64,000 nucleotides of DNA from an uncultured Actinomycetes bacterium (GTDB lineage Bacteria > Actinomycetota > Acidimicrobiia > Acidimicrobiales > RAAP-2). Under the pieces are notes generated by a model. That model ran no database searches and was not told the origin of the DNA. It saw only the letters and a list, made by a program, of their open reading frames with translations. Each line of letters opens with the position of its first letter. Position 1 is the stretch's first letter. The stretch spans positions 62,001-126,000 of the forward strand of contig CAIQGE010000025.1 in NCBI GenBank assembly GCA_903871335.1, written 5' to 3'. A program made the translations under genes and the position numbers. Below, piece by piece: positions 1 to 64,000 of this stretch.

Positions 1-2
1 TA

Positions 3-146
3 GGCCACGACGCGAAGGCAGTCAAGGGCGCGCTGGCCCACCACGTTGTTCGTCACGGGATCACCGACATCGCGTCGTTCCGTTTCGCCCACTTCAGCGT
101 GGAGCGAACGGCCCACGAGGTCGTGGTGCGCGCCGGCGAACGCTAG
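3..146 (+). CDS. 3' fragment of an unidentified protein
   Basis: An open frame runs in from the left edge and stops at TAG 144-146, giving the last 47 residues of a protein whose start lies outside the window. The fragment is rich in His, Val and Ala and ends in VVVRAGER. I do not recognise a family from so little sequence. The stop tetranucleotide CTAG is shared with the stop of the convergent SnoaL-like gene, which supports this being a real gene end packed against its neighbour. Confidence 0.5.
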   Translation, partial: GHDAKAVKGALAHHVVRHGITDIASFRFAHFSVERTAHEVVVRAGER

Positions 147-574
147 AAGGTCATGCCAAGTCGTTCGAGCATGGCTTTCATATTGGCGTGCACTTGATTC
201 ACGGCTTGGAGGGGACGAATCATGACGCGAAACTCAATGATCTTCCCAGCGTCGTTGCAACGAATGATGTCCACACCATTGACATACTTGCCCTGCATGC
301 TGGTTTCGAATTCCAATACCGCCGTGTCGCCGGCGAGCACTTTCTTGGTGTAGTGAAATGACGAGCCCTTCTTCTCGCTCGACACCGAGGTTGCATCTCC
401 CGGGAACGTTTGTCCGGCGGCGGTGAGGTACAACGTGGTGAGTTCTTTTCCGACCTGGGGCGTGTACACGATGGGGGAGTAGAAGATGACGTCGTCGTCG
501 AGCAACTCATCCAGTCCACCGGGTAGGTCGCCACGCATGTGCTGCTCCCAACGATCTACGACGTCCTCAATCAT
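143..574 (-). CDS. SnoaL-like / NTF2-fold protein
   Basis: This 143-residue protein has the size and pattern of the NTF2-like/SnoaL-2 superfamily: an N-terminal helix (VVDRWEQHM), a LDELLDDDVIFYSPI segment, then alternating strands (AVLEFETSMQGKYVNGVDIIRCND, GKIIEFRVMIRP) that would form the cone-shaped barrel. Such proteins are small-molecule isomerases, cyclases or accessory domains, and the exact reaction cannot be read. I chose the ATG at 574 rather than an in-frame start at 661 because GAGGAG lies just upstream of 574 and the longer N-terminus looks non-coding. It is divergent from the ferredoxin gene with an 88-nt intergenic region. Confidence 0.7.
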   Translation of the reverse strand: MIEDVVDRWEQHMRGDLPGGLDELLDDDVIFYSPIVYTPQVGKELTTLYLTAAGQTFPGDATSVSSEKKGSSFHYTKKVLAGDTAVLEFETSMQGKYVNGVDIIRCNDAGKIIEFRVMIRPLQAVNQVHANMKAMLERLGMTF

Positions 575-662
575 GTTGGCTCCTCGAGTGCTGAACTGTG
601 AGTGGATTACCCGCCCACGTGTGCCAGTATGCCCGAGACGAAATTCTTTTGTGGAGGTCAAC

Positions 663-860
663 GTGAAATTGCGACTCGATGCCGATAAGTGCCAGGGCCA
701 CGCACGCTGTTACGCCCTGTCGCCGGAACTCTTTGACGTCGACGATTACGGTCAGGCGTCAGTGCGTTCGGAGGGTCCGGTTCCCGTCGAGCTGGAAGAA
801 CGAGCGCGCCTCGCCGCGGCGAACTGTCCCGAATTCGCCATTTCCGTCATTGAGGACTGA
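663..860 (+). CDS. Single-cluster [3Fe-4S]-type ferredoxin
   Basis: The 65-residue product has the spacing of actinobacterial ferredoxins that feed cytochromes P450: Cys10, His13 where a fourth cluster ligand would be, Cys16, and Cys54 in CPEFAI. Three cysteines with a His in the CxxHxxC loop point to a [3Fe-4S] cluster. The GTG at 663 has GGAGG six bases upstream, so the longer upstream open frame is rejected. Its role is electron transfer in the cytoplasm to a monooxygenase. No P450 or ferredoxin reductase is visible in this window, so the partner must be encoded elsewhere. Confidence 0.85.
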   Translation: MKLRLDADKCQGHARCYALSPELFDVDDYGQASVRSEGPVPVELEERARLAAANCPEFAISVIED

Positions 861-982
861 GTCGCAACGCCTGGCCATCAGGACCCATCGTCAGGTGTCA
901 AGTGTCGACAAGATCGAACCGCGCGAACGACGACGTGTTGACGTGGTGTCGTCGAGTCGGCGAGAGCCCCACCTCGGGTAGG

Positions 983-1012
983 AGTCACCACCGTGAGCGC
1001 CTAGTGGTGACT
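983..1012. repeat. 9-bp inverted repeat, possible terminator or operator
   Basis: AGTCACCAC (983-991) and GTGGTGACT (1004-1012) are perfect inverted copies around a 12-nt loop. The repeat lies between the ferredoxin stop and the next start. No T-run follows, so it may be a weak terminator of the ferredoxin transcript or an operator of the membrane protein gene. Confidence 0.35.
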
Positions 1013-1047
1013 GAGTAATCACTACTTAAACGGCCGCGGCCGTCCAG

Positions 1048-2898
1048 ATGAATTCCGTGGTGAGGGGCCCGCGGAGATCACTGCCTCACGTGAGAAATCG
1101 TCGGCTAGCGTCCTTGCAAATGGATGGGGCGGGCGTAGGCAAGGCGGTGCCGGCGGTCGTCTTTTCACGACGCGACTGGCTCGTCGCGACGGGCGTGTTC
1201 ACGTTGATGGCGGCGGCACTGGTATGGAATGTGTGGACGCTGAGTCCTTCGCACGCGACGACGTGTCCGTGTTCGGACACCTCGTGGGGCGTCTGGGTTA
1301 TTGAGTGGCCGTGGCAGGCTCTGCAACACGCGCTGAATCCTTGGTACTCGCGTGCGATGTTTCATCCACAAGGGACCAATTTGCTCACCTACCCGGGATA
1401 CAGCGCCCTGGGCGTGGCGCTTCTTCCCGTCACGGCACTCTTTGGCCCGGTGGCCAGCTTCAATGTCGCGGTGCTTCTCGGCCCGGTCGCTTCAGGTGTG
1501 GCGGCGACGTGGCTAACGACTCGTTGGGTCCACTCGCGGGTCATGTGTGTTGTCGCCGGCGCTTTCTACGCCTTTTCCCCTCTCGTTCTCTTGAATGAAC
1601 CCCTGGGTCATCTCAACCAGACCGTCCTCGTGGTGCCACCCCTCGTCGTGGGATGTCTCTACGAACTCCTCTGGGTACGCGCACGTCGTTCCTTGCGAGT
1701 CGGAGTAGCGCTCGGACTCCTTCTCACGGTGCAATTCTTCATCTCCACCGAGGTACTGGTGCTGATCGTCATTGCGTCGATCGCGGGAATTGTCGGCTTA
1801 GGGATTTTTTCGCTGTGGTCGAACGCCGGTGAGGTGCGCGTCGCTCTCCGCGAAGCCACGCCCGGCTTGCTCGGGGCGGCCCTGACGACGGGGGTGCTGC
1901 TAACGGGACCTGTGCTGTTTGCGCTCTACGGCCCCAGCCATTACTCCGGAGTCGTCTGGCCGGGCGAATCACTGTCAACCGCATCCATCAAGGACTTTTT
2001 CGTGCCCGCGAGCGGGTACAACCTGTGGTGGCAACACCCGACCTACTCCTACTTGCAACCGACGTATCTCGCGCCAGGCCTGCTCGCGGTTCTTCTCCTC
2101 GGCGCCGTCGCGTATCGCCGCGATCGACACCTCATGAGTATGGGCGTGCTCAGCGTGATCTGCGGATGGCTAGCTCTGGGCCAGTGGTACGTCTTTGCCC
2201 CGTGGCACTGGTTGCACGGGGTGAGCGTCCTCAACAGCGTGGTCAATATTCGTTTTGCGTTTGCCATGTTCTTGTTCGTCGGCATCGCCCTCGCGATCAT
2301 CGGTGACCATCTGCTGCAACGAGAGAACGTGAGACTGGGGCGCATCGTGGCGGCGCTTCTCGTCATAGTGTCGTCGTTTGCCTACGTAACGAACGCGTGG
2401 CGCGCAGCACCCTTCGGCGCGTCTCGCGTGTGGATTCCGCCGTGGTACCAACAACAAGCTCCTCGCTTGCCCGCAGGGGAAGTGGTCCTCGGATTCCCCT
2501 TCTTCAACACGACGGCAAATCTCTTGAGCGTGCAAGCCCTCGAAGGGATGCATTACAACGTCGTGGGCGGCACGTCGCCCCAATGGATCGCGCAACGCCA
2601 GGGTCCCGCGGAACCCGGGTACCAGGAAATCTGGAACGCCGCGTCGATCGCGGCACGTCCGATTCTTTCGACGACAGCGACGCCCATCGAAAAAGCTCGC
2701 GTTCTCTCCGCTCTTCGCTTTTGGCGGGTCGACTGGATTGTGATCCCGCGCGTGAATGGGCCTAATACGTCCCCCGTGGCCCGGGACCCGCTGACTCTGG
2801 CGTTATGGATGAGCAGCATCGTCGGACCTGTGCATGTTCATAGCAACGCCTGGGTGTGGCACCTGCACGACGGGCAGTCCAGTTCGACGGTGTATTGA
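1048..2898 (+). CDS. Multi-pass GT-C-like membrane protein
   Basis: The 616-residue protein has about 10-12 hydrophobic segments from residue ~48 to ~460, then a soluble C-terminal domain (~460-616). The arrangement suits GT-C type glycosyltransferases that take polyprenyl-phosphate sugars, and the first extracytoplasmic loop carries an acidic residue in CSDTSW. The loop segments LNPWYSRAMFHPQGTN and HLNQT resemble actinobacterial membrane proteins loosely annotated as mannosyl- or arabinosyl-transferase-like. The acceptor and sugar cannot be inferred. The start is uncertain: ATG 1048 is the longest choice and ATG 1120 lies just before the first membrane segment; neither has a clear ribosome site. 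Confidence 0.6.
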   Translation: MNSVVRGPRRSLPHVRNRRLASLQMDGAGVGKAVPAVVFSRRDWLVATGVFTLMAAALVWNVWTLSPSHATTCPCSDTSWGVWVIEWPWQALQHALNPWYSRAMFHPQGTNLLTYPGYSALGVALLPVTALFGPVASFNVAVLLGPVASGVAATWLTTRWVHSRVMCVVAGAFYAFSPLVLLNEPLGHLNQTVLVVPPLVVGCLYELLWVRARRSLRVGVALGLLLTVQFFISTEVLVLIVIASIAGIVGLGIFSLWSNAGEVRVALREATPGLLGAALTTGVLLTGPVLFALYGPSHYSGVVWPGESLSTASIKDFFVPASGYNLWWQHPTYSYLQPTYLAPGLLAVLLLGAVAYRRDRHLMSMGVLSVICGWLALGQWYVFAPWHWLHGVSVLNSVVNIRFAFAMFLFVGIALAIIGDHLLQRENVRLGRIVAALLVIVSSFAYVTNAWRAAPFGASRVWIPPWYQQQAPRLPAGEVVLGFPFFNTTANLLSVQALEGMHYNVVGGTSPQWIAQRQGPAEPGYQEIWNAASIAARPILSTTATPIEKARVLSALRFWRVDWIVIPRVNGPNTSPVARDPLTLALWMSSIVGPVHVHSNAWVWHLHDGQSSSTVY

Positions 2899-2994
2899 AA
2901 TCAGTGGGAGCATTCCCGAACACGGCGGATCACTTTGGCCAGCGACCCGTACTGTTGAACTGTGTTCCCCGCGGGGAGGGAAGGAAGTTCGTGC

Positions 2995-3711
2995 GTGCCG
3001 GACAGTATTGAACAAGCGGGACCCGTGGCCCTCGTGGGCTCGGGTGAGTATTTGCCGGTGATGCAGGACGTCGAACGCCGTCTCCTCGAGGGCCGACCAC
3101 CTCGCTACGTTCAGCTCGCCACCGCCGCCGTACCGGACGGAGATGACGTGGTTGATAAGTGGCATCAGCTGGGTCGTGAACAAGCAGAACGTCTGGGTGT
3201 TGAGTGCGTCATTCTGCCCGTCGCCTCGAGGGCCGACGCCGACAATCCAGCCATCGCTGCGCTCATTGGCGATCCGGGCTTGATCTACCTCTCGGGCGGA
3301 CATCCCGATTTTCTCGCGGACACTCTTCGCGGCACGCTGGTCTGGAACACCATGGTTTCGGCGTGGCGAGGTGGCGCCGCGCTCGCCGGTTGCAGTGCGG
3401 GCGCCATGGCGATGACTCAATGGATCCCCTCACTACGTCATCCTCGTGAGGGTGGCACCGAAGGTCTGGGTCTCTTGCCGCACCTTCGAGTGATTCCACA
3501 CTTCGACCGCTTCGCGGCCCGGATTCCCAATGTCGTCGATCGATTCTTGATCCCGGGTGATGAGAACATCACGGTGCTCGGCGTTGACGAAGACACTGCG
3601 CTCGTCGGAGGCCCTCATGATTGGGTCGTTCAGGGAACGCAGAGTGTGTGGCGACTCGGGCGTGAAGGTCGCGAGGAATTTCCGGTGGGATCTTCCCTGC
3701 GCACCAACTGA
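2995..3711 (+). CDS. Peptidase S51 / cyanophycinase-like serine peptidase
   Basis: The 238-residue protein matches the S51 peptidase fold related to class I glutamine amidotransferases. The nucleophile serine is Ser134 in GCSAGAM, preceded by IYLSGGHPD and followed by HFDRFAARIPN, where family members carry the supporting His. The family contains dipeptidase E and cyanophycinase; no cyanophycin synthetase is seen here, so a general acidic-peptide hydrolase is the cautious call. GTG 2995 is chosen because GGGAGGGAAGGAAG sits ~9 nt upstream; an in-frame GTG at 2962 lies before this purine run. Confidence 0.75.
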   Translation: MPDSIEQAGPVALVGSGEYLPVMQDVERRLLEGRPPRYVQLATAAVPDGDDVVDKWHQLGREQAERLGVECVILPVASRADADNPAIAALIGDPGLIYLSGGHPDFLADTLRGTLVWNTMVSAWRGGAALAGCSAGAMAMTQWIPSLRHPREGGTEGLGLLPHLRVIPHFDRFAARIPNVVDRFLIPGDENITVLGVDEDTALVGGPHDWVVQGTQSVWRLGREGREEFPVGSSLRTN

Positions 3712-3717
3712 ACGTAG

Positions 3718-4569
3718 TTACCTGTAGGAGTAGAAGCCTTGGCCGGTCTTTCGACCCAGTAGTCCCGCTTGGGTCATTCGCGAGAGCAAGGGGGGCGGGG
3801 CTAGGTGTGGCTCTTTGAACTCGGCGTACAGGGAGTCCGCGACGGCAAGAGTGGTATCGAGTCCGATTAGATCAATAAGGCGCAGTGGACCCATTGGGTG
3901 GGCGCAGCCGAGGACCATGCCGGTATCGATGTCGTCAGCCGAGGCGAAACCAGACTCCAACATGCGTACCGACGACAGCAAATACGGGATGAGCAACGCA
4001 TTGACGACGAATCCCGCGCGGTCTGGCGAAACGATCACGTGTTTACCCAATCGGTCCTCGGCGAAGGAACGCACCGTGGCCGCGGTTTCCTTGCTCGTCA
4101 GAAGGGATGAGATCATCTCGACGAGCTTCAGAACGGGCACCGGATTGAAGAAGTGCATGCCCACGACGTTCTCGGGACGCTGGGTCACCATGGCCAACTT
4201 GATAATGGGGATGGACGACGTATTGGTCGTGAAGATGGCGTTAGGACTTTGCACCACGCGGTCCAGTTGACGGAAGACGTCTTCTTTGATGCTCTCGTCT
4301 TCGGCCACAGCTTCAACAACCATGTCCCGATCCGCGAGCGCATCGAAGGTGCTCGAAAATACGAGTCGCGTCAGGACGTCGGAGACTTCATCGGACGTGA
4401 GCTTGCCGCTTTTCGCGGCACGCTGTAACGAGTGTTCGACCCGGCTTCGTCCACTCGCGAGAGAGTCCGCATCTCGCTCCACGACCACGACATCGAGACC
4501 CGCGCGAGCGCAGACCTCCGCAATGCCCGAACCCATGAGACCGCAGCCAACTACACCGATACGCTCCAT
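3718..4569 (-). CDS. 3-hydroxybutyryl-CoA dehydrogenase
   Basis: This 283-residue enzyme has the family's usual length. The N-terminal Rossmann motif GVVGCGLMGSGIAEV is followed by ERD, typical of NAD-binding 3-hydroxyacyl-CoA dehydrogenases; the signature region NVVGMHFFNPVPVLKLVE and FVVNALLIPYL supply the active-site His and the dimer interface. It would oxidise (S)-3-hydroxyacyl-CoA to 3-ketoacyl-CoA in beta-oxidation, or run in reverse. The ATG at 4569 is preceded by AGGGCGGG. A perfect 16-bp palindrome lies 19 nt upstream, suggesting regulation by a dimeric repressor. FadB2-, Hbd- and PaaH-type enzymes cannot be separated by eye, so no symbol is given. Confidence 0.9.
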   Translation of the reverse strand: MERIGVVGCGLMGSGIAEVCARAGLDVVVVERDADSLASGRSRVEHSLQRAAKSGKLTSDEVSDVLTRLVFSSTFDALADRDMVVEAVAEDESIKEDVFRQLDRVVQSPNAIFTTNTSSIPIIKLAMVTQRPENVVGMHFFNPVPVLKLVEMISSLLTSKETAATVRSFAEDRLGKHVIVSPDRAGFVVNALLIPYLLSSVRMLESGFASADDIDTGMVLGCAHPMGPLRLIDLIGLDTTLAVADSLYAEFKEPHLAPPPLLSRMTQAGLLGRKTGQGFYSYR

Positions 4570-4587
4570 GTCACCCGCCCTCTGTAC

Positions 4588-4603
4588 GAATCAACGTTGA
4601 TTC
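4588..4603. promoter_or_regulatory. 16-bp perfect palindrome, probable operator
   Basis: GAATCAACGTTGATTC reads identically on both strands and sits 19 nt upstream of the hydroxyacyl-CoA dehydrogenase start, where a repressor would block transcription. Perfect even palindromes of this size are typical of TetR- or GntR-family operators in fatty-acid regulation. The cognate regulator is not identified. Confidence 0.55.
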
Positions 4604-4789
4604 ACGTCCGACGTTAGGCGCGTACCGGCGGCCATCTCTCATGTGGCCCTAGGGCAAAAGACCTAATTATTTCTGGAAGTGACGCCGACGAGATTGGTAC
4701 CGCCGAAGGGCGATGCACGCCCGCACCACCTCCACGATCGATGCGATGGAGAACCCGACGCTGGTGTGGCCTCTGCTGACCCGCAGAGA

Positions 4790-5191
4790 TTAGGACTGGC
4801 TCAGCACAAATTTGATGGCGCCGGCACCCATCGAACTTTCGCGCCCACGCAATCGATTCCAGACGTTACGGGGAGCGATCGTGAGATACCAGCCGACGCG
4901 ATACTTCTTCTTGATCAAATCTCGTACCCGAAGGGCGCGAGCGTTATCAAGAACTTCGGCGGTCCCTGGCAGAGCGGCACGTCCAGTACTCACGCGACCA
5001 CGGACATCTGACACACTCACGACCACATCGGCGCGGCGCTGGATTCTTTTCACCTTGAAGGATCCGGTATCGGTGGTGAAGGCATAGCCGTTTTCAAATG
5101 GCGTGACCCACGTCGGCGTCGACACCAATGATCCATCCTTCTTGTACGTACCAAAGGCGATGTATTTTGCGGCATCGATTTCCGTGGTCAT
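4790..5191 (-). CDS. PPOX-class (F420- or FMN-dependent) oxidoreductase
   Basis: The 133-residue protein shows the split-barrel pattern of the pyridoxamine-5'-phosphate oxidase-like superfamily: YIAFGTYKKDGSLVSTPTWV, GYAFTTDTGSFKVKRIQR and VVVSVSDVRGR. Many actinobacterial members of this subgroup use F420 rather than FMN, but the cofactor is not decided by the sequence alone. ATG 5191 is preceded by GAGAGGT; an in-frame start at 5227 would enter the TetR gene. It is the last gene of a three-gene minus operon, 32 nt after the TetR stop. Confidence 0.75.
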   Translation of the reverse strand: MTTEIDAAKYIAFGTYKKDGSLVSTPTWVTPFENGYAFTTDTGSFKVKRIQRRADVVVSVSDVRGRVSTGRAALPGTAEVLDNARALRVRDLIKKKYRVGWYLTIAPRNVWNRLRGRESSMGAGAIKFVLSQS

Positions 5192-5223
5192 GACACCTCT
5201 CTTTGTCGGCGTACGCGATTGTG

Positions 5224-5799
5224 TCACGACGACGATGGTCGTGCGAGTTCATCGATGCCCATGAGATTGAACAGCGTCTGGCGGAGCGCCGGCGAGGCGG
5301 TTCCGAGTGCCATTTCGTGCAGCGCTGTTTCGGCGACGGCAGCGACGACGAGAGGCGCGAGCAGTTGAACGTTCGGCCAACCAATCACGGTGAGATCATC
5401 TTCCATCTCTTGGGCGAATCGAGCATTCGATCGTGCAACAGCATCAGCGAGATCAACGTCCGCCCGAGCCTCGAAGAGAAAACTCTTGGTGTCGGCGTTC
5501 TCGAGACAGAAGTCGAGGTACCGACAAACGCCCTCACGAAGCCGCTCACGACCGGGATCGCTGCCGGTCGAGATGGTGGCGAGCTGATCGGCGAATTCTT
5601 CGTGAAAGTGTGCGTGAAGGGCGCGTACGTAGTCCCGTCGAGTGGGGAAGTGGTGAAAGAATGCCCCTTTGCTCATCGATGCTTCGGCGACAACCGCATT
5701 GGCCGACAGTTTGTTGATCCCCGGCCCATCGGAGGCGCTCAACAAACGACGTCCCGCATCTAAGAGAGATGTGCGACCGGGTTCCGCGGGCCGCGCCAT
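5224..5799 (-). CDS. TetR-family transcriptional regulator
   Basis: The 191-residue protein carries an N-terminal TetR helix-turn-helix: AGRRLL, then LSANAVVAEASMSKGAFFHHFPTRRDYVRAL, the recognition helix with the usual YHHF-like stretch. The C-terminal ~130 residues form the ligand-binding and dimer domain. Its ATG overlaps the TGA of the alpha/beta hydrolase gene as TGATG, so the two are translationally coupled; an in-frame GTG at 5814 is less likely. It probably represses its own operon through the imperfect palindrome at 6656-6675. The inducer could be a substrate or product of the neighbouring hydrolase. Confidence 0.85.
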   Translation of the reverse strand: MARPAEPGRTSLLDAGRRLLSASDGPGINKLSANAVVAEASMSKGAFFHHFPTRRDYVRALHAHFHEEFADQLATISTGSDPGRERLREGVCRYLDFCLENADTKSFLFEARADVDLADAVARSNARFAQEMEDDLTVIGWPNVQLLAPLVVAAVAETALHEMALGTASPALRQTLFNLMGIDELARPSSS

Positions 5800-6644
5800 C
5801 AGTGATTCCGCCACGAATTGGACGTGTCACGGAGGGATGCGAGGAAAGGCTGCACCACTGCGAGCCACTCGTCAGGAGTTTCGGCGTACGGCTCGTGGCC
5901 GCTGGCAAAACGGTGAACCGGAACCTGCAGCCAGGAGGACGCGGTGCGCCCGTCAGTCCACACCGGCAAGACGGGATCCCATCGACCCCACGTGACGAGC
6001 ACGGGCGTCTCGGGTTTCACGGTGTCGCGCAGATCGTGGCCCGGTTCGATGAAACTGCGCCAGACCGCGGCGAAGACTGCTCGTCCTGTCGCGTCGCGAC
6101 TGACCCCGCGGGCTTCTCTGAGAGAGTTACGCGTGACGGCATTTCGACGACGCAGATAAAGCCACGCGAGAGGTCGGACTGCGTATCGGGCGACGCGCTC
6201 GCGGCCGAGGGTGCGACACGCCAACGACGAAATGACATTGTGCGACGTAAATCCACCCGGGGCGACCAGGACAAGACCGGCAATGAGCTCGTGGTGATGT
6301 TGGGCCGTGGTAATGGCGGCAAAGCCACCCACGCTGCTTCCGACGAGGACGAAAGGTCCCCATGAGTGTTCGTCGTTGAGAGCGTGGAGAATCTCCGGCA
6401 CGACATCGCGATAGGACAGCGCTCCGTGAAAGCTTGTCGGATCCGACAACGTGCTTTCGCCGTAACCGGGCCAATCGATCGAAACAACGCGGGAGTTCTC
6501 CGACAAAGTTGCGACGACCGCGTCAAAATCCCGTGAGGAACCCGGATTGGCGTGTAACAACACCACACTCGGACCGCTTCCTCGGACATGAATGGCCACA
6601 TCTCCGAGTGACGTGGCGAGGATTTTGGTGGTGGTCGCTGACAC
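5799..6644 (-). CDS. Alpha/beta hydrolase
   Basis: The 281-residue enzyme shows the alpha/beta-hydrolase core: VVLLHANPGSSRDF (oxyanion-hole HxNPG in place of HGxPG), nucleophile elbow VGSSVGG, an acid in TWGRWDPVLP and the catalytic His in SGHEPYAETP. Substrate is not predictable. The GTG at 6644 is preferred because no ribosome site is seen and TTATTAT lies ~6 nt upstream, which fits a leaderless transcript; upstream in-frame codons up to 6749 would run through the operator. It is the first gene of the hydrolase-TetR-PPOX operon. Confidence 0.75.
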   Translation of the reverse strand: MSATTTKILATSLGDVAIHVRGSGPSVVLLHANPGSSRDFDAVVATLSENSRVVSIDWPGYGESTLSDPTSFHGALSYRDVVPEILHALNDEHSWGPFVLVGSSVGGFAAITTAQHHHELIAGLVLVAPGGFTSHNVISSLACRTLGRERVARYAVRPLAWLYLRRRNAVTRNSLREARGVSRDATGRAVFAAVWRSFIEPGHDLRDTVKPETPVLVTWGRWDPVLPVWTDGRTASSWLQVPVHRFASGHEPYAETPDEWLAVVQPFLASLRDTSNSWRNH

Positions 6645-6655
6645 AGACCAATAAT

Positions 6656-6675
6656 AACCGACCAGATGGTCAGTT
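6656..6675. promoter_or_regulatory. Probable TetR operator over the operon promoter
   Basis: The 20-bp sequence AACCGACCAGATGGTCAGTT is an imperfect palindrome: arms AACxGACCA and TGGTCxGTT around a 2-bp centre with one mismatched pair. GACC/GGTC half-sites are common in TetR operators. It overlaps the spacer of the inferred promoter for the hydrolase gene (TTATTAT beside the GTG), so binding would block RNA polymerase. Confidence 0.55.
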
Positions 6676-6798
6676 AAGGATCTGCGCGAGTCGCCCGGAC
6701 TAAATGGACAACAGCGGTCCTGAATATCTACGGCAATGGTGACGACCAAGGGAACGTTGACTCAACGACATTCTGGGGACTGGTCTTCACCTCCAACG

Positions 6799-6821
6799 AC
6801 GTTCAAGCGAAACTTGAGCGT
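6799..6821 (-). terminator. Possible terminator of ssrA
   Basis: Read on the minus strand, ACGCTCAAG TTTCG CTTGAACGT forms a nine-pair hairpin with one mismatch, beginning three bases after the tmRNA 3' end. A clear U-tract is absent, so termination strength is uncertain. Confidence 0.35.
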
Positions 6822-6824
6822 CCT

Positions 6825-7171
6825 TGGAGGTGGCGGGAATCGAACCCGCGTCCATCGGCTTCGCGATTGGCCTTCTCCGAGCGCAGCTGACAGGGAATTT
6901 TCGAGACTGTCACTGTTGTCAGCGCCGGCGACGGTCCTTAGTCAGATTGGTTGTCCCGTCATGCCGTCTAACGCAACGTGGCGGTAAGCCCTACTTTATG
7001 GCGCCCGAAAACTAATCCGTAGGACTGGGACTAGATGGACGTCGCTGCACTAGGCAGCGAGCGCAAGCTGAGGCTTGGCGTTTATTTTTGGTTCCGGCTC
7101 TTTAACGTGGCTCCGGAGACCACGGCTCGCTTCTCCAACCTTGATGACCAATGTCGAGACCAATCACCCCC
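6825..7171 (-). ncRNA. ssrA: tmRNA (transfer-messenger RNA)
   Basis: The minus-strand RNA begins GGGGGUG and ends CACCUCC-A, giving a 7-bp acceptor stem with the G3-U70 wobble that AlaRS recognises; the T-arm GCGGGUUCGAUUCCCGC is typical of tmRNA. The tag frame lies at 7050-7079: by comparison with mycobacterial tmRNA (AAAUAAGC before GCC), the resume codon is GCC and the encoded tag is AKPQLALAA followed by UAG. The terminal CCA is not encoded (AGG follows the discriminator). smpB lies just upstream on the same strand, so the rescue partners are adjacent. It frees ribosomes stalled on mRNAs lacking a stop codon. Confidence 0.93.
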
Positions 7172-7237
7172 TCGTGTGCACCGTAGTGGTGACGCACTTC
7201 AGTGTAGTGGCCTACTCGCGAGAGCGAAATGGCGTGA

Positions 7238-7759
7238 TCAGCCGAACTTCTCGATATTGCGCACGACTCGCGCCATTTCGCGGTCCGCGTCGCGCTTGGC
7301 AATCTCTTGTCGTCGGTCGTGCAATTTACGACCTCGCGCCACGGCGATCTCCACCTTCGCGCGCCCGTCTTTGAAGTACAACTTGAGCGGAATCAGAGTG
7401 AGCGGCTGAGCTCGCGTCTTGCCCAGGAGTTCATCGACCTCTCGACGGTGGACGAGTAATTTGCGCTTGCGATCGGGGTCATGACTCCCGAAGCCAACCG
7501 CAAACTTCCACGGTGGAATATGCGTTGCGAAGAGCCACAATTCACCGTCATCCACTCGGGCGTAACCATCAGCAATCTGCGCTTTTCCTTCGCGAAGTGA
7601 TTTCACCTCACTGCCCGTGAGGACGATGCCACATTCCACGGTTTCCAAGATTTCGAAGTCATGTCGGGCGCGACGATTGGAGGCGACAACCCGGTCGCTC
7701 TTGGCCGCGTCGGCCTTCGCGCGCTCTCGGCGCTCCTTCATCTGTTTGGCTCGAGCCAC
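7238..7759 (-). CDS. smpB: SsrA-binding protein SmpB
   Basis: The 173-residue protein matches SmpB: VASNRRARHDFEILETVECGIVLTGSEVKSLREGKAQIADGYARV is the start of the OB-fold core, with IPPW and the basic C-terminal tail KLHDRRQEIAKRDADREMARV that enters the mRNA channel. SmpB binds the tRNA-like part of tmRNA and takes it to stalled ribosomes. It lies 66 nt upstream of ssrA on the same strand. The N-terminus (MARAKQMKERRERAKADAAKSD) is longer and more charged than usual. The GTG start at 7759 lacks a clear ribosome site and may be leaderless (TACGCT ~8 nt upstream). Confidence 0.95.
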   Translation of the reverse strand: MARAKQMKERRERAKADAAKSDRVVASNRRARHDFEILETVECGIVLTGSEVKSLREGKAQIADGYARVDDGELWLFATHIPPWKFAVGFGSHDPDRKRKLLVHRREVDELLGKTRAQPLTLIPLKLYFKDGRAKVEIAVARGRKLHDRRQEIAKRDADREMARVVRNIEKFG

Positions 7760-7816
7760 GACCCGAAGCGTAGCGACCCCAGTGGTTCTCTACTCCGCGA
7801 TTACTAGGGTGGCACT

Positions 7817-8221
7817 GTGCTGCGACTCACGAGCGATCACCGAGACACCATGATTGCCACGTGCGTTCGGGCGCTGCCGCATGAGGGTTGCGGCTTGCTC
7901 GTCGGAAGTCCCGAAGGTGTCGTCATTTCGGTGGTCCCCACGATCAATATCGCCGAGTCCGCGCGTATCTACGAAATTGAACCCCGGGCTCTCTTGCGGG
8001 CAACGAGGGAGGCTGATGCGGCGGGACTCGAGATCATTGGCGTCTTTCATTCCCATACTCACTCCGACGCTTATCCGAGTCCAACGGACGTGCGTCAAGC
8101 GCCCGATCCCGCCTGGCACTACGTTCTCGTGTCGTTTCGACTCGTGCCCACGGTGCTGCGGAGTTACCGCATCTCTGACGGCGACGTACGCGAAGAACCA
8201 ATTGACCTCGTGATTGCGTAG
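7817..8221 (+). CDS. mec: JAMM/MPN+ metallopeptidase, Mec (CysO-cysteine peptidase)-like
   Basis: The 134-residue protein is a minimal JAB1/MPN/Mov34 zinc peptidase: Glu23 in LPHEGCGLL, then H78-S-H80, Ser88 and Asp91 of the JAMM motif in HSHTHSDAYPSPTD. Mycobacterial Mec releases cysteine from the CysO-cysteine adduct. In mycobacteria mec sits beside cysO-cysM; here those genes are 32 kb away, at 40292-41538. The CysO in this window has three residues after its Gly-Gly, so this enzyme could also trim the carrier before activation, as JAMM peptidases do for QbsE-type carriers (inference). It starts at GTG 7817. Confidence 0.75.
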   Translation: MLRLTSDHRDTMIATCVRALPHEGCGLLVGSPEGVVISVVPTINIAESARIYEIEPRALLRATREADAAGLEIIGVFHSHTHSDAYPSPTDVRQAPDPAWHYVLVSFRLVPTVLRSYRISDGDVREEPIDLVIA

Positions 8222-8324
8222 GCGAACGGACCTTCGGCACCGGCGTGCCCTCTTTCGGCCTCACCGCTCAGTTCACTGGACCGGTCCGGGGACGCGTGTT
8301 GTTCTGTCCACCTAATCTGGGGTG

Positions 8325-9116
8325 ATGAGCACGACGATGCCGGCCCTGTTCGTCGGCCACGGAAATCCAATGAACGCCATTGAGCCCAATCGCTTCGGCG
8401 ATGCGTGGGAAGAGTTGGGTCGTCGGATTGGCCAACCGGAGGCGATCGTGTGCGTATCTGCGCACTGGTTCATTGCCGCCACCGCCGTGACGGCGATGGC
8501 GCGACCCCGGACGATTCACGACTTTTACGGTTTCCCCCAGGAACTGTTCGACGTGGAATATCCCGCTCCGGGATCGCCCACGCTCGCTGGCGAGATCATT
8601 GAAATGGTCAAGCCCACATGGTGTGGACGCGACGAAGACAGTTGGGGCCTCGATCACGGCACATGGTCCGTTCTCAACCGCATGTATCCCTCGGCTGACG
8701 TTCCTGTTGTCCAGATCAGCGTGGATGCCTCAAAGTCGATTGACTACCACGTCGGTCTCGGTGCTCAACTGGCCCCACTGCGCGAACAGGGTGTCCTGAT
8801 CATCGCGAGCGGGAACATCGTGCACAACCTGCGACTCATTCAGTGGCAGATGGACGAAGCCGGGTTTGATTGGGCCCACGATTTTGATGACAGCGCGCGG
8901 GAAGTGCTGACCCAAGATCCTTCGTCGTTCGCTCGACTTGAACAGCACGCCGCGTACCGAGCGGCGTCACCAACGCCCGATCACTTCTGGCCCGCCGCGT
9001 ACCTCGCCGGTCTCGCGAGCGCCGCGGGTGAGACCTGCGACGTCGTCGTTGAGGGGTATGTGGCGGGTTCCCTCTCGATGACGAGCTACGCGCTTGGTTT
9101 ACCCTCCGTCGTCTGA
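8325..9116 (+). CDS. Extradiol ring-cleavage dioxygenase, DODA/YgiD type (LigB family)
   Basis: This 263-residue protein has the features of class III extradiol dioxygenases related to 4,5-DOPA dioxygenase: ALFVGHGNPMNAI at the N-terminus with a metal His, VSAHWF, the loop WGLDHGTWSVLNRMYP, and SGNIVHNLRLI. It would open the ring of a catechol using Fe(II) or Zn, substrate unknown. Two starts lie together, GTG 8322 and ATG 8325; neither has a good ribosome site and TAATCT ~7-9 nt upstream suggests a leaderless transcript. Confidence 0.8.
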   Translation: MSTTMPALFVGHGNPMNAIEPNRFGDAWEELGRRIGQPEAIVCVSAHWFIAATAVTAMARPRTIHDFYGFPQELFDVEYPAPGSPTLAGEIIEMVKPTWCGRDEDSWGLDHGTWSVLNRMYPSADVPVVQISVDASKSIDYHVGLGAQLAPLREQGVLIIASGNIVHNLRLIQWQMDEAGFDWAHDFDDSAREVLTQDPSSFARLEQHAAYRAASPTPDHFWPAAYLAGLASAAGETCDVVVEGYVAGSLSMTSYALGLPSVV

Positions 9117-9319
9117 CGAGCCTTCGCGCACATTGAGCTTTTCTGGGTCATTGGGCGCGAATACACGTCACACAGTGATCACGAAGGTTCGATGATAAAG
9201 GCGGTCGCGACGCCATCAGGCTTTTTTTGAGTCGATTTACTTGCTCTGGCGGCAGGGAACTGAGAGAATCATGCGACTTGCTGCAAAGGCAGTTGCGTTC
9301 AAGGCCATGGGGGTTGTGA

Positions 9320-12163
9320 GTGTTTCGTATTGTTTCTAACTCTGCGGCGAGGATCATTGTTGCCGCCGCCGCCATGGTCTCGTTGAGCGCGGTGACCGTA
9401 GCCTCCGTCGCCGGTGCCGCAACGGTCACCGCCAGTTTTACTCCGTCGTCGATGACGGCGGCGGGCGGACTGCTGACTGTGAACTACACCATGCCAACGG
9501 GCGTGAAGAGCTGCGCCATCTCCGTGGCGCCTCCGGGACCGATTGTGCCGACCTGTGTCGTGACGGCGGGCGATCAGCACGCCACCTTTCTCGTACCCCC
9601 GAACACCGGTGGCTCGACCCAGACGTACGCCTTCACTCTGAGCGGAGTCTTTAGCGGAGGTTCCAATATTGGTGGATCGAGCTTCTCAACCTCTCAAAAT
9701 GTGACCGTGTCACCGTCGGCGTCGAACACGTACGTGGCCCTTGGTGATTCGTTGGCCTCCGGCGACGGCAACGGAGGATCCGGGTGGGTGGACTACAGCG
9801 GTGCGGCCTCAGGAACCGGCACGGCAAATAGCACGTGTCACCGTTCCTCGTCGGCCTACCCGAAGCTCGTGAGCTCGTGGCTAGCCGCAACGCCTTCTTT
9901 GTTGTTGCCCTCGTTGAACCTTTCGTTCGTTTCCTGTGCGGGAGCGACCACCACCAACTTGTGGTCGGGAAGTCCGGCACTAAAGGCTGGGTTAACAGGT
10001 GGCGGAGAGAACAACTTCGATAACGGTGAATCGCCGCAGTTGAACGACACCGCGGAGTTAGCGAATGCCCGCGTAGTGACGTTGAGCGTCGGCGGCGATG
10101 ACGTGCGCTATCAGGCAATCGTGGATGCGTGTCTGGCGGTATCGCTAGGCGAAACTCCGGCGAGTTTTGCGCTTGCAAAGATTGTGGCACCCGGTATTGG
10201 CCTTTCCACGTTGGCTTTCTACCGCCAGGGCAAGGCGGTCTGTTCAAAGACGTCGACCGCCCCGGCAGTGAAGAACCTGACGAGCAATATTCAAAAATTG
10301 CAAGCGGTTCTCGTGTCGACCTTCCAGCGTGTGCAGACCGAAGCACCGAAGGCGCACATCTTTGTGACGGGCTATCCAGACTTGCTCCCTAAGACGCCGT
10401 CGGCTGCGAATATCCGCAACGGGTGTGGCGGGATCAGCGGAAGCCTTCTTCCGTTCATTTCGGGAATAGCTCCCTCGCTCAACACGGTCGTTCAAAAAGC
10501 AGCGGCCAGCGCGGGCGTCACGTTCGTGGACCCGAACGCGGGCGCGAATTCATTCCTCGGCACGGGCGGACACACCTTGTGCGGTGCCAACTCGTGGTTC
10601 TTTGGACTCAATACCTCTTCGCACGGCACCGACAACCTGGGCACTTTTTTGCCGACGTCGGTGGGCCAACAACATCTAGCGTTGGCCACGGAAGCGTCCA
10701 TCGATGCGGTTATTACCGCGGCGAATGCGCAGTCCAAGGCTGTGGAGTCCGTGGTCTCTGACGGACATGGTTACTGCGCATTCGTCCAGAGTGGTGCGGT
10801 TAAGTGTTGGGGTCGTGGCGTTGCCGGCGAATTGGGAAATGGGAAGTTCTATCCGACTGGCAATCAAGGTTCGGCGATTCCGGTGACGGTCGTGTCAACC
10901 AGTGGAACGGGTACGTTGACCGATGTGGCCAGCATCGCCAGTAACGGTTCTGGTTTCGGCGAGGGCTACTGCGCGCTCCTCACCTCCGGCGGTGTGGATT
11001 GTTGGGGTTACGGTGGCAACGGCCAACTCGGTAATGGACACACGTACAGCGGATCGTCTGCCGGTTCAGCGGTTCCGGTTCCCGTCGTGGGCACCAACGG
11101 GACGGGAACCTTGTCGGGAGTTTCGAGTTTGGCCAGTGACGGTGGCGGCTACTGCGCGGTTCTGACCTCGGGAGGCGTTGACTGCTGGGGAGAGGGACAA
11201 GTCGGTGAGCTGGGCGACGGCAAGTCGGTGTTGTCCAACATTCCGGTGCCGGTGGTTGATGTGAACGGGTCGGGCACCTTGACGGGCGTCGCCAGTGTGA
11301 CGAGTGACGGTACGACCAGCGGCGAAGGCTACTGCGCACTTCTGACTTCGGGCGGCGTTGACTGCTGGGGATTTGGCGCGAGCGGCCAGCTGGGAAATGG
11401 TTCGGCACTGCCCACAGGAACGCAAAGTTCATCGATTCCGGTGACAGTTGTGGACATCACGGGCAGCGGTTCGCTCAGTGGCGTCACTAGCTTGGTGAGC
11501 GACGGGGGCGGTTACTGCGCCGTTCTCACGACCGGCGGCGTTGACTGTTGGGGCCAGGGACAGGACGGCGAGTTGGGTAATGGGGTCTCCACCGAGACCG
11601 CCACGCCCACACCCGTGTCGAGCCGTACGGGAAGCGGCACGTTGACGGGCGTCGTGAGTGTGGCGAGCGCCGACAACGGCGATGGGTACTGCGCACTGCT
11701 CGTTTCAGGTGGCGTGGACTGCTGGGGTTGGGGTGCTAGCGGACAACTTGGTAACGGTCACTTCTACCCCTGGGGCAACCAAGGGTCCTCGATCCCGGTC
11801 GCGGTCGTGGGTGCGACTGGTTTTGGAACCTTGGGTGGCGTGAGTTCGTTGGCCAGCGATGGCACGGGCTACTGCGCCACGTTGACGTCCGGTGGTGTGA
11901 ATTGTTGGGGAGCAGGATTCTGGGGTCAAACGGGAACGGGAGCGGAGAGCTACTCGGACACCCCACAGAACGTCGTGGCAGTTTCGGGCTCAGGAAATCT
12001 GGGCGGCGTCACGAGTGTCGTGAGCGGCACGGAAGGGTACTGCGCACTTCTCGCCTCTGGAGATCTCAACTGTTGGGGCCGTGGCCTCAACGGTGAATTG
12101 GGCAACGGAGTGTTCTACACGTCGGGTTACACCGGCTCGGCGACACCAGTACTCGTCGAATAG
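9320..12163 (+). CDS. Secreted SGNH-like hydrolase fused to eight RCC1-like repeats
   Basis: The 947-residue protein has a signal peptide (hydrophobic ~12-32, cleavage near AGA), an Ig-like stretch (~35-130), an SGNH/GDSL-like domain (~136-465) and eight RCC1-like units (~480-947). The esterase part has Ser144 in ALGDSLASGDG and the CHRSSSAYP insertion seen in secreted actinobacterial lipases. Block III reads GGDD (258-261) rather than GGND, and the block V histidine position reads FLPT (Leu444) rather than FHPT, so activity is doubtful. Each repeat has GYCA-LxSGGVxCWGxGxxGxLGNG with two conserved cysteines, which may be disulphide-bonded outside the cell. The GTG start follows GGGGG by ~6 nt. 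A strong hairpin terminator follows. Confidence 0.8.
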   Translation: MFRIVSNSAARIIVAAAAMVSLSAVTVASVAGAATVTASFTPSSMTAAGGLLTVNYTMPTGVKSCAISVAPPGPIVPTCVVTAGDQHATFLVPPNTGGSTQTYAFTLSGVFSGGSNIGGSSFSTSQNVTVSPSASNTYVALGDSLASGDGNGGSGWVDYSGAASGTGTANSTCHRSSSAYPKLVSSWLAATPSLLLPSLNLSFVSCAGATTTNLWSGSPALKAGLTGGGENNFDNGESPQLNDTAELANARVVTLSVGGDDVRYQAIVDACLAVSLGETPASFALAKIVAPGIGLSTLAFYRQGKAVCSKTSTAPAVKNLTSNIQKLQAVLVSTFQRVQTEAPKAHIFVTGYPDLLPKTPSAANIRNGCGGISGSLLPFISGIAPSLNTVVQKAAASAGVTFVDPNAGANSFLGTGGHTLCGANSWFFGLNTSSHGTDNLGTFLPTSVGQQHLALATEASIDAVITAANAQSKAVESVVSDGHGYCAFVQSGAVKCWGRGVAGELGNGKFYPTGNQGSAIPVTVVSTSGTGTLTDVASIASNGSGFGEGYCALLTSGGVDCWGYGGNGQLGNGHTYSGSSAGSAVPVPVVGTNGTGTLSGVSSLASDGGGYCAVLTSGGVDCWGEGQVGELGDGKSVLSNIPVPVVDVNGSGTLTGVASVTSDGTTSGEGYCALLTSGGVDCWGFGASGQLGNGSALPTGTQSSSIPVTVVDITGSGSLSGVTSLVSDGGGYCAVLTTGGVDCWGQGQDGELGNGVSTETATPTPVSSRTGSGTLTGVVSVASADNGDGYCALLVSGGVDCWGWGASGQLGNGHFYPWGNQGSSIPVAVVGATGFGTLGGVSSLASDGTGYCATLTSGGVNCWGAGFWGQTGTGAESYSDTPQNVVAVSGSGNLGGVTSVVSGTEGYCALLASGDLNCWGRGLNGELGNGVFYTSGYTGSATPVLVE
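10757..12163 (+). repeat. Eight tandem RCC1-like coding repeats
   Basis: Eight in-frame units of ~56 or ~65 residues lie end to end. From unit 2 on they alternate long and short (2-3, 4-5, 6-7), which suggests duplication of a two-unit block of ~360 bp. Each carries the GYCA...CWG cysteine pair, and the last unit lacks the SGxLxGVxS linker. Confidence 0.8.
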
Positions 12164-12172
12164 ATCTGCGGC

Positions 12173-12210
12173 CACGAAGCCCCCTGCTCGTTCGCGAGCA
12201 GGGGGCTTCG
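12173..12210 (+). terminator. Hairpin terminator with UUCG tetraloop
   Basis: A perfect 17-bp stem (12173-12189 with 12194-12210) closes on the stable tetraloop TTCG, 10 nt after the SGNH-RCC1 stop. No T-run follows, as is common for terminators in high-GC actinobacteria. Confidence 0.8.
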
Positions 12211-12347
12211 TGCTGTCAGTGACCATTGCTGCGCGAGCATCTGGATCTGGTTCGCCCCGGTGTGCGAAGCGTGACCATCGGCCCTAGTAGCTCGTGGTCG
12301 AAGGAGCGCGCGAGTCGTTAGGTTCGAAAGTAGAGAAGGGAGCGATC

Positions 12348-12626
12348 ATGACCGGAGTCGAACATCTCAACAACCATCATCGCGACACGTTGATCAAGAT
12401 CTTTCAGCACCCCACGAGCCACAACATTGAGTGGCACAGCGTCCTCAGTCTCCTCGAGGCCGTTGGAACCGTCGAAGAGCGTCACGAGGATAAGTTTCAC
12501 GTCGATCTCGACGGAGAGCACCACATCTTTATGCGACCAAAGCACAAGGACGTCGATGTCCAACAGGTCCTCAATCTCCGCCACGCGCTGACGGACGCGG
12601 GCATTACTCCAGAGACGCTGACCTAG
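12348..12626 (+). CDS. HicA-like small conserved actinobacterial protein
   Basis: The 92-residue protein has the pattern of a widespread actinobacterial family with remote likeness to HicA: HHRDTLIKIFQHPTSHNIEWHSVLSLLEAVGTVEERHEDKFHVDLDGEHHIFMRPKHKDVD, then a C-terminal helix (VLNLRHALTDAGI). The conserved Trp/His-rich core suggests nucleic-acid binding. No HicB-like antitoxin is adjacent, so a toxin role is not supported. ATG 12348 follows AAGGGAG. Its 3' end overlaps the convergent serine hydrolase gene by 4 nt. Confidence 0.65.
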   Translation: MTGVEHLNNHHRDTLIKIFQHPTSHNIEWHSVLSLLEAVGTVEERHEDKFHVDLDGEHHIFMRPKHKDVDVQQVLNLRHALTDAGITPETLT

Positions 12627-13753
12627 TCGGCCAGAGCCGCCAGCGCGGCGAGCACAATCACGAAGCCCCGGGTATCGCCGACGAGCCCCACCTGCATCTT
12701 GTTCATCATGTAACTGATGGTTAGTCCGCTCTCTTGATCCATCACGATGATGGATCCGCCGAATCCTCCCCAGAAACATGCATTCGGCCCCAGCGGCACC
12801 GTTTCGTTGCCCAGTCCATATCCGGCACCCCCGAAACGCATCGGGAGAGCCAGAACGAGGTCGGGACCTTCTATTTCTGTGCGAAACACTCGGTCGACCG
12901 TTTCGGGTCGCAGAAACCTGCGACCCATTGCCTCGCCACGATTGGTGATGATGGACTGCAACAAGGCGACTGAGCGAGCGTTGCCGTGACCGTTGGCCGC
13001 CGGGATTTCCGCGGCTCGCCACCAACGTTGATGTGGTGCACTGCCGTCCAGCGGCGGGGACGTGAGTGAGCGCACGAGGATGGAGTCGTTATCTAAGGAA
13101 CTCATGTCGGGTAGGGGAGGCGCGATCACGAGGGAGACGCGATCTTCTTCAGATGCCGGAAGACCGATAAAGAAGTCGGCGTCGAGGGGCTCGGCAAATT
13201 CCGTGCGGAAGAAGGTTCCGATGCTGACTCCCGTGATGCGACGCACCACTTCACCAATGAGATAGCCCTGCGTCACTGCATGGTAGCCCGATTGCGTACC
13301 GGGCTCCCACCAGGGTTCTTGAGCGGCCAATGCACTCACGCACAGCTCCCAATCCGCGAGTTCTTCGGGCTGGATCTTGGTTTCGAACCCTGACAAACCC
13401 GCGGTATGCGCGAGGAGATGGCGCACGAGGACTCCCGACTTTCCGTTGGCGGCAAATTCGGGCCAGTACGTAGCGACCGGTGCGTCAAAGTCGAGGAGCC
13501 CGCGGTCGAGGAGCAAGAGCGCACACAGAAAGGTCATTGTCTTCGTGGTGGACCAGACGTTGACGAGTGTGTCGTCTCGCCAGGGCACGTCGTTCGAGAC
13601 GTCTGCCTGACCACCCCAAATATCGACGACCAGCTCGTCGTGGTGACGAATCGAGATGGAGGCTCCCACGTCCCCTCCCGTGGCCAGGCTCGCTTCAAGA
13701 ACGTCCCGTACGCCCGCGAAACGATCCGTTGTGAAACCTTGTGTAAGCGACAT
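12623..13753 (-). CDS. Serine hydrolase, class C beta-lactamase / EstB family
   Basis: The 376-residue protein has the catalytic SxxK as Ser68-Thr-Thr-Lys71 in NVWSTTKTMTF and the tyrosine motif at Tyr157 (GYHAVTQGYLIGEVVRR), the hallmarks of penicillin-binding-protein-fold esterases. No signal peptide is visible, so it is probably a cytoplasmic esterase rather than a secreted beta-lactamase. Members act on ester, lactone or amide substrates; this one cannot be narrowed. The ATG at 13753 follows AAGGAG. It is convergent with the HicA-like gene. Confidence 0.85.
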   Translation of the reverse strand: MSLTQGFTTDRFAGVRDVLEASLATGGDVGASISIRHHDELVVDIWGGQADVSNDVPWRDDTLVNVWSTTKTMTFLCALLLLDRGLLDFDAPVATYWPEFAANGKSGVLVRHLLAHTAGLSGFETKIQPEELADWELCVSALAAQEPWWEPGTQSGYHAVTQGYLIGEVVRRITGVSIGTFFRTEFAEPLDADFFIGLPASEEDRVSLVIAPPLPDMSSLDNDSILVRSLTSPPLDGSAPHQRWWRAAEIPAANGHGNARSVALLQSIITNRGEAMGRRFLRPETVDRVFRTEIEGPDLVLALPMRFGGAGYGLGNETVPLGPNACFWGGFGGSIIVMDQESGLTISYMMNKMQVGLVGDTRGFVIVLAALAALAD

Positions 13754-14030
13754 GATGACTCCTTGCTTGTTCGGAACCCTATCGTCGCCTCGTCACAAGA
13801 TTCCAACATTCGGATTCAGACGTTCGAGTGGGAGCGGGCTGACGTGCGTGAGTCCCTCCGCCGATGATCGCCACCGCGCAGGTGACATCGAATCGCTGAA
13901 AGACGACTCGGGCCGCTGTCACGCCCCGCTCGGGCGCCGAGTCATTGTCCAGTAAATCCACGGTTTTTGATGCATCGCCCTCTAGGCTCGTCATGAAACT
14001 ACGTCTTCAGTGGGCGTCGTGAGGAGAATG

Positions 14031-14915
14031 ATGTCGGACACTTGGCGCTTCGCCCTAATCGCTGTGGGGGCGGCCCTGATCTTGGGCGCCTTCGTGTGGC
14101 GATTCGTGCGGAGTTCCCGAGGCTCCCAGCAGTTGTCTCGCGCCCTGCGAGATCCCGATCCCTTGGTGCGCCGGGCCGCCATTGAAGTCATGAGCGAACG
14201 AGGCATTGGCGACTACGCGTCGTCTCTTCGCCCGCTGGTGAATGCTGAGCCCGACGCGAATGTCCTCGACGCCCTGGCCCTCGCGATTACGAGAAATCAA
14301 TGGGAACCTGCTGATAACCGCAAGTTGGTTGAACTTCGACTCTGGGCGAAGGCGCGAAACGAGGCCGCCGAGATGCGCGACGACACCGTGCCGAAGGAAG
14401 AAGTCGTCGCGGCACCGGCGCTCGACGTCGTGGCAACACCCGTTGCCGTTGTCGCTCCCACACCGACCATTGAACCTGTCGTCCCCGAGACGCCCGTGGC
14501 TCCCGCCCTGATCCCCGTACCCGTGGTGGACACATCGTTGGTAATTGCCAACGCGCAGCGCGAAGCGGACCTGATCGTCGAGCGTGCACGGGCAACCGCC
14601 CGGGCGATCGAGGCCGCCGCACGCGCCGAACGAGTGCAGGTACTTGAGCAGACGTACGCCGAAGTCGCACAGTTGATCGCCGTCAGTCGAGACGGCCACA
14701 ACGCTGTTCTGGCGGACGCGCGTACCCTTCTCGACAAGTTCTTGAGTGGAGAGAGTGATCTTCGCGAAGATCCTCGTACACATTCTGGCGAGATCGAGAT
14801 TCACGAAATTGCTCGTGATGACGTTGATAACGAAGAAGATTCGGATCACGACGAAGAACAGCGGGTCGTGATCGTGATTCGGCAGGAACCGTCACCGAAA
14901 AAGAAGAAGAAGTAA
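14031..14915 (+). CDS. Membrane-anchored HEAT-like/coiled-coil protein (paralogue 1)
   Basis: The 294-residue protein has one N-terminal membrane helix (~8-25), a helical-repeat segment (~35-110; LRDPDPLVRRAAIEVMSERG, VLDALALAI), a Pro/Val-rich linker (~125-175), a likely coiled coil (~180-240; READLIVERARATARAIEAA) and an acidic tail ending PKKKKK. The first ~110 residues resemble the protein at 22957-23334. No enzyme signature is seen, so a scaffold role at the cytoplasmic membrane is a guess. ATG 14031 has AGGAG just upstream; GTG 14010 is in frame but less likely. It is convergent with the exosortase operon. Confidence 0.6.
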   Translation: MSDTWRFALIAVGAALILGAFVWRFVRSSRGSQQLSRALRDPDPLVRRAAIEVMSERGIGDYASSLRPLVNAEPDANVLDALALAITRNQWEPADNRKLVELRLWAKARNEAAEMRDDTVPKEEVVAAPALDVVATPVAVVAPTPTIEPVVPETPVAPALIPVPVVDTSLVIANAQREADLIVERARATARAIEAAARAERVQVLEQTYAEVAQLIAVSRDGHNAVLADARTLLDKFLSGESDLREDPRTHSGEIEIHEIARDDVDNEEDSDHDEEQRVVIVIRQEPSPKKKKK

Positions 14916-14924
14916 CCGGTCGCT

Positions 14925-15608
14925 TCAGGAGCCGATGAGGCCCAGTAATTCGGAGATGGCCTCAACCACGTTGCTCGCTTCGCGCCACGGGGGGATCTCG
15001 CCTTCAGTTGCACGGTATTCTCCCGTGCGTACGCGGTACGCCCTCATGCCGACACCGTGTGCCCCAAGAACGTCTTTGTCAGGACGATCGCCGACGTAGA
15101 CAACATTCGGCGCCTCCAGTCCGAGTGCATCAAGAGCCTGAAGGAATGGCGCGGGTGAGGGCTTGCGAAATTCACGTCCCGCTTGGTCTGACAGAACGAC
15201 GACATCGAAACTGTCAGTGAGACCGAGAGCGGAGAGTTTTGCCATTTGAATTTCCACGTCGCCATCAGTGATGAGACCAATCGGGACATTCGCCCGCAAC
15301 TGGGCGAGTGATTCACGAACGCCCGGCATCAAGTCCAGCGAGACGGGACGGAACGATTTGAACGTGTCCACGAGATCCGCAATCAAAACGCGTGGGGCGA
15401 GTTCGGCCACTGCCCGATCGATGATGCCTCCCTTGTCAGAGCCCAGGTCGCTGAAATACGTCAGCCGCTCTCGCCACCGCGCGGCGTCAACGTCACTGCC
15501 CCTCGCCGCTTCTTCGGCCACGACGTTCCACGCGGCGTCCAAAAAGGTCTCTTGAAGATAGAGCGTGTCGTCCAAATCGAAAACGACGGCTTGTATGGGG
15601 CCACTCAC
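14925..15608 (-). CDS. HAD-superfamily phosphatase
   Basis: The 227-residue protein is a HAD hydrolase: motif I VVFDLDDTLY with the two aspartates, motif II LITDGD, a motif III lysine around GREFRKPSPAPF, and motif IV VYVGDRPDKDVLGAHGVGM. It probably removes phosphate from a sugar phosphate or nucleotide in the same pathway as its neighbours. Its GTG start overlaps the epimerase stop as GTGA; a longer open frame to 16010 runs through wecB and is rejected. It is the last gene of the exosortase operon. Confidence 0.8.
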   Translation of the reverse strand: MSGPIQAVVFDLDDTLYLQETFLDAAWNVVAEEAARGSDVDAARWRERLTYFSDLGSDKGGIIDRAVAELAPRVLIADLVDTFKSFRPVSLDLMPGVRESLAQLRANVPIGLITDGDVEIQMAKLSALGLTDSFDVVVLSDQAGREFRKPSPAPFLQALDALGLEAPNVVYVGDRPDKDVLGAHGVGMRAYRVRTGEYRATEGEIPPWREASNVVEAISELLGLIGS

Positions 15609-16726
15609 GTTGGTCGCCACTGCGTCAGGTCGGGCTCGACGATGGGGAGGAGGGCGAGGACGCCCGGATCCTCCAGTGCGTCGGCAACCTGTTCGGCCGT
15701 TGTTCCATCGCCGTAAGGACACGGTGCCGTCACGATGCGAACGAGTACCTCGGGAGAACTGAAATACGTTGCTAGTTCCATCACGCGTTCGACATTCACA
15801 CCGGACAATGCCGCGAGACCCTCGCTGATGCCCTCCCAGCGCGGCGTTGAGCGTCGCAAGACAATGGCGGGCACACCGAAGAACGCGGCTTCTTCTTGAA
15901 GACCACCTGAATCGGTGACCACCAGTCGACACGTCGCCAACTCGTTCAGCATGTCTTCGTAGGGCAGAGGATCGAGGAGGCGGACGTTCGCTGTTGAAAG
16001 CTCTGTCCACAGATCAGCACTCACGAGACGAGTCTTCGTGCGAGGGTGAACGGGGAACACCACGGTGCCGACTTCCTCGCCGAGCCGACGAATGATCTCG
16101 ACGAGATCGCGCAATCGTTCAGGGTCATCGACGTTGGTGGGTCGGTGCGCGGTAAAGAGGACGCCGTGTCGCTCATCTACGTCTCGACGGTGGAGACCCT
16201 TTCCGACGAGAACGTCAATGACGGGGTTACCCACCACTCGTATTCGCTCGCTGGCGACGCCCTCGTTGATGAGAAACTGGGCGGCGAGGGTCGTGGGCGC
16301 AAAGTGCAGTCGGGCGGTGGCGGCCGCGATCTTCCGGTTGGTTTCCTCAATGGAGGTTTCGTTAAAGCTGCGCAGTCCTGCTTCTAAGTGTGCCACGGGT
16401 GTCTGGAATCGTCGCGCGGCGAGACAGAACAGGGGAACGGTATAGGTATCACCGAGCACCAGGACGAGATCGGGACGTTCGGTGCGAATCACGTCCATGG
16501 CCCGCGTCAAAATAGTGCCCACCCGTTCGGACTCATCCGTTGGCAGCTCCCAGCGAATATTGGGTTGTACACCGAGTTCGTCAAAGAATGTGTCGGTCAG
16601 ATTCGCGTCATAGTGTTGACCGGTGGCCAGAGTCGTGACCTGGTGTCCCCGCGCCGCGAGGGTCACGATCACGGGTGCGAGTTTCACAATTTCGGGACGC
16701 GTCCCGAGCGGTATGAGGATCTTCAT
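15605..16726 (-). CDS. wecB: Non-hydrolysing UDP-N-acetylglucosamine 2-epimerase
   Basis: The 373-residue enzyme matches WecB/MnaA: GTRPEIVKLAPVI at the start, TGQHYDANLTDTFFDELG, VLGDTYTVP, HLEAGLRSFNETSIEETNRKIAAA, FTAHRPTNVDDPERL (HR motif) and TDSGGLQEEAAFFGVPAIVLRRSTPRWEG. It converts UDP-GlcNAc to UDP-ManNAc, a precursor for cell-surface polysaccharide. Within this operon it would supply an amino sugar for a glycan or for decorating a surface protein. Start overlaps the ATP-grasp stop by 4 nt. Confidence 0.93.
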   Translation of the reverse strand: MKILIPLGTRPEIVKLAPVIVTLAARGHQVTTLATGQHYDANLTDTFFDELGVQPNIRWELPTDESERVGTILTRAMDVIRTERPDLVLVLGDTYTVPLFCLAARRFQTPVAHLEAGLRSFNETSIEETNRKIAAATARLHFAPTTLAAQFLINEGVASERIRVVGNPVIDVLVGKGLHRRDVDERHGVLFTAHRPTNVDDPERLRDLVEIIRRLGEEVGTVVFPVHPRTKTRLVSADLWTELSTANVRLLDPLPYEDMLNELATCRLVVTDSGGLQEEAAFFGVPAIVLRRSTPRWEGISEGLAALSGVNVERVMELATYFSSPEVLVRIVTAPCPYGDGTTAEQVADALEDPGVLALLPIVEPDLTQWRPT

Positions 16727-17670
16727 CCTTCGATGACTTCCTCGAAATAACGCAGCATGATCACGCCGCTACGCGAGGTCAGGCGGCCGAGATCAACGGG
16801 TTGTCCGAGCATCACCCCGAGATACTGCCCCACGAGGTCGCACCCCGAAGCCAGCGACAGTGGGAGACCTCCCGAAAAGCGCGGGTTCACCTCGACGAGA
16901 CCTAGTTGGTCGTCATCAAGAAAACCCTGCAAGCAAATGGGACCCGTGAGTCCGACCGCGCGGGCCGTCTCTTCGACGAGCGCATTAATTCCGGCGTGGA
17001 GGAATGTTTCACCTTTCGTCGAAATTCCCGCTTTCGTCTCCGTCCGCCATCGCGGGACGCATCCCCACAATTCCCCGGTGGGAGCAACGAGGCCGTCGGC
17101 CGTAAATTCACGTCCCGGAAGACGGGTTTGCACAATCGGTTCGGGTACGCGTGCGAGAACCCAAGGGAAATCTTTTGGGTCCTCAACTGAGAAGACATCT
17201 CTCGATCCGCGGCCGAATCGCGGTTTGACGATCCACGGACCAGGGACGCCGTCGAATGACAAACCCGTCGCTGGTACGGGAACGGTCGTACCACTCAAGG
17301 TCTGCGCGAAGAGCCATTTGTCGACACAGGTGTCAACGGCGCTCCGACTAGGGAACCAGTGCGCAATTCCCGCTGCGGTAAAAGAGTCCTGAGCGTCCGA
17401 GAGGACCCCCAGCTCTTCGGCGACGGTGGAAATAATCGCGTCGACCCCTCGGTTGTTCGCCGCGTCGATCAATGTTTCCACGAATCCCGGATCCTTTGAC
17501 CGCGGCCCGACGAGGGAGTCATCGGCCAAGCGAAGTCCCACGGCGGACGGGTCGCAATCAACCGCCACGACGCGATGACCGTCCGAACGAAGCCGCCGAA
17601 TGACCGCGACGCCCGCGGGACCTCCGGCGCCGGTGACCAGCACCGTAACGGGCTCAAACGAGTTCGACAT
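16723..17670 (-). CDS. ATP-grasp enzyme, carbamoyl-phosphate synthase-like
   Basis: The 315-residue protein has an N-terminal Rossmann-like pre-ATP-grasp fold (VLVTGAGGPAGVAVIRRL), then ATP-grasp elements: PWIVKPRFGRGSRDVF, PGREFTADGL, and a C-terminal metal-binding LGLVEVNPRFSGGLPLSLASG. Such enzymes in polysaccharide clusters join an amino acid or carboxylate to an amine or sugar; the substrate here is unknown. It lies between exosortase and wecB with a 17-nt overlap into the exosortase gene, so it is translationally coupled. Confidence 0.8.
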   Translation of the reverse strand: MSNSFEPVTVLVTGAGGPAGVAVIRRLRSDGHRVVAVDCDPSAVGLRLADDSLVGPRSKDPGFVETLIDAANNRGVDAIISTVAEELGVLSDAQDSFTAAGIAHWFPSRSAVDTCVDKWLFAQTLSGTTVPVPATGLSFDGVPGPWIVKPRFGRGSRDVFSVEDPKDFPWVLARVPEPIVQTRLPGREFTADGLVAPTGELWGCVPRWRTETKAGISTKGETFLHAGINALVEETARAVGLTGPICLQGFLDDDQLGLVEVNPRFSGGLPLSLASGCDLVGQYLGVMLGQPVDLGRLTSRSGVIMLRYFEEVIEG

Positions 17671-18196
17671 GATTCTCCGTTGTGTTGTCAGCCGGCGACG
17701 TTTTGTCCATGAGCAAGATCAGCATGACCATGAAACCACCGAGTGTGTAGATGAATGTGAAGGTGCTACCCGCCCAGTCGTGGAAGAGAATCAGACTTCC
17801 ACGGCCGAAAAAGATACCGACGCCGATCGACAAGGCGATGCGGACAATATTGCCAAAGATGACCAAACCCACGGCAATGGACGTCGCCATCACTCGTCGA
17901 AGGGGCCGCGAGCGAGGTGCGACAAATCCCATGCAGGTAATTGATAGCGCCGACGCGAGAGACGAACACGACAACGTCACCAGCGCCCGGAAAATCTCAC
18001 CGTGTCGAGGGTAGACATATATGTAATACGGGCGAACGTAGAGAATTCGGTGACCGGCCCCGCAGAGCGTCAAGAGTTCGGCCGACGTCCTTGTTTCCCA
18101 CGCGCGAAATGGGTCTTTAAAGACGACATACAGAACTCCCAGCACCACGAGGAGCGCAATGGTTCGCCAGATGAGTCGAACACTCGAACTGTTCAT
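17654..18196 (-). CDS. Exosortase/archaeosortase-family transpeptidase-like protein
   Basis: This 180-residue protein has about five membrane helices and the three catalytic positions of the exosortase/archaeosortase superfamily: Cys77 in LSCSSLASA, Arg119 in FGNIVRIALS and His139 in LFHDWAGSTF. These enzymes cut substrates with a C-terminal tripartite signal (short motif, membrane helix, Arg cluster), with or without transfer to a glycan or lipid. The ATG overlaps the GT2 stop as ATGA. The divergent surface protein at 20579-22840 ends in such a tail and is the likely client. I cannot assign a named subfamily. It is shorter than proteobacterial exosortases, closer to the single-domain Gram-positive type. 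Confidence 0.75.
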   Translation of the reverse strand: MNSSSVRLIWRTIALLVVLGVLYVVFKDPFRAWETRTSAELLTLCGAGHRILYVRPYYIYVYPRHGEIFRALVTLSCSSLASALSITCMGFVAPRSRPLRRVMATSIAVGLVIFGNIVRIALSIGVGIFFGRGSLILFHDWAGSTFTFIYTLGGFMVMLILLMDKTSPADNTTENHVELV

Positions 18197-19536
18197 GGCG
18201 CGCCCTGGCTGGAGGGGTCGTGGGCGCGACTCGTCTTGACCCAGGTATAGGGGCGTCCGAGCAAACCATCGACCCAGGCTTTCGTGCAGAGCGCGATCGA
18301 GACAAAGAACAGCGGCAGGAAGTAAATCAATGAGAACACCCACCGTCGCGGCGCGCGGCCCAGCAAGAGGCCTCCACCGAGCTCCAAGAGGGGACCAAGA
18401 AAGAGCAAGGTCCACAACACAAAGGCGTTCGCCGCAATGTCGGGATGGGTCACGCCGAACATCCACGGAATGAGGAGTACCAAACCCAGGAAGCTGAAGA
18501 CGGGCATGTGAAACACCAGCAAGAACATGATGGTTTCGACTTTTTCGGACACGGTGAGTCGACGCGACGTGAGTACCTGTTGGCGATAATCGCGCCACAC
18601 CTGCTGGTGTCCTCGCGCCCAGCGATAGCGCTGCCGCCAAAAGCGCGACACGGTGACCACACCCTCTTCAGCGTCGACTGCCGTGACGTCGTAGCGAACA
18701 CGCTGTCCGCTCAGAATCAGTTTCAGGGTGAGATCGGTGTCCTCGGTGACCGTGTCGGGATTCCAACCTCCCACTTCCCGTAATGAACTCGCTCGTACCG
18801 CGCAGTTCGCGCCGCCGTACGCCGGCAAGAGAAAAATCGATTGCCGCCCGTACTCATTCACCAGGTAGCCGGCGAGGTAGTCCATGGCAATGAGCCGAGT
18901 GAGGGGAGAGTCGTCCGGATTGACGATTTCGCATCGACCCTGGACAGCGCCGACGCCGGGGTCTTCGAAGTGTCGTGTGAGACGCCAGACGACGTCACGT
19001 CTCGGTTGGTGATCGGCATCGAAGACGATGATGATTTCGCCCGTCGCCAGCTCTAGTGCGTCGTTCAGCGCCCCGGATTTACCGCCTCCGGCTCCCGGCA
19101 AGCGATGCAGGATTCGCAGAGTGGGTGTCACGGCGGCGAGCGCGTCCAGTTTCGCGGGCGTCTCGTCGTCAGAGCCGTCGTCGATCACGATGACCTGCAG
19201 CCGATTCTCGGGGTAGTCAAAATTCACGAGGCACGATACGAGTGACTCGACGACGGATTCTTCGTTCTTGCAGGGAACCAGCACGGTGACCGAAGGTGTG
19301 AAGGTCGATGAGGAACTCGCAATGGCTAAGTCCGTCGTTGCGGACCGCATCGCGCCGACGGCGAAGATCATGTGGCGCGCAAAAAAGACAATGAAAACAA
19401 CTTCAAGGAAGATGATCAGAATCGAGTTGACCACATTGACGCCGACCAGGGCGACGCCCAGAAATAACGCCCCGACGAACGACACCAGAACCCAAGGTGA
19501 GCCGGAAGGACCTCCGCCATGTTTCGGAGTTCCCAT
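18193..19536 (-). CDS. Membrane family-2 processive glycosyltransferase
   Basis: The 447-residue protein has two N-terminal membrane helices (~15-65), a cytoplasmic GT2 domain (~80-320) and three to four C-terminal helices (~330-430). All processive-GT2 motifs are visible: IDDGSDDE, FDADHQ, TEDTDL and QRYRWARGH (QxxRW). It resembles BcsA/PgaC/HasA-type synthases that polymerise and extrude a polysaccharide at the inner membrane. Immediate coupling to an exosortase recalls the Gram-positive pairing of an exosortase with a GT2 (established for XrtG systems). The ATG at 19536 has only a weak upstream site. Confidence 0.85.
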   Translation of the reverse strand: MGTPKHGGGPSGSPWVLVSFVGALFLGVALVGVNVVNSILIIFLEVVFIVFFARHMIFAVGAMRSATTDLAIASSSSTFTPSVTVLVPCKNEESVVESLVSCLVNFDYPENRLQVIVIDDGSDDETPAKLDALAAVTPTLRILHRLPGAGGGKSGALNDALELATGEIIIVFDADHQPRRDVVWRLTRHFEDPGVGAVQGRCEIVNPDDSPLTRLIAMDYLAGYLVNEYGRQSIFLLPAYGGANCAVRASSLREVGGWNPDTVTEDTDLTLKLILSGQRVRYDVTAVDAEEGVVTVSRFWRQRYRWARGHQQVWRDYRQQVLTSRRLTVSEKVETIMFLLVFHMPVFSFLGLVLLIPWMFGVTHPDIAANAFVLWTLLFLGPLLELGGGLLLGRAPRRWVFSLIYFLPLFFVSIALCTKAWVDGLLGRPYTWVKTSRAHDPSSQGAP

Positions 19537-19599
19537 TGCCGTCAGTTTACCGACCGGCCGGAACGAATTGGTCTTCGTTCGGTACCGAGGTGAGGCGAA

Positions 19600-20259
19600 T
19601 TAGTTGGTGCCGTTGAGGAGCAGAAGTTCCTGCTCGGGAGTCATGCGATGCACGCCAAGGTCAAACTGCATGCGCTCACACACGAAGCCTTCGGCGTGAC
19701 GGAGTCGCGCGTTGAAGCCGCGATAACGCGCCTGCGCCTCAATGGCCTCGAGATCGACCAGTCCATTTCGCTGGACCTGTGATGCGTGGGCTCGGAGAAG
19801 GGCCAGTTTGCCCTCAACGAAACCCTCGACGTCAACAAAGATCGTGGGGGTGAAACCAATCGTGCTCGGAGATTCGTACTGCAGAACACTCGTCGCTCGA
19901 CGGGCAGCTGCCAAGGTCGCTACCGCGGTGGCGCGGTGGTCCTGGTGCGTGTCGCGCGACGCGTGGGTGTAGACGACAGTGGCCTGAGTCTCTCGAAGAA
20001 TGGCCTCGATAGATCCAACGGCCGTACGACCTTCAGGAACGGCACCGTCCTCGAAGTTTCCCCAGTAAAGATTGGCCCTAAGGAGGCGAGCGGCGTCTTC
20101 TTGTTCGTGGGTGCGTGATCGGGCCATCTGAGGACCTTGTTCGCCGGTCGTCATGACCAGCATGGAGACCTCGTGACCACGGGCGACGTGAGCCAGAAGG
20201 GTTGCACCGCAACCCAGCTCAATATCGTCCGGGTGGGCGCCAATTGCCAAGACCCTCAT
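19600..20259 (-). CDS. PIG-L / LmbE-family deacetylase
   Basis: The 219-residue protein carries the zinc motif AHPDDIELGCG and the downstream HxxH (DTHQDHRATA) of PIG-L/LmbE amidohydrolases, which remove acetyl from GlcNAc-containing substrates (MshB, BshB, GPI-related). In front of a GT2/wecB operon it may de-N-acetylate an amino sugar; mycothiol-type chemistry is the alternative. ATG 20259 is preceded by AGAGGCGG; the in-frame extension to 20355 has no supporting site. It is the first gene of the minus-strand operon, 63 nt before GT2. Confidence 0.85.
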   Translation of the reverse strand: MRVLAIGAHPDDIELGCGATLLAHVARGHEVSMLVMTTGEQGPQMARSRTHEQEDAARLLRANLYWGNFEDGAVPEGRTAVGSIEAILRETQATVVYTHASRDTHQDHRATAVATLAAARRATSVLQYESPSTIGFTPTIFVDVEGFVEGKLALLRAHASQVQRNGLVDLEAIEAQARYRGFNARLRHAEGFVCERMQFDLGVHRMTPEQELLLLNGTN

Positions 20260-20578
20260 ATCCGCCTCTTTGTCGAAATTTTCATCAGTTCCTCCGGGCG
20301 ATCTTGAGTCCAACATCGCCCATCCCGTCGACCGCAGCACGCCGACATTGCGCATACTCCGGAGGTAAAAAAATTCTTCTATGACGGAAAAACCACGCTA
20401 CAGGCCTCGTTGTAGCGTGTCAAGGGCATATATCACACGAATATTTGCGTGTGGTTTGACACAGCGTCAATATCTAGATTAATTTTTCACCGTTTCACCC
20501 TGTGCGTAGCGCCACTGCCGTACGGGGACGACTTGGCGGCCCTTCGGACCGTTGCCGTAGAGAAAGTAGTTCTCACCC
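20260..20578. promoter_or_regulatory. Divergent control region of the exosortase locus
   Basis: This 319-nt AT-richer stretch separates the PIG-L operon from the surface-protein gene. It holds a 9-bp inverted repeat with 8-nt loop (CACGCTACA 20394-20402, TGTAGCGTG 20411-20419), an imperfect 20-bp palindrome (20434-20453, arms CACACG and CGTGTG, 8 of 10 pairs) and a candidate promoter just downstream. I see no coding potential in it. Confidence 0.55.
20456..20484 (+). promoter_or_regulatory. Candidate sigma-70-type promoter of the surface-protein gene
   Basis: TTGACA at 20456-20461 is followed after 17 nt by TTAATT at 20479-20484. The -35 is a perfect consensus; the -10 is moderate. It would give a ~90-nt leader before the GTG at 20579. 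The palindrome ending at 20453 abuts the -35, a good place for a regulator. Confidence 0.45.
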
Positions 20579-22840
20579 GTGTTGAAGAAGACCCTGCCTT
20601 TTGGTCGCACCATGATTGGCGCGACCGCCGGACTGCTGATGGTGCTGTCGATCTCGACTCCCGCATTTGCGGATGCGAACGCCACCATCACGAAGTCCGG
20701 CGTCGATGTGACCAACGGTTCCACGAGCGTTGCGAGCGTGGGGGACACGATCAAGTGGACCGTGACGTACGAGAACACGACTGGAAAAGTCGTCAGCGCC
20801 GACATCCAAGACGGCATTGTGGCCCCGAATAGCTACCTCCACGGAACTCTGCAGGTTCCCGCCGGTTGGATTCCGGAATGGTCGACCAACAACGGTTCGA
20901 CATGGTTGACCGCTGAGCCCTCTAATGGAGCCTCCGTCACGAACGTGCGCGCCTACAACACCTTCTTGAGTACGACGGCAACGGGTAACGGAGAGATCTT
21001 TCCGGCGCCGAATGTACCCCTCGCGGCTAGCTTGGCGGAAAGTGGTGGAGACGGTTTCCAGGCCTATTTCACCCCGAATTCAGTGTGTACCACCTTCCAC
21101 GTGGACGGCGTGTTCAACGTGGAGTGTTTCAACAAGACCACGGGTGCCGTTGAGTCCAATAAGGTCCTTTCTTCGTCAATTTCGACACTTGACCGTTCAC
21201 AGCCGGTGCAGGATGTGGCCACGAGCCGCGCGTACTTCCTCGGTTCGATTTCGGGTAGCGACGCCATCGTGTGCGTTGATCTATCGAACGTGTCGGATCC
21301 TTCTCTGTGCAATCCCACTGGATACGTGACCATTGGTTCAACGTCTCCCTCGCCGGACCTGGTCAAAGTGGGCAGCAACGTCTACGCGTGGGATGGTTCG
21401 AAGTTTTATTGCGTGACCACGGCTATGACGTTGTGCGCAGGGCAACCGTACGCTTCGTCGATTGATACCGCGCAGCATGCGTCCGCGATCGTGGCGGGTG
21501 GTTTGATCTACGCGAGCAGCGGCAGCATGTCCAATAACGGCATCAACCAGCAGCAATATCTGACCTGTTTGAATCCGGTCTCGCACGCAATCTGCACGGG
21601 GTGGACCGGAGGAAGTCCCTCGGGATTCAAGGATGTGTCGTCGAGTTTCCCTTCGTCAGGAGCGCTGCAATACGCCGGTTCAAATTTTGTTGTGCCGCAG
21701 ACCAATGCGAGTGGCGTGACGACTGGCGTGTGTACGCACAGCGCTTTCGCGCAGGGAGGCTCCTACGCCGGTAGTCGATGGGCCTGCTTCAACACTGATG
21801 GTTCAAGCAATTCATCCAATGCCAGTGAGCTCGACGCTTTCCACTCGACGCACCTCGGTGTCAACAGTTACGGCTTGAAGGCTGAGATGGGACAGTCGTC
21901 CGGATCAAAAATTTTCTTGGTCTACGCCGCTGACACCAGCAACGTGTCAGGAAATGAATTCGACTGCTTCGACTGGGCTACGGGCACTGGCTGCACCGGT
22001 AGCACCGGCTCAGATGGTTGGAGCGGATGGAGCAATTCGGCGAATCCCTCAGAAGGTCAAATCATGATGCCGGCGTTGTCGCCGTCCAATGACCGTTATT
22101 CCAACACCGCGGGACAAGAAGGCCTCTACGCCGTTGCCGTAGACCCCTATGACCCGGTGTGCTTGTGGACTGATGCCGATAGTGGCCTCATTCGTTCGAT
22201 CAACATTGCGACGGGTGTGGCCGGAACCTGCAAGACGACCGCGACCACCCAAGTTGCTGCGGCACCGACGGCGGTGGCCGGAGGCGCGTACTGCGACAGC
22301 AGCCCGTCGCATGTGTCGTCGTGGAACGAAGTTCGCGTGACCGGAATCTCGAATGCGGACTACTCCCACGCACTCATCACGATCTATGACGCGAATGGTC
22401 AGCCGGTGAGCGGTTTCGAAAACCTGGAGTCGAGCACGGGCGTTGTGGATATCTCCTCAATCCCCTTTAGCGGGGCGAACACCTCGCTGACTGCGAGTGT
22501 CACCCTCGAAGATGTTCCGACCAGTTTGACTTGGCCGGCGGAGTCTCCGGGAGCTGAGATCACCTGGACTGGCGACCCCGTTCAGATTTGCTTTGACACC
22601 AACGTGCTCAACGTCACCCAGACCACAACGTTCACTAATACCGTGCACGAAACGACCACTCCGCAGGGTGACCCCGGTACCACTGACACGACGACGTCGA
22701 ACTCCTTCACGGTGACCACCACGAGTATTGATGCTCCTTTGGCTGGTTCGATTGGTGCGATGATCGTCGCGGTCTTGGCTGCGGGCGCCTTCTTGGTGAT
22801 GCGCGGTCTTCAGAATCGACGTCGCGGCATAAAGGCGTAG
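20579..22840 (+). CDS. Secreted surface protein with C-terminal sorting-like tail
   Basis: The 753-residue protein starts with a signal peptide (MLKK, hydrophobic ~12-28, cleavage near AFA-DA), then a DUF11-like Ig domain (~32-100; SVGDTIKWTVTYENTTGK), a long Cys/Ser/Gly-rich middle with several Cys pairs, a Thr-rich stalk (~680-715), and a tail: SIDAPLAG (716-723), a ~20-residue membrane helix, then QNRRRGIKA. This tripartite end is what exosortase/archaeosortase enzymes recognise; it is not an LPxTG signal. The gene is divergent from the exosortase operon. GTG 20579 and TTG 20582 are both possible starts; upstream AGAAAG is weak. No enzymatic motif is recognised. A hairpin terminator follows. 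Confidence 0.75.
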   Translation: MLKKTLPFGRTMIGATAGLLMVLSISTPAFADANATITKSGVDVTNGSTSVASVGDTIKWTVTYENTTGKVVSADIQDGIVAPNSYLHGTLQVPAGWIPEWSTNNGSTWLTAEPSNGASVTNVRAYNTFLSTTATGNGEIFPAPNVPLAASLAESGGDGFQAYFTPNSVCTTFHVDGVFNVECFNKTTGAVESNKVLSSSISTLDRSQPVQDVATSRAYFLGSISGSDAIVCVDLSNVSDPSLCNPTGYVTIGSTSPSPDLVKVGSNVYAWDGSKFYCVTTAMTLCAGQPYASSIDTAQHASAIVAGGLIYASSGSMSNNGINQQQYLTCLNPVSHAICTGWTGGSPSGFKDVSSSFPSSGALQYAGSNFVVPQTNASGVTTGVCTHSAFAQGGSYAGSRWACFNTDGSSNSSNASELDAFHSTHLGVNSYGLKAEMGQSSGSKIFLVYAADTSNVSGNEFDCFDWATGTGCTGSTGSDGWSGWSNSANPSEGQIMMPALSPSNDRYSNTAGQEGLYAVAVDPYDPVCLWTDADSGLIRSINIATGVAGTCKTTATTQVAAAPTAVAGGAYCDSSPSHVSSWNEVRVTGISNADYSHALITIYDANGQPVSGFENLESSTGVVDISSIPFSGANTSLTASVTLEDVPTSLTWPAESPGAEITWTGDPVQICFDTNVLNVTQTTTFTNTVHETTTPQGDPGTTDTTTSNSFTVTTTSIDAPLAGSIGAMIVAVLAAGAFLVMRGLQNRRRGIKA

Positions 22841-22879
22841 CCCGGCGTCAAGCACGCAGATAACTTCAGAGATCACACC

Positions 22880-22911
22880 GCATCGGCCCCGGCATTTGTC
22901 GGGGCCGATGC
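22880..22911 (+). terminator. Hairpin terminator after the surface-protein gene
   Basis: A perfect 12-bp stem (GCATCGGCCCCG with CGGGGCCGATGC) and 8-nt loop lies 39 nt after the stop. There is no strong T-tract. Confidence 0.75.
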
Positions 22912-22956
22912 GCGTTGGTGTACTCCGAGTGACGTTGCCGTCGGTAAGTTGTGGTG

Positions 22957-23334
22957 ATGTTGTTTCTCATTGGCGCACTGGCAGCCGTTCTGGTCGTGAC
23001 GGTCGGGGTCCGATGGATCGCTAAGAGTCAGCAGCGCCGTCGTGCGTGGGTCCCCGTCGCTCGCTTGGTGAGTGCGCCGTCGCGGGCCTTGCGACAAGAA
23101 GGCGTGTTGCAACTAGGTAGTTTGCCCGTTCGAGAATGGCAGCCGCTCGTTGCGTGGATGATTCGCTCGGAGAAGGACGCCGAGATATTGGATCAGTTGG
23201 CGCTCTGGCTCAGCGATCCCACAACTGTGAAAACTTTCGGTTTTGGTAATTACGTCGACGAACTCTTGTGGGCGCGTGTTCGCACGAGCCCACAGTTGAC
23301 CGTGAGGCTAGAGAGCCAGTCCCCGTCGTCGTAG
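22957..23334 (+). CDS. Small membrane-anchored helical protein (paralogue 2)
   Basis: The 125-residue protein has a single N-terminal membrane helix (~2-20) and a helical domain that aligns by eye with residues ~1-110 of the protein at 14031: shared features are a basic stretch after the helix, a segment ending ExDAxxLDxLAL and a closing LLWAxxR or LRLWAxxR. It lacks the linker, coiled coil and acidic tail of the larger copy. Function is unknown. GTG 22951 and ATG 22957 are both possible starts, without a strong ribosome site. It overlaps the convergent membrane protein gene by 27 nt at the 3' end. Confidence 0.55.
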   Translation: MLFLIGALAAVLVVTVGVRWIAKSQQRRRAWVPVARLVSAPSRALRQEGVLQLGSLPVREWQPLVAWMIRSEKDAEILDQLALWLSDPTTVKTFGFGNYVDELLWARVRTSPQLTVRLESQSPSS

Positions 23335-26052
23335 TTGGGTCGTACGCATTCTCCCGAGTCGGCGCCACGGCAACAGGGCGACCACGATCATGAGTGCCAC
23401 GGTCGCGAGCGAAACGACGATCCCGAGATTTTGCGCTGTTGAAAGTTGGTAGGTGAATTGCACGGTGCGTGACGTCGCGTCGGAGGTGAGGGGGACGTAC
23501 ATGTACCCCGGGCCAGCGAGGTAGATCTCGGTGGGATGGCCGTTGATGGTGGCGTGCCAATCGGGCGTGAGGTTTTCTTTGAGGAGCACTCCGGCGGCAG
23601 AACTGGGGGCGGTCACGGTGATCGGTCCCGTGAGCGGTACGTGCACGCGAGCAGTGGGGCTCGTCACGGGCGGTGTCAGCGCGAGAAGGTCAAGATTGAA
23701 CGTCGCTTCAGCGCTGAGATGCGACACGGCGCTGTGATACGGCAAATTGAGTCCCGACCACGTGATAGCGCCACGCCCAATGGGCAGTTCGGCGAGGACG
23801 ACCTTGTTGTGCGATCGCAACAAGGTGTGGGTACCGGGAGCGAGCGCGATGGCGGTGTCAACGTTCCACACCCCACCTCCCACGTTCGGCGGACTGAACG
23901 CGGCAAGTTGATGGCGAGCGGTGGCAGAGAGCGATGGCGACGGCGAGAAATCCCACGTACTTCCGAGGGCAATACGTCCTTGCAAACTGACCGGGATCGG
24001 CCCACCGGCAGCGCTGATCGCGGCGATCGTTGTTTCGTTGCCCGCCCCCTCGAGGAGTACGTGTCCTCCGTGTGCGGCGTACGCACGAAGAGTTTGGCCA
24101 ACGGCAGCGGGATTGGTGACGGGCGTCGTGCCGTAGAGCGCCACTGCGCTAAAGCGTTCCAGCGTCCGAAGCGAGTAACTATCGAGGGGACGGTCGCCCT
24201 CCAGAGGGATGACCGACGTGGGGCCACGGCCCGCGAGCCCGGTTTGACGAAGGAAGTAGTCGTAGGTGTTGTGATTGGGCGAAATCACCAGGAGTGTAGG
24301 CGCGGATGACGCCGACGCAATGGGCTGCGCCTCGTTGTACTGCACCAATTGGTAGGGAGCCGCTCCCGTGGGCGAACCCACACTCGAGAAGACTTTCGGG
24401 GCGTGCAAATACGCCTGCTGATCACTCAGCCCGGGTCCGGCGTACATCCACTTGATCGCCCACCACTGAAAGAAATATTCTCGTTCCGCTAACGAGAGAT
24501 GCGAATCGCCCAGTGAGGTTTCGAGCCAGTATTGCCAATCACTGTGAAGATTCTGTTGATTGATGTATCCGCGTATCTGCGGGGTGGTCGTCTCGGCATT
24601 GATCCAGCTCGTGACATCATCACTGAGTCCTCCGATGCGGTAGTCCTGTGTGCCGTGCGCTTCAGGCGGTAAGAGAGCGGCGAGGGCGCGTTGTTCGGAG
24701 GTGTTGCCATTGAGAGCGGGAGGCAAGAGGAATACCGTCCCCACGATCAGCCACGCCGAAAGTCCCAGAACGACAACGTCCAGGATCGCGCCGGCGAGGG
24801 GAGGGACGGCCCGCTCCAGGGAAGCGAGGCCCATTCCGATGAGTGCCGCGGCGCTCAGGGCCAGAAACACCAGAAGCTGAGCAGGTTTCATACTCGACAA
24901 ATTGGCATTGCTGCTTGGACTCAGGTCCGGGAGCGAATAGAGCACGACGCATACGGGCACGATCAAAAGGACCAGCGCGACACGCCACGCGTCAAGGCCG
25001 TCCGCCACGCGGCCTTTTCGAAAGTCCTGCCGTGCGTCCGCGAAAATAATGACCAACGACACGATGGCGAGTGGCAGGGTCAGAAACGCCAGCCCCATCA
25101 TGGCGGAGGCGTGGTAACCAAGCAGGATGTTGAGTCCGATCGGCGGATTGTGCACCAAAGTAAAGGCGTTGACAGGATCTTCTAAGTAACCAGGTGTCGG
25201 GACGGCGACTTGAGGCACGTAGAAGAATGCAACGAGCCCGCCAATCGCCACCAGCGCGATGCCCGCGGCGCGACAGCGGTCGCCCAGGGGCTGGTCGGGT
25301 ACGAGCAGGATCACCCCGAGAGCCGACAGAAGGGCGACGACCCCGGCTTCTTGGTGCGAGAGGAGCGCGAGCGCGCACGCAATGATGACTCCGATGAGTC
25401 GAAATCGACCCGGACGCTGGGCGTAGAACGCGCCGAGGGCCAGCGTGAGCGCCGCGCAGGCGATCGCCATGAGTCGTGCGTATTCGCCCTCGAGCAGCGC
25501 CTGCTGCCACAGAGCGGGCGTCGCGAGCAGGACCAATCCGCCCACGACCCCGCCCACGCGTGAGCGCGTCACGAGGCGCACCAAGACGTACATTGATCCG
25601 GCGGTGACGAGGGTGAATACCACCGTCAGGGACACCATGGTGCTCGCGAGACTCTTGCCACTGAGATGGGCCAGACCGAGGACCAAGAGGTGGTACGCCG
25701 GTCCGTATAAACCTGGTATTCCCTGGGTCCCTCCGTACCACGCCGAGTTCCACGCGATGTGGGGGAAGGTCTTTTCTAAGAGAACGACGTAACTAAGGTG
25801 TCCGTAGTCGTCGTATCCCTTCGGGAATCCACGAAACGCACCCGTTCGCCAGCCAATCCACGCGGCGATCACCGCCACGATCAACAGGCCAGCAATATCC
25901 TCGAGCCAGGTTGAGCGACGCTGAGTTCCCGATGATCGCTTCTGCTGATCATCGCGTCGCAGCCACGCGCGCAGTTCGCGCGGCGACGACCATCCGGGGT
26001 TGGCCGTCGCGGGCGGTGCGCCCTCGGACGGGTCCTGCTCGGTTGTCGTCAC
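23308..26052 (-). CDS. Large multi-pass membrane protein, GT-C / PTPS-related type
   Basis: The 914-residue protein has a cytoplasmic N-terminus (~1-50), about 11-13 membrane helices (~55-450), a large extracytoplasmic domain (~450-870) and a last helix near the C-terminus (~880-900) followed by RRLGRMRTTQLRRRG. The first loop (FPKGYDDYGHLSYV) carries paired acidic residues as in GT-C glycosyltransferases; the type is often labelled 6-pyruvoyl-tetrahydropterin synthase-related membrane protein. It probably acts on lipid-linked sugars, unproven. GTG 26052 is preferred because GTGAGGG lies ~8 nt upstream; an in-frame GTG at 26085 has no site. Confidence 0.6.
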   Translation of the reverse strand: MTTTEQDPSEGAPPATANPGWSSPRELRAWLRRDDQQKRSSGTQRRSTWLEDIAGLLIVAVIAAWIGWRTGAFRGFPKGYDDYGHLSYVVLLEKTFPHIAWNSAWYGGTQGIPGLYGPAYHLLVLGLAHLSGKSLASTMVSLTVVFTLVTAGSMYVLVRLVTRSRVGGVVGGLVLLATPALWQQALLEGEYARLMAIACAALTLALGAFYAQRPGRFRLIGVIIACALALLSHQEAGVVALLSALGVILLVPDQPLGDRCRAAGIALVAIGGLVAFFYVPQVAVPTPGYLEDPVNAFTLVHNPPIGLNILLGYHASAMMGLAFLTLPLAIVSLVIIFADARQDFRKGRVADGLDAWRVALVLLIVPVCVVLYSLPDLSPSSNANLSSMKPAQLLVFLALSAAALIGMGLASLERAVPPLAGAILDVVVLGLSAWLIVGTVFLLPPALNGNTSEQRALAALLPPEAHGTQDYRIGGLSDDVTSWINAETTTPQIRGYINQQNLHSDWQYWLETSLGDSHLSLAEREYFFQWWAIKWMYAGPGLSDQQAYLHAPKVFSSVGSPTGAAPYQLVQYNEAQPIASASSAPTLLVISPNHNTYDYFLRQTGLAGRGPTSVIPLEGDRPLDSYSLRTLERFSAVALYGTTPVTNPAAVGQTLRAYAAHGGHVLLEGAGNETTIAAISAAGGPIPVSLQGRIALGSTWDFSPSPSLSATARHQLAAFSPPNVGGGVWNVDTAIALAPGTHTLLRSHNKVVLAELPIGRGAITWSGLNLPYHSAVSHLSAEATFNLDLLALTPPVTSPTARVHVPLTGPITVTAPSSAAGVLLKENLTPDWHATINGHPTEIYLAGPGYMYVPLTSDATSRTVQFTYQLSTAQNLGIVVSLATVALMIVVALLPWRRLGRMRTTQLRRRGLAL

Positions 26053-26169
26053 GTCGATGCCCTCACTGAAAAGACGCGACGGCACGCGCCGAACATCGTC
26101 TGGTCATTGTGAATAGTACTGACTGTGGGTTTTCGGAACGATGACGGTCGGCTCAATCACCCAACTTCG

Positions 26170-27321
26170 TCAATCGTTGAGTTGGTGGCCGAGTTTCTGT
26201 ACGGCTTCAATAAATTCGTCAATCATGTCGTAGACGACCTGGGCGGCACTCTTGGTCTCGTTCATCGTGCCAACAATCTGACCAACGAAGTAGTTCGTCA
26301 GTTGCTCGGCACCCGATCCGGGGCGATATGCCGCGCGGTCGATGCGGGCGAGGGCACTGTTCACGAGAATGGGTTGAAGGGGCATTCCGAGAGGCTGCGG
26401 TGTGTTCGGGTCGTCCCATTCGTCCGTCCACGCCGTACGAAGCTGACGCGCAGGCTTGCCGGTTCGGGAGCGAGATCGCACGGTGTCGCTCGATGTGGCG
26501 TGTAAGAACTTTTGCTTGACGACCGGATGGGTCTCAGCTTCTTCCGTCGTGAGCCACACTGATCCACACCACACGCCCTGTGCCCCGAGGGCCATGGCGG
26601 CCGCCATTTGGCGACCGCGCCCGATGCCGCCAGCGGCGAGGACCGGAACTGACCCGACGGCGTCGACGACTTCGGGAACAAGCACCATCGTGCCGACTTC
26701 TCCCGTATGTCCTCCGGCCTCGGCCCCTTGGGCAATGATGATGTCGACACCCGCCGCCACGTGGCGCGCCGCGTGCTGGGCCTTTCCGGCGAGAGCGCCA
26801 ATCAGGCGACCTTCTTCCTTTACCCGCTCGATCATGTGCGGCGGGGGCGGCCCGAGGGCGTTGACGATCAGACTCGGGGCGTGCGCCAAAGAGATTTCGA
26901 GCAGCGGTCCCGCCTGCGACTCGGAGAAGGGTGCGGCCGTTCCCTCTTCGCCGCCGCGACCCAGCACACCTCGTGCGGGCTCGTCGTCGGGGAGGGGAGG
27001 AACGTCGTAGCGAGCGAGAATGTCATTGACGAACGCGACGTGCTCCGCGGGAATGAGTTGTCGAATGTCGTCGAGTGTGAATCCGCCGGTGTCGCTTCCA
27101 GCGTATTTTGCGGGCACGATGAGGTCGACGCCATACGGTCGGTCACCCACTTGTTCTTCGATCCACGCGAGGTCGATCGCCAGTTGTTCGGGCGAGTGGG
27201 CGACGGCTCCGAGAACTCCCATACCGCCGGCCCGAGAAACGGCGGCGACCACGTCGCGGCAGTGGGTGAAGGCGAGAATGGGAACATCGATTCCGAGAAG
27301 TTCGGTAATGGCAGTCTTCAT
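26170..27321 (-). CDS. Nitronate monooxygenase / 2-nitropropane dioxygenase-like
   Basis: The 383-residue protein follows the NMO TIM-barrel pattern: GIDVPILAFTHCRDVVAAVSRAGGMGVLGA at the start, GVDIIIAQGAEAGGHTGEVGT with the FMN-phosphate loop, VPVLAAGGIGRGRQMAAAMALGAQGVWCGSVWLTTEE. It uses FMN to oxidise alkyl nitronates, though many family members act as enoyl-reductase-like enzymes. ATG 27321 is preceded by AGGGGG. It is divergent from the carboxylase operon (87-nt gap) and may share a promoter region with it. Confidence 0.85.
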   Translation of the reverse strand: MKTAITELLGIDVPILAFTHCRDVVAAVSRAGGMGVLGAVAHSPEQLAIDLAWIEEQVGDRPYGVDLIVPAKYAGSDTGGFTLDDIRQLIPAEHVAFVNDILARYDVPPLPDDEPARGVLGRGGEEGTAAPFSESQAGPLLEISLAHAPSLIVNALGPPPPHMIERVKEEGRLIGALAGKAQHAARHVAAGVDIIIAQGAEAGGHTGEVGTMVLVPEVVDAVGSVPVLAAGGIGRGRQMAAAMALGAQGVWCGSVWLTTEEAETHPVVKQKFLHATSSDTVRSRSRTGKPARQLRTAWTDEWDDPNTPQPLGMPLQPILVNSALARIDRAAYRPGSGAEQLTNYFVGQIVGTMNETKSAAQVVYDMIDEFIEAVQKLGHQLND

Positions 27322-27408
27322 AGTGGAACCCCCTTGGGGTTGGTATTCGCGGAGCAGGTCTGGTGGCGGCTCCCGATGGCGAAGGATAGTCCTCGTTAGT
27401 ATCGGCTC

Positions 27409-29052
27409 GTGAAGCAATCTTTGTTGGCTCCGCCCATTCGTTCCACGGTTGATACGTCGAGCGAGCAGTTTCAGAAGAATCGCGTCGACGTCCTTGAACA
27501 ATTAGTGGTCATTGACGAACTTCTGGACCAAGCTGAAGCCGGCGGTGGCGAAAAAGCAATGGAGCGTTTGCGTTCCCGCAACAAGATGCCGGTGCGTGAA
27601 CGTATTGCCGCCGTCCTCGATCCCGACAGTCCTTTTCTTGAAATCAGTGCGCTCGCGGCGTACGACTCGGACTACGCGATGGGTGGTGGAATGATCGTCG
27701 GTATCGGCGTCATCGCGGGCACCGAGTGCGTCATCATGGCCAATGACCCCACCGTTCTCGGCGGAGCCTTGACGGCCTACTCCGGAAAGAAGTGGATGCG
27801 AGCGCTCGAAATCGCACGCGACAACAAGATTCCCTACGTCAGCTTCGTCGAGTCGGCGGGAGCGGACCTGCGCGTCCAGGGCGGCGGTGGATCTCAGCGT
27901 CGGAGCCAAACGAGCCACTTCGCTGAGAGCGGACGTTTCTTTTACGACCTCATCGAATTGTCGAAAGAACGCGTTCCGACGGTGTGCGTAGTCTTCGGTT
28001 CGTCCACGGCCGGCGGTGCGTACCAACCGGGATTGTCCGACTACAACATCGTTGTTCGTGACCAATCCAAGGTCTTCTTGGCGGGGCCACCACTGGTCAA
28101 AATGGCCACTGGCGAAGAGTCCGACGACGAGACTTTGGGCGGCGCACAGATGCACGCTGAGGTCTCGGGATTGGGCGACTATTTTGCCGAAGACGAGATG
28201 GACGCCATACGCATGTGCCGAGAAGTGGTCTCGCACTTGAACTGGCGCAAGCAGGGTCCGCCGCCTTCGCTTCGTGTCGACGAACCGGTCTACAGCGTGG
28301 AGGACCTCTTGGGTCTGGTGAGTCGCGATCTGCGATCACCGGTTGATGTTCGCGACGTGATTGCTCGAGTCGTCGACGGTTCGAGGTTCGAGGAATTCAA
28401 GTCGAGATACGGATCGACGATTGTGTGTGGCTGGGCGTCGATTCACGGGTATCCCGTTGGGATTTTGGGCAACAACGGCGTGATCTACCCCAAGGCAGCC
28501 GAAAAAGCAGCGCACTTCATACAGCTCTGCAACCAGATTGATGTCCCCCTGGTATTTCTGCAGAACATCACGGGTTACATGGTCGGTCGCGATTTTGAAG
28601 CTGACGGCATCATCAAAAAGGGCTCGCAGATGCTCAACGCCGTCACGAACTCCACGGTGCCGCATTTGACGGTGATCATTGGCTCGTCCTACGGAGCAGG
28701 CACCTACGGCATGTCGGGTCGGGCGTTCGGAAATCGGTTCACGTTTCTGTGGCCCACAGCGAAGATCGCGGTCATGGGCCCGAAGCAAATTGCGGGAGTG
28801 ATGTCCCAAGTGCGACGGGGTCAGGCGGAACGCCAGGGCGTTCCCTTTGACGAAGAAGAGGATCGCAAGATCGTCGAGATGGTCGAGGACGCCCAAGAAA
28901 AGGGTTCTCTCGCCCTCGTGGCGTCAGGTGCGATCAGTGACGATGGAATTATCGATCCACGCGACACTCGCACGGTTCTCGGGTTGTGTTTGTCAGTAGT
29001 TCGCACGAAACCCATTAAGGGCGCGGACGGATACGGAGTGTTCCGCCTATGA
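27409..29052 (+). CDS. Acyl-CoA carboxylase beta (carboxyltransferase) subunit
   Basis: The 547-residue protein has the two-crotonase-domain architecture of biotin-dependent carboxyltransferases (MccB/PccB/AtuC). Key stretches are KMPVRERIAAVLDPDSPFLEIS, FVESAGADLRVQGGGGSQRRS, FGSSTAGGAYQPGLSDYNIVV, FLQNITGYMVGRDFEADGIIKKGS and GSSYGAGTYGMSGRAFGNRF. The MccB/AtuC-like length and the AtuA neighbour favour methylcrotonyl- or geranyl-CoA over propionyl-CoA. The GTG at 27409 has TTAGTAT ~7 nt upstream and probably starts a leaderless mRNA. It overlaps the next gene as ATGA. Confidence 0.85.
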   Translation: MKQSLLAPPIRSTVDTSSEQFQKNRVDVLEQLVVIDELLDQAEAGGGEKAMERLRSRNKMPVRERIAAVLDPDSPFLEISALAAYDSDYAMGGGMIVGIGVIAGTECVIMANDPTVLGGALTAYSGKKWMRALEIARDNKIPYVSFVESAGADLRVQGGGGSQRRSQTSHFAESGRFFYDLIELSKERVPTVCVVFGSSTAGGAYQPGLSDYNIVVRDQSKVFLAGPPLVKMATGEESDDETLGGAQMHAEVSGLGDYFAEDEMDAIRMCREVVSHLNWRKQGPPPSLRVDEPVYSVEDLLGLVSRDLRSPVDVRDVIARVVDGSRFEEFKSRYGSTIVCGWASIHGYPVGILGNNGVIYPKAAEKAAHFIQLCNQIDVPLVFLQNITGYMVGRDFEADGIIKKGSQMLNAVTNSTVPHLTVIIGSSYGAGTYGMSGRAFGNRFTFLWPTAKIAVMGPKQIAGVMSQVRRGQAERQGVPFDEEEDRKIVEMVEDAQEKGSLALVASGAISDDGIIDPRDTRTVLGLCLSVVRTKPIKGADGYGVFRL

Positions 29053-30989
29053 GTTTCGATACTCTTCTCGTCGCCAATCGCGGAGAAATCGCACGTCGCG
29101 TCTTTCGCACCGCTCGGGACATGGGATTGCGAACGGTGGCGGTTTTCGTTGACGCTGACGCGGACGCCCCGTACGTCACCGAAGCCGATGTCGCCATCCG
29201 GCTCACCACTGGCTACCTGGATGGTGCCGCGATCATTGACGCTGCCCGACGGGCTGGAGCCGGCGCGATTCACCCCGGCTACGGGTTCCTGTCGGAGAAT
29301 CCGACATTTGCCGCGGACGTCGCTGCGGCGGGAATCGTGTTCGTCGGTCCCTCGCCACACGCGCTGCAGCAAATGGGTGACAAGATCAGTGCCAAGGATC
29401 TGGCTCGTCGCGCGGGGGTACCGGTGTTGCCGTCGTCGGAGGATCCGGCCGACGCGGACAGCGTGGGCTACCCCTTGATCGTGAAGGCCGCTGCGGGTGG
29501 CGGCGGCAAAGGGATGCGCGTCGTGTCGTCGCCGAGCGAGCTGACGGAGTCCGTGGCCGCCGCGCGTCGCGAAGCCCAAAGTGGATTTGGGGACGACCGT
29601 GTCTTTCTCGAAAGATACGTCGCTGCTTCGCGACACATTGAGATTCAAGTTCTCGGCGATACGCACGGTTCGTTGATTCACCTCGGGGAACGCGAGTGTT
29701 CCATCCAACGACGCCACCAGAAGTTGGTCGAAGAATCTCCCTCACCAGTCGTCTCTGACACGCTGCGATCGGCCATGGGATCCGCGGCACTCGAATTGGC
29801 GCGCGCGATGGAATATCACTCCGTGGGGACTGTTGAATTCCTCGTTGACGACGCGACGAAGGAGTTCTTCTTCCTCGAGGTGAATACGCGGCTGCAAGTG
29901 GAGCATCCGGTGACAGAAGAGGTCACCGGCGTCGACCTCGTCCGTGAGCAGATACGGGTCGCCCAGGGCCTTCGATTGGATCTGACGCAGGACGACGTGT
30001 CATTTCGGGGTCACGCCATCGAAGTGCGACTCTGCGCCGAGGACCCGGCGGCGGGTTTTCTGCCGGCCACGGGAACACTGGTGGCGTATGAGCCGGCGCT
30101 GACACCAACGGTCCGTTGGGAGTCCGGCGTGCGAGCAGGATCTGAAGTCACCGTGTCATTCGACCCGATGCTCGCCAAAGTGATTGCTCACGCTCCGACG
30201 CGAGGTGAAGCAGCAGCGACGCTCGCCCTCGCCCTCGAACGCCTGCACTTGGGTGGGGTGAACACGAATCGAGACTTTCTGGCGGCGACGTTGCGACACC
30301 CGGCCTTCGTGGCGGGCGACACGACGACAGCATTTATTGATCGCCACGAACCATCGCGTTCTCTGGTGCTCGACGAGGACGAACGTGCCTGGTTGGACGG
30401 TGCCGTCGCGTTGTGGTGGCAGGGTCGACACCGGGCCGATGCGGTCGTCCTCGCGGACCTTCCCACGGGTTGGCGCAACGCACGTCTACCGGACCAGAAC
30501 ATGTCCCTGACACGTTCGGACGAGACCGTCACGATCAAGTACCGCTCACTGCGTGATGGGACATTCATCGTCAACGGTGACACGCGCGCGACCATTCACG
30601 AGTGGACGGCGGACAGCATCGACGTCACGATCGGCGATCGCCGGGCGCATCGTCGGATCACCATCGATGGTGACAGGACCTACATCCAGTGCGATCGCGG
30701 TACGGCCGACTATCGCATCGAACCACGATTTGTGGTTCCGGGTGTTGAAGAAGCAGCAGGTGGATTGCACGCACCTATGCCGGGCGTGGTCATGGACGTG
30801 CGGGTGCGGCCCGGCGACGAGGTGGCAAAGGGCACCACGTTGATCGTTCTTGAAGCTATGAAGATGGAGCATCACATCACCGCCCCGTCGGACGGCGTGG
30901 TCACGGAGGTATTCGTCTCCGTCGGCCAACAAGTGGAGAACGGCGCCAATCTCTTGGGATTTGATGATGGATCAGAAGGTGAACGATGA
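29049..30989 (+). CDS. Acyl-CoA carboxylase alpha subunit (biotin carboxylase + BCCP)
   Basis: The 646-residue protein contains the biotin carboxylase N-domain (LLVANRGEIARRVFRTARDMG), the ATP-grasp region (KAAAGGGGKGMRVV, HIEIQVLGD, FLEVNTRLQVEHPVTE), a connecting domain (~450-570) and a C-terminal biotinyl domain with Lys605 in EAMKMEHH. It carboxylates its own biotin, passing CO2 to the carboxyltransferase encoded upstream. Length and order match MccA/AtuF. It overlaps both neighbours by 4 nt, so the operon is translationally coupled. Confidence 0.93.
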   Translation: MSFDTLLVANRGEIARRVFRTARDMGLRTVAVFVDADADAPYVTEADVAIRLTTGYLDGAAIIDAARRAGAGAIHPGYGFLSENPTFAADVAAAGIVFVGPSPHALQQMGDKISAKDLARRAGVPVLPSSEDPADADSVGYPLIVKAAAGGGGKGMRVVSSPSELTESVAAARREAQSGFGDDRVFLERYVAASRHIEIQVLGDTHGSLIHLGERECSIQRRHQKLVEESPSPVVSDTLRSAMGSAALELARAMEYHSVGTVEFLVDDATKEFFFLEVNTRLQVEHPVTEEVTGVDLVREQIRVAQGLRLDLTQDDVSFRGHAIEVRLCAEDPAAGFLPATGTLVAYEPALTPTVRWESGVRAGSEVTVSFDPMLAKVIAHAPTRGEAAATLALALERLHLGGVNTNRDFLAATLRHPAFVAGDTTTAFIDRHEPSRSLVLDEDERAWLDGAVALWWQGRHRADAVVLADLPTGWRNARLPDQNMSLTRSDETVTIKYRSLRDGTFIVNGDTRATIHEWTADSIDVTIGDRRAHRRITIDGDRTYIQCDRGTADYRIEPRFVVPGVEEAAGGLHAPMPGVVMDVRVRPGDEVAKGTTLIVLEAMKMEHHITAPSDGVVTEVFVSVGQQVENGANLLGFDDGSEGER

Positions 30990-32758
30990 GTTCACCGCTA
31001 CGCATTGCAAATTGCTCGGGCTTTTACGGCGACCGTCTCTCGGCCGCGCGCGAGATGGTCGAGGGAGGACCCATCGACGTGCTCACGGGTGACTGGCTTG
31101 CCGAATTGACCATGTTGATTCTCGCGCGTACGGCACTGAAGCACCCGGGGGGAGGTTACGCGCGCAGTTTCGTGACTCAAATGGAGCAGGTCATGGGCAC
31201 GTGTCTCGATCGCGGCATCAAGGTGGTGGCGAATGCGGGAGGACTCAGTCCCGACAGTTGCGCGAACGCGGTGGCGGACGTGGCGGACAAGCTCGGGTTG
31301 TCACCCACCATCGCGTACGTCGATGGGGACAACATTCTGAGCCGTCTCGGCGAGTACGCCGATCGTGGCGTCGGTATTCGACACTTCGAGACGGGCGAGG
31401 AGATTCCGATTCCCGGGAACTTCTTGACGGCGAATGCGTATCTCGGCTGTTTCGGAATCGTCGAAGCACTCACGCGAGGGGCGGACATCGTGATTACAGG
31501 GCGCGTCACCGACGCGGCCGTTGTTTGCGGTCCCGCCGCGTGGCACCACGGTTGGAGCCGCACCGACTACGACGCGCTGGCGGGAGCGGTGGTGGCCGGA
31601 CACGTCATCGAGTGTGGAGCTCAGGCCACAGGTGGGAATTACTCGTTCTTCACGGAAATTGAGCGCATGACGCACGTGGGCTTTCCGTGGGCGGAGATCG
31701 CCTCGGACGGCAGCGCCGTGATTGGAAAACACGATGGCACGGACGGGCAAGTGTCGATAGGCACGGTCACCTCGCAACTGCTCTACGAGATTTCCGGTCC
31801 GCGCTATTTTGGACCCGACGTCACGGCCCGTTTTGACACGTTGTCGATGGAAGTAGTCGCGCCTGATCGAGTTCGCATCAGCGGAGTGCGCGGCGAGGCA
31901 CCGCCCCCGACTCTCAAAGTGGCGATGAACGAAATCGGCGGATTCCGCAAGGACCTGTCAGTGGCGTTGACTGGTCTTGACATCGATGCTAAAGCTGCGC
32001 TCGTCGAGACGGCATTCTGGGACGCCTGCCCTTACTCGCCTGGTGATTTTGCCAGCGTCACGACACGAGTTCTCCGGACGGACAAGGTCGATCCTTCTTC
32101 CAATGAAGAGGCTGTCGCCATTTGGCGCATCACGCTGAAGGATCCGGACGAGCGCAAGGTGGGGCGAGCTGTCGCTAACGCGGCCACCGAAATTGCTCTC
32201 GCGACCATTCCGGGCTTCTTCGGTATCGGGGGCATGCCGTCGGGCGGTTCGGCTTTTGGCGTCTATCGACCCGCCACGATTGAGCGTGACCTCGTGCCTC
32301 AGTTCGTGCACGTCGTGGGTGGCGAGACGACGGTCGTCGACTCGCTGGCGGAAACGGGGCCGTCGGTCAACATCTCGGGTCTGGAAATCGGCCCGCCCGC
32401 GCGCGACTGGGGACCTACGACGCCGACGCCACTCGGTCGACTGGTCGGCGCCCGTTCGGGCGACAAAGGTGGTCACGCCAATCTCGGTGTCTTCGCGCGA
32501 TCGGCGTCAGCCTTCGCGTGGATTGATGAGTTTTTGACCACGCAAAGAATTCGCGAGCTCTTGCCGGAGACGGCCGGGCTGACCGTTGACCGCTACTCCT
32601 TTGAAAACTTTCATTCTCTCAATTTCGTGATCCACGATCTCTTGCAGGAAGGTGTGGCGGCGTCCACGAGGCAGGATGCGCAAGCAAAAGGCCTCGGCGA
32701 ATGGCTTCGCGCGCGCGTCGTGGAGATCCCTGACTCGCTGTTGAAAGAACTGCCATGA
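30986..32758 (+). CDS. AtuA-family protein (DUF1446)
   Basis: The 590-residue protein begins with the DUF1446/AtuA pattern (RIANCSGFYGDRLSAAREMVEGGPIDVLTGDWLAELTMLILAR, VVANAGGLSPDSCANAV, DIVITGRVTDAAVVCGPAAWHHGW) and ends with the AtuA C-terminal domain (~480-590; GRLVGARSGDKGGHANLGVFARS). AtuA is required for acyclic terpene use in Pseudomonas, with an undefined reaction. Here it is locked between carboxylase and hydratase genes, as in many actinobacterial acyl-CoA operons. Confidence 0.88.
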   Translation: MSSPLRIANCSGFYGDRLSAAREMVEGGPIDVLTGDWLAELTMLILARTALKHPGGGYARSFVTQMEQVMGTCLDRGIKVVANAGGLSPDSCANAVADVADKLGLSPTIAYVDGDNILSRLGEYADRGVGIRHFETGEEIPIPGNFLTANAYLGCFGIVEALTRGADIVITGRVTDAAVVCGPAAWHHGWSRTDYDALAGAVVAGHVIECGAQATGGNYSFFTEIERMTHVGFPWAEIASDGSAVIGKHDGTDGQVSIGTVTSQLLYEISGPRYFGPDVTARFDTLSMEVVAPDRVRISGVRGEAPPPTLKVAMNEIGGFRKDLSVALTGLDIDAKAALVETAFWDACPYSPGDFASVTTRVLRTDKVDPSSNEEAVAIWRITLKDPDERKVGRAVANAATEIALATIPGFFGIGGMPSGGSAFGVYRPATIERDLVPQFVHVVGGETTVVDSLAETGPSVNISGLEIGPPARDWGPTTPTPLGRLVGARSGDKGGHANLGVFARSASAFAWIDEFLTTQRIRELLPETAGLTVDRYSFENFHSLNFVIHDLLQEGVAASTRQDAQAKGLGEWLRARVVEIPDSLLKELP

Positions 32759-33546
32759 ATGAGTTTGACCAGCTACGCCAGGATCTCGTGGACGAGCAAG
32801 ATTCACTCGACGCCATCGTCGCGCCCCTCGGTGATGTCGAATGGGCCTCGCGAACACCGTCACCGGGATGGACAGTGACCGATCAGGTGGGACACTTGCG
32901 GTACTTTGACGGCACGGCGGCCCTTGCGGTGTCGGATCCCGAGGCCTTTCAGGCGTCGCTCACAGATCTCTTTTCGGCCGCGGTTTCGCCCGGTATCGAC
33001 GAGTTCACGCTCGCGGACTTTCGATCGGCATCACCATCCGAACGCGTGGCGTTCTGGCGCGAGAACCGCGCCCGACTTGCCGTCGCGGCCGGTTCGCTAA
33101 CCGAGGACGCACGGATCCCGTGGTACGGGCCGTCGATGGGCGCCAAGTCGTTTATAACCGCTCGCTTGATGGAAGCGTGGGCTCACGGTCAAGACATCGC
33201 CGACGCTTTAGGAATTGAGAGAGAGCCCACGGATCGCCTCCGGCACATTGCCCAGCTCGGCTTCATCACGCGGAGTTGGTCGTACAAAGTACGTGGCGAG
33301 GAGATGCCACCTGACGACGTGCGCGTGGAACTGACGGGACCTTCCGGGGACACGTGGCGGTGGGGAACGTTGGATGCGGACGATGTTGTAACGGGTCCGG
33401 CTCTCGATTTTTGTCTCGTCGTTACGCAACGTCGACACGTTGATGACACGACCTTGCACACGGGGCCAATAGGTCGACACTGGCTACTGCGCGCACAAGC
33501 CTTTGCCGGAGGCCCCACGACGGGTCCGGCGCCGAGGACGACGTGA
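32755..33546 (+). CDS. TIGR03084-like, DinB/maleylpyruvate-isomerase-fold protein
   Basis: The 263-residue protein fits the actinobacterial TIGR03084 family: LRQDLVDEQDSLDAIVAPL, then WASRTPSPGWTVTDQVGHLRYFDGTAALAV (the His would be one metal ligand), ITARLMEAWAHGQDIADAL with the second His, and a C-terminal SCP2-like beta domain (VELTGPSGDTWRWG). The fold resembles mycothiol-dependent isomerases. The reaction is unknown; its place in the operon links it to CoA-thioester metabolism. Start overlaps AtuA as ATGA; its TGA overlaps the next ATG as TGATG. Confidence 0.8.
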   Translation: MNEFDQLRQDLVDEQDSLDAIVAPLGDVEWASRTPSPGWTVTDQVGHLRYFDGTAALAVSDPEAFQASLTDLFSAAVSPGIDEFTLADFRSASPSERVAFWRENRARLAVAAGSLTEDARIPWYGPSMGAKSFITARLMEAWAHGQDIADALGIEREPTDRLRHIAQLGFITRSWSYKVRGEEMPPDDVRVELTGPSGDTWRWGTLDADDVVTGPALDFCLVVTQRRHVDDTTLHTGPIGRHWLLRAQAFAGGPTTGPAPRTT

Positions 33547-34331
33547 TGAGTCTTGTTCGCCATTCATTTGCGAACGGGGTGATGACGATCACGTTGGCCG
33601 ACACCGAACGACGCAACGCGCTCTCCGCGGATCTCACGAATGAACTCTCCGACGCGATTGACGAAGCCGAAGGTCGAGCCGACGTTCGGGTGATCGTGAT
33701 GACGAACGAGGGCACCACGTTCTGCGCGGGCGCCAACTTGTCGGATCGATCGGTGAAGGGCTCGCCGCGGGCTCCGGTGGATCCCATGGCTCTCTTCGGT
33801 CGATTCCGACACTCACCGAAACCGTACGTCGGAAGAATCAAGGGCCACTGCGTGGCCGGTGGCATGGGTCTCGCTGCGGCAATGGATATTTCCGTTGCGG
33901 TCGACACTGCCAAGTTTGGTTTCACCGAGGTCCGCGTGGGGGTCGCGCCGGCGATGATTTCGGTTCTGTGTTTGCCCAAAATCAGACCCGTCGATGCTCG
34001 CGCCGCCTTTCTTCGTGGCCATCGGTTCAGCGCGGGCGAAGCGGCGCGGATGGGTTTAATCACGGAGGTCGCCTCAGAGGGTGATCTGGATCGCAAGATC
34101 GATGACATCGTCGCAGATCTGTTGGCCGGCGCCCCCGGCGCCATTGCGGCATCCAAGACCTTGTTGGCGCGGGTTCCGACCATGTCAGAGACCGACGCCT
34201 TCGCCTGGACGGCTGAGTTATCGGCCGGTCTTTTTCGCGGCGAGGAGGCCCGCGAGGGCATTTCCGCCTTTTTGGAGAAGCGTCCGGCATCTTGGGTTCC
34301 ACCCTCAGATACGGGCGACGTGGTGAGCTGA
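33546..34331 (+). CDS. Enoyl-CoA hydratase/isomerase
   Basis: The 261-residue crotonase has ITLADTERRNALSADLTNELSDAI, the oxyanion-hole segment TFCAGANLSD, and CVAGGMGLAAAMDISVAVDTAKFGFTEVRVGVAPAMIS, where Glu in FTEVRVG matches a catalytic position. In the context of the carboxylase operon it probably hydrates the carboxylated enoyl-CoA (AtuE- or LiuC-like). It is the last gene of the five-gene coupled operon; the ATG at 33546 shares bases with the preceding TGA. Confidence 0.88.
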   Translation: MSLVRHSFANGVMTITLADTERRNALSADLTNELSDAIDEAEGRADVRVIVMTNEGTTFCAGANLSDRSVKGSPRAPVDPMALFGRFRHSPKPYVGRIKGHCVAGGMGLAAAMDISVAVDTAKFGFTEVRVGVAPAMISVLCLPKIRPVDARAAFLRGHRFSAGEAARMGLITEVASEGDLDRKIDDIVADLLAGAPGAIAASKTLLARVPTMSETDAFAWTAELSAGLFRGEEAREGISAFLEKRPASWVPPSDTGDVVS

Positions 34332-34384
34332 TCCCACGGCAGTAGCGTGGTGCCCGCTGCCCCTACGTCGTTGGAGAATTCCTT

Positions 34385-34540
34385 ATGTTGGTGAGTGCGA
34401 TTGTTTTCATGGCCGTCGTCCTGGTGGCGCTGGCATTGACCAGCGTCGTACGACTCCTCCTCGAGAAGTCTCGTGAGCGAGATGTCGACGTGGTCGGAAT
34501 GATGACCACGCCGAACGGGAACGACGCGACGACGGAGTAG
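34385..34540 (+). CDS. 51-residue single-pass membrane peptide
   Basis: A short open frame starts at ATG 34385, with GGAG ~9 nt upstream, and ends at TAG 34538-34540. The product has one membrane helix (~4-24, rich in Val/Leu/Ala) and a charged tail (EKSRERDVDVV). Size, ribosome site and helix support a real gene. It fills the gap between the enoyl-CoA hydratase and the Nudix-like gene. I do not recognise a family. Confidence 0.5.
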   Translation: MLVSAIVFMAVVLVALALTSVVRLLLEKSRERDVDVVGMMTTPNGNDATTE

Positions 34541-34569
34541 CAGTCCACCCGTGCGTGAGAGCATGGGTC

Positions 34570-35691
34570 ATGGACCAACCTCCGCCCGTCGCGCGCACCG
34601 TGGACGAGTGGATTCATCAACGGCGTTCGTTGAGAACTGATCAATCGGCAATCGGTCGAGTGATGGCGTATTACGGAGCGACGCTAGAGCACGGTCCGCT
34701 ACTCGTGCCTCGTGAATGGGAGCTCGCGGGACCGGTTCCGACCAACAACCTTGAACTCCGCCTAGCCGGCACTATCGAGTCACCACGGCGTCCCGTACCA
34801 ACACCCGCCGTGGGAGTACTGCCCCCCGGGAGTTCGAGGGGCGAGCGTTACAGCAGCGCGGTGCAGCGGCTCGCGTCACCGGGCATTTTCGCGGACCGCG
34901 TGTGTTATCAAGCGTGCGACATTTCTGTTGGTGATCACGGCATCTGTCTCACACTGGGCGTGATGCGCTACTTCGAATTCTTTGACGAGGGTGAGGCCAT
35001 GCGTCACGAATGGGAATTGGTGGGTGACGACGTACAGCACGCCACCTTGCGACGCGCCCTCGGTGATTTGACGAACCTCGGGGGCAGGAAGGTCATCATC
35101 GGTGTCACCGTGGTGACGCTTCGAGTGGATCACGACAATGAGCGTGCGACGTTCCTCGTGCATCGACGCGACCCCACCGCGGTCGCGACCGAGCAAGGAC
35201 AATGGCACGTCGTGCCCTGCGGGGTCTTTCAACCTCGTCGTGACGACGCGACGACGTGGGGCGACGACGCCAATCTCAGCGATCTGGTCATTCGCGAGTT
35301 CGCGGAAGAACTTTTGGGCATGGACGAGGACGTGGCGGATGATGAGATCGTGAACCGATTTCGAGACGCCCTCGCGTCGGGGGGTCTGCGGATCTGGATC
35401 ACCGGAATCGGGATCAATCCCGTCATCGGCAATCTCGAAATCTTGTGCGCGGCCGTCTTCTCGGACTCGACTTTCGATGAGGTGCTGCGGGATCTCGTGA
35501 CCGATTCGCCCGAAGGATCCCTTCGGTCACCATCGGACTCGGTGGGTGTCGCCGGTTTCACGTTCGAACGCGGCGTGATCGATACGCTGCTCAGTGAAAA
35601 ACCCTTCGCTCCGTCGGGCGAAGCAGCGCTCCGCGCCGCGTGGCGATGGCGACAAAGACTCATGGAGCAGGGAGCGGATCCCGCGCCCTAG
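34570..35691 (+). CDS. Nudix-like protein of unknown function
   Basis: The 373-residue protein has a Nudix-like segment around residues 200-260: LVHRRDP, WHVVPCGVFQPRR and a degenerate Nudix box LVIREFAEELLGMDE with an insertion between the glycine and REFAEE. The N-terminal ~70 residues (TVDEWIHQRRSLRTDQSAIGRVMAYYG) are helical and could bind DNA. No enzymatic role can be assigned; nucleotide hydrolysis is uncertain because the box is altered. Two starts are possible, GTG 34555 and ATG 34570; weak GAGAG favours the latter. Confidence 0.5.
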   Translation: MDQPPPVARTVDEWIHQRRSLRTDQSAIGRVMAYYGATLEHGPLLVPREWELAGPVPTNNLELRLAGTIESPRRPVPTPAVGVLPPGSSRGERYSSAVQRLASPGIFADRVCYQACDISVGDHGICLTLGVMRYFEFFDEGEAMRHEWELVGDDVQHATLRRALGDLTNLGGRKVIIGVTVVTLRVDHDNERATFLVHRRDPTAVATEQGQWHVVPCGVFQPRRDDATTWGDDANLSDLVIREFAEELLGMDEDVADDEIVNRFRDALASGGLRIWITGIGINPVIGNLEILCAAVFSDSTFDEVLRDLVTDSPEGSLRSPSDSVGVAGFTFERGVIDTLLSEKPFAPSGEAALRAAWRWRQRLMEQGADPAP

Positions 35692-35764
35692 GTTCTTGGT
35701 GGCACCGGGACGATGGCTTCAATAAGGTGTTCTCACGTTGAATGTCGACAATCAGGAGGATGCC

Positions 35765-36514
35765 ATGTCCAAAGCTCTGGTCACGGGAGCGTCAAGTGGC
35801 GTGGGACGCGAGATGGCGATCCGCTTGAGCCGACAAGGACATGACGTCGTGCTCGTCGCACGCAATCGTGAAGAACTGACGAAACTGGCGGACACTCTGA
35901 CCAACGCATCCGTCGTCGTGGCGGACCTCGCCACCGACGAGGGCGTAGCTCGCGTGGCGTCAGAACTCGGTGACGTTGATATTTTGATCAACAACGCCGG
36001 CTTCGGCGCGTTAGGTGACGTCGCGACCCTGTCGGCGAAGACGATGCACGACATGATTGATGTCAATTGCGTTGCCGTGACGGAACTCACGCGGGCGTGC
36101 CTACCTGGAATGCTCGAACGAGGTCGAGGGAACATCGTGAATGTCGCTTCAACGGCGGCTTTTCAACCAGGTCCGGGGATGGCCACGTACTACGCGTCCA
36201 AGGCCTACGTGCTGAGTTTCACCGAAGCGCTCGCCGAGGAGGTTCGTGGGTCGGGCGTGAAGATCACCGCGTTCTGTCCGGGCGCCTTTGAATCCGGTTT
36301 CTTCTCGACCGCGAAGGCCGAGAATTCGCGACTGGCCAAGATGATGAAGCTTCCGACGTCATCGCACATGGCCGACGCGGCCTTGTCCGCGATGGCGAAA
36401 GGTCGCGTGGTGGCGATACCGGGTGTCACGAACAAAATTGGAGTGGTGTCGGCGCGTTGGGCACCGAAGGCACTCACCCGTCGCATCGTGCACTTCATCC
36501 AAGGCGAGGCGTAG
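35765..36514 (+). CDS. Short-chain dehydrogenase/reductase
   Basis: The 249-residue enzyme is a classical SDR: TGASSGVGREMAIRL cofactor loop, LINNAGFG, NVASTAAFQPGP with the catalytic Ser, and YYASKAYVLSFTEAL (YxxxK). The DltE/YqjQ-like subgroup is suggested by CPGAFESGFF. ATG 35765 has a perfect AGGAGG five nt upstream (35755-35760), which decides against ATG 35738. Substrate unknown. Confidence 0.9.
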   Translation: MSKALVTGASSGVGREMAIRLSRQGHDVVLVARNREELTKLADTLTNASVVVADLATDEGVARVASELGDVDILINNAGFGALGDVATLSAKTMHDMIDVNCVAVTELTRACLPGMLERGRGNIVNVASTAAFQPGPGMATYYASKAYVLSFTEALAEEVRGSGVKITAFCPGAFESGFFSTAKAENSRLAKMMKLPTSSHMADAALSAMAKGRVVAIPGVTNKIGVVSARWAPKALTRRIVHFIQGEA

Positions 36515-36593
36515 TTTCGGCACTCGCGAGAATGGCCCGCGCCCCGAGTGGGCGAAGGTGAGAACACCTGCCTCGTACGTCGTGTGGGGAACA

Positions 36594-36599
36594 TATAGA
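36594..36599 (+). promoter_or_regulatory. Candidate -10 element
   Basis: TATAGA (36594-36599), inside ACATATAGAT, lies 13-31 nt upstream of the two possible starts of the large Ig-like/membrane protein. A -35 is not clear. Confidence 0.3.
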
Positions 36600-36629
36600 T
36601 TTTCAGGCATTGTGCCATCGGTCCCGCCC

Positions 36630-39629
36630 ATGCTGAGACGAATCCCGCAGGCGCGCACCGTGCTGGGTGGCGTGATCTTCCTTTTGGCACTCCTACCGTG
36701 GTTCGTCGGATCCGCAGGAGCAACGAGCGCCCACCGAACCGCGTCAGGTGTCGGACCAACGAGCCCGAGACCGTTGAGTGTTCACTGGTTGCATTCGGGT
36801 CCGGGCGTCGCGGACGCTACCGTCTACTGGCTCGCACCGGCCTCGTCGGGGGGGTCCACCATTACGTCCTATGACGTGGCGACGAGCGGAGGATCGTGCT
36901 CGTCCTCCCCGCGCACGGGGGCGAAAAACTGGTGCACGATCACCGCTTTGCCGGCCGGTGCGACGTACACGTTTTCGATCACGGCAACGTCGAGCGGGGC
37001 TACGTCAGCGCCCGCCACGATCGTTTCGTCGCTACGCGCGCTGGGGCAGTCAATAACGTTCGATCCGTTGCCGGACCTCGTCTACGGGGCGAGCCCATTT
37101 ACTCTGCACGCGACGGCATCCTCGGGCTTGCCGGTGTCCTACGAGGCGCAAGGATCATGTGCGGTCAACGGTGACGTCTTGAGCATTACGGGAGCGGGCG
37201 AGTGCTCCGTGATCGCTTCACAGGTGGGCTCGGGGGCTTTTCTCGCGGCGTCGCCCGTGGCGGTCTTCTTCACGGTGGCGCCCGCGACGGCGGTCATTAC
37301 TGTGGCCGACGAGACGGTGGTGGCCGATGGATTGCCGCACGGGGTCTCGGTATCCGTGGCTCCGGCCACACCCGGTCTGCTCTTTGCGTATTGCAGTGGT
37401 CGAGATCGGGCGACGTGCGTTTCGTCGCCGCCGAGTACGCCGGGGATCTATCACGTGGAGGTGTCGTTGGGCACCGCGGACTACATCGCCGCACCCGTGA
37501 GCGCCACCCTCACCATTGCTCCCGCTCCAGCTGTGCTGCCGGTAAGTCTGGGCGGAAAGCTTCCCAACACCCTGCCCTCACAAGGGACCACGCATCTCAC
37601 ACGCTCGGGCGTGAGCGTGCACACCGTCACCTCCGGTTTGGCCCCTGGTGCGGCAGCCATCATTGGCGCAGTCGCGAGCGAGCCCCTCGGTCGATTCCAA
37701 GTGCCCACCGGGACATCTCCGCTGCCGTGGCTGCAGGCGGTGCGACCATCGTCGCCGAACACGACCCTGGTGGGCGTGCAACCGGTGAACGTGACATCCA
37801 TGATTGATTTGGCTCGTGGGGGAACATTGCCCTTCCCCTCGGGAGGCTTCCCCGGGCCCGGCAAGTACGAAGTGCTGACATTGCTCACGACGGGCTTAGT
37901 GCCTCACTCCACGGTGTCGGTGGTGATGCATTCAGCGGGCGTTGTCCTCGCTCAAGCCGAAGCCGATCCTGCGGGGATTGCCACGTTGACGGTGCCCGTG
38001 GCGACGGCCTGGGCCGGACAAACACATTCGTTGTACTTGGCGGGCACATACTTGGTCGCACACGCCACGGCTAACGCGAGTGGCCAGGTGGCAGCCAACG
38101 TGAACGTCAATCGATCCCTGTTGTCTCGCATTACGCCAGGGGAACCATTGTTCGTGGTGACGTCGTCGGGCGGCACTCCGATGTCGGGTGTGGCGGTGTC
38201 GTTGCCCAGCGTCGCGGCGTTCGATCACTTCCTCGTCGCGACAGATCCGCTACACCTCCATCACTACCAGCCCACCTCGACCCCCAAGTCCACTATGGGA
38301 CGGCTCGCGGGAACCGCTGCGGCGTTGTCCACGGCGGCAGCGGGAGTGGCACTGGCTCGCACGATGAGCTCGGTGAGTGGGAGTCACTTGAACACCATCG
38401 CATCCAAGACGGACCCGTCGGGCTCTCACCACCACGCGTCAAACCGAACTGCTGAAGTGGTACACCGCGGTTATGGCGACGACCGTGAGCACTTTGGCGA
38501 CCATATCGGCACGTGGCGGCTACCCGGACACCAGGTCATTGATCGCTGGAGCATTGTCGGCCCGTCCCGCCTTGCCTCCGTCAGCGTTTTGGGTGCCGCT
38601 CTGACGTCCGACGCGTCGTACCTTCGCGCACCGCTGGGCAGCGCTCCGGTGCTGTTGCCGGTCGCTGGCCTCGCCCTCGGGGCCATGGCGGCGCAGCAGA
38701 CGCACGGCTATCCGCTGCCGCCGCACTACGGCTTGTTCCTCGCGATCTTGATCTTGGGATTACTGGACGCTCTCGCCGGTCTCGCCGCGTTCACGTGGGT
38801 ACTCCTGGCTGGCGTGAGCACCGGGCATCTGTTCAGTGTGCACATGACGGTGACGGCCCTGACTCTGGGCGCGATCTGGTGTGGCCTACCGGTGATGATC
38901 ACCAAGATTCGCCCGTTCGTTCGGGACCACCCGGGAGAATTCCACGATTGGTGGTTACGATCCGGCGACGTCATCGTGGGCGCTCTTTTTGGTGGCTACC
39001 TCGCGTCGAAATTAGTGGCGACGTTACCGATCGTGGCGAACTTGCACATTCCCTTGACGGTGCACTCGGCGGACATTGGCTGGATCGTCGTCGGTGTCGT
39101 GGCTGCACGCTACGTGTTCACCACAATGATCGCTTTCGCGTATCCGCGGCGACTACGCGACGTACACCCCGGTGAACTACCGGATCAGTCTTTCCGCTGG
39201 GAAATCAGTTCGCTGGTCGCGCGCTCGATCTTTGTCGCACTCATCTTGTACACGATTTTGGGAATGTCCTGGATGGTGGTCGTCATTACGGCCATCGTGA
39301 CGATCGGATCATTCCTGAAAGGGCGAGTGCTGGCTCGCGAAGTGGGGGACTGGTTGTACCGTGTGGTGCCTCGCAACATGGGCAAGGTCCTGGCGGTCTC
39401 GATCGTCGGAACGGCCGCGACGATAGCTCTGAGTTCACATTCAGTGCCGCCATTTTGGCAGGTCGCACTTCTCTTGTTGACGGTCGCGCTCGTCAGTATG
39501 GTGTTGGATTTGCTGTCGGGTTTGTCCGGCCGTGAGTTGCCAGCTTCGTGGCCGACGCGGATGGCCGGGTTGATGTTGGTGATCGCCACGGGACTTTCGC
39601 TCACCGGGCACCTCTTTCATTTCGCCTGA
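36630..39629 (+). CDS. Large protein with Ig-like domains and a multi-pass C-terminal half
   Basis: The 999-residue protein has an N-terminal signal sequence (~10-32), a fibronectin-III-like domain (~45-130; YTFSITATSS), two MBG/Ig-like repeats (~135-300; GQSITFDPLPDLVYGASPF, VTVADE...), a Ser/Thr/Pro region (~300-500), a His/Asp-rich patch (~530-560; HHHASN, GYGDDREHFGDHIGTW) and about nine membrane helices (~600-999). The extracellular part would face out with the helices as anchor. No catalytic motif is recognised; the C-terminal helices do not match a transporter family I know. ATG 36630 begins the signal sequence; GTG 36612 is an alternative. Confidence 0.65.
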   Translation: MLRRIPQARTVLGGVIFLLALLPWFVGSAGATSAHRTASGVGPTSPRPLSVHWLHSGPGVADATVYWLAPASSGGSTITSYDVATSGGSCSSSPRTGAKNWCTITALPAGATYTFSITATSSGATSAPATIVSSLRALGQSITFDPLPDLVYGASPFTLHATASSGLPVSYEAQGSCAVNGDVLSITGAGECSVIASQVGSGAFLAASPVAVFFTVAPATAVITVADETVVADGLPHGVSVSVAPATPGLLFAYCSGRDRATCVSSPPSTPGIYHVEVSLGTADYIAAPVSATLTIAPAPAVLPVSLGGKLPNTLPSQGTTHLTRSGVSVHTVTSGLAPGAAAIIGAVASEPLGRFQVPTGTSPLPWLQAVRPSSPNTTLVGVQPVNVTSMIDLARGGTLPFPSGGFPGPGKYEVLTLLTTGLVPHSTVSVVMHSAGVVLAQAEADPAGIATLTVPVATAWAGQTHSLYLAGTYLVAHATANASGQVAANVNVNRSLLSRITPGEPLFVVTSSGGTPMSGVAVSLPSVAAFDHFLVATDPLHLHHYQPTSTPKSTMGRLAGTAAALSTAAAGVALARTMSSVSGSHLNTIASKTDPSGSHHHASNRTAEVVHRGYGDDREHFGDHIGTWRLPGHQVIDRWSIVGPSRLASVSVLGAALTSDASYLRAPLGSAPVLLPVAGLALGAMAAQQTHGYPLPPHYGLFLAILILGLLDALAGLAAFTWVLLAGVSTGHLFSVHMTVTALTLGAIWCGLPVMITKIRPFVRDHPGEFHDWWLRSGDVIVGALFGGYLASKLVATLPIVANLHIPLTVHSADIGWIVVGVVAARYVFTTMIAFAYPRRLRDVHPGELPDQSFRWEISSLVARSIFVALILYTILGMSWMVVVITAIVTIGSFLKGRVLAREVGDWLYRVVPRNMGKVLAVSIVGTAATIALSSHSVPPFWQVALLLLTVALVSMVLDLLSGLSGRELPASWPTRMAGLMLVIATGLSLTGHLFHFA

Positions 39630-39678
39630 GATCTGGCGATCGACCCCTAATGTGATCGCAGTTGTTCGAGGAGGTCTG

Positions 39679-40209
39679 ATGGAACACGTCGATACGGCGA
39701 TGAGCGCGACATTGTTGATAGTCCGGGTCTTTCTGGGCGGGATGATTTTCGCTCACGGCTTCTACAAAGTCTTTCGTGGTGGCAAATTGGACGGCACCGC
39801 AAAGTGGTTTGACTCCATCGGTATGCGTCCCGGACGCCTGAACGCGGCCCTCGCGGCATTAACCGAGCTCGGTACCGGTGTCCTCTTGGTCCTCGGATTC
39901 TTCACACCCATCGCGGCTGGCGCTCTCATTGCTCTGATGGTCGTGGCCATCGTGACGGTTCACCGCAAGAATGGTTTCTTCGTCTTCAACAATGGACAAG
40001 GCATTGAATATTGCCTCGCCATCGCCGTCATGAGCCTGGTCCCCGCCACTTTCGGCGCCGGGAAATATTCCATCGACCACCTCATCCACGGGTCGCTCTT
40101 TCATTGGCTCGCGGTGCCGTCTCACGGACTCGCGGTAGGCCTGATCTTGGGCGTGGGCGGATCTTTCCTGCAACTAGCGGGGGTCTACCGCCCAAACCGC
40201 ACGGCGTAA
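39679..40209 (+). CDS. DoxX-family membrane protein
   Basis: The 176-residue protein has four to five membrane helices with the DoxX pattern: LLIVRVFLGGMIFAHGFYKVFRGGKLDG, WFDSIGMRPGRLNAALAALTELGTGVLLVLGFFTPIAAGALI. Family members are linked to thiosulfate oxidation, oxidative stress or quinone redox chemistry. ATG 39679 follows GAGGAGG, decisive over the in-frame start at 39652. Confidence 0.85.
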   Translation: MEHVDTAMSATLLIVRVFLGGMIFAHGFYKVFRGGKLDGTAKWFDSIGMRPGRLNAALAALTELGTGVLLVLGFFTPIAAGALIALMVVAIVTVHRKNGFFVFNNGQGIEYCLAIAVMSLVPATFGAGKYSIDHLIHGSLFHWLAVPSHGLAVGLILGVGGSFLQLAGVYRPNRTA

Positions 40210-40230
40210 ATTCCTGACTCAGCGCATCAA

Positions 40231-40280
40231 CAAACCCGTAATATGTGACCAAGTTTGTCAAGAATTACTACTTGGGTTTG
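40231..40280. promoter_or_regulatory. Nested inverted repeats upstream of cysO
   Basis: Two inverted pairs are nested: CAAACCC (40231-40237) with GGGTTTG (40274-40280), and CCAAGT (40249-40254) with ACTTGG (40270-40275). The block ends 11 nt before the cysO GTG and could be an operator or leader structure for the cysteine operon. Confidence 0.35.
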
Positions 40281-40291
40281 TGAGGTCTGAC

Positions 40292-40576
40292 GTGGCATCA
40301 ATTATTCGTATTCCGACCGTCTTGAGAGCCGCCGTCGGTGGGAATGCAACCTTGTCCGTCGAGGGTGCCACCATCGGTGAGATTCTCGGGAAAGTGGTGG
40401 CGGAATTTCCGGGGGTGGAAGCGCAGGTGTTCAACGCGGACGGTTCCTTGCACAAATTTCTGAATATCTATGTCAATGATGATGACGTTCGCTACATCGG
40501 CGGCCTAACGGCAGCAACCAAGGATGGCGACGAGATCACGTTGTTGCCCGCCGTGGCGGGCGGTGCCACGGCGTGA
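40292..40576 (+). CDS. cysO: Sulfur-carrier protein CysO (MoaD/ThiS family)
   Basis: The 94-residue ubiquitin-fold protein resembles mycobacterial CysO throughout: IIRIPTVLRAAVGGN, LNIYVNDDDVRYIGGL, and DGDEITLLPAVAGG. CysO carries sulfur as a C-terminal thiocarboxylate to CysM. Here the Gly-Gly is followed by Ala-Thr-Ala, so it must be trimmed before adenylation, or the true GG end is made by a peptidase. GTG 40292 follows GAGGT ~7 nt upstream. It overlaps cysM by 4 nt (GTGA). Confidence 0.88.
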   Translation: MASIIRIPTVLRAAVGGNATLSVEGATIGEILGKVVAEFPGVEAQVFNADGSLHKFLNIYVNDDDVRYIGGLTAATKDGDEITLLPAVAGGATA

Positions 40577-41538
40577 CCAGATACGCCTCCGTTCTCGATC
40601 TGATCGGCAACACTCCGGTTGTTGACGCCTCCGCGTTGTCGCCCAAGGCGAATGTCAAGATCTGGGTGAAACTCGAGGGTCGCAATCCCGCCGGTTCGGT
40701 CAAAGATCGCGTGGCGTTGTCCCTCGTGGATGCGGCCGAGAGAGACGGCGTTCTCACGCCTGGTGTGCCGGGGCAGATATTGATCGAACCGTCCAGTGGA
40801 AACACGGGCATTGCGCTCGCGATGGTCTGCCGCATGCGGGGCTACCACCTCAAAGTAGTTCTGCCGTCGAACGTCTCCGTCGAGCGAACGCAGCTCCTGC
40901 GGGTGTGGGGAGCTGAGATCATCATGTCGCCCGGAACCGAGGGCTCCAACGGAGCGGTCCGCATGGCCCAGACGCTCGCGGAGGAAAATCCTGATTGGGT
41001 GTTCCTCTACCAGTACGCCAATCCCGCGAATCCGGATGCCCATTACCGTACGACGGGTCCCGAGATCCTGGCCGACGTGCCCGAGATCACGCACTTCATA
41101 GCTGGTCTTGGTACCTCGGGAACCTTGATGGGTGTGGGTCGGTACTTAAAGGACCATAAGCCTGGTGTGCAGGTGTGGGCCATTGAGCCGCCGAGCGGAG
41201 AAACAGTGGACGGACTGCGAAGTTTGGACGATGGTTACATTCCGCCCGTATTCACACAGAACAACGGGGCCGAATTGCTGGATCGTAAGGTGGTCGTGCG
41301 ACCGAAGCAATCCATTGAGTTCACGCGCGCCATGTCGGAAATTGGTCTCTTCGTGGGAATTTCATCGGGAGCGATCATGGCCGGGGCCGTCAAGTGCGCG
41401 CAAGAAATTCCCGACGACGTCGAAGCCACCATCGTGACCGTGGCCTGCGACGATGGGTGGAAATACCTGTCGACGGGAGCCTGGACGGACGACGTGGACG
41501 ACGTCGTGGAACGAGCGAAGAAGATCATTTACTTCTAG
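40573..41538 (+). CDS. cysM: Cysteine synthase, CysM type (O-phosphoserine sulfhydrylase-like)
   Basis: The 321-residue PLP enzyme has the lysine motif NPAGSVKDRVA, the PLP-phosphate loop GTSGTLMG, EPSSGNTGIALAM, and the segment AIEPPSGETVDGLRSLDDGYIPPVF that matches the CysM clade using CysO-thiocarboxylate. It makes cysteine from an activated serine and CysO-COSH, leaving cysteine on the carrier for Mec to release. It is translationally coupled to cysO and followed by rph-rdgB, the mycobacterial order. Confidence 0.92.
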   Translation: MTRYASVLDLIGNTPVVDASALSPKANVKIWVKLEGRNPAGSVKDRVALSLVDAAERDGVLTPGVPGQILIEPSSGNTGIALAMVCRMRGYHLKVVLPSNVSVERTQLLRVWGAEIIMSPGTEGSNGAVRMAQTLAEENPDWVFLYQYANPANPDAHYRTTGPEILADVPEITHFIAGLGTSGTLMGVGRYLKDHKPGVQVWAIEPPSGETVDGLRSLDDGYIPPVFTQNNGAELLDRKVVVRPKQSIEFTRAMSEIGLFVGISSGAIMAGAVKCAQEIPDDVEATIVTVACDDGWKYLSTGAWTDDVDDVVERAKKIIYF

Positions 41539-41580
41539 GTCGAGCGGCTACCGTTACGTGGCCGACCCGAGGAGTATGTA

Positions 41581-42333
41581 ATGAACACCAGCGATTTTGT
41601 GCGAGCTGACGGACGACGTGTTGATGAGCCCCGCCCGCTCAGTTTTGTGCGCGACTACACCGAGATGGCGGCGGGAAGCGTCCTGGTCAGCTTCGGACGT
41701 ACCAAAGTTCTCTGCACCGCCTCGATCGAAGAGGACGTCCCGCGGTGGCTGCGGGGCACGGGCAAAGGGTGGGTCACTGCGGAATATTCGATGCTGCCGG
41801 GCTCCACACCCGAGCGTGCCAGCCGAGAGGCCGCCAAGGGCAAACAGTCGGGTCGCACGCAGGAGATACAGCGACTGATCGGGCGGTCACTTCGTACGGT
41901 CACCGACCTCGCCAAGATTCCCGACATACAGATCACGGTGGATTGTGATGTCCTCCAGGCCGACGGGGGAACGCGTACGGCGTCGATCTGTGGCGGCTAC
42001 GTGGCTCTACATGACGCCATCACACGTCTCGTCCAGCGTGGAGTGATCAGCGAGCACGCGTTGAGCGACCTCGTCGCGGCGGTGAGCGTGGGCGTGGTGG
42101 GTGGAATCCCCATGTTGGATTTGCCCTACGAAGAAGATTCGCGTGCGGACACGGACATGAACGTCGTGATGACCGGCGGTGGTGCCTTCGTTGAAGTGCA
42201 AGGCACCGCCGAACACCAGGCATTCACTCGCGCGGAGCTCGACGAGTTGCTCGATTTGGCTGCTGGCGGCATTGAGCGGATCCATGAAGCGCAGCGCGCG
42301 ATTCTCGCCGCTCCACTGGCGGAGCGCTCGTGA
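41581..42333 (+). CDS. rph: Ribonuclease PH
   Basis: The 250-residue protein matches RNase [95 protein letters not shown]. It trims tRNA 3' ends by phosphorolysis. ATG 41581 follows GAGGAG. The stop overlaps the rdgB start by 4 nt. Confidence 0.96.
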
Positions 42334-42914
42334 GCGCCACGTTCGTCTTGGCGACGGCGAACGCGCACAAGACGTTGGAGATCGCGGAGATTCTCGAGCC
42401 GCTAGGTGTTGTCCTCCTTCCGCGACCACCAGAAGTACCCGACGTCGACGAAACCGGCGAGACGCTGGAAGACAATGCGTTGCTGAAAGCGCGTGCGTTG
42501 TTGGACGCGACCGGACTGGCTGCTATCGCGGACGACACCGGCCTTTTTGTCGATGCGCTGAGCGGAGCGCCAGGGGTTCATTCCGCCCGCTACGCGGGTG
42601 CTGACGCGACGGACGAAAAGAACGTGGTCAAGCTGCTGGACGCGTTGGCATCAGTACCGGACGAACAGCGCACGGCTCGTTTCCGAACCGTGGCGGCAGT
42701 CGCTCGACCCGACGGTTCCGTCACGGTCGTTGAGGGAGTACTCGAAGGGCGGATCATTCATTCCCCGCGGGGCCTCGGCGGGTTTGGGTATGACCCCATT
42801 TTTGATATTGGTGACGGTCGCACACTTTCAGAGCTGTCGGCGGATGAGAAGAATGAGATTTCTCATCGCGGACGGGCGTTTCGCGAACTCGTGAGCGTCT
42901 TGCGGAACCTCTAG
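42330..42914 (+). CDS. rdgB: Inosine/xanthosine triphosphate pyrophosphatase (RdgB/HAM1)
   Basis: The 194-residue protein has the HAM1/RdgB signature: [53 protein letters not shown], and GFGYDPIFD with [13 protein letters not shown]. It hydrolyses ITP, dITP and XTP to keep abnormal purines out of DNA and RNA. Coupled to rph by a 4-nt GTGA overlap, as in many actinobacteria. Confidence 0.95.
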
Positions 42915-42952
42915 GCGTCACGAGCGACCCGTTTGCTCCGTAGTGTGGCTAT

Positions 42953-43585
42953 GTGAGCGGCACATTTGAGATTCCCATGTTTCCGCTGTCGTCGGTGGTC
43001 TTTCCGCACCAGCGTGTGCCGCTGCACGTGTTTGAACCTCGTTATCGCCAGTTAGTCGACGACGTGCGCGCTGGTGACGGACGTTTCGGGATTTGCTTGA
43101 TTGCCAGAGGTGCCGAGTTCGGTGGTGGGGATCAGCGCGTGGACGTCGGCACGCTCGTGGAGACCGCGGCCGTCTTCCCCTTCAGTGATGGTCGTTCGAT
43201 GCTCGTGGTTGATGGACAAGAGAGGATCCATATCCTGGGCTGGCTAAGTGACGATCCCTATCCGCGAGCCGTGGTCGAAATCGTGCCCGGTGTCGCGACC
43301 CCTTCCGAGCCCGCTCTTCTCGCCGCGACGGAATCTGCGGTGCGAGCGCTGCGGAATCTTCATAGCGAGATGCACCCGGATAGTTGTGTCGATACCGAAT
43401 GCGGCTTCGCCGCCGATCCGTGTGTACGGGCGTGGCAATTGTGTGCGGTGACGCCGATGGCGACGTTGGATCAATTGCAATTGCTCCGCTTGTCGAGTGC
43501 CGACGAGAGATTGCGACAGCTCCTCGAAATCTGCTGCGAACGCTACGGAGACCTGACGCGTCAGCTCACCGTGGACAATATCTAG
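42953..43585 (+). CDS. Lon N-terminal (substrate-binding) domain protein
   Basis: The 210-residue protein is a stand-alone Lon N-domain: IPMFPLSSVVFPHQRVPLHVFEPRYRQLVDDV, FGICLIARGAEFGG, VDVGTLVETAAVFPFSDGRSMLVVDGQERIHI. It has no AAA or peptidase domain, so it is not a protease. The function of these actinobacterial proteins is unknown. GTG 42953 has no good ribosome site. It is convergent with the FKBP gene (4-nt overlap). Confidence 0.85.
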   Translation: MSGTFEIPMFPLSSVVFPHQRVPLHVFEPRYRQLVDDVRAGDGRFGICLIARGAEFGGGDQRVDVGTLVETAAVFPFSDGRSMLVVDGQERIHILGWLSDDPYPRAVVEIVPGVATPSEPALLAATESAVRALRNLHSEMHPDSCVDTECGFAADPCVRAWQLCAVTPMATLDQLQLLRLSSADERLRQLLEICCERYGDLTRQLTVDNI

Positions 43586-43956
43586 CGCGCTTCGAGAAGG
43601 TCGACGACAAAGATCAGGGTCTCACCTGGGGCAATGACGCCACCGGCGCCACGATCTCCGTACCCGAGGTGAGCGGGGATAACCAAACGTCGACGTCCCC
43701 CCACCTTCATGCCGGCGACGCCTTGGTCCCAGCCCGCGATGACGTAGCCGGCGCCGAGAGGAAACGAGAGCGGTTCGCCACGATCCCACGACGCATCGAA
43801 CTGATTCCCCGTTGACGCAGAAACACCGACGTAGTGAACGACGGCCGTCTGACCGTTTTCAATGACGGCGCCGTCGCCGACGACAATGTCATCAATGACG
43901 AGGTCGGTCGGCGCGGGTCCGAGGTGTGGTTCGACAAGTGGCTTTTCTGTGCTCAT
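43582..43956 (-). CDS. FKBP-type peptidyl-prolyl isomerase
   Basis: The 124-residue protein matches single-domain FKBPs: VVGDGAVIENGQTAVVHYVGVSASTGNQFDASWDRGEPLSFPLGAGYVIAGWDQGVAGMKVGGRRRLVIPAHLGYGDRGAGGVIAPGETLIFVVDLLE, with the Trp-59-like aromatic and tyrosine positions in place. It is cytoplasmic and helps proline isomerisation in folding. The longer open frame to 44001 reads into the helicase 3' end and is rejected; ATG 43956 is chosen. Confidence 0.92.
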   Translation of the reverse strand: MSTEKPLVEPHLGPAPTDLVIDDIVVGDGAVIENGQTAVVHYVGVSASTGNQFDASWDRGEPLSFPLGAGYVIAGWDQGVAGMKVGGRRRLVIPAHLGYGDRGAGGVIAPGETLIFVVDLLEAR

Positions 43957-43966
43957 GGCGAACACA

Positions 43967-45724
43967 CTAGAACCGACGTCGACGGTCTCCGCCACCACCA
44001 CCGCTCATGACACGAACATTGCGAGCTTCGAGACCCTTGGGCCCCTCCGCCAATTCGTAACTCACGCGCTGGCCGGCCTGGAGGGTCTTAAAGCCAGTTC
44101 CGGCGATATTGGAAAAGTGGATGAAGAGATCCTGACCCTGGGAGTCCACGGCGAAGCCGTATCCCTTGGAATCATTAAAGAAACTCACGACGGCTTCGGG
44201 ACCACGAGCACCCGTGCTCGTCGGACGCGGGTTCTTCGGGCCACGGTGTTCGTCACGGTCTCGACTCTGTGACGCGTGTGGCGCTCGATCCTGTCGATGA
44301 GGAGCGGCCGGGCGGTCGGCGAAGTTGGGGCGATCGCGACGTTCCGGACGGCTGGCGGCGTTGTCGTAACTACGGCGTTCCGTCCGATTGGCGACGACAT
44401 CACGCTCACGGCTGCTGTCACGCTCACGACTGCTGTCACGCTCACGACTGCTGTCACGGTCACGGCTGCTGTCACGGTCACGGCTGCTGTCACGCTCACG
44501 ACCAAATGAGCTTGGTGCGGTCGAACGACGGCGGTCGTTGGACTTGGGAGCCGTACGACCATCTACTCGCTCTGCGGCCGCCTCATCATCGACGGCACCG
44601 AGGCGGATCGCCACAGCGTCCTCCGGCGAATCCATATTGGCGGGAATGCCGAGCGCCTTTTGCAGACGGCGAACTTGACCCACTGTGTCTTCGCCGACGA
44701 GGGAGATGACCACGCCAGTGGCACCCGCGCGACCGGTGCGACCGGATCGGTGGAGATAGTCGGTGGCCTGAACCGGGGGATCGAAGTGAACGACGCACGG
44801 AAGAGCGTCAATATGAATTCCACGAGCGGCGACGTCCGTGGCGACGAGGACACGAATCTGTCCGTTCTTCACACTCTTGAGTGCGCGCTCACGCTGAGCC
44901 TGCGTACGGTCGCCGTGAATCGGCACCGCGGACACGCCACGATCTTCGAGCTGACGTGCCAAGCGGTCGGCGCCGTGTTTGGTGCGCGTAAAGACAATCG
45001 CACGGTCGTACTTATCGGCAATGTCCGCCGTGATCTGGGAGCGGTGATCGCGCGGAACGCGCCAGAACAAGTGGTCGACCTCACTGGGAGCTTCCGTTCC
45101 GACGACGTCATGGACGATGGCGTCGTGAGTGAATTCCTTCACCAGTGACTGGACGTCCGGCCCCATCGTGGCCGAGAACAACATGACGTGTCGACGGTCG
45201 TTGGTTTGTTCGACAATGCGACGCACCGCCGGGAGGAACCCCATATCCGCCATGCGGTCGGCTTCATCGATCACCACGGTCTCCACATTGGAGAGATCGA
45301 GTGCGCGCTGTTCCATCATGTCCTCAAGGCGTCCCGGGCATGCCACAACAATGTCAACGCCCATCGACAATGCCTTGCGCGCGACGTTGTACGACGTACC
45401 GCCGTAGATGCAGAGAACTCGTCGGCCTCGATCTTGAGTGAGTTGGGCTAACTCTTTTTGGACCTGAGCGGCCAATTCGCGGGTAGGAACCAGCACGAGG
45501 CCGGTCGGACGGCGAGGCGCAGCTTTCGGCGTCCGCGAAATCAAGGCCAAGCCAAAGGCGAGAGTCTTGCCAGAGCCCGTAGGAGCCTTGCCGACGATGT
45601 CGCGTCCGGCGAGAGCATCGGGAAGCGAGGCTTCTTGGATGGGAAAGGGTTCAAGGATGCCGCGCGCTTCAAGGCGTCGGACAAGGGCATCAGAGACACC
45701 GAGATCGGCAAAGGACATGGACAT
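43967..45724 (-). CDS. DEAD-box RNA helicase fused to a cold-shock domain
   Basis: The 585-residue protein has RecA-like domains 1-2 (~5-370) with APTGSGKT, PTRELA, VIDEADRMADMG, LFSATM, and HRSGRTGRAG. An Arg/Ser/Asp-rich linker (~390-500) holds the repeated RDSSR units. The C-terminus (~515-585) is a cold-shock domain: VVSFFNDSKGYGFAVDSQGQDLFIHFSNI (RNP1 KGYGFA, RNP2 LFIHF), and ends GGGGGDRRRRF. It probably unwinds structured RNA at low temperature. AGGAGT lies upstream; ATG 45724 and ATG 45718 are both possible (the latter has better spacing). Confidence 0.9.
   Translation of the reverse strand: MSMSFADLGVSDALVRRLEARGILEPFPIQEASLPDALAGRDIVGKAPTGSGKTLAFGLALISRTPKAAPRRPTGLVLVPTRELAAQVQKELAQLTQDRGRRVLCIYGGTSYNVARKALSMGVDIVVACPGRLEDMMEQRALDLSNVETVVIDEADRMADMGFLPAVRRIVEQTNDRRHVMLFSATMGPDVQSLVKEFTHDAIVHDVVGTEAPSEVDHLFWRVPRDHRSQITADIADKYDRAIVFTRTKHGADRLARQLEDRGVSAVPIHGDRTQAQRERALKSVKNGQIRVLVATDVAARGIHIDALPCVVHFDPPVQATDYLHRSGRTGRAGATGVVISLVGEDTVGQVRRLQKALGIPANMDSPEDAVAIRLGAVDDEAAAERVDGRTAPKSNDRRRSTAPSSFGRERDSSRDRDSSRDRDSSRERDSSRERDSSRERDVVANRTERRSYDNAASRPERRDRPNFADRPAAPHRQDRAPHASQSRDRDEHRGPKNPRPTSTGARGPEAVVSFFNDSKGYGFAVDSQGQDLFIHFSNIAGTGFKTLQAGQRVSYELAEGPKGLEARNVRVMSGGGGGDRRRRF
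44409..44498 (-). repeat. Five 18-bp tandem repeats inside the helicase gene
   Basis: Five direct copies of an 18-bp unit, with G/C and A/G variants, encode the RDSSR(D/E) units in the helicase linker. A partial copy precedes them at 44398-44408. The repeats are in frame and expandable, not a CRISPR. Confidence 0.85.
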
Positions 45725-45737
45725 GACTACTCCTAAT

Positions 45738-45758
45738 GAGTTGAAATGAGTCCAACTC
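45738..45758 (-). promoter_or_regulatory. Small inverted repeat in the helicase leader
   Basis: GAGTTG (45738-45743) and CAACTC (45753-45758) flank a 9-nt loop just upstream of the helicase ribosome site. A weak RNA hairpin here could gate translation of a cold-responsive gene. Confidence 0.25.
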
Positions 45759-45861
45759 GAAAAGTCACGTCGAATCGGTCTCCACCGCCGGATGCGGCGA
45801 ACTACAGCGAGTCAACAATAGCACACATTGTCGAACTGGTGTTCGGAGACTTCGTAAATTG

Positions 45862-45943
45862 TGCGGGCGAGAGGACTTGAACCTCCACTCTCAAAGAGAA
45901 CTGGGACCTAAACCCAGCGCGTCTGCCATTCCGCCACGCCCGC
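45862..45943 (-). tRNA. tRNA-Leu (UAG anticodon)
   Basis: The minus-strand sequence folds as a class II tRNA: 7-bp acceptor GCGGGCG/CGCCCGC, D-arm GGCGGAATGGCAGAC, anticodon loop TTTAGGT with anticodon TAG on stem CTGGG/CCCAG, a long variable arm (TCTC/GAGA) and T-loop GTTCAAGTC. The discriminator is A; CCA is not encoded. Confidence 0.93.
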
Positions 45944-46013
45944 GGACAGCAACGACGATAGTGCGCTGACGTGGATCTCGACCAGAACCTGCACGCAGAG
46001 TTAGCGTTCTCCC

Positions 46014-46919
46014 ATGACGGAATCTGATTCACACGCTCGGTCGCCCGAGGATCCGAATACGGGAACCTTCGCGTACGGCGAGCACTACTACGCGACCTAC
46101 GACACCGCGCCCTATGAACATTCGGAGTTATGGTCCGCGACGTTTGGCAACTTTGCCGAGGGAATCGTGAGTCGATTTCGGCCACAGACGGTGCTCGATG
46201 TCGGTTGCGCCAAAGGCTTCATGGTCGAAGCGCTCCGTGAGAGAGGCGTCGAAGCGTGGGGTATCGACGTGTCGAGTTACGCGATCTCCGCAGTGGCGCC
46301 TCACGTGGCCCCGTACGTTGCGGTCTCCTCAGCTACTGAATCGCTGCCCGAGAACTTTCCCCAGCACTTTGATCTCGTGGTTTCACTCGAGTGCCTCGAG
46401 CACATCGACCCGGCACAATGTCCTCGGGCCCTCGATCACTTGACGTCGTGGTCGGATGACATTCTGTTCTCGAGTTGCCCGAGTGATTTTGCCGAAGCCA
46501 GCCACGTCAACACTCGAGCGGTGGAGGATTGGGTTTCGGATTTCGCAGCTCGCGGTTTCTTGCGCAACTTTGCTATCGATACCTCGTTTGTCATGAAGTG
46601 GGCGTTCGCGGTCCGTCGTAGTGAAGACGCCACACGGCACGAAGAAATCGTTCGACGATACGAGCGGTCTTTGTGGCATGAGCGCCAAAATCATCTCGGC
46701 GCGAGAGAGGTCTTGGCTGAATTGACTGGTCAGCTCGAAGAGATCGCCGCCGAGCTGAAGGCTTATACCGACGACGATCAATCGGTCACGAGATCGGAGA
46801 ATATTGCGCTGCACGAGGAACTCGCCGCGGTCTACGCCTCGCCCCAGTGGCGTGCTGGTGGACGCCTCCTCGCCGTGCCGCGAGCCCTCCGTCGAGCAAG
46901 AAAGACGCCTTCTTCCTGA
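46014..46919 (+). CDS. SAM-dependent methyltransferase with C-terminal coiled coil
   Basis: The 301-residue protein has the class I methyltransferase motif VLDVGCAKGFMVEALRERG with WGIDVSSYAI, and FDLVVSLECLEHIDP (motif IV/post-I region). Residues ~205-270 form a probable coiled coil (HEEIVRRYERSLWHERQNH..., LTGQLEEIAAELKAY), followed by a basic tail (RALRRARK). This layout is common for methyltransferases that cap or modify glycan chains at the membrane. The ABC-2 exporter pair lies two genes downstream, which fits. Confidence 0.75.
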   Translation: MTESDSHARSPEDPNTGTFAYGEHYYATYDTAPYEHSELWSATFGNFAEGIVSRFRPQTVLDVGCAKGFMVEALRERGVEAWGIDVSSYAISAVAPHVAPYVAVSSATESLPENFPQHFDLVVSLECLEHIDPAQCPRALDHLTSWSDDILFSSCPSDFAEASHVNTRAVEDWVSDFAARGFLRNFAIDTSFVMKWAFAVRRSEDATRHEEIVRRYERSLWHERQNHLGAREVLAELTGQLEEIAAELKAYTDDDQSVTRSENIALHEELAAVYASPQWRAGGRLLAVPRALRRARKTPSS

Positions 46920-46973
46920 TCACGCCCTCGCGGGAACAAATGAATTTGCGCTCGCGCACGGTAGATTGGTCGC

Positions 46974-47564
46974 ATGACTCAACTCGCCGCCTCAGACGGA
47001 ATGCCGTCCTTTGATCTCAACCAGCGCCTCCTCAAGGAGCGCATCGTTTTCCTCGGGTCCGTCGTTGATCAGGCTTCCGCGAACCGTATTTGTGCCGAAC
47101 TCCTCCTGCTCGAAGCCGAGGATCACGAGAAAGACATCAGCCTCTATATCAATTCGCCTGGTGGATCGGTCACCGACGGCTTGGCAATTTACGACACCAT
47201 GCAGTACGTCAGTTGCGATATTCGCACGATCTGCGTGGGTATGGCCGCATCGATGGGTCAGTTTCTTCTGTGCGCGGGAACTCCGGGCAAGCGGTTCGCG
47301 CTGCCGCACAGCCGCATCTTGATGCACCAACCCTCGCAAGGTGGGATGCAGGGCCAAGCGTCGGACATTGCAATTCAGGCGGAGCAGATCATTTACATGA
47401 AGCGGATGCTCGCGGAACGAATTGCTTTCCACACCGGTCAAACGATCGAACGCATCGAAGCAGATTCAGATCGTGACCGTTGGTTCACCGCACAGGAAGC
47501 TCTGGACTACGGCTTCATTGACGCCGTCATCGACCGTTCGGCGGTGCGTTCCGGGAGCAACTGA
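46974..47564 (+). CDS. clpP: ATP-dependent Clp protease proteolytic subunit
   Basis: The 196-residue serine peptidase has all landmarks of Clp[32 protein letters not shown], catalytic Ser93 in [12 protein letters not shown], His118 in [11 protein letters not shown] and Asp168 in [11 protein letters not shown]. It forms the barrel chamber used with ClpX/ClpC. No clpX or second clpP is in the window. It is 54 nt downstream of the methyltransferase and 2 nt ahead of the ABC permease, an unusual place. Confidence 0.96.
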
Positions 47565-47566
47565 GA

Positions 47567-48508
47567 GTGACCGATTCATCGACACCGGCACGAAGGCCGG
47601 TCGAGGATCGCCCCGTTCGTGTCGTCTCTGCTCGGCCCTCGTTCGGCCTGCGATTACGAGAAATTTGGGACGCTCGTGAGCTCCTGACGTATTTCATCAT
47701 CACGGACATCAAGATCAAGTACAAGGCGTCCGCACTCGGACTCCTGTGGTCGATGTTTGCGCCAGCGGCCACTCTGGCGATTTACTGGGTTGTCTTCGGA
47801 CTCATCTTGAAGAACAACATGCCGGCTTTCGCCTTGTTCCTGTTCGCGGGACTCCTGGTGTGGAACTTCTTCTTCTCCGTGATCATTACGTCCACGAGCA
47901 TCGTTGTTGATCGGGCGGGGATTGTAAAGAAGGTCGCGTTCCCGCGTGAAATCTTGGCTCTCTCCACGGTCGGAACCTCGTTCATCTATTTTTTGATTCA
48001 AAGTGGGGTCATGGTTCTGTTCATGGTCGCGTTCTGGCGCGGACCCGACTGGAGCATGATCTGGTTGCTGCCATTTTCCATCTTGTCCCTCGCGATTTTC
48101 GCGGGAAGCTTGGGAATCTTGTTGTCGGCCATCAATGTGTACCTTCGCGACACACGGCACCTGATTGAAGTGGCCCTGCAAATGTGGTTCTTCTTGACGC
48201 CGATTATTTATTCTTTCGAGGCACAAGTCTCCAAGCGACTTCATCACGTTCGTGGTCTTAACTTGACGTGGCTCTATCTGCTGAATCCGGTGACGCCCAC
48301 GGTGATGACGTTTCAGCGGGTGATCTACGCCACTCCAGTGGTGCAATCTTTGGCCCCTGGTCATCCCACGCTGACGGTGCTGCCCACGTGGCCGATGTCG
48401 ACCTACGTGATCTTGAACTTGGGGGTGCTGGCGGCGGGCGTTGCCTTGTTTGCGCTGGCGATCTCGGTCTTTGGCCGTCTTGAAGGAAATTTCGCGGAGG
48501 AACTGTAG
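47567..48508 (+). CDS. ABC-2 type polysaccharide/teichoic-acid export permease
   Basis: The 313-residue protein is an ABC-2 membrane subunit with six helices: RELLTYFIITDIKIKYKASALGLLWSMFAPAATLAIYWVVFG, NFFFSVIITSTSIVVDRAGIVKKVAFPREILALS and FFLTPIIYSF. It matches RfbA/Wzm/TagG. With the next gene it would export an undecaprenyl-linked glycan across the membrane. GTG 47567 follows the clpP stop by 2 nt; the stop TAG shares a base with the next GTG. Confidence 0.88.
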   Translation: MTDSSTPARRPVEDRPVRVVSARPSFGLRLREIWDARELLTYFIITDIKIKYKASALGLLWSMFAPAATLAIYWVVFGLILKNNMPAFALFLFAGLLVWNFFFSVIITSTSIVVDRAGIVKKVAFPREILALSTVGTSFIYFLIQSGVMVLFMVAFWRGPDWSMIWLLPFSILSLAIFAGSLGILLSAINVYLRDTRHLIEVALQMWFFLTPIIYSFEAQVSKRLHHVRGLNLTWLYLLNPVTPTVMTFQRVIYATPVVQSLAPGHPTLTVLPTWPMSTYVILNLGVLAAGVALFALAISVFGRLEGNFAEEL

Positions 48509-49662
48509 TGACTGCTGTTGTTGAGGTCGACCAGATCTCGAAGCGTTTTCGCCTATATCACGAGCGGCACCGTTCCATCAAAGATCGCATCATTCACCCG
48601 GGTGGTGGAACCTATACGGACTTGCAAGCACTGGACGAAGTGAGTTTTGCCATCGACTCAGGTCAGACGGTCGGGATCTTGGGTCGAAATGGATCGGGTA
48701 AATCCACGTTGTTGAAGTGCATCTGCGGAGTTCTCAAACCCAATAGCGGTCAAATCCTGGTGCGCGGAACTTTGGCGGGATTGTTGGAGCTGGGTGCGGG
48801 GTTTCAGCCGGAATTGTCCGGACGCGACAACGTGTACTTATCGGGCTCCATGCTCGGATTTTCACGCAAAGACGTCGACCGTATGTTCGACACGATTGTG
48901 GACTTCAGCGAGCTCGAAGGGTTTATCGACACGCAAGTGAAGTTCTATTCGTCCGGCATGTACGTGCGACTGGCATTTGCCGTGGCGGTCAATGTCGATC
49001 CCGATGTTCTCGTCGTCGATGAAGTCTTGGCGGTGGGCGACGAACGTTTTCAGGCGAAGTGCATGGACCGGATTCGCCAGTTTCAACTCGAAGGTCGCAC
49101 GATCATGCTGGTATCGCACAACGCTGATCAGGTGCGCTCGTTGTGTGACCGTGCCATCGTCTTGGATCGCGGTCGAATGATCGCGGATGGACCTTCAGGG
49201 GATTCCGTCAGGATCTTTCGAGAAGCGCTCATGGGGGAGGGTCGCCCGAGCGAAGGTGAAGCTCCTCCCGCCGTGTCGGTCATGATCGAATCGGTGTCAA
49301 CGGCCACCGGTCGATTCAGCGCTCGCACGAATGAGCCGTTTAACTTCGAAGTCGCATTGTCCGCCACGGAACCTTTCGAGGGATATTTCGTTCTCGAACT
49401 GCACACCCATGACGGCACTCTCGTAGCCCGCACCGACCCGACGGGGTCACCCGTTTCACTCTCCGCGGGTTCCCAACGTCTCGGGGTTGGTTTGCCGGAA
49501 TTGCCGTTGCTGGACGGGGACTACGAATTGAGCGTGGGTCTCGTGAGCGCCTTTGGGCACTCGGTGGCCGCGTGGCGCGAACAGGTCGCCACGGTGGAAG
49601 TCGCCTACGACGGTCGCGCGAGCGGGCTGGTGCCGTTGGCACCGAACGTCACCATGTACTAG
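48508..49662 (+). CDS. ABC polysaccharide exporter ATPase with C-terminal domain (Wzt/TagH-like)
   Basis: The 384-residue protein has Walker A GRNGSGKST, LLELGAGFQPELSGRDNVYLSG, signature FYSSGMYVRLAFAVA and Walker B DVLVVDEVLAVGD. Residues ~250-384 are a Wzt-type C-terminal beta domain (SVMIESVSTATGRFSARTNEPFNFEVAL) that in Wzt-type exporters recognises the modified end of the glycan. The nearby methyltransferase may make that terminal mark (inference). Its GTG shares one base with the permease stop. Confidence 0.9.
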   Translation: MTAVVEVDQISKRFRLYHERHRSIKDRIIHPGGGTYTDLQALDEVSFAIDSGQTVGILGRNGSGKSTLLKCICGVLKPNSGQILVRGTLAGLLELGAGFQPELSGRDNVYLSGSMLGFSRKDVDRMFDTIVDFSELEGFIDTQVKFYSSGMYVRLAFAVAVNVDPDVLVVDEVLAVGDERFQAKCMDRIRQFQLEGRTIMLVSHNADQVRSLCDRAIVLDRGRMIADGPSGDSVRIFREALMGEGRPSEGEAPPAVSVMIESVSTATGRFSARTNEPFNFEVALSATEPFEGYFVLELHTHDGTLVARTDPTGSPVSLSAGSQRLGVGLPELPLLDGDYELSVGLVSAFGHSVAAWREQVATVEVAYDGRASGLVPLAPNVTMY

Positions 49663-50336
49663 AGCGCGGGGTCAGTCGTAAGTCGCGGGTAGGCGCGAAG
49701 CGCCCCGAATCGTCCTAATTTTCCAACGTCGTACGGGTGGGCAGCACCCGCCAGCAATCGGCGGTCTCCCCTCGAATTTCCGTACGCGTAGACCTCGGTA
49801 TCAGCGGAAACGTCATTGTCCGCCATCCATTCGTGAAGGCGGCGCAATTTTTCTTCGCCACGGCAGTTGTGACCAAGGTAGCCACCCGTCAAGCGTCCGA
49901 GTGGATCAACGGCGAGGCGCGTTCCGACGAAGCCGTGGGCGCCGAGCGCGTGGGCGATCTCTCCGACGTAGATTTCGGGCGACGCCGACACTAAAACCAC
50001 CGTGTGTCCATGGTCAAGATGCCATCGCAGTCGTGCCAGCGTCACCGCTCGACCCCGGCGCTCAAGGTGCGCTGCGGCAAATACTCGTGACTGCGCCTGG
50101 ACTTCCGACAAGCTCCGTCCGGATAGAACACCAGTAAAAAGGGATTCCTTGGCCTCGTCGGCCGCGGTACCGCTCCGTAACACCCCCCAGGCTAAAGGGA
50201 AGGTTCGCACGAGTGCGGCCCGATAGGCGACAGCGTTTCCTCCAACCGCGCGCAGCCACCGAAAGACGCTGCCGCCCTCGGTCAAAGTGCCGTCAAGGTC
50301 GAAGGCGGCGATAACGCGAGAAGAAGGAGTTGACAT
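49659..50336 (-). CDS. HAD-IB family phosphatase (SerB-like)
   Basis: The 225-residue protein has motif I AAFDLDGTLTEGGSVFRWL, motif II VVLVSASPEIYVG and motif IV VYAYGNSRGDRRLLAGAAHPYDV, typical of the HAD-IB phosphoserine phosphatase-like group, many of which act on lipid-linked phosphates. ATG 50336 follows no obvious site. It is convergent (4-nt overlap) with the ABC ATPase. Confidence 0.8.
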   Translation of the reverse strand: MSTPSSRVIAAFDLDGTLTEGGSVFRWLRAVGGNAVAYRAALVRTFPLAWGVLRSGTAADEAKESLFTGVLSGRSLSEVQAQSRVFAAAHLERRGRAVTLARLRWHLDHGHTVVLVSASPEIYVGEIAHALGAHGFVGTRLAVDPLGRLTGGYLGHNCRGEEKLRRLHEWMADNDVSADTEVYAYGNSRGDRRLLAGAAHPYDVGKLGRFGALRAYPRLTTDPAL

Positions 50337-50372
50337 GGTGATTTAGTCTCGCACGTCGCGTTTCTGTTCCCG

Positions 50373-50405
50373 TGACAAATCTTGACAAATTCAGTCAGGA
50401 TTTGT
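50373..50405 (+). promoter_or_regulatory. Direct and inverted repeats upstream of the peroxiredoxin
   Basis: TGACAAAT occurs twice at 10-bp spacing (50373-50380, 50383-50390), and ACAAATC (50375-50381) is mirrored by GATTTGT (50399-50405). A candidate TAAGAT -10 is at 50426-50431. The layout suggests a redox-responsive operator. Confidence 0.4.
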
Positions 50406-50484
50406 GCAAATTACGTACTTCCTCCTAAGATAATGACGACGTTCGCCCCACCAAGGTGCGAATTTCACTCGAAAAGGAGACACC

Positions 50485-51120
50485 ATGGCGATTCGCCTCG
50501 GAGATGTGGCGCCGGACTTCTCGGCGGAGACCACGGAAGGCAAGATCAACTTTCACGAATGGCTCGGCGACAGCTGGGGCATTCTGTTTTCACACCCCAA
50601 AGACTTCACGCCGGTGTGCACGACGGAATTGGGTGCGTTCGCGAAGCGCAAGGCGGAGTTCGATGCTCGCAACACCAAGATCATTGGTCTTTCGGTGGAC
50701 TCGGTGGACTCGCATGACCAGTGGAAGGGCGACATCGCCGAGACGCAGGGCACCGCTTTGAACTTTCCGCTCATCGGCGACGAGAATCGCGAAGTCGCGG
50801 GTTTGTACGACATGATCCACCCGGCGGCCAACGACACGTTGACCGTGCGCAGCGTGTTCGTCATTGGGCCGGACAAGAAGGTCAAGTTGACCCTCACGTA
50901 CCCGGCGTCGACCGGACGCAACATCGACGAGATCCTTCGTGTGCTGGACTCGTTGCAGTTGACCGCGAACTACCAGGTCGCGACGCCCGTGAACTGGACC
51001 GACGGCAATGACGTGATCATTGTGCCGGCCGTGTCGGACGAAGACGCGGAGAAGAAGTTCCCGAAGGGTTTCAAGGCTCTGAAGCCGTACCTTCGCGTGA
51101 CTCCGCAGCCCAACAAGTAA
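50485..51120 (+). CDS. 1-Cys peroxiredoxin (Prx6-type, AhpC/TSA family)
   Basis: The 211-residue protein has the peroxidatic Cys45 in HPKDFTPVCTTELG, the Prx6-like spacing FSHPKDFTPVCTTELGAFAKR, and the long C-terminal domain (NYQVATPVNWTDGNDVIIVPAVSDEDAEKKFPKGF) of 1-Cys peroxiredoxins. It reduces peroxides and is recharged by small thiols (mycothiol plausible). ATG 50485 follows AAAAGGAG. A 19-bp hairpin terminator follows the stop. Confidence 0.95.
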   Translation: MAIRLGDVAPDFSAETTEGKINFHEWLGDSWGILFSHPKDFTPVCTTELGAFAKRKAEFDARNTKIIGLSVDSVDSHDQWKGDIAETQGTALNFPLIGDENREVAGLYDMIHPAANDTLTVRSVFVIGPDKKVKLTLTYPASTGRNIDEILRVLDSLQLTANYQVATPVNWTDGNDVIIVPAVSDEDAEKKFPKGFKALKPYLRVTPQPNK

Positions 51121-51129
51121 ATCTCTGTT

Positions 51130-51177
51130 CACAGCACACGGCGGGCCGTCCTTCGGGGCGGCCCGCCGTGTGCTGTG
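51130..51177 (+). terminator. 19-bp hairpin terminator
   Basis: A perfect 19-bp GC-rich stem (51130-51148 with 51159-51177) and 10-nt loop lies 10 nt after the peroxiredoxin stop. It has no T-run. Confidence 0.85.
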
Positions 51178-51243
51178 TCGACCAAGATCCGTCGCACGGA
51201 GGCGTCCAACCGGTAGCGTCGCTGCGGAACATTGGGGGGAATC

Positions 51244-52089
51244 ATGACCGCTGGATCCGGCACCTTTACGTACGCGGACCAAACCATTCGTCGACTGGGC
51301 TACGGCGCGATGCGCATTACGGGCCCGGGTGTGTGGGGCTATCCCGATGATCTCGAGAACGCCCGGGCGGTTCTGCGACGTGCAGTGGAACTGGGCGTCG
51401 ACTTTATAGACACGGCTGACTCATACGGCCCCCACGTGTCCGAAGAGTTGATTCGCGAAGCCCTCCACCCCTACGGCAATGTTCGCATCGCGACGAAAGC
51501 CGGACAGCTACGAACGGGACCGAATCAATGGGTTCCCTGCGGACGCCCGGCGTATTTGCGTCAGCAGTGCGAGTTGTCCCTACGACGGCTTGGCCAGGAA
51601 TCTTTGGATCTTTTCCAATTGCATCGTGTTGACCCGACGATGGACGCGGACGAACAATTTGGTGCGCTCGCCGATCTCCTACGCGAAGGAAAGGTCCGAG
51701 CCATCGGGCTGAGCGAAGTGTCAGTTGAGAACATTGAGCGAGCTCGCGCGATCGTGCCGATAGCGACGGTGCAGAATCTCTATAACTTGGGAAATCGACA
51801 GAGCGAAAGCGTGCTCGAATACTGCGAACGCGAGAATATTGGTTTCATACCGTGGTTTCCCGTTGCCGCGGGACAGCTCGCGCGAGCGGGGGGACCATTG
51901 GATGAGATCGTGCGTTCCAGCGGCTACAGCGCGGCCCACTTGTCATTGGCGTGGCTACTTCAACGCTCTCCCGTGATCATGCCGATTCCTGGCACGGCGT
52001 CGCTTGCACACCTAGCCGAAAACTGCGAGGCCGCCGACATCACGCTCGCACCCGACGTCGTGTCCGCGCTGGATCGCATCGGCGCATGA
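51244..52089 (+). CDS. Aldo/keto reductase
   Basis: The 281-residue protein has the AKR barrel motifs: [35 protein letters not shown] (catalytic Asp and Tyr), RIATKAGQ (catalytic Lys), [10 protein letters not shown] (catalytic His) and [14 protein letters not shown] for NADPH binding. Substrate unknown. ATG 51244 follows GGGGGG; the in-frame TTG at 51232 is rejected. The stop overlaps the GNAT start as ATGA. Confidence 0.9.
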
Positions 52090-52592
52090 CCGTGCCCTGC
52101 ATCGCAACAGAGCGACTGGATCTCGAGTGGCTGGCACCACCCCTGGTGCAGACCATCTTGCGTGGAGAGCGCGAGGAGAATTGGGGCGAAGGCTTTCCTA
52201 CTCTCGGCGAAATCAAGGCGTCGCAATGGTCACTTCTGGTTCGCGAGGACCCGATGACGTTGAATCCCTTTCTCGCCTTCGTGATTCGCGTACGCGAGAG
52301 CGGGCTTCTCGTAGGTGGGGCTGGTTTCCATTCGCCACCCCGCAATGGATCCGTCGAGATTGGCTACGGGCTCGCACCGGCATTCCAGGGAATGGGTTAC
52401 GCCACCGAAGCAGCCATCGCACTCACGCGGGCAGCCTTGTTGTCCAGCGCAGTTGATCACGTTGTGGCGAAAACTGATGTCGAGAACCTGAAGTCAAAAC
52501 TCGTTCTCAAGAGAGTTGGCTTTGTACCTCAGGACGCTCACGAAACTGAGTGGCGATACGACCGATCAGTTGTCGATAATTTCTTCGCGTAG
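52086..52592 (+). CDS. GNAT-family N-acetyltransferase (RimJ/RimL type)
   Basis: The 168-residue protein has the GNAT acetyl-CoA motif A region [27 protein letters not shown] and the N-terminal pattern [11 protein letters not shown] of the RimJ/RimL subgroup. The acceptor amine is unknown. ATG 52086 lies in the ATGA overlap with the aldo/keto reductase. Its 3' end overlaps the convergent acyl-CoA ligase gene by 27 nt. Confidence 0.85.
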
Positions 52593-54320
52593 TTGGCGCT
52601 TGAGGACCTTCCCCGCCGGATTTCGCGGGAGCGGCTCGTCGCGAAAGTAGATGTGTGCCGGAACAGAAAAACGTGCCAACTTAGTGCCGACGTGGTGTTT
52701 CAGTTCCTCGGCGTCAACGTCACGACCGGGTCGACGAACGATGACCGCGCCGACTTCTTCGCCGAGAACGGGGTGTGGAATACCAATGACCGCGCAGTCG
52801 GCGACGTCCGGATGCTCAAACAAGGCTGCTTCCACTTCCACCGAATACACATTCTCGCCGCCTCGGATGATCATGTCCTTGGCCCGATCGACGATGAAAA
52901 TAAAGCCTTCTTCGTCGATACGCGCCACGTCGCCGCTATGCAGCCAACCTTTGGTGAAGGCCTTGGCGGACTCCACGGGCTTGTTCCAGTATCCCCGCAC
53001 GACATTGGGCCCCTTGATCCAGAGCTCACCGGTAACGTCCGGACCCTTCGGCAAGTCGTCGGTTGGTTCCTCGCCGTTGAAATCCTCGGGCACAATGGCG
53101 ACGTCATTAATGGGCAGGGCTGGTCCGCAGCTGGCGGGCTTCGCGACGTAGTCCGGGCCACCGTTGAGCGCCACCGCCGCTGACGTTTCCGTAAGTCCGT
53201 AACCATTGCCGGGTTGGCCGAGGGGGAAGGCCTCGCGAATGCGACGTACGAGGTCCGGAGGAGAAGGGGCGCCGCCGTAGGACACGGAGCGCACCGACGA
53301 CGTGTCAAAAGAATCGAAGTCGGGGTGATCCAGAATTTGCATGGCGATGGTGGGTACACCGCCAAATGTTGTGATGCGTTCTTTCTCGATGATCGCGAGC
53401 GCCTTACCGGCGTCGAAGTGATGCATCATCACGAGTTTTCCGCCTGACGCGGTGTTCGTGATCATGACGGCGAGGCATCCAGTGGCGTGAAACAAAGGGA
53501 TATTGAGGAGGTAGGAGTTCTGGATACTCGCTCCTTCATTGTCCACGTTGCCGCCACCGAATCGCACGGTGCCTCGTTGTCCGGAAAAGAACAGGTTCAT
53601 CAAGTTGGTGACGGCGTTGCGGTGGGTGCCCACCGCACCCTTGGGTCGTCCGGTCGTGCCCGACGTGTAGAAAATGGTGGCATCGTCGTCGCCCGGAATG
53701 TCGACGACCGGTGGCAGAGCGTCTTCGGCCACATCCCCGAGGACGTCCTCGAACGCACGAATATTGATGCGGTGGTGCTGCTCGCCCAATTCCGGACGGC
53801 GTCCCCGATCTTCAGAAATCACGATGATCTCGCGCAAGTATTCGAGTTCGTCGAGGTGAGGGCGAATACGTGCCAGGCGATCTTCGTCGACAACGGCGAT
53901 GACGGTTCCGGAATCACTCAGCCCGTACGCCAACTCTTCGCCCGTCCACCAGGCGTTGAGCGGCACGCTGATGCCACCCGCCGCGATGGTTCCCCAAAAC
54001 GTGAAGACCCACTCCGGCAGATTCCGTGCGGCCACGGCGACCCGATCGCCGTTGTCCACGCCCATGGCGCGTAGTCGGTGCGCCAAGGTTGCTGCGATGC
54101 GATAGTGCTCCGCGAAGGTGTATCGCTCGTCTTCGTACACCAGAAAATCTTTGTCCGCGTGGTTCAAGGAGAGGTCCAAGACCTGCTTCAGATTGGCGGG
54201 AGCGTGCTTCCATACGCGATAGGAAATGCCGCGAATTTCGGCGACATCCATCTCAAACATTTGACCAGGAGCGGTCATCTGCGCCGTTGCTTCCTGGATG
54301 GTCATTGGCGTGTCACTCAT
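52566..54320 (-). CDS. Acyl-CoA synthetase (AMP-dependent, FadD-like)
   Basis: The 584-residue enzyme belongs to the ANL superfamily: ATIFYTSGTTGRPKGAVGTHRN (P-loop), NGYGLTETSAA, GWLHSGDVARIDEEGFIFIVDRAKDMIIRGGENVYSVEVE and the catalytic Lys in [21 protein letters not shown] near the C-terminus. It activates a carboxylic acid with ATP and CoA. The N-terminal ~50 residues vary from classical FadD. ATG 54320 follows AAAGGAG. Confidence 0.92.
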   Translation of the reverse strand: MSDTPMTIQEATAQMTAPGQMFEMDVAEIRGISYRVWKHAPANLKQVLDLSLNHADKDFLVYEDERYTFAEHYRIAATLAHRLRAMGVDNGDRVAVAARNLPEWVFTFWGTIAAGGISVPLNAWWTGEELAYGLSDSGTVIAVVDEDRLARIRPHLDELEYLREIIVISEDRGRRPELGEQHHRINIRAFEDVLGDVAEDALPPVVDIPGDDDATIFYTSGTTGRPKGAVGTHRNAVTNLMNLFFSGQRGTVRFGGGNVDNEGASIQNSYLLNIPLFHATGCLAVMITNTASGGKLVMMHHFDAGKALAIIEKERITTFGGVPTIAMQILDHPDFDSFDTSSVRSVSYGGAPSPPDLVRRIREAFPLGQPGNGYGLTETSAAVALNGGPDYVAKPASCGPALPINDVAIVPEDFNGEEPTDDLPKGPDVTGELWIKGPNVVRGYWNKPVESAKAFTKGWLHSGDVARIDEEGFIFIVDRAKDMIIRGGENVYSVEVEAALFEHPDVADCAVIGIPHPVLGEEVGAVIVRRPGRDVDAEELKHHVGTKLARFSVPAHIYFRDEPLPRNPAGKVLKRQLREEIIDN

Positions 54321-54351
54321 GGGTACTCCTTTGCGCCGCGTAAAAGTGAGG

Positions 54352-54918
54352 CTAGTTCTGTGTTTCGGCCGAATCGGGTGTTTCGCGGGGAATCATCAGG
54401 ACGTCGCGGTAGAAGCGCAATTCGGCGATGGACTCAAGAATGTCGTCTAAGGCCCGGTGGCTCGTTGCCTTCTCCGGCCGCTGACGCAGGGCTTGCGGGT
54501 ACCACCGTTGCCCGAGTTCCTTCAACGTCGAGACATCGACGTTGCGGTAATGGAAGAACCGCTCCAGCTCTGGCATGTACTCCTGGAGAAATCGTCGGTC
54601 CGTGCCAATAGAGTTTCCGGCCAGCGGCATCACTCCTTCGTCGACACCCGCTTCACGCAGGAATTGAAGAGTGGCTGTTTCCGCATCGGCCATTGTGAGA
54701 GAGGCCGACCGAATCTGCTCGAGCAAACCTGACTGGGTGTGCATCCGGGTGACGAAGTCACCCATTTCGGCAAGTTCAGTGTCTGTCGCGTGGATCACCA
54801 GGTCCGGACCTTGGGCGATGACGTTGAGGTCATCGTCCGTCACCACGGTCGCAATCTCCACAATGACGTGTCGCTGCGGCTCGAGACCGGTCATTTCAAG
54901 ATCCATCCACACGAGCAC
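54352..54918 (-). CDS. orn: Oligoribonuclease
   Basis: The 188-residue DEDDh exonuclease matches Orn: LVWMDLEMTGLEPQRHVIVEIATVVTDDDL, PLAGNSIGTDRRFLQEYMPELERFFHYRNVDVSTLKELGQRWYP and SHRALDDILESIAELRFYRD. It degrades 2- to 5-nt RNAs, including pGpG, to mononucleotides. GTG 54918 starts the protein at VLVWMDLEM; TATCCT ~9 nt upstream suggests a leaderless transcript. It is divergent from dut. Confidence 0.95.
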   Translation of the reverse strand: MLVWMDLEMTGLEPQRHVIVEIATVVTDDDLNVIAQGPDLVIHATDTELAEMGDFVTRMHTQSGLLEQIRSASLTMADAETATLQFLREAGVDEGVMPLAGNSIGTDRRFLQEYMPELERFFHYRNVDVSTLKELGQRWYPQALRQRPEKATSHRALDDILESIAELRFYRDVLMIPRETPDSAETQN

Positions 54919-54978
54919 GTTGCGCAGGATAGTGATTCCCCTCGCCGGCGCGCGAAATGACCACTAACCTTGGAGTTT

Positions 54979-55413
54979 ATGGAAGTCCCGATCAGGGTCG
55001 CTGGTGAGCACGCGAGTGTGCCTCGCTACGCCCACGAGGGTGACGCCGGATGTGATTTGGTAGCAAATGAAACGGTGACCTTGGCGGCGGCTGGGGGCCG
55101 GGCACTCGTGGGCACTGGCATCTATGTGGCGGTGCCTGAAGGACACGGGGGTTTCGTCCTACCGCGCAGCGGACTGGCAACGAATCACGGCGTGACCTGC
55201 GCAAACGCACCCGGATTGATCGACCCGGGGTACCGAGGCGAAGTACGCGTATCGCTGATCAATCTTGACCCTCACACGGACTACACGGTCCACACCGGTG
55301 ACCGCATCGCGCAACTGGTCATTCTGCCAGTACCATCGATCTTCTTCCATTCAGTCGAAGAGTTACCGCCGGCAACTCGCGGAGATGGTGGTTTTGGGAG
55401 TACTGGCAAATGA
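54979..55413 (+). CDS. dut: dUTP diphosphatase
   Basis: The 144-residue trimeric dUTPase shows all five motifs: HEGDAGCDLVA, LPRSGLA, NAPGLIDPGYRGEVRVSLIN, DRIAQLVI and GDGGFGSTG. It hydrolyses dUTP to dUMP, supplying thymidylate synthesis and keeping uracil out of DNA. ATG 54979 is chosen over TTG 54970; TAACCT at 54965-54970 fits a leaderless start. It overlaps the WS/DGAT gene as ATGA. Confidence 0.95.
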   Translation: MEVPIRVAGEHASVPRYAHEGDAGCDLVANETVTLAAAGGRALVGTGIYVAVPEGHGGFVLPRSGLATNHGVTCANAPGLIDPGYRGEVRVSLINLDPHTDYTVHTGDRIAQLVILPVPSIFFHSVEELPPATRGDGGFGSTGK

Positions 55414-56876
55414 CGTTTCGAGTCCTGGATCCGCTGGATAGTGCATTTGTAACCCTCGAGGTGCCGTCGGCCCCACTGCACATCGGCGTCATCATTGAAC
55501 TTGATGTCACCGACGATCGCGATCCCCGTGAACGCTTCGAAATTATTAAGGCCAACGTGGCCGCCCGCGTCCACGAGATTCCTGTTCTCTCGCAACGCAT
55601 TCTGCGGACCCCCTTCGATCTGGCGTGGCCGGTCTGCGCGGAAGACCCCGACTTTGACATCGATTTTCACGTCGTGCGACGCGCGGTGCCGTCCCCGGGC
55701 GGGGAAGCGGAGCTTGATGCTCTCGTCGGGCGAGTGATGAGTCGAGAACTCGTGCCTGATCGACCCTTGTGGGAGCTCAACGTCATTGAAGGTCTGGCTG
55801 ATGGGCGAGCCGCCATCGTCATGAAGATCCACCACGCCCTGGCTGACGGCGTGTCGGGGGCAGCCACGTTCGCGAGGCTCTTTGACATCTCACCGAGTGT
55901 GCGCGAGCCGACTCCTCGGGAAGAAACCGTGGCACCTCCTCCGCTACCGACGCCCATAGAAATGCTGTCTCGTACAGCGGGAGAACTCCTGCGCCGACCC
56001 GGCGCTCTCGTGGAAGTCGTCGCAGCGGGGATGGAGCGCGCCGCCGAAGTGATCGAGCGGGTAGCGAAGACGGTGGAGTCAAGTGAGACCGAGTCGCACG
56101 ACGACGAGTTCAAGCAACCCAATATTTTCCACGCGCAGCGCACGTCGATCAACGGGACGCCGGGACACTCGAAGAAGTTCACGCGACTTCGCGTTGATCT
56201 CAATGAGGTCAAGACCGCGGCGAAGAGTCGAGGCGCGTCCGTGACGGACTTTGTGATGGCCACTGTTTCGGGTGGGCTTCGGCGACTCTTCGATGCTCGT
56301 GGGGAAGTTCTGACGAAGGACCTCGTCGCGTTCGTTCCGATCAATGTTCGCCGTCAAGGTGCAGAAGACGCGATGGGTAACCAGATTTCCGCGATGCTGC
56401 TCGGACTTCGCGCCGACGTCGAAGATCCCGAAGAACGCTTGCGAGCGATTACGAAGGCTCAGGCCATCGCGGCGGAGCAGCAAAGAGAACAAAGCGCACG
56501 CCTATTGATGAATCTGGCCGCGGCCGCCGGCCCCACGTTCACATCCGCCGCCGGACGCACACTGGCGGCCCTCGAGCTCTACGATCACCTGCCGCCCGTC
56601 GCGAACGTCGTGGTGTCGTCGGTGCCGGGTCCGCCGATTCCACTGTGGTTGAGTGGACATCGAGTGGCCACCGCTGCGCCACTAGGACCATTGATGGCGG
56701 GTTTGGCGCTGAACGTCACAGTCTTTGGTTACGTGGATCAATTGGAATACGGGCTCCTCGGATGCGCGAGGCTGATTCCCGAATTGGCCGATCTGCGTGA
56801 CTACATCGCTGAGGAGGCGGACTATTTCCTCAAGACACCAGTTCGCGAGGAAGAGTTGGTTGATCTCGATTCGTAG
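55410..56876 (+). CDS. Wax ester synthase/diacylglycerol acyltransferase (WS/DGAT)
   Basis: The 488-residue protein has the WS/DGAT catalytic motif HHxxxDG at His141-His142-Asp146 (KIHHALADGVSG), a PLWE motif (RPLWELNVIEG) and the C-terminal NVVVSSVPGPPIPLWLSGHRVATAAPLGPLMAGLALNVTVFGYVDQL. It makes triacylglycerol or wax esters from acyl-CoA, typical of actinobacteria with lipid storage. It is translationally coupled to dut, a curious pairing. Confidence 0.92.
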   Translation: MTFRVLDPLDSAFVTLEVPSAPLHIGVIIELDVTDDRDPRERFEIIKANVAARVHEIPVLSQRILRTPFDLAWPVCAEDPDFDIDFHVVRRAVPSPGGEAELDALVGRVMSRELVPDRPLWELNVIEGLADGRAAIVMKIHHALADGVSGAATFARLFDISPSVREPTPREETVAPPPLPTPIEMLSRTAGELLRRPGALVEVVAAGMERAAEVIERVAKTVESSETESHDDEFKQPNIFHAQRTSINGTPGHSKKFTRLRVDLNEVKTAAKSRGASVTDFVMATVSGGLRRLFDARGEVLTKDLVAFVPINVRRQGAEDAMGNQISAMLLGLRADVEDPEERLRAITKAQAIAAEQQREQSARLLMNLAAAAGPTFTSAAGRTLAALELYDHLPPVANVVVSSVPGPPIPLWLSGHRVATAAPLGPLMAGLALNVTVFGYVDQLEYGLLGCARLIPELADLRDYIAEEADYFLKTPVREEELVDLDS

Positions 56877-56894
56877 GCTAAACTAATCCCCGAC

Positions 56895-56970
56895 GCGGAC
56901 GTAGCTCAGTTGGTAGAGCGCGACCTTGCCAAGGTCGAGGTCGCCGGTTCGAGCCCGGTCGTCCGCTCCA
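56895..56970 (+). tRNA. tRNA-Gly (GCC anticodon)
   Basis: The sequence folds as a standard tRNA: 7-bp acceptor GCGGACG/CGTCCGC, D-arm GTAGCTCAGTTGGTAGAGC, anticodon stem CGACC/GGTCG with loop TTGCCAA (anticodon GCC) and T-arm GCCGGTTCGAGCCCGGT. CCA is encoded at 56968-56970, unlike the tRNA-Leu in this window. Confidence 0.95.
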
Positions 56971-57010
56971 GATGGTCGTTGTGCGGTTTACGTATAACAC
57001 CACGGTTCAA

Positions 57011-57042
57011 GAAATGAGGCTCCTCTAGGGGAGCCTCATTTC
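57011..57042 (+). terminator. Terminator of tRNA-Gly
   Basis: A perfect 13-bp stem (57011-57023 with 57030-57042) and 6-nt loop is followed by CGCTTTCTT. Confidence 0.8.
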
Positions 57043-57119
57043 GCTTTCTTGGCGGACACACTTCCCGAATCGTGGGCGCGGCGTTACCGCGCTCAATAGG
57101 ATCAAGCGGGGAGGTGCGA

Positions 57120-57806
57120 ATGAGTGACCTAGTTCATGTCAGTGTGTCGGGCGACGTTGCCACGCTCACCATTGATGACGGAAAAGTCAATGCACTGTCA
57201 CCCGCCGTGCTCGCGGCGACGCACCAGGCGTTCGATGAAGCGGCACGGTCCAAGGTCGTCATTTTGACCGGACGACACGGAATCTTCAGTGCGGGATTTG
57301 ATCTCTCGGTGCTGCGCGCGGGCGGCGGGGAAGCGGTCGATCTCTTGGAGTCGGGTTTTCGCTTGGCTGAAAAGATCGTCAATTCCCCCGTACCCGTCAT
57401 CGCCGCCGTTGGTGGCCACGCCATGGCAATGGGAACCTTTTTGGTGCTGAGCACCGACTACCGCATTGGACCCTTTGGTCACTACAAGATTGCCGTGAAT
57501 GAGGTGTCCATTGGCATGACCGTTCCTCTTGGAACATTGGAGATTTGTCGACGTCGACTGACGCCGTCGGCGCTACATAGAGCGGTCACGCTGTCGCACG
57601 TATTCGAAAACACCGAAGCGTTGGCGGCAGGATTTTTTGACGAGTTGGTGTCGGTGGATGCGGTCGTGGCGCGAGCTCACGAAGTTGCCACCACGCTCGC
57701 CGCCCTCGATGGCAACGCGTATCGCAGCACGAAAGACCGTCTCGACGCGACGTCACGCGACGCGATCAAGGCCGGTATCAGTCAGGACATCGCCGCTCTT
57801 CGTTAG
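57120..57806 (+). CDS. Enoyl-CoA hydratase/isomerase
   Basis: The 228-residue crotonase is short for the family: SGDVATLTIDDGKVNALSPAVLAATHQAFDEA, FSAGFDLSVLR (oxyanion hole) and VGGHAMAMGTFLVLSTDYRIG, with VNEVSIGMTVPLG. The usual Glu pair for hydration is partly altered, so isomerase or other crotonase activity is possible. ATG 57120 follows GGGGAGG. It is convergent with the alpha-galactosidase gene (4-nt overlap). Confidence 0.85.
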   Translation: MSDLVHVSVSGDVATLTIDDGKVNALSPAVLAATHQAFDEAARSKVVILTGRHGIFSAGFDLSVLRAGGGEAVDLLESGFRLAEKIVNSPVPVIAAVGGHAMAMGTFLVLSTDYRIGPFGHYKIAVNEVSIGMTVPLGTLEICRRRLTPSALHRAVTLSHVFENTEALAAGFFDELVSVDAVVARAHEVATTLAALDGNAYRSTKDRLDATSRDAIKAGISQDIAALR

Positions 57807-59416
57807 TTCTGCTGGGTGGACACCATGCTCGTCACCCGGTGCCAATTGACGGTCGCTCGACCGCCGTCCCACGTGATGACGAGATCCTCACACAATGGAT
57901 CCTCGAGATGCCTCGTTGCCCGCGAGCCCTGTTGCCCAGTCTCGAAAAGACGGGCGGCTTCCTTCCATTCGGCTGCTCCGTACTGGCTCAACCGGTCGGA
58001 CAGGACCACAAAGCCGGACGCCGCGATGGCACCGTCCGCAACAACCTTTCGCTCCTCGGACGTGAGCTCCGTATCAACCTGTCGTAACAAGACGCAGTCC
58101 GGGTCGAGCGTGAACCAGCGCCGGTGCAACGGGGCACGAAGGAGCGAGGGCCCCACGGCATTTCGCGCGGCGACGGTCACGTCCTCGTAGCCGGGGAAAA
58201 AGAGTCGAGGCTCCCAGAATGGCGCAACGTCCATCGAGACCCGCATGGCGTCGACGACCCCGACCGCACTGAGGAGAGGACACCCGCATCCCACGAGATA
58301 GGCGTCGTCACCAATGCCGGCGCGCACCGCCTCCAAGCCCGATCGCAAAGCTTGAGCTCGTGTGGAACTCTCGGAATGGCGTCGACCGACGGCCGCAGCG
58401 GCGTGCAGAAAGTCGATTTTGAAATAGTCGAATCCTTGATCGCGCAATGTCCGAAATGTTCGCTCGATGTGCGCGAGGACGTCGGGATGAGTGGTGTCGA
58501 GGGCGAAGATCTTTCCGCCCCAGCCCGCGTGAAACAGAGCAGTTGTCGGCAGGCCGTCGCCGTTGCGAACCAACCATTCGGGGTGTTCCCTCGCGATTGA
58601 CCCGCCGTCAATGGCAAGGAACGGTGCCGTCCAAATGCCCGCGGTCGCTCCCGCGTCGGTGATCTCGGTCGCCATCTGTTCCATCGGCACTGACCACACC
58701 TCGTTCACGGTGGTCCACTCACCAATTTCCTTTTGCCACCCGTCGTCAATTTGCACCACCGTGATGTCGTGTTGCACGGCGAGGGTGAGATTTTCTCGAA
58801 TGTCATTGGGCGTGACGTCACCGAAGTAGTGGTACCAGGAACACCACGCGCGTGGCACTTCGAGGGGAGAGCGTGCACCCATTTCGAGGCCCGCCCAGGT
58901 GGTGTACTCGTCATAGGTATCGCCGGGATCGCCGGCGCCGATCCACAGGGGATCAAGAAGGTAGGTTTCGTGGGGCTGCAGGACGATGTCATCAAGCAAC
59001 CATTGGGCTTCGAGGGAGCCGCTGCCCTCCACTTTCACTCGACCAAATTCGCCCCACGCGCTCAAGAATCCGATGGTGCCACCGTCATGCACGAGGAACG
59101 TGTCGCCCGAGATGTCGAAACCGGCAGCATCGCCGTCAGCAAACATTTGGCGGCGAAACCAGCGCGGGGCACTTCGGCGTTCCGGACGAACGTCCGAAGG
59201 TTCGCACACGCGCACGGCGGACCACGACTGAAAGCCATTTTCCATCACCCTGGTTGCCGTGATGTCGAGGGGCAACCGAACGCGGTCTGCCCGACATCTG
59301 CGGGCGACGCGAAAGGAGATATCGACGCGACGTCCGGATCCCAGTGCGCTCACGCGAACCGCGAATTGGGCGTCACTTGCGACCGTCGAGCACGCGAGTT
59401 GGGGAGTCATAGCCAT
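57803..59416 (-). CDS. Alpha-galactosidase, GH36-like
   Basis: The 537-residue enzyme has the GH36 (clan GH-D) barrel: PRAWCSWYHYFGDVTPNDI, TVVQIDDGWQKEIGEW, GIWTAPFLAI, nucleophile Asp335 in DYFKIDFLHAAA and acid/base Asp396 in MRVSMDVAPFW. The N-terminal ~180 residues form a beta-sandwich domain. No signal peptide is visible, so it acts inside the cell on imported oligosaccharides. ATG 59416 is divergent from the esterase gene. It is shorter than full-length GH36 enzymes (~700 aa). Confidence 0.88.
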   Translation of the reverse strand: MAMTPQLACSTVASDAQFAVRVSALGSGRRVDISFRVARRCRADRVRLPLDITATRVMENGFQSWSAVRVCEPSDVRPERRSAPRWFRRQMFADGDAAGFDISGDTFLVHDGGTIGFLSAWGEFGRVKVEGSGSLEAQWLLDDIVLQPHETYLLDPLWIGAGDPGDTYDEYTTWAGLEMGARSPLEVPRAWCSWYHYFGDVTPNDIRENLTLAVQHDITVVQIDDGWQKEIGEWTTVNEVWSVPMEQMATEITDAGATAGIWTAPFLAIDGGSIAREHPEWLVRNGDGLPTTALFHAGWGGKIFALDTTHPDVLAHIERTFRTLRDQGFDYFKIDFLHAAAAVGRRHSESSTRAQALRSGLEAVRAGIGDDAYLVGCGCPLLSAVGVVDAMRVSMDVAPFWEPRLFFPGYEDVTVAARNAVGPSLLRAPLHRRWFTLDPDCVLLRQVDTELTSEERKVVADGAIAASGFVVLSDRLSQYGAAEWKEAARLFETGQQGSRATRHLEDPLCEDLVITWDGGRATVNWHRVTSMVSTQQN

Positions 59417-59484
59417 CTCGCCATCGTGCCACGATCGTCACGTCGAAGTGTGCTGCCTATGATCAATCAATGAAGGAGGCTCGC

Positions 59485-60420
59485 GTGTTACATCCAGAAA
59501 TTGCCACCATTGTGGACGCCGTGCGCTCATCACCCTCTCCCGTCATCACGTACGACAACGTCCTTGAGCGACGAGGTGCGTATCACGATCTCGCCTCTCA
59601 TCTGTGGCCATCGCCGACCGAGGTCGCCGAAGTGCGGGAGTGCCTGATCCCCACGCCCGACGGTTCGGTGGCCGCCCGACTTTTTGTTCCGGAGGTGGAT
59701 GACGGCCGTGCCACTCTTGTCTACTTCCACGGCGGTGGCTTCGTCATGGGTGACCTTGACACCCACGAAGCGCTCTGTCGTCGCCTGGCGGATGACACCA
59801 AATCTCGACTTCTCTCGGTGGCGTACCGACTGGCGCCGGAGAATCCCTTTCCGTGCGGCGTCAACGACGCGATCGCGGCCGTGCGCTACGTCGCGGCTCA
59901 CCGAAATGAGTTCGGAAATCCGTCGTCGTCGCTGGTGGTGATCGGCGATTCGGCCGGCGCGACCATGGCTGCCGTGGCGGTGAACGAGACGCGTCACCTG
60001 GATCTTCCTATTGCTGCTCAAGTCTTGATCTATCCGACGGTAGGGCCCGAACTCATGACGCCCTCGGCGCACGAATACGGAGACGGATTCCTGTTAGATC
60101 TCGAGGAGATGCGCCATGAGTACGAGATGTACTTAGGCGACTGGCTCGACCACACGGATCCTCGCGTGTCTCTGCTCCTGCACGATGACCTGACGGGATT
60201 GCCACCGACGATCGTGGTCGTCGCCCAGTGCGATCCACTTCGCGATGAAGGCGTCGCCTACGCCGGACTGTTGGAGCATTTCGGGAATCAAGTCGAGTTA
60301 CTCGAGGCGGAGGGAATGATTCACGGGTTCTTGCGTTTGGGTGGTCTCATTCCCGACGCTGTGGCGATTCTCGATGATCTCGCGGATCATCTCGACCACT
60401 TTCTGCGGGCTGTCTCGTGA
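59485..60420 (+). CDS. Alpha/beta hydrolase, HSL-family esterase/lipase
   Basis: The 311-residue enzyme has the hormone-sensitive-lipase pattern: oxyanion motif HGGGFVMGD, nucleophile elbow GDSAGATMAAVA, an Asp in QCDPLRDEG and His in MIHGFLRLGG. It would hydrolyse esters, perhaps acetyl groups on sugars. GTG 59485 is preferred because AAGGAGG sits five nt upstream; the in-frame ATG at 59470 would overlap that site. The stop overlaps the sulfatase start by 4 nt (GTGA). Confidence 0.88.
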   Translation: MLHPEIATIVDAVRSSPSPVITYDNVLERRGAYHDLASHLWPSPTEVAEVRECLIPTPDGSVAARLFVPEVDDGRATLVYFHGGGFVMGDLDTHEALCRRLADDTKSRLLSVAYRLAPENPFPCGVNDAIAAVRYVAAHRNEFGNPSSSLVVIGDSAGATMAAVAVNETRHLDLPIAAQVLIYPTVGPELMTPSAHEYGDGFLLDLEEMRHEYEMYLGDWLDHTDPRVSLLLHDDLTGLPPTIVVVAQCDPLRDEGVAYAGLLEHFGNQVELLEAEGMIHGFLRLGGLIPDAVAILDDLADHLDHFLRAVS

Positions 60421-61856
60421 ATATTCTCTTCGTCACGCTGGACCAGTTTCGGGGCGATAGTTATGGTGCCGCCGGACACCACCTCGTTCGCACGCCAGTC
60501 CTCGACGCCATCGCCGCCGAGGGCACGAGACTCGCCAATCACTACTCGCAAGCGGCGCCGTGTTCTCCCGGGCGCGCCGCGCTCTACACCGGCACCTACC
60601 AAATGAACAATCGGGTTGTGGCGAACGGCACGCCCCACCCCGAATCCTTTGACAATTTCGCTCTCGCCGCTCGCCGAGCGGGATATGACCCCACACTGTT
60701 CGGATACACGGACCAGGGGATTAACCCTCTCGTCGCACAAGGATCTGACGATCCTCGACTCGATAATTATGACGGAATACTTCCGGGCTTCTCGGTGGGA
60801 TGTTTTATGCCCGAGAGCCAGGCTCCGTGGTTGCAGTGGTTGCGAGGACTCGGGTACGACGTCCCGCGTGGTTACGGTGAGGCTCTGAGCCAAGAACCTT
60901 TGCGACCAGTAGAACATTCGCTCAGCTCATTCCTCACCGACCGGTTTCTCGGCTGGCTCGATCATCAAGACAGCGGTTGGTGCGCTCACGTAAGTTACCT
61001 TCGCCCGCATCCTCCGTACGCGGCGGCGGGAGAGTTTTCACGCACGTACAGTCCCGACGACGTGACCCTGCCGATCGCTCCGGTGGAGCGTGAACATCGG
61101 CATCCGCTCCACGATCTTTCTCTCCAAGTTGAGGCCAGCGCGGCTCCTGATTCCGAAGAGGGGCTGCGCAACATGCGCGCCCAGTACTACGGGATGATCT
61201 CGGAAGTCGATTACCAGTTGGGGCGGATCGTGGCGACACTTCGAGCCCGAGGCGAGTGGGACGACACCCTCGTGATCATCACGTCGGACCACGGGGAGCA
61301 GCTCGGCGATCACGGACTCAAAGAGAAGCTGGCGTTCTTCCCGCAGAGCTACCACATCCTCGGAATCTGGCGCGACCCTCGACAGCGAGGCGTCTCGACG
61401 GTTGAACACTTCACCGAGAATGTCGATCTTCTCCCCACGTTCTGTGAGGCACTCGGTATCGAGATCTCGTCGCGCGTCGATGGTCGTTCGTTGCGTCCAC
61501 TTCTCGAAGGTCGCGACGTCGAATGGCGGACCGCCGCTCACTACGAGTGGGACTGGCGCTACTTCTTTATCGGCGGTCGACCCCAACAATGGCCCACCAA
61601 CCGCATGCTGTCACGCCAAAATCTTGCCGTGTCGGTAGGCGCGGACATCGCCTACGTGCAGTTTGGAGATGGGAGTTTTCAGTCATTCGATTTGATGGCC
61701 GATCCCACGTGGCGCACCCCGTGCCGCGACGACGCGAGAACCCTTCGCGCGGCTCAAGAGCTTCTCGTGTGGCGCCAAGAGCATTTGAATCGAGAATGGA
61801 CCGATCTCTTGTTGACGCCGCAGCGGCCTGGTCGTTGGCCCGTTGTGGCGAACTAG
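60417..61856 (+). CDS. Sulfatase (formylglycine type)
   Basis: The 479-residue protein has ILFVTLDQFRGD with metal-binding Asp, the formylglycine signature CxPxR at Cys49 (APCSPGRAALYTG), and VIITSDHGEQLGDHG with the second metal site. It cleaves sulfate esters, in the choline-/carbohydrate-sulfatase branch. Activity needs a formylglycine-generating enzyme, not seen in the window. It is coupled to the esterase gene; alpha-galactosidase is close, so a sulfated galactoside substrate is plausible. Confidence 0.9.
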   Translation: MNILFVTLDQFRGDSYGAAGHHLVRTPVLDAIAAEGTRLANHYSQAAPCSPGRAALYTGTYQMNNRVVANGTPHPESFDNFALAARRAGYDPTLFGYTDQGINPLVAQGSDDPRLDNYDGILPGFSVGCFMPESQAPWLQWLRGLGYDVPRGYGEALSQEPLRPVEHSLSSFLTDRFLGWLDHQDSGWCAHVSYLRPHPPYAAAGEFSRTYSPDDVTLPIAPVEREHRHPLHDLSLQVEASAAPDSEEGLRNMRAQYYGMISEVDYQLGRIVATLRARGEWDDTLVIITSDHGEQLGDHGLKEKLAFFPQSYHILGIWRDPRQRGVSTVEHFTENVDLLPTFCEALGIEISSRVDGRSLRPLLEGRDVEWRTAAHYEWDWRYFFIGGRPQQWPTNRMLSRQNLAVSVGADIAYVQFGDGSFQSFDLMADPTWRTPCRDDARTLRAAQELLVWRQEHLNREWTDLLLTPQRPGRWPVVAN

Positions 61857-62443
61857 GAGTCGCGAAATCCTCGGCAAATGGACTGCAGGAGTTGGTCGTA
61901 CGCGTCGTCGGCATCGAGGGCGAAGTTGACCCGCAGCAATTCCAAACTGACCCAACCGTGGACGGCGGCCCAGATTCCTTGAGCAATGTCAATGGATCGT
62001 CCCGCCGCGATCACGCCCGCGTTTTGGGCGCTCTCGACGCGGTTCACCAGTATCTGTAGCGATCGTCCCGACGCGACAGCTCCCTGCGGTGACGGGGTGA
62101 AGTCGTCGAGTTGTTCCATGAACATCAAGCGGTAATAGGCGGGATGTTCGTGCGCAAAACGTCGATAGCTGCGCCCGCAGGCCACGAGGGCGTCGAGCGG
62201 GGAGAGGGTTTCATCGACCTCCATCGCGGTGGATAAGCGATCAAAGCCCTCGGTCCACACAGCCTCGATGACACCAACTTTTCCGTCGAAGTGGTTATAG
62301 ATGCCCATCGGAGCCACGCCCGCGCGGGTGGCGATGCCCCGCACGGTCAGGGCGCGGGAGCCTTGCTCGGCCAACAACTCGAGGGCGGCCGTGAGAATCT
62401 TTCCCTCGAGTTCTCCAGACGCGGTGCGGGAGCGAGGGACCAT
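61853..62443 (-). CDS. TetR-family regulator of the adjacent MFS transporter
   Basis: The 196-residue protein has an N-terminal TetR domain: KILTAALELLAEQGSRALTVRGIATRAGVAPMGIYNHFDGKVGVIEAVW. The C-terminal ligand domain (~70-190) contains WAAVHGWVSLELLRV, typical of TetR_C_33-like groups. It is divergent from the MFS gene with a 63-nt gap holding a 13-bp palindrome, so it probably represses the exporter. It is convergent with the sulfatase (4-nt overlap). Confidence 0.88.
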   Translation of the reverse strand: MVPRSRTASGELEGKILTAALELLAEQGSRALTVRGIATRAGVAPMGIYNHFDGKVGVIEAVWTEGFDRLSTAMEVDETLSPLDALVACGRSYRRFAHEHPAYYRLMFMEQLDDFTPSPQGAVASGRSLQILVNRVESAQNAGVIAAGRSIDIAQGIWAAVHGWVSLELLRVNFALDADDAYDQLLQSICRGFRDS

Positions 62444-62471
62444 AACGTTAGCCTACTAAAGAACAATGTGC

Positions 62472-62493
62472 TATAGTTGTAGAACACAGTTCT
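62472..62493 (+). promoter_or_regulatory. MFS promoter -10 and TetR operator
   Basis: TATAGT (62472-62477) is a good -10. It is followed by the perfect palindrome AGAAC-ACA-GTTCT (62481-62493), near the expected transcription start; upstream ACAA/TTGT half-sites add dyad symmetry. Confidence 0.5.
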
Positions 62494-62506
62494 CTAAGGA
62501 GTTGTC

Positions 62507-64000
62507 TTGAATACCATCCGGCACGAACGTAAGTACGTCATCCTCGCGGTGTTGTGCCTGTCTGTCTTCCTCGTCGTGGTGGACAACACCATTGTCAATG
62601 TGGCGTTACCGTCGTTGTCGAAATCACTGGGCGCCTCGAATTCGGCGTTGCAATGGGTCGTCGACGGTTACTCGCTTCCCTTTGCGGGCCTCCTCCTCGC
62701 CGGTGGTGGCCTGTCGGACCGGTGGGGCCGAAAGAGAACGATGCAGTTGGGACTTTTCTTCTTTGGCATCTTCTCGCTCTTCGCCGCGTTTTCGACCACC
62801 ACGGGGCAGCTGATTACGTCGAGAGCTCTCATGGGCGTGGCCGCCGCGTTCATTTTTCCGGCGACACTGTCCATCCTGACGGTGACCTTTGAAGATGCGA
62901 ACGAACGCGCACGCGCTCTAGGAATCTGGTCGGCGACGTCAGGCCTGGCCGTCGCGTTCGGCCCGATTACCGGTGGGGCCTTGATTACTCATTTTTGGTA
63001 CGGCTCCGTGTTCTTGATCAACGTGCCACTCGTTGCCATCACGCTCGTCGCGGGGTACTTATGGATCCCCGAATCACGTAATCCCTTCCAGCGATCCCTC
63101 GACCCAGTCGGTCTCGCACTGGGAACCGCCGGCATTACGACATTGGTTCTCGCCATCATCGAGGGTCCAAGTTGGGGATGGCGTAGTGCCACGACGCTGG
63201 GTCTCTTCACCCTGTCCCTCGTCCTGCTCGTGTCCTTCACCCGTTACGAACTGCGTCGCGAGGGGCCGCTCCTCGACGTTCGGGTCTTTAAGATCCCGGC
63301 GTTCTCGGCAGGTTCGGGAGCCATCGCGATGGCCTTCTTCGGTTTGTTCGGGTTCATCTTTCTGATGACCCAATACTTTCAGCTCGTGCGCGGCTACTCC
63401 GCGCTCTCGGCCGGAGTTCACACTCTTCCGTTCGCCATCACTACGGCGGTCTTGACACCCATCGGCGCAGTACTGGCTCTGCGGATCGGGGCCCGGTACG
63501 TCGTGAGCGCGGGCCTTCTCATCATGGGTCTCGGACTCTTCTGGGTCTCTCTGCAGAGTGACCACGCGGCGTACTGGGGGCCCATCATCTATTCCATGAT
63601 CGTTCTGGCCGTGGGCTTTTCACTGATCACGGCACCGTCCACGGCGGCGATCATGGGTTCACTGAGTCCTTCACAAATTGGTGCGGGTTCGGCCGTCAAC
63701 AACGTGACGCGGGAACTCGGAGGGACGATGGGTGTAGCCATCATCGGCTCGGTGTTTTCGTCTCTCTTCGGTCCGCAGATCATTGAAGCGTTCCGTGGTG
63801 TGCCGCTGAGTGCGTCGCAGCTCGCCACCGCACAATCCTCCATGCAAGCGGCTCTCGGTACGGTCGCTCACCTGCCAAGTCAGCTACAGCCAACGGTGTT
63901 GGCGGGTGTGACGCAGGCGTTCATGTCCGGCTTTCATCGCGGTTGCCTCGTGGCGGCGATTCTTCTCGCCCTGACGGGTCTCGTGACCTTCGCGTTCCTG
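62507..64000 (+). CDS. MFS multidrug exporter, DHA2/EmrB-like (14 TM), truncated by window
   Basis: The first 498 residues are visible and remain open at the right edge. The family motifs are present: VVVDNTIVNVALPSL (motif D1 region), WVVDGYSLPFAGLLLAGGGLSDRWGRKR (motif A) and AFGPITGG (motif C). DHA2 proteins expel drugs or toxic compounds using the proton gradient. The start is TTG 62507, with TAAGGAG seven nt upstream, a rare start codon. The divergent TetR gene likely controls it. Confidence 0.9.
   Translation, partial: MNTIRHERKYVILAVLCLSVFLVVVDNTIVNVALPSLSKSLGASNSALQWVVDGYSLPFAGLLLAGGGLSDRWGRKRTMQLGLFFFGIFSLFAAFSTTTGQLITSRALMGVAAAFIFPATLSILTVTFEDANERARALGIWSATSGLAVAFGPITGGALITHFWYGSVFLINVPLVAITLVAGYLWIPESRNPFQRSLDPVGLALGTAGITTLVLAIIEGPSWGWRSATTLGLFTLSLVLLVSFTRYELRREGPLLDVRVFKIPAFSAGSGAIAMAFFGLFGFIFLMTQYFQLVRGYSALSAGVHTLPFAITTAVLTPIGAVLALRIGARYVVSAGLLIMGLGLFWVSLQSDHAAYWGPIIYSMIVLAVGFSLITAPSTAAIMGSLSPSQIGAGSAVNNVTRELGGTMGVAIIGSVFSSLFGPQIIEAFRGVPLSASQLATAQSSMQAALGTVAHLPSQLQPTVLAGVTQAFMSGFHRGCLVAAILLALTGLVTFAFL

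Follow-up and report, generated by a model that had tools for sequence, protein, structure and literature searches.

Short exosortases of about 155 to 180 amino acids that act with tailed surface clients have been described as XrtP, XrtR, and XrtS (NF012139, NF012138, NF033767, and NF053846), and in the XrtP system a GT2 glycosyltransferase gene adjoins the exosortase gene. XrtG and its TIGR03111 glycosyltransferase likewise lie side by side in Gram-positive bacteria. To our knowledge, what exosortases attach their clients to is not established. In the PEP-CTERM/EpsH system, an exosortase processes client tails made of a motif, a transmembrane (TM) helix, and a basic end, and the system is linked to polysaccharide genes (PMC1569441). 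For archaeosortase ArtA, a member of the homologous superfamily, the linked PssA and PssD genes have been proposed to make an amine-bearing lipid acceptor (PMC7157517). In the type IX system, cargo C termini are amide bonded to 2-N-seryl or 2-N-glycyl amino sugars, the Wbp/Vim linking sugar being deacetylated and then aminoacylated before PorU transpeptidates the cargo C terminus onto it (PMC7468200).

The locus studied here lies in a 64,000-nucleotide stretch of DNA analyzed as a whole (the window). Exosortase sorting is a known kind of system; here it is coupled to a conserved operon proposed to make a linker sugar, and in many relatives the exosortase is fused to a putative ligase. Compared with PEP-CTERM/EpsH, the module has a different tail motif, a Gram-positive envelope setting, a dedicated sugar-modifying operon, gene fusions, and one to a few clients rather than up to dozens. 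GT2 adjoins the exosortase as in XrtP, but an XrtP-type locus with this pair in the same order (L019; glycosyltransferase score of 529 bits versus a cut-off of 520) lacks PIG-L, HEAT, ATP-grasp, WecB, and HAD, all five of which the module has. The acceptor of ArtA is a lipid (archaetidylethanolamine), whereas that of the module is proposed to be a sugar, and we know of no ligase fusion for ArtA. The logic would be the same as in the type IX system, but the parts are nonhomologous: a gingipain-like PorU, a CE4 deacetylase (VimE), and an acyltransferase (VimA) there and an exosortase, PIG-L, and ATP-grasp here.

A divergent exosortase

The 180-residue protein is a genuine member of the exosortase/archaeosortase superfamily, scoring 37.2 bits against TIGR04178 (cut-off, 23) and 27.5 bits against PF09721 (cut-off, 25.7). 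Cys77, Arg119, and His139, which the original prediction had named as catalytic, are invariant in an alignment of 44 sequences, as are Asn116, Glu34, and Gly127, and the Cys, Arg, and His lie in the membrane-embedded motifs by which the superfamily is recognized. The AlphaFold model (pLDDT, 92.8) is accompanied by a predicted topology with both termini inside and the active site at the outer side of the membrane. A search of the PDB revealed no solved sequence relative, and Foldseek comparison of this model and of the small-client models with the PDB returned nothing significant.

The protein falls below the cut-offs of every named exosortase subfamily scored, including XrtS (37.2 bits; cut-off, 145), XrtR (35 bits; cut-off, 150), and XrtP (cut-off, 200; no score listed), and seven actinomycete relatives and other module members that were scored are also far below the XrtP, XrtR, and XrtS cut-offs. 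XrtS exceeded its cut-off in 0 of 397 genomes of the phylum. On these scores, a reading as simply a divergent XrtS is unsupported. The original comparison with XrtG holds as far as the adjacency of exosortase and GT2 is concerned, but both proteins are far below the XrtG-system cut-offs (16.6 versus 102.75 bits for the exosortase and 75.8 versus 363.95 bits for the glycosyltransferase), and bit scores place the pair nearest to the XrtP/XrtS-type short exosortase and GT2. We know of no such pathway genes or clients recognized for the XrtG system.

Operon organization and partner genes

All six minus-strand genes predicted to be coupled, and the divergently read secreted protein, are present at the positions originally given (Table 1). 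Short overlaps connect five of the six, GT2 through HAD, including one of 17 bp between the ATP-grasp and exosortase genes, which are fused in relatives; the PIG-L gene lies 63 bp upstream of GT2, outside this chain. HAD likely starts at the GTG at 15608, overlapping the WecB stop, and PIG-L at the ATG at 20259. The 319-bp region between client and operon is presumed to be a shared regulatory region.

Table 1. Features of the exosortase locus in the window
Feature	Coordinates	Strand	Evidence
Membrane-anchored HEAT-like protein	14010..14915	+	HEAT-module profile, 141.6 bits (self-derived score, the profile being seeded from this protein); PF13646 just below cut-off
HAD-family phosphatase	14925..15608	-	PF00702, PF13419
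WecB, nonhydrolyzing UDP-GlcNAc 2-epimerase	15605..16726	-	TIGR00236, motifs
ATP-grasp ligase with PylC-like N-terminal domain	16723..17670	-	PF15632, PF02655, PF21360 above cut-off
Predicted exosortase-family transmembrane cysteine transpeptidase, 180 aa	17654..18196	-	TIGR04178, PF09721
Membrane GT2 glycosyltransferase, processive type	18193..19536	-	PF00535/PF13641; intact DDG, DAD, TED, QxxRW motifs
PIG-L (LmbE) N-deacetylase, cytoplasmic	19600..20259	-	PF02585; HPDD and H.DH motifs
Divergent client/operon intergenic region, 319 bp	20260..20578	.	Gene starts
Client, secreted protein of 753 aa, rich in Cys pairs (propeller-like), with signal peptide and tail of the exosortase type	20579..22840	+	
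Client C-terminal sorting tail (PLAGSIG, TM, RRR)	22697..22837	+	Tail profiles
Small membrane protein, second HEAT-like module	22951..23334	+	HEAT-module profile, 23.6 bits

The unit is larger than first noted, as the two plus-strand HEAT-like genes also belong to it. The one at 14010..14915 is a displaced member of the block, lying in relatives between, or fused with, the exosortase and ATP-grasp; the one at 22951..23334 adjoins the client in genome G006 too. WecB scores 271 bits against TIGR00236 (cut-off, 210). GT2 is related to PgaC/IcaA and to the glycosyltransferase that accompanies XrtP, reaching 130 bits against the NCBIfam PgaC equivalog (cut-off, 422) and 99 bits, again under the equivalog cut-off, against glyco_with_XrtP; its resemblance to poly-GlcNAc synthases is only distant. 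PIG-L matches PF02585 (94.5 bits) and is related to the BshB/MshB thiol deacetylases; its best score against their equivalogs is 90.8 versus 182.5 bits, and it misses the cut-offs for BshB1, BshB2, MshB, and Mca alike. This relationship, together with the resemblance of the glycosyltransferase, deacetylase, ligase, and phosphatase set to thiol-cofactor pathways, might suggest that the operon makes a small amino-sugar cofactor like mycothiol or bacillithiol and that the exosortase is solely a protease releasing the client. We give this reading very little credence, since the missed cut-offs and a GT2 of the membrane synthase type do not fit a small cofactor, which would moreover leave unexplained why these genes are so constantly linked to an exosortase and its clients.

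Clients and their C-terminal tail

The tripartite tail predicted for the divergently read protein was corroborated in two ways. Its motif region reads APLAGSIG, and the client alone among 971 open reading frames of the window fits a rule (Pro-x-Gly motif, TM helix, and basic end) that was composed after tails had been seen. It is also the top match, albeit a weak one (E value, 0.009; 9.9 bits), of a tail profile from which the window and its close relatives had been held out, making it a weak member of the tail class. PEP-CTERM models did not match it.

A secreted protein with such a tail adjoins the cluster in most loci, in line with the predicted co-occurrence in related genomes. Neither of the two outcomes named beforehand as refuting the original prediction, a protein unmatched by exosortase models or a lack of such co-occurrence, was obtained. 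Tail-profile matches numbered 97 near an exosortase, in 73 loci, versus 5 far from one, mostly weak, and searches of ten whole actinomycete genomes yielded 13 strong matches (one or two in each genome), of which 12 lay at the cluster. Some loci have no recognizable client, partly because contigs end there. The expectation of a single client is true locally, but the same genome encodes a second candidate outside the cluster (C1:16280-16978); of 148 genomes, only the two that have the window-type exosortase carry it. Some genomes have more than one client.

The tail is common to several unrelated client bodies, which include beta-sandwich or propeller-like domains and choice-of-anchor P proteins, a client type shared with the XrtP/XrtR/XrtS short exosortases. 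In the window client, a Thr-rich stretch precedes the tail. Such a stretch and the neighboring DUF6541 gene (see below) would be in keeping with an O- or N-linked glycan built by the pathway on the client body, with the exosortase merely trimming the tail; this is improbable, as many clients are domains of about 100 residues joined directly to the tail, with no Thr-rich stretch, and as the ATP-grasp-exosortase fusion points to a reaction at the client C terminus.

Conservation, distribution, and fusions of the module

The block of GT2, exosortase, ATP-grasp, WecB, and HAD with PIG-L recurs in Acidimicrobiia. The system extends beyond this lineage, occurring also in cultured Actinomycetes (Geodermatophilus, Actinoplanes, Micromonospora, and Catenulispora); cultured strains of Blastococcus and Aciditerrimonas carry the module too. 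Across 85 distinct loci, the exosortase was found in 82, HEAT in 80, ATP-grasp in 80, PIG-L in 78, WecB in 72, and HAD in 69, with all seven parts together in 60. The order exosortase-HEAT-ATP-grasp-WecB-HAD is fixed in nearly all complete loci.

With the window exosortase as the sole query, a nucleotide-pattern search of genome contigs gave no match, this sequence being too divergent for such a search, and GT2 alignment was therefore used instead; a viral-contig scan with GT2 gave no match. Three genomes were set aside: G055 (L010/L016) is a false match, below the cut-off and in a permease-type gene context, and G184 and G463 (L042 and L043; class-level matches) lack the block and have other exosortases or weak matches. 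Among the mostly open-access papers searched, we found no relevant one joining exosortases with XrtP, Geodermatophilus, or ATP-grasp.

Exosortase, HEAT, and ATP-grasp occur fused in every neighboring combination, with uninterrupted exosortase-HEAT-ATP-grasp fusions in 23 of the 85 loci, exosortase-HEAT fusions in 24 more, and HEAT-ATP-grasp fusions in 15, and the fusion linker RAEQDRxGRHTAxRPxxW is conserved across families. These fusions bear on the alternative that the exosortase sorts its client onto some common amine of the membrane or wall (an aminolipid, for example), while the pathway makes an exopolysaccharide (EPS) that the client, whether released or anchored, binds noncovalently, as originally pictured for PEP-CTERM/EPS systems. 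Exosortases are generally found near EPS genes and an EpsH mutation left EPS production unaffected (PMC1569441), GT2 belongs to the secreting type of synthase, and the beta-sandwich or propeller-like domains could bind glycans. We nevertheless consider this alternative rather unlikely, because the fusions would be difficult to account for were the pathway product unrelated to the exosortase reaction and because almost every complete locus keeps the deacetylase and the ligase alongside the exosortase.

Proposed mechanism and significance

We propose a dedicated sorting-conjugation module in which the client C terminus is moved onto an amino sugar that the operon makes and amino-acylates to serve as acceptor, a reading to which we give an even chance. 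The original suggestion that the enzyme joins a protein to an amino-sugar glycan of the same operon is strengthened by the fusions and the kept pathway genes, while the acceptor chemistry, like the cleavage, the direction of transfer, and the order of the pathway steps, is inferred. The client would be exported by Sec and held in the membrane by its C-terminal TM tail. WecB may produce a UDP-N-acetylhexosamine epimer and PIG-L may strip an N-acetyl group, leaving an exposed amine to which the ATP-grasp ligase, kept at the membrane beside the exosortase by the HEAT module, could attach an amino acid or a comparable acyl group; GT2 would build and/or export the glycan, and HAD would take off a phosphate. 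For PIG-L, ATP-grasp, and HAD, the substrates named here are proposals that go beyond what sequence alone defines. Cys77 would attack the Pro-x-Gly motif immediately outside the membrane to form a thioester, and the new client C terminus would pass to the amine of the sugar-based acceptor. The product would be a surface protein that an amino-acylated amino-sugar glycan both caps covalently and anchors.

More tentatively, and with less than even confidence, we suggest that this is an undescribed exosortase class widespread in Actinomycetota, in which a cytoplasmic ATP-grasp ligase, fused to or docked on the transmembrane transpeptidase through HEAT, aminoacylates a deacetylated amino sugar at the inner side of the membrane; GT2 would display this sugar externally for the exosortase to cap with a dedicated surface protein. 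If so, no earlier exosortase would have had its acceptor pathway encoded alongside and joined to it within a single polypeptide. Given the fixed sugar-modifying genes and the frequent fusion to a putative amino-acid ligase, the acceptor can be sought directly, making the question of exosortase acceptors testable in culturable bacteria; many cultured carriers encode a client of only about 10 kDa, suited to intact-mass analysis. The tail also provides a C-terminal sorting signal for annotation, unnamed in the libraries searched.

Client homologs with sortase signals

Homologs of the window client were detected only in two genomes. In G006, an ortholog with 72% identity lies beside the same cluster and has the same new tail type, whereas the homologs in G019, of the same genus, carry sortase LAFTG tails, and no exosortase match was detected in that genome. 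As the window genome also has four sortase-family matches and PLAGS can be read as a damaged PLAFTGS, the window client might be anchored by a class E-type sortase, the exosortase acting on something else. This is highly improbable: the client has no LPXTG or LAXTG motif and no match to the NCBIfam LPXTG and LAVTG models, its tail fits the exosortase-linked class in the held-out test, and the new tail in G006 stands beside the cluster while the LAFTG tails occur in a genome with no detected exosortase. This single family of surface proteins naturally carries both kinds of signal, that of a sortase in one genome and that of the exosortase type in the others. Next door to the locus, a DUF6541 membrane glycosyltransferase-like gene (23308-26085) is conserved in G006.

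Organization of the exosortase operon

The original prediction placed the six minus-strand genes and the divergently read secreted protein correctly: PIG-L, GT2, exosortase, ATP-grasp, WecB and HAD follow one another, and short overlaps couple GT2 through HAD.

Features of the exosortase locus and its surroundings in the window
Feature	Position	Strand	Remarks
PIG-L	20259-19600 (likely)	-	63 bp upstream of GT2
GT2	19536-18193	-	short overlap with next gene
Exosortase	18196-17654	-	180 residues; TIGR04178 and PF09721 passed
ATP-grasp	17670-16723	-	short overlaps with neighbors
WecB	16726-15605	-	short overlaps with neighbors
HAD	about 15608-14925	-	last of the overlapping run from GT2
Small HEAT-like membrane-anchored gene	14010-14915	+	flanks unit
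Small HEAT-like membrane-anchored gene	22951-23334	+	flanks unit
Client	20579-22840	+	secreted, tailed
DUF6541/PTPS-related protein	23308-26085	-	large, membrane, GT-C-like
RCC1-type propeller protein	9320-12163	+	947 residues, secreted

A HEAT-like module, absent from the predicted list of parts, also belongs to the unit. Most relatives have it between exosortase and ATP-grasp, and a single uninterrupted reading frame encodes exosortase, HEAT and ATP-grasp at 23 loci, exosortase and HEAT at 24 and HEAT and ATP-grasp at 15. As the window's genus and Micromonosporaceae share a conserved linker (RAEQDRxGRHTAxRPxxW) past the last exosortase helix, these fusions are real rather than annotation accidents, and they place the ATP-grasp ligase at the cytoplasmic side, beside the exosortase.

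The DUF6541/PTPS-related protein adjoins the client in the sister genome G006 as well (58% identity) and might add another glycosyltransferase to the unit. The RCC1-type propeller protein also has a GDSL-like stretch and ends without a C-terminal sorting tail.

Distribution and conservation of the module

Genome searches located the block elsewhere in the window's genus, in further families of the same class and in a second class of the phylum. Scanning with the GT2 alignment yielded 80 named loci, from genera including Aciditerrimonas, Geodermatophilus, Blastococcus, Modestobacter, Actinoplanes, Micromonospora, Pseudonocardia, Catenulispora and Kitasatospora. After de-duplication, GT2 was present at 85 loci, exosortase at 82, the HEAT-like module and ATP-grasp at 80 each, PIG-L at 78, WecB at 72 and HAD at 69; all seven parts occurred at 60, and many of the loci short of all seven stop at a contig edge. 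The order exosortase-HEAT-ATP-grasp-WecB-HAD is nearly constant, and the positions of GT2 and PIG-L shift around this core. Since the loci had mostly been fetched by GT2, a check starting from the exosortase was needed; in the class search, all strong exosortase matches (E below 1e-27) lay within the block.

Occurrence is patchy: TIGR04178 was passed in 9 of 148 genomes of the order, some of the nine being other types. The module has two deeply separated versions in the window's genus (loci L011, L012, L013 and L015 versus the window and L014), one with the exosortase-HEAT-ATP-grasp fusion and the other with split genes, which suggests transfer or differential loss. One further locus (L138, contig G035:C225) is titled Acidobacteria bacterium G2_25, and yet its assembly groups in the window's actinobacterial genus; it is probably a misnamed metagenome bin.

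The exosortase

The 180-residue protein matched the general exosortase models, as predicted (TIGR04178, 37.2 bits against a cut-off of 23; PF09721, 27.5 against 25.7), and fell below the cut-off of every named exosortase subfamily scored. Glu34, Cys77, Asn116, Arg119, Gly127 and His139 are invariant among 44 family members, a set that includes all three residues originally singled out (Cys77, Arg119 and His139). The confident AlphaFold model (mean pLDDT, 92.8) has a long first helix and, on the outer side, a beta hairpin region; just past Cys77 a short helix starts, and Arg119 and His139 lie on two long helices. Reading the model together with the fusions, we would place the basic loop around Arg95 inside, both termini on the cytoplasmic side and the catalytic residues in the outer half. 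Sequence and structure-model searches returned no relative of solved structure.

Clients and sorting tails

The expected co-occurrence of exosortase and tail-bearing protein was borne out, a secreted, tailed protein lying in or adjoining the operon at most loci. Tails of Geodermatophilaceae and Micromonosporaceae have the form C...[LM]P[AE]xGNG, a transmembrane segment and RRR; Acidimicrobiia relatives carry forms such as VPVGTWG, LPIGAIGG and LPVDPLG, and the window carries PLAGSIG. The tail profile gave 97 matches near an exosortase in 73 loci versus 5, mostly weak, farther off, a tally in which a few near matches are weak or in a noncoding frame, duplicate contigs are counted and the searched lengths are unequal. 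Ten whole actinomycete genomes each had one or two strong matches (E below 1e-13), 12 of 13 at the cluster; the thirteenth, in Geodermatophilus obscurus (L160; cluster, L101), lies 38 kb away and is an exception to strict adjacency. In Aciditerrimonas ferrireducens (L077), at least six VPVGAVGG-type matches are dispersed across the genome, and hence the module can probably handle several clients in certain species.

The most frequent client is a small beta-sandwich domain with two cysteines and about 95 residues, for which no Pfam or PDB relative was found. The tail also occurs on choice-of-anchor P domains, fibronectin-like repeats, a propeller-like protein and other bodies. Unrelated bodies with a common tail, encoded beside one conserved enzyme, are the pattern expected of a sorting signal.

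The 753-residue client of the window has a signal peptide, and its numerous paired cysteines suggest a beta propeller fold. With a tail profile that excluded the window and its near relatives, it ranked first among 971 window open reading frames, although weakly (E, 0.009). Among the 148 genomes, homologs occur in three only: the window genome, G006 (72% identity, matching locus layout) and G019, which belongs to the same genus and has three distant ones (L055:7414-11180 and L056:7555-10305). Since these three end in LAFTG-type sortase signals and no exosortase match was found in G019, a swap between sortase and exosortase-type signals, in either direction, appears to have taken place in the client family.

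The prediction of a single client is right at the level of the locus, but the genome probably has more than one: a second candidate (C1:16280-16978), encoded elsewhere, ends in DLPSGGLTG...RRR and, within the order, was found only here and in G006. Two more secreted proteins of G006 (L014:4897-5742 and L215:1486-2322) carry comparable C-terminal tails, and their N-terminal starts are related; the former gene is missing at the corresponding place in the window.

Proposed mechanism

Exosortases are believed to use a sortase-like mechanism, in which a thioester forms on the cysteine and the new C terminus then passes to an amine. In our proposal, WecB would supply a sugar, PIG-L would expose its amine, ATP-grasp would be the likely ligase, GT2 would build or export the glycan and the exosortase would attach the protein. 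Of the new arguments for an acceptor made by the operon, the physical fusion between ligase and exosortase is the strongest. The analysis shows the homology, the catalytic residues, the conservation, the fusions and the linkage of tails to the enzyme, whereas client cleavage, the order of the sugar steps and the identity of the acyl group are inferred; the acceptor might be a single sugar, a lipid-linked oligosaccharide or a polymer.

In the case of archaeosortase A, a lipid produced by linked genes has been proposed as the amine acceptor (PMC7157517). Type IX secretion links the cargo C terminus through an amide bond to an amino sugar that carries a seryl or glycyl group; a deacetylase followed by an aminoacyl transferase makes this sugar, and exosortase acceptors, the authors speculated, might be similar (PMC7468200). 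The present operon would follow the same logic with different enzymes.

Comparison with known exosortases

The nearest named systems are the short exosortases XrtP, XrtR and XrtS, which are accompanied by GT2; XrtG is more distant. However, the module exosortases score far under the XrtP, XrtR and XrtS cut-offs. We file the enzyme as a member of the exosortase superfamily, an unnamed variant with its own client signal, HEAT adaptor and ligase fusion. No published description of the module was found in the open-access literature searched. Within the order, an XrtP-like exosortase is paired with an XrtP-associated glycosyltransferase at L019:3686-5747, but that locus lacks the module's other pathway genes. 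A protein ending in LPIAGG, a transmembrane segment and RRR is encoded near this pair.
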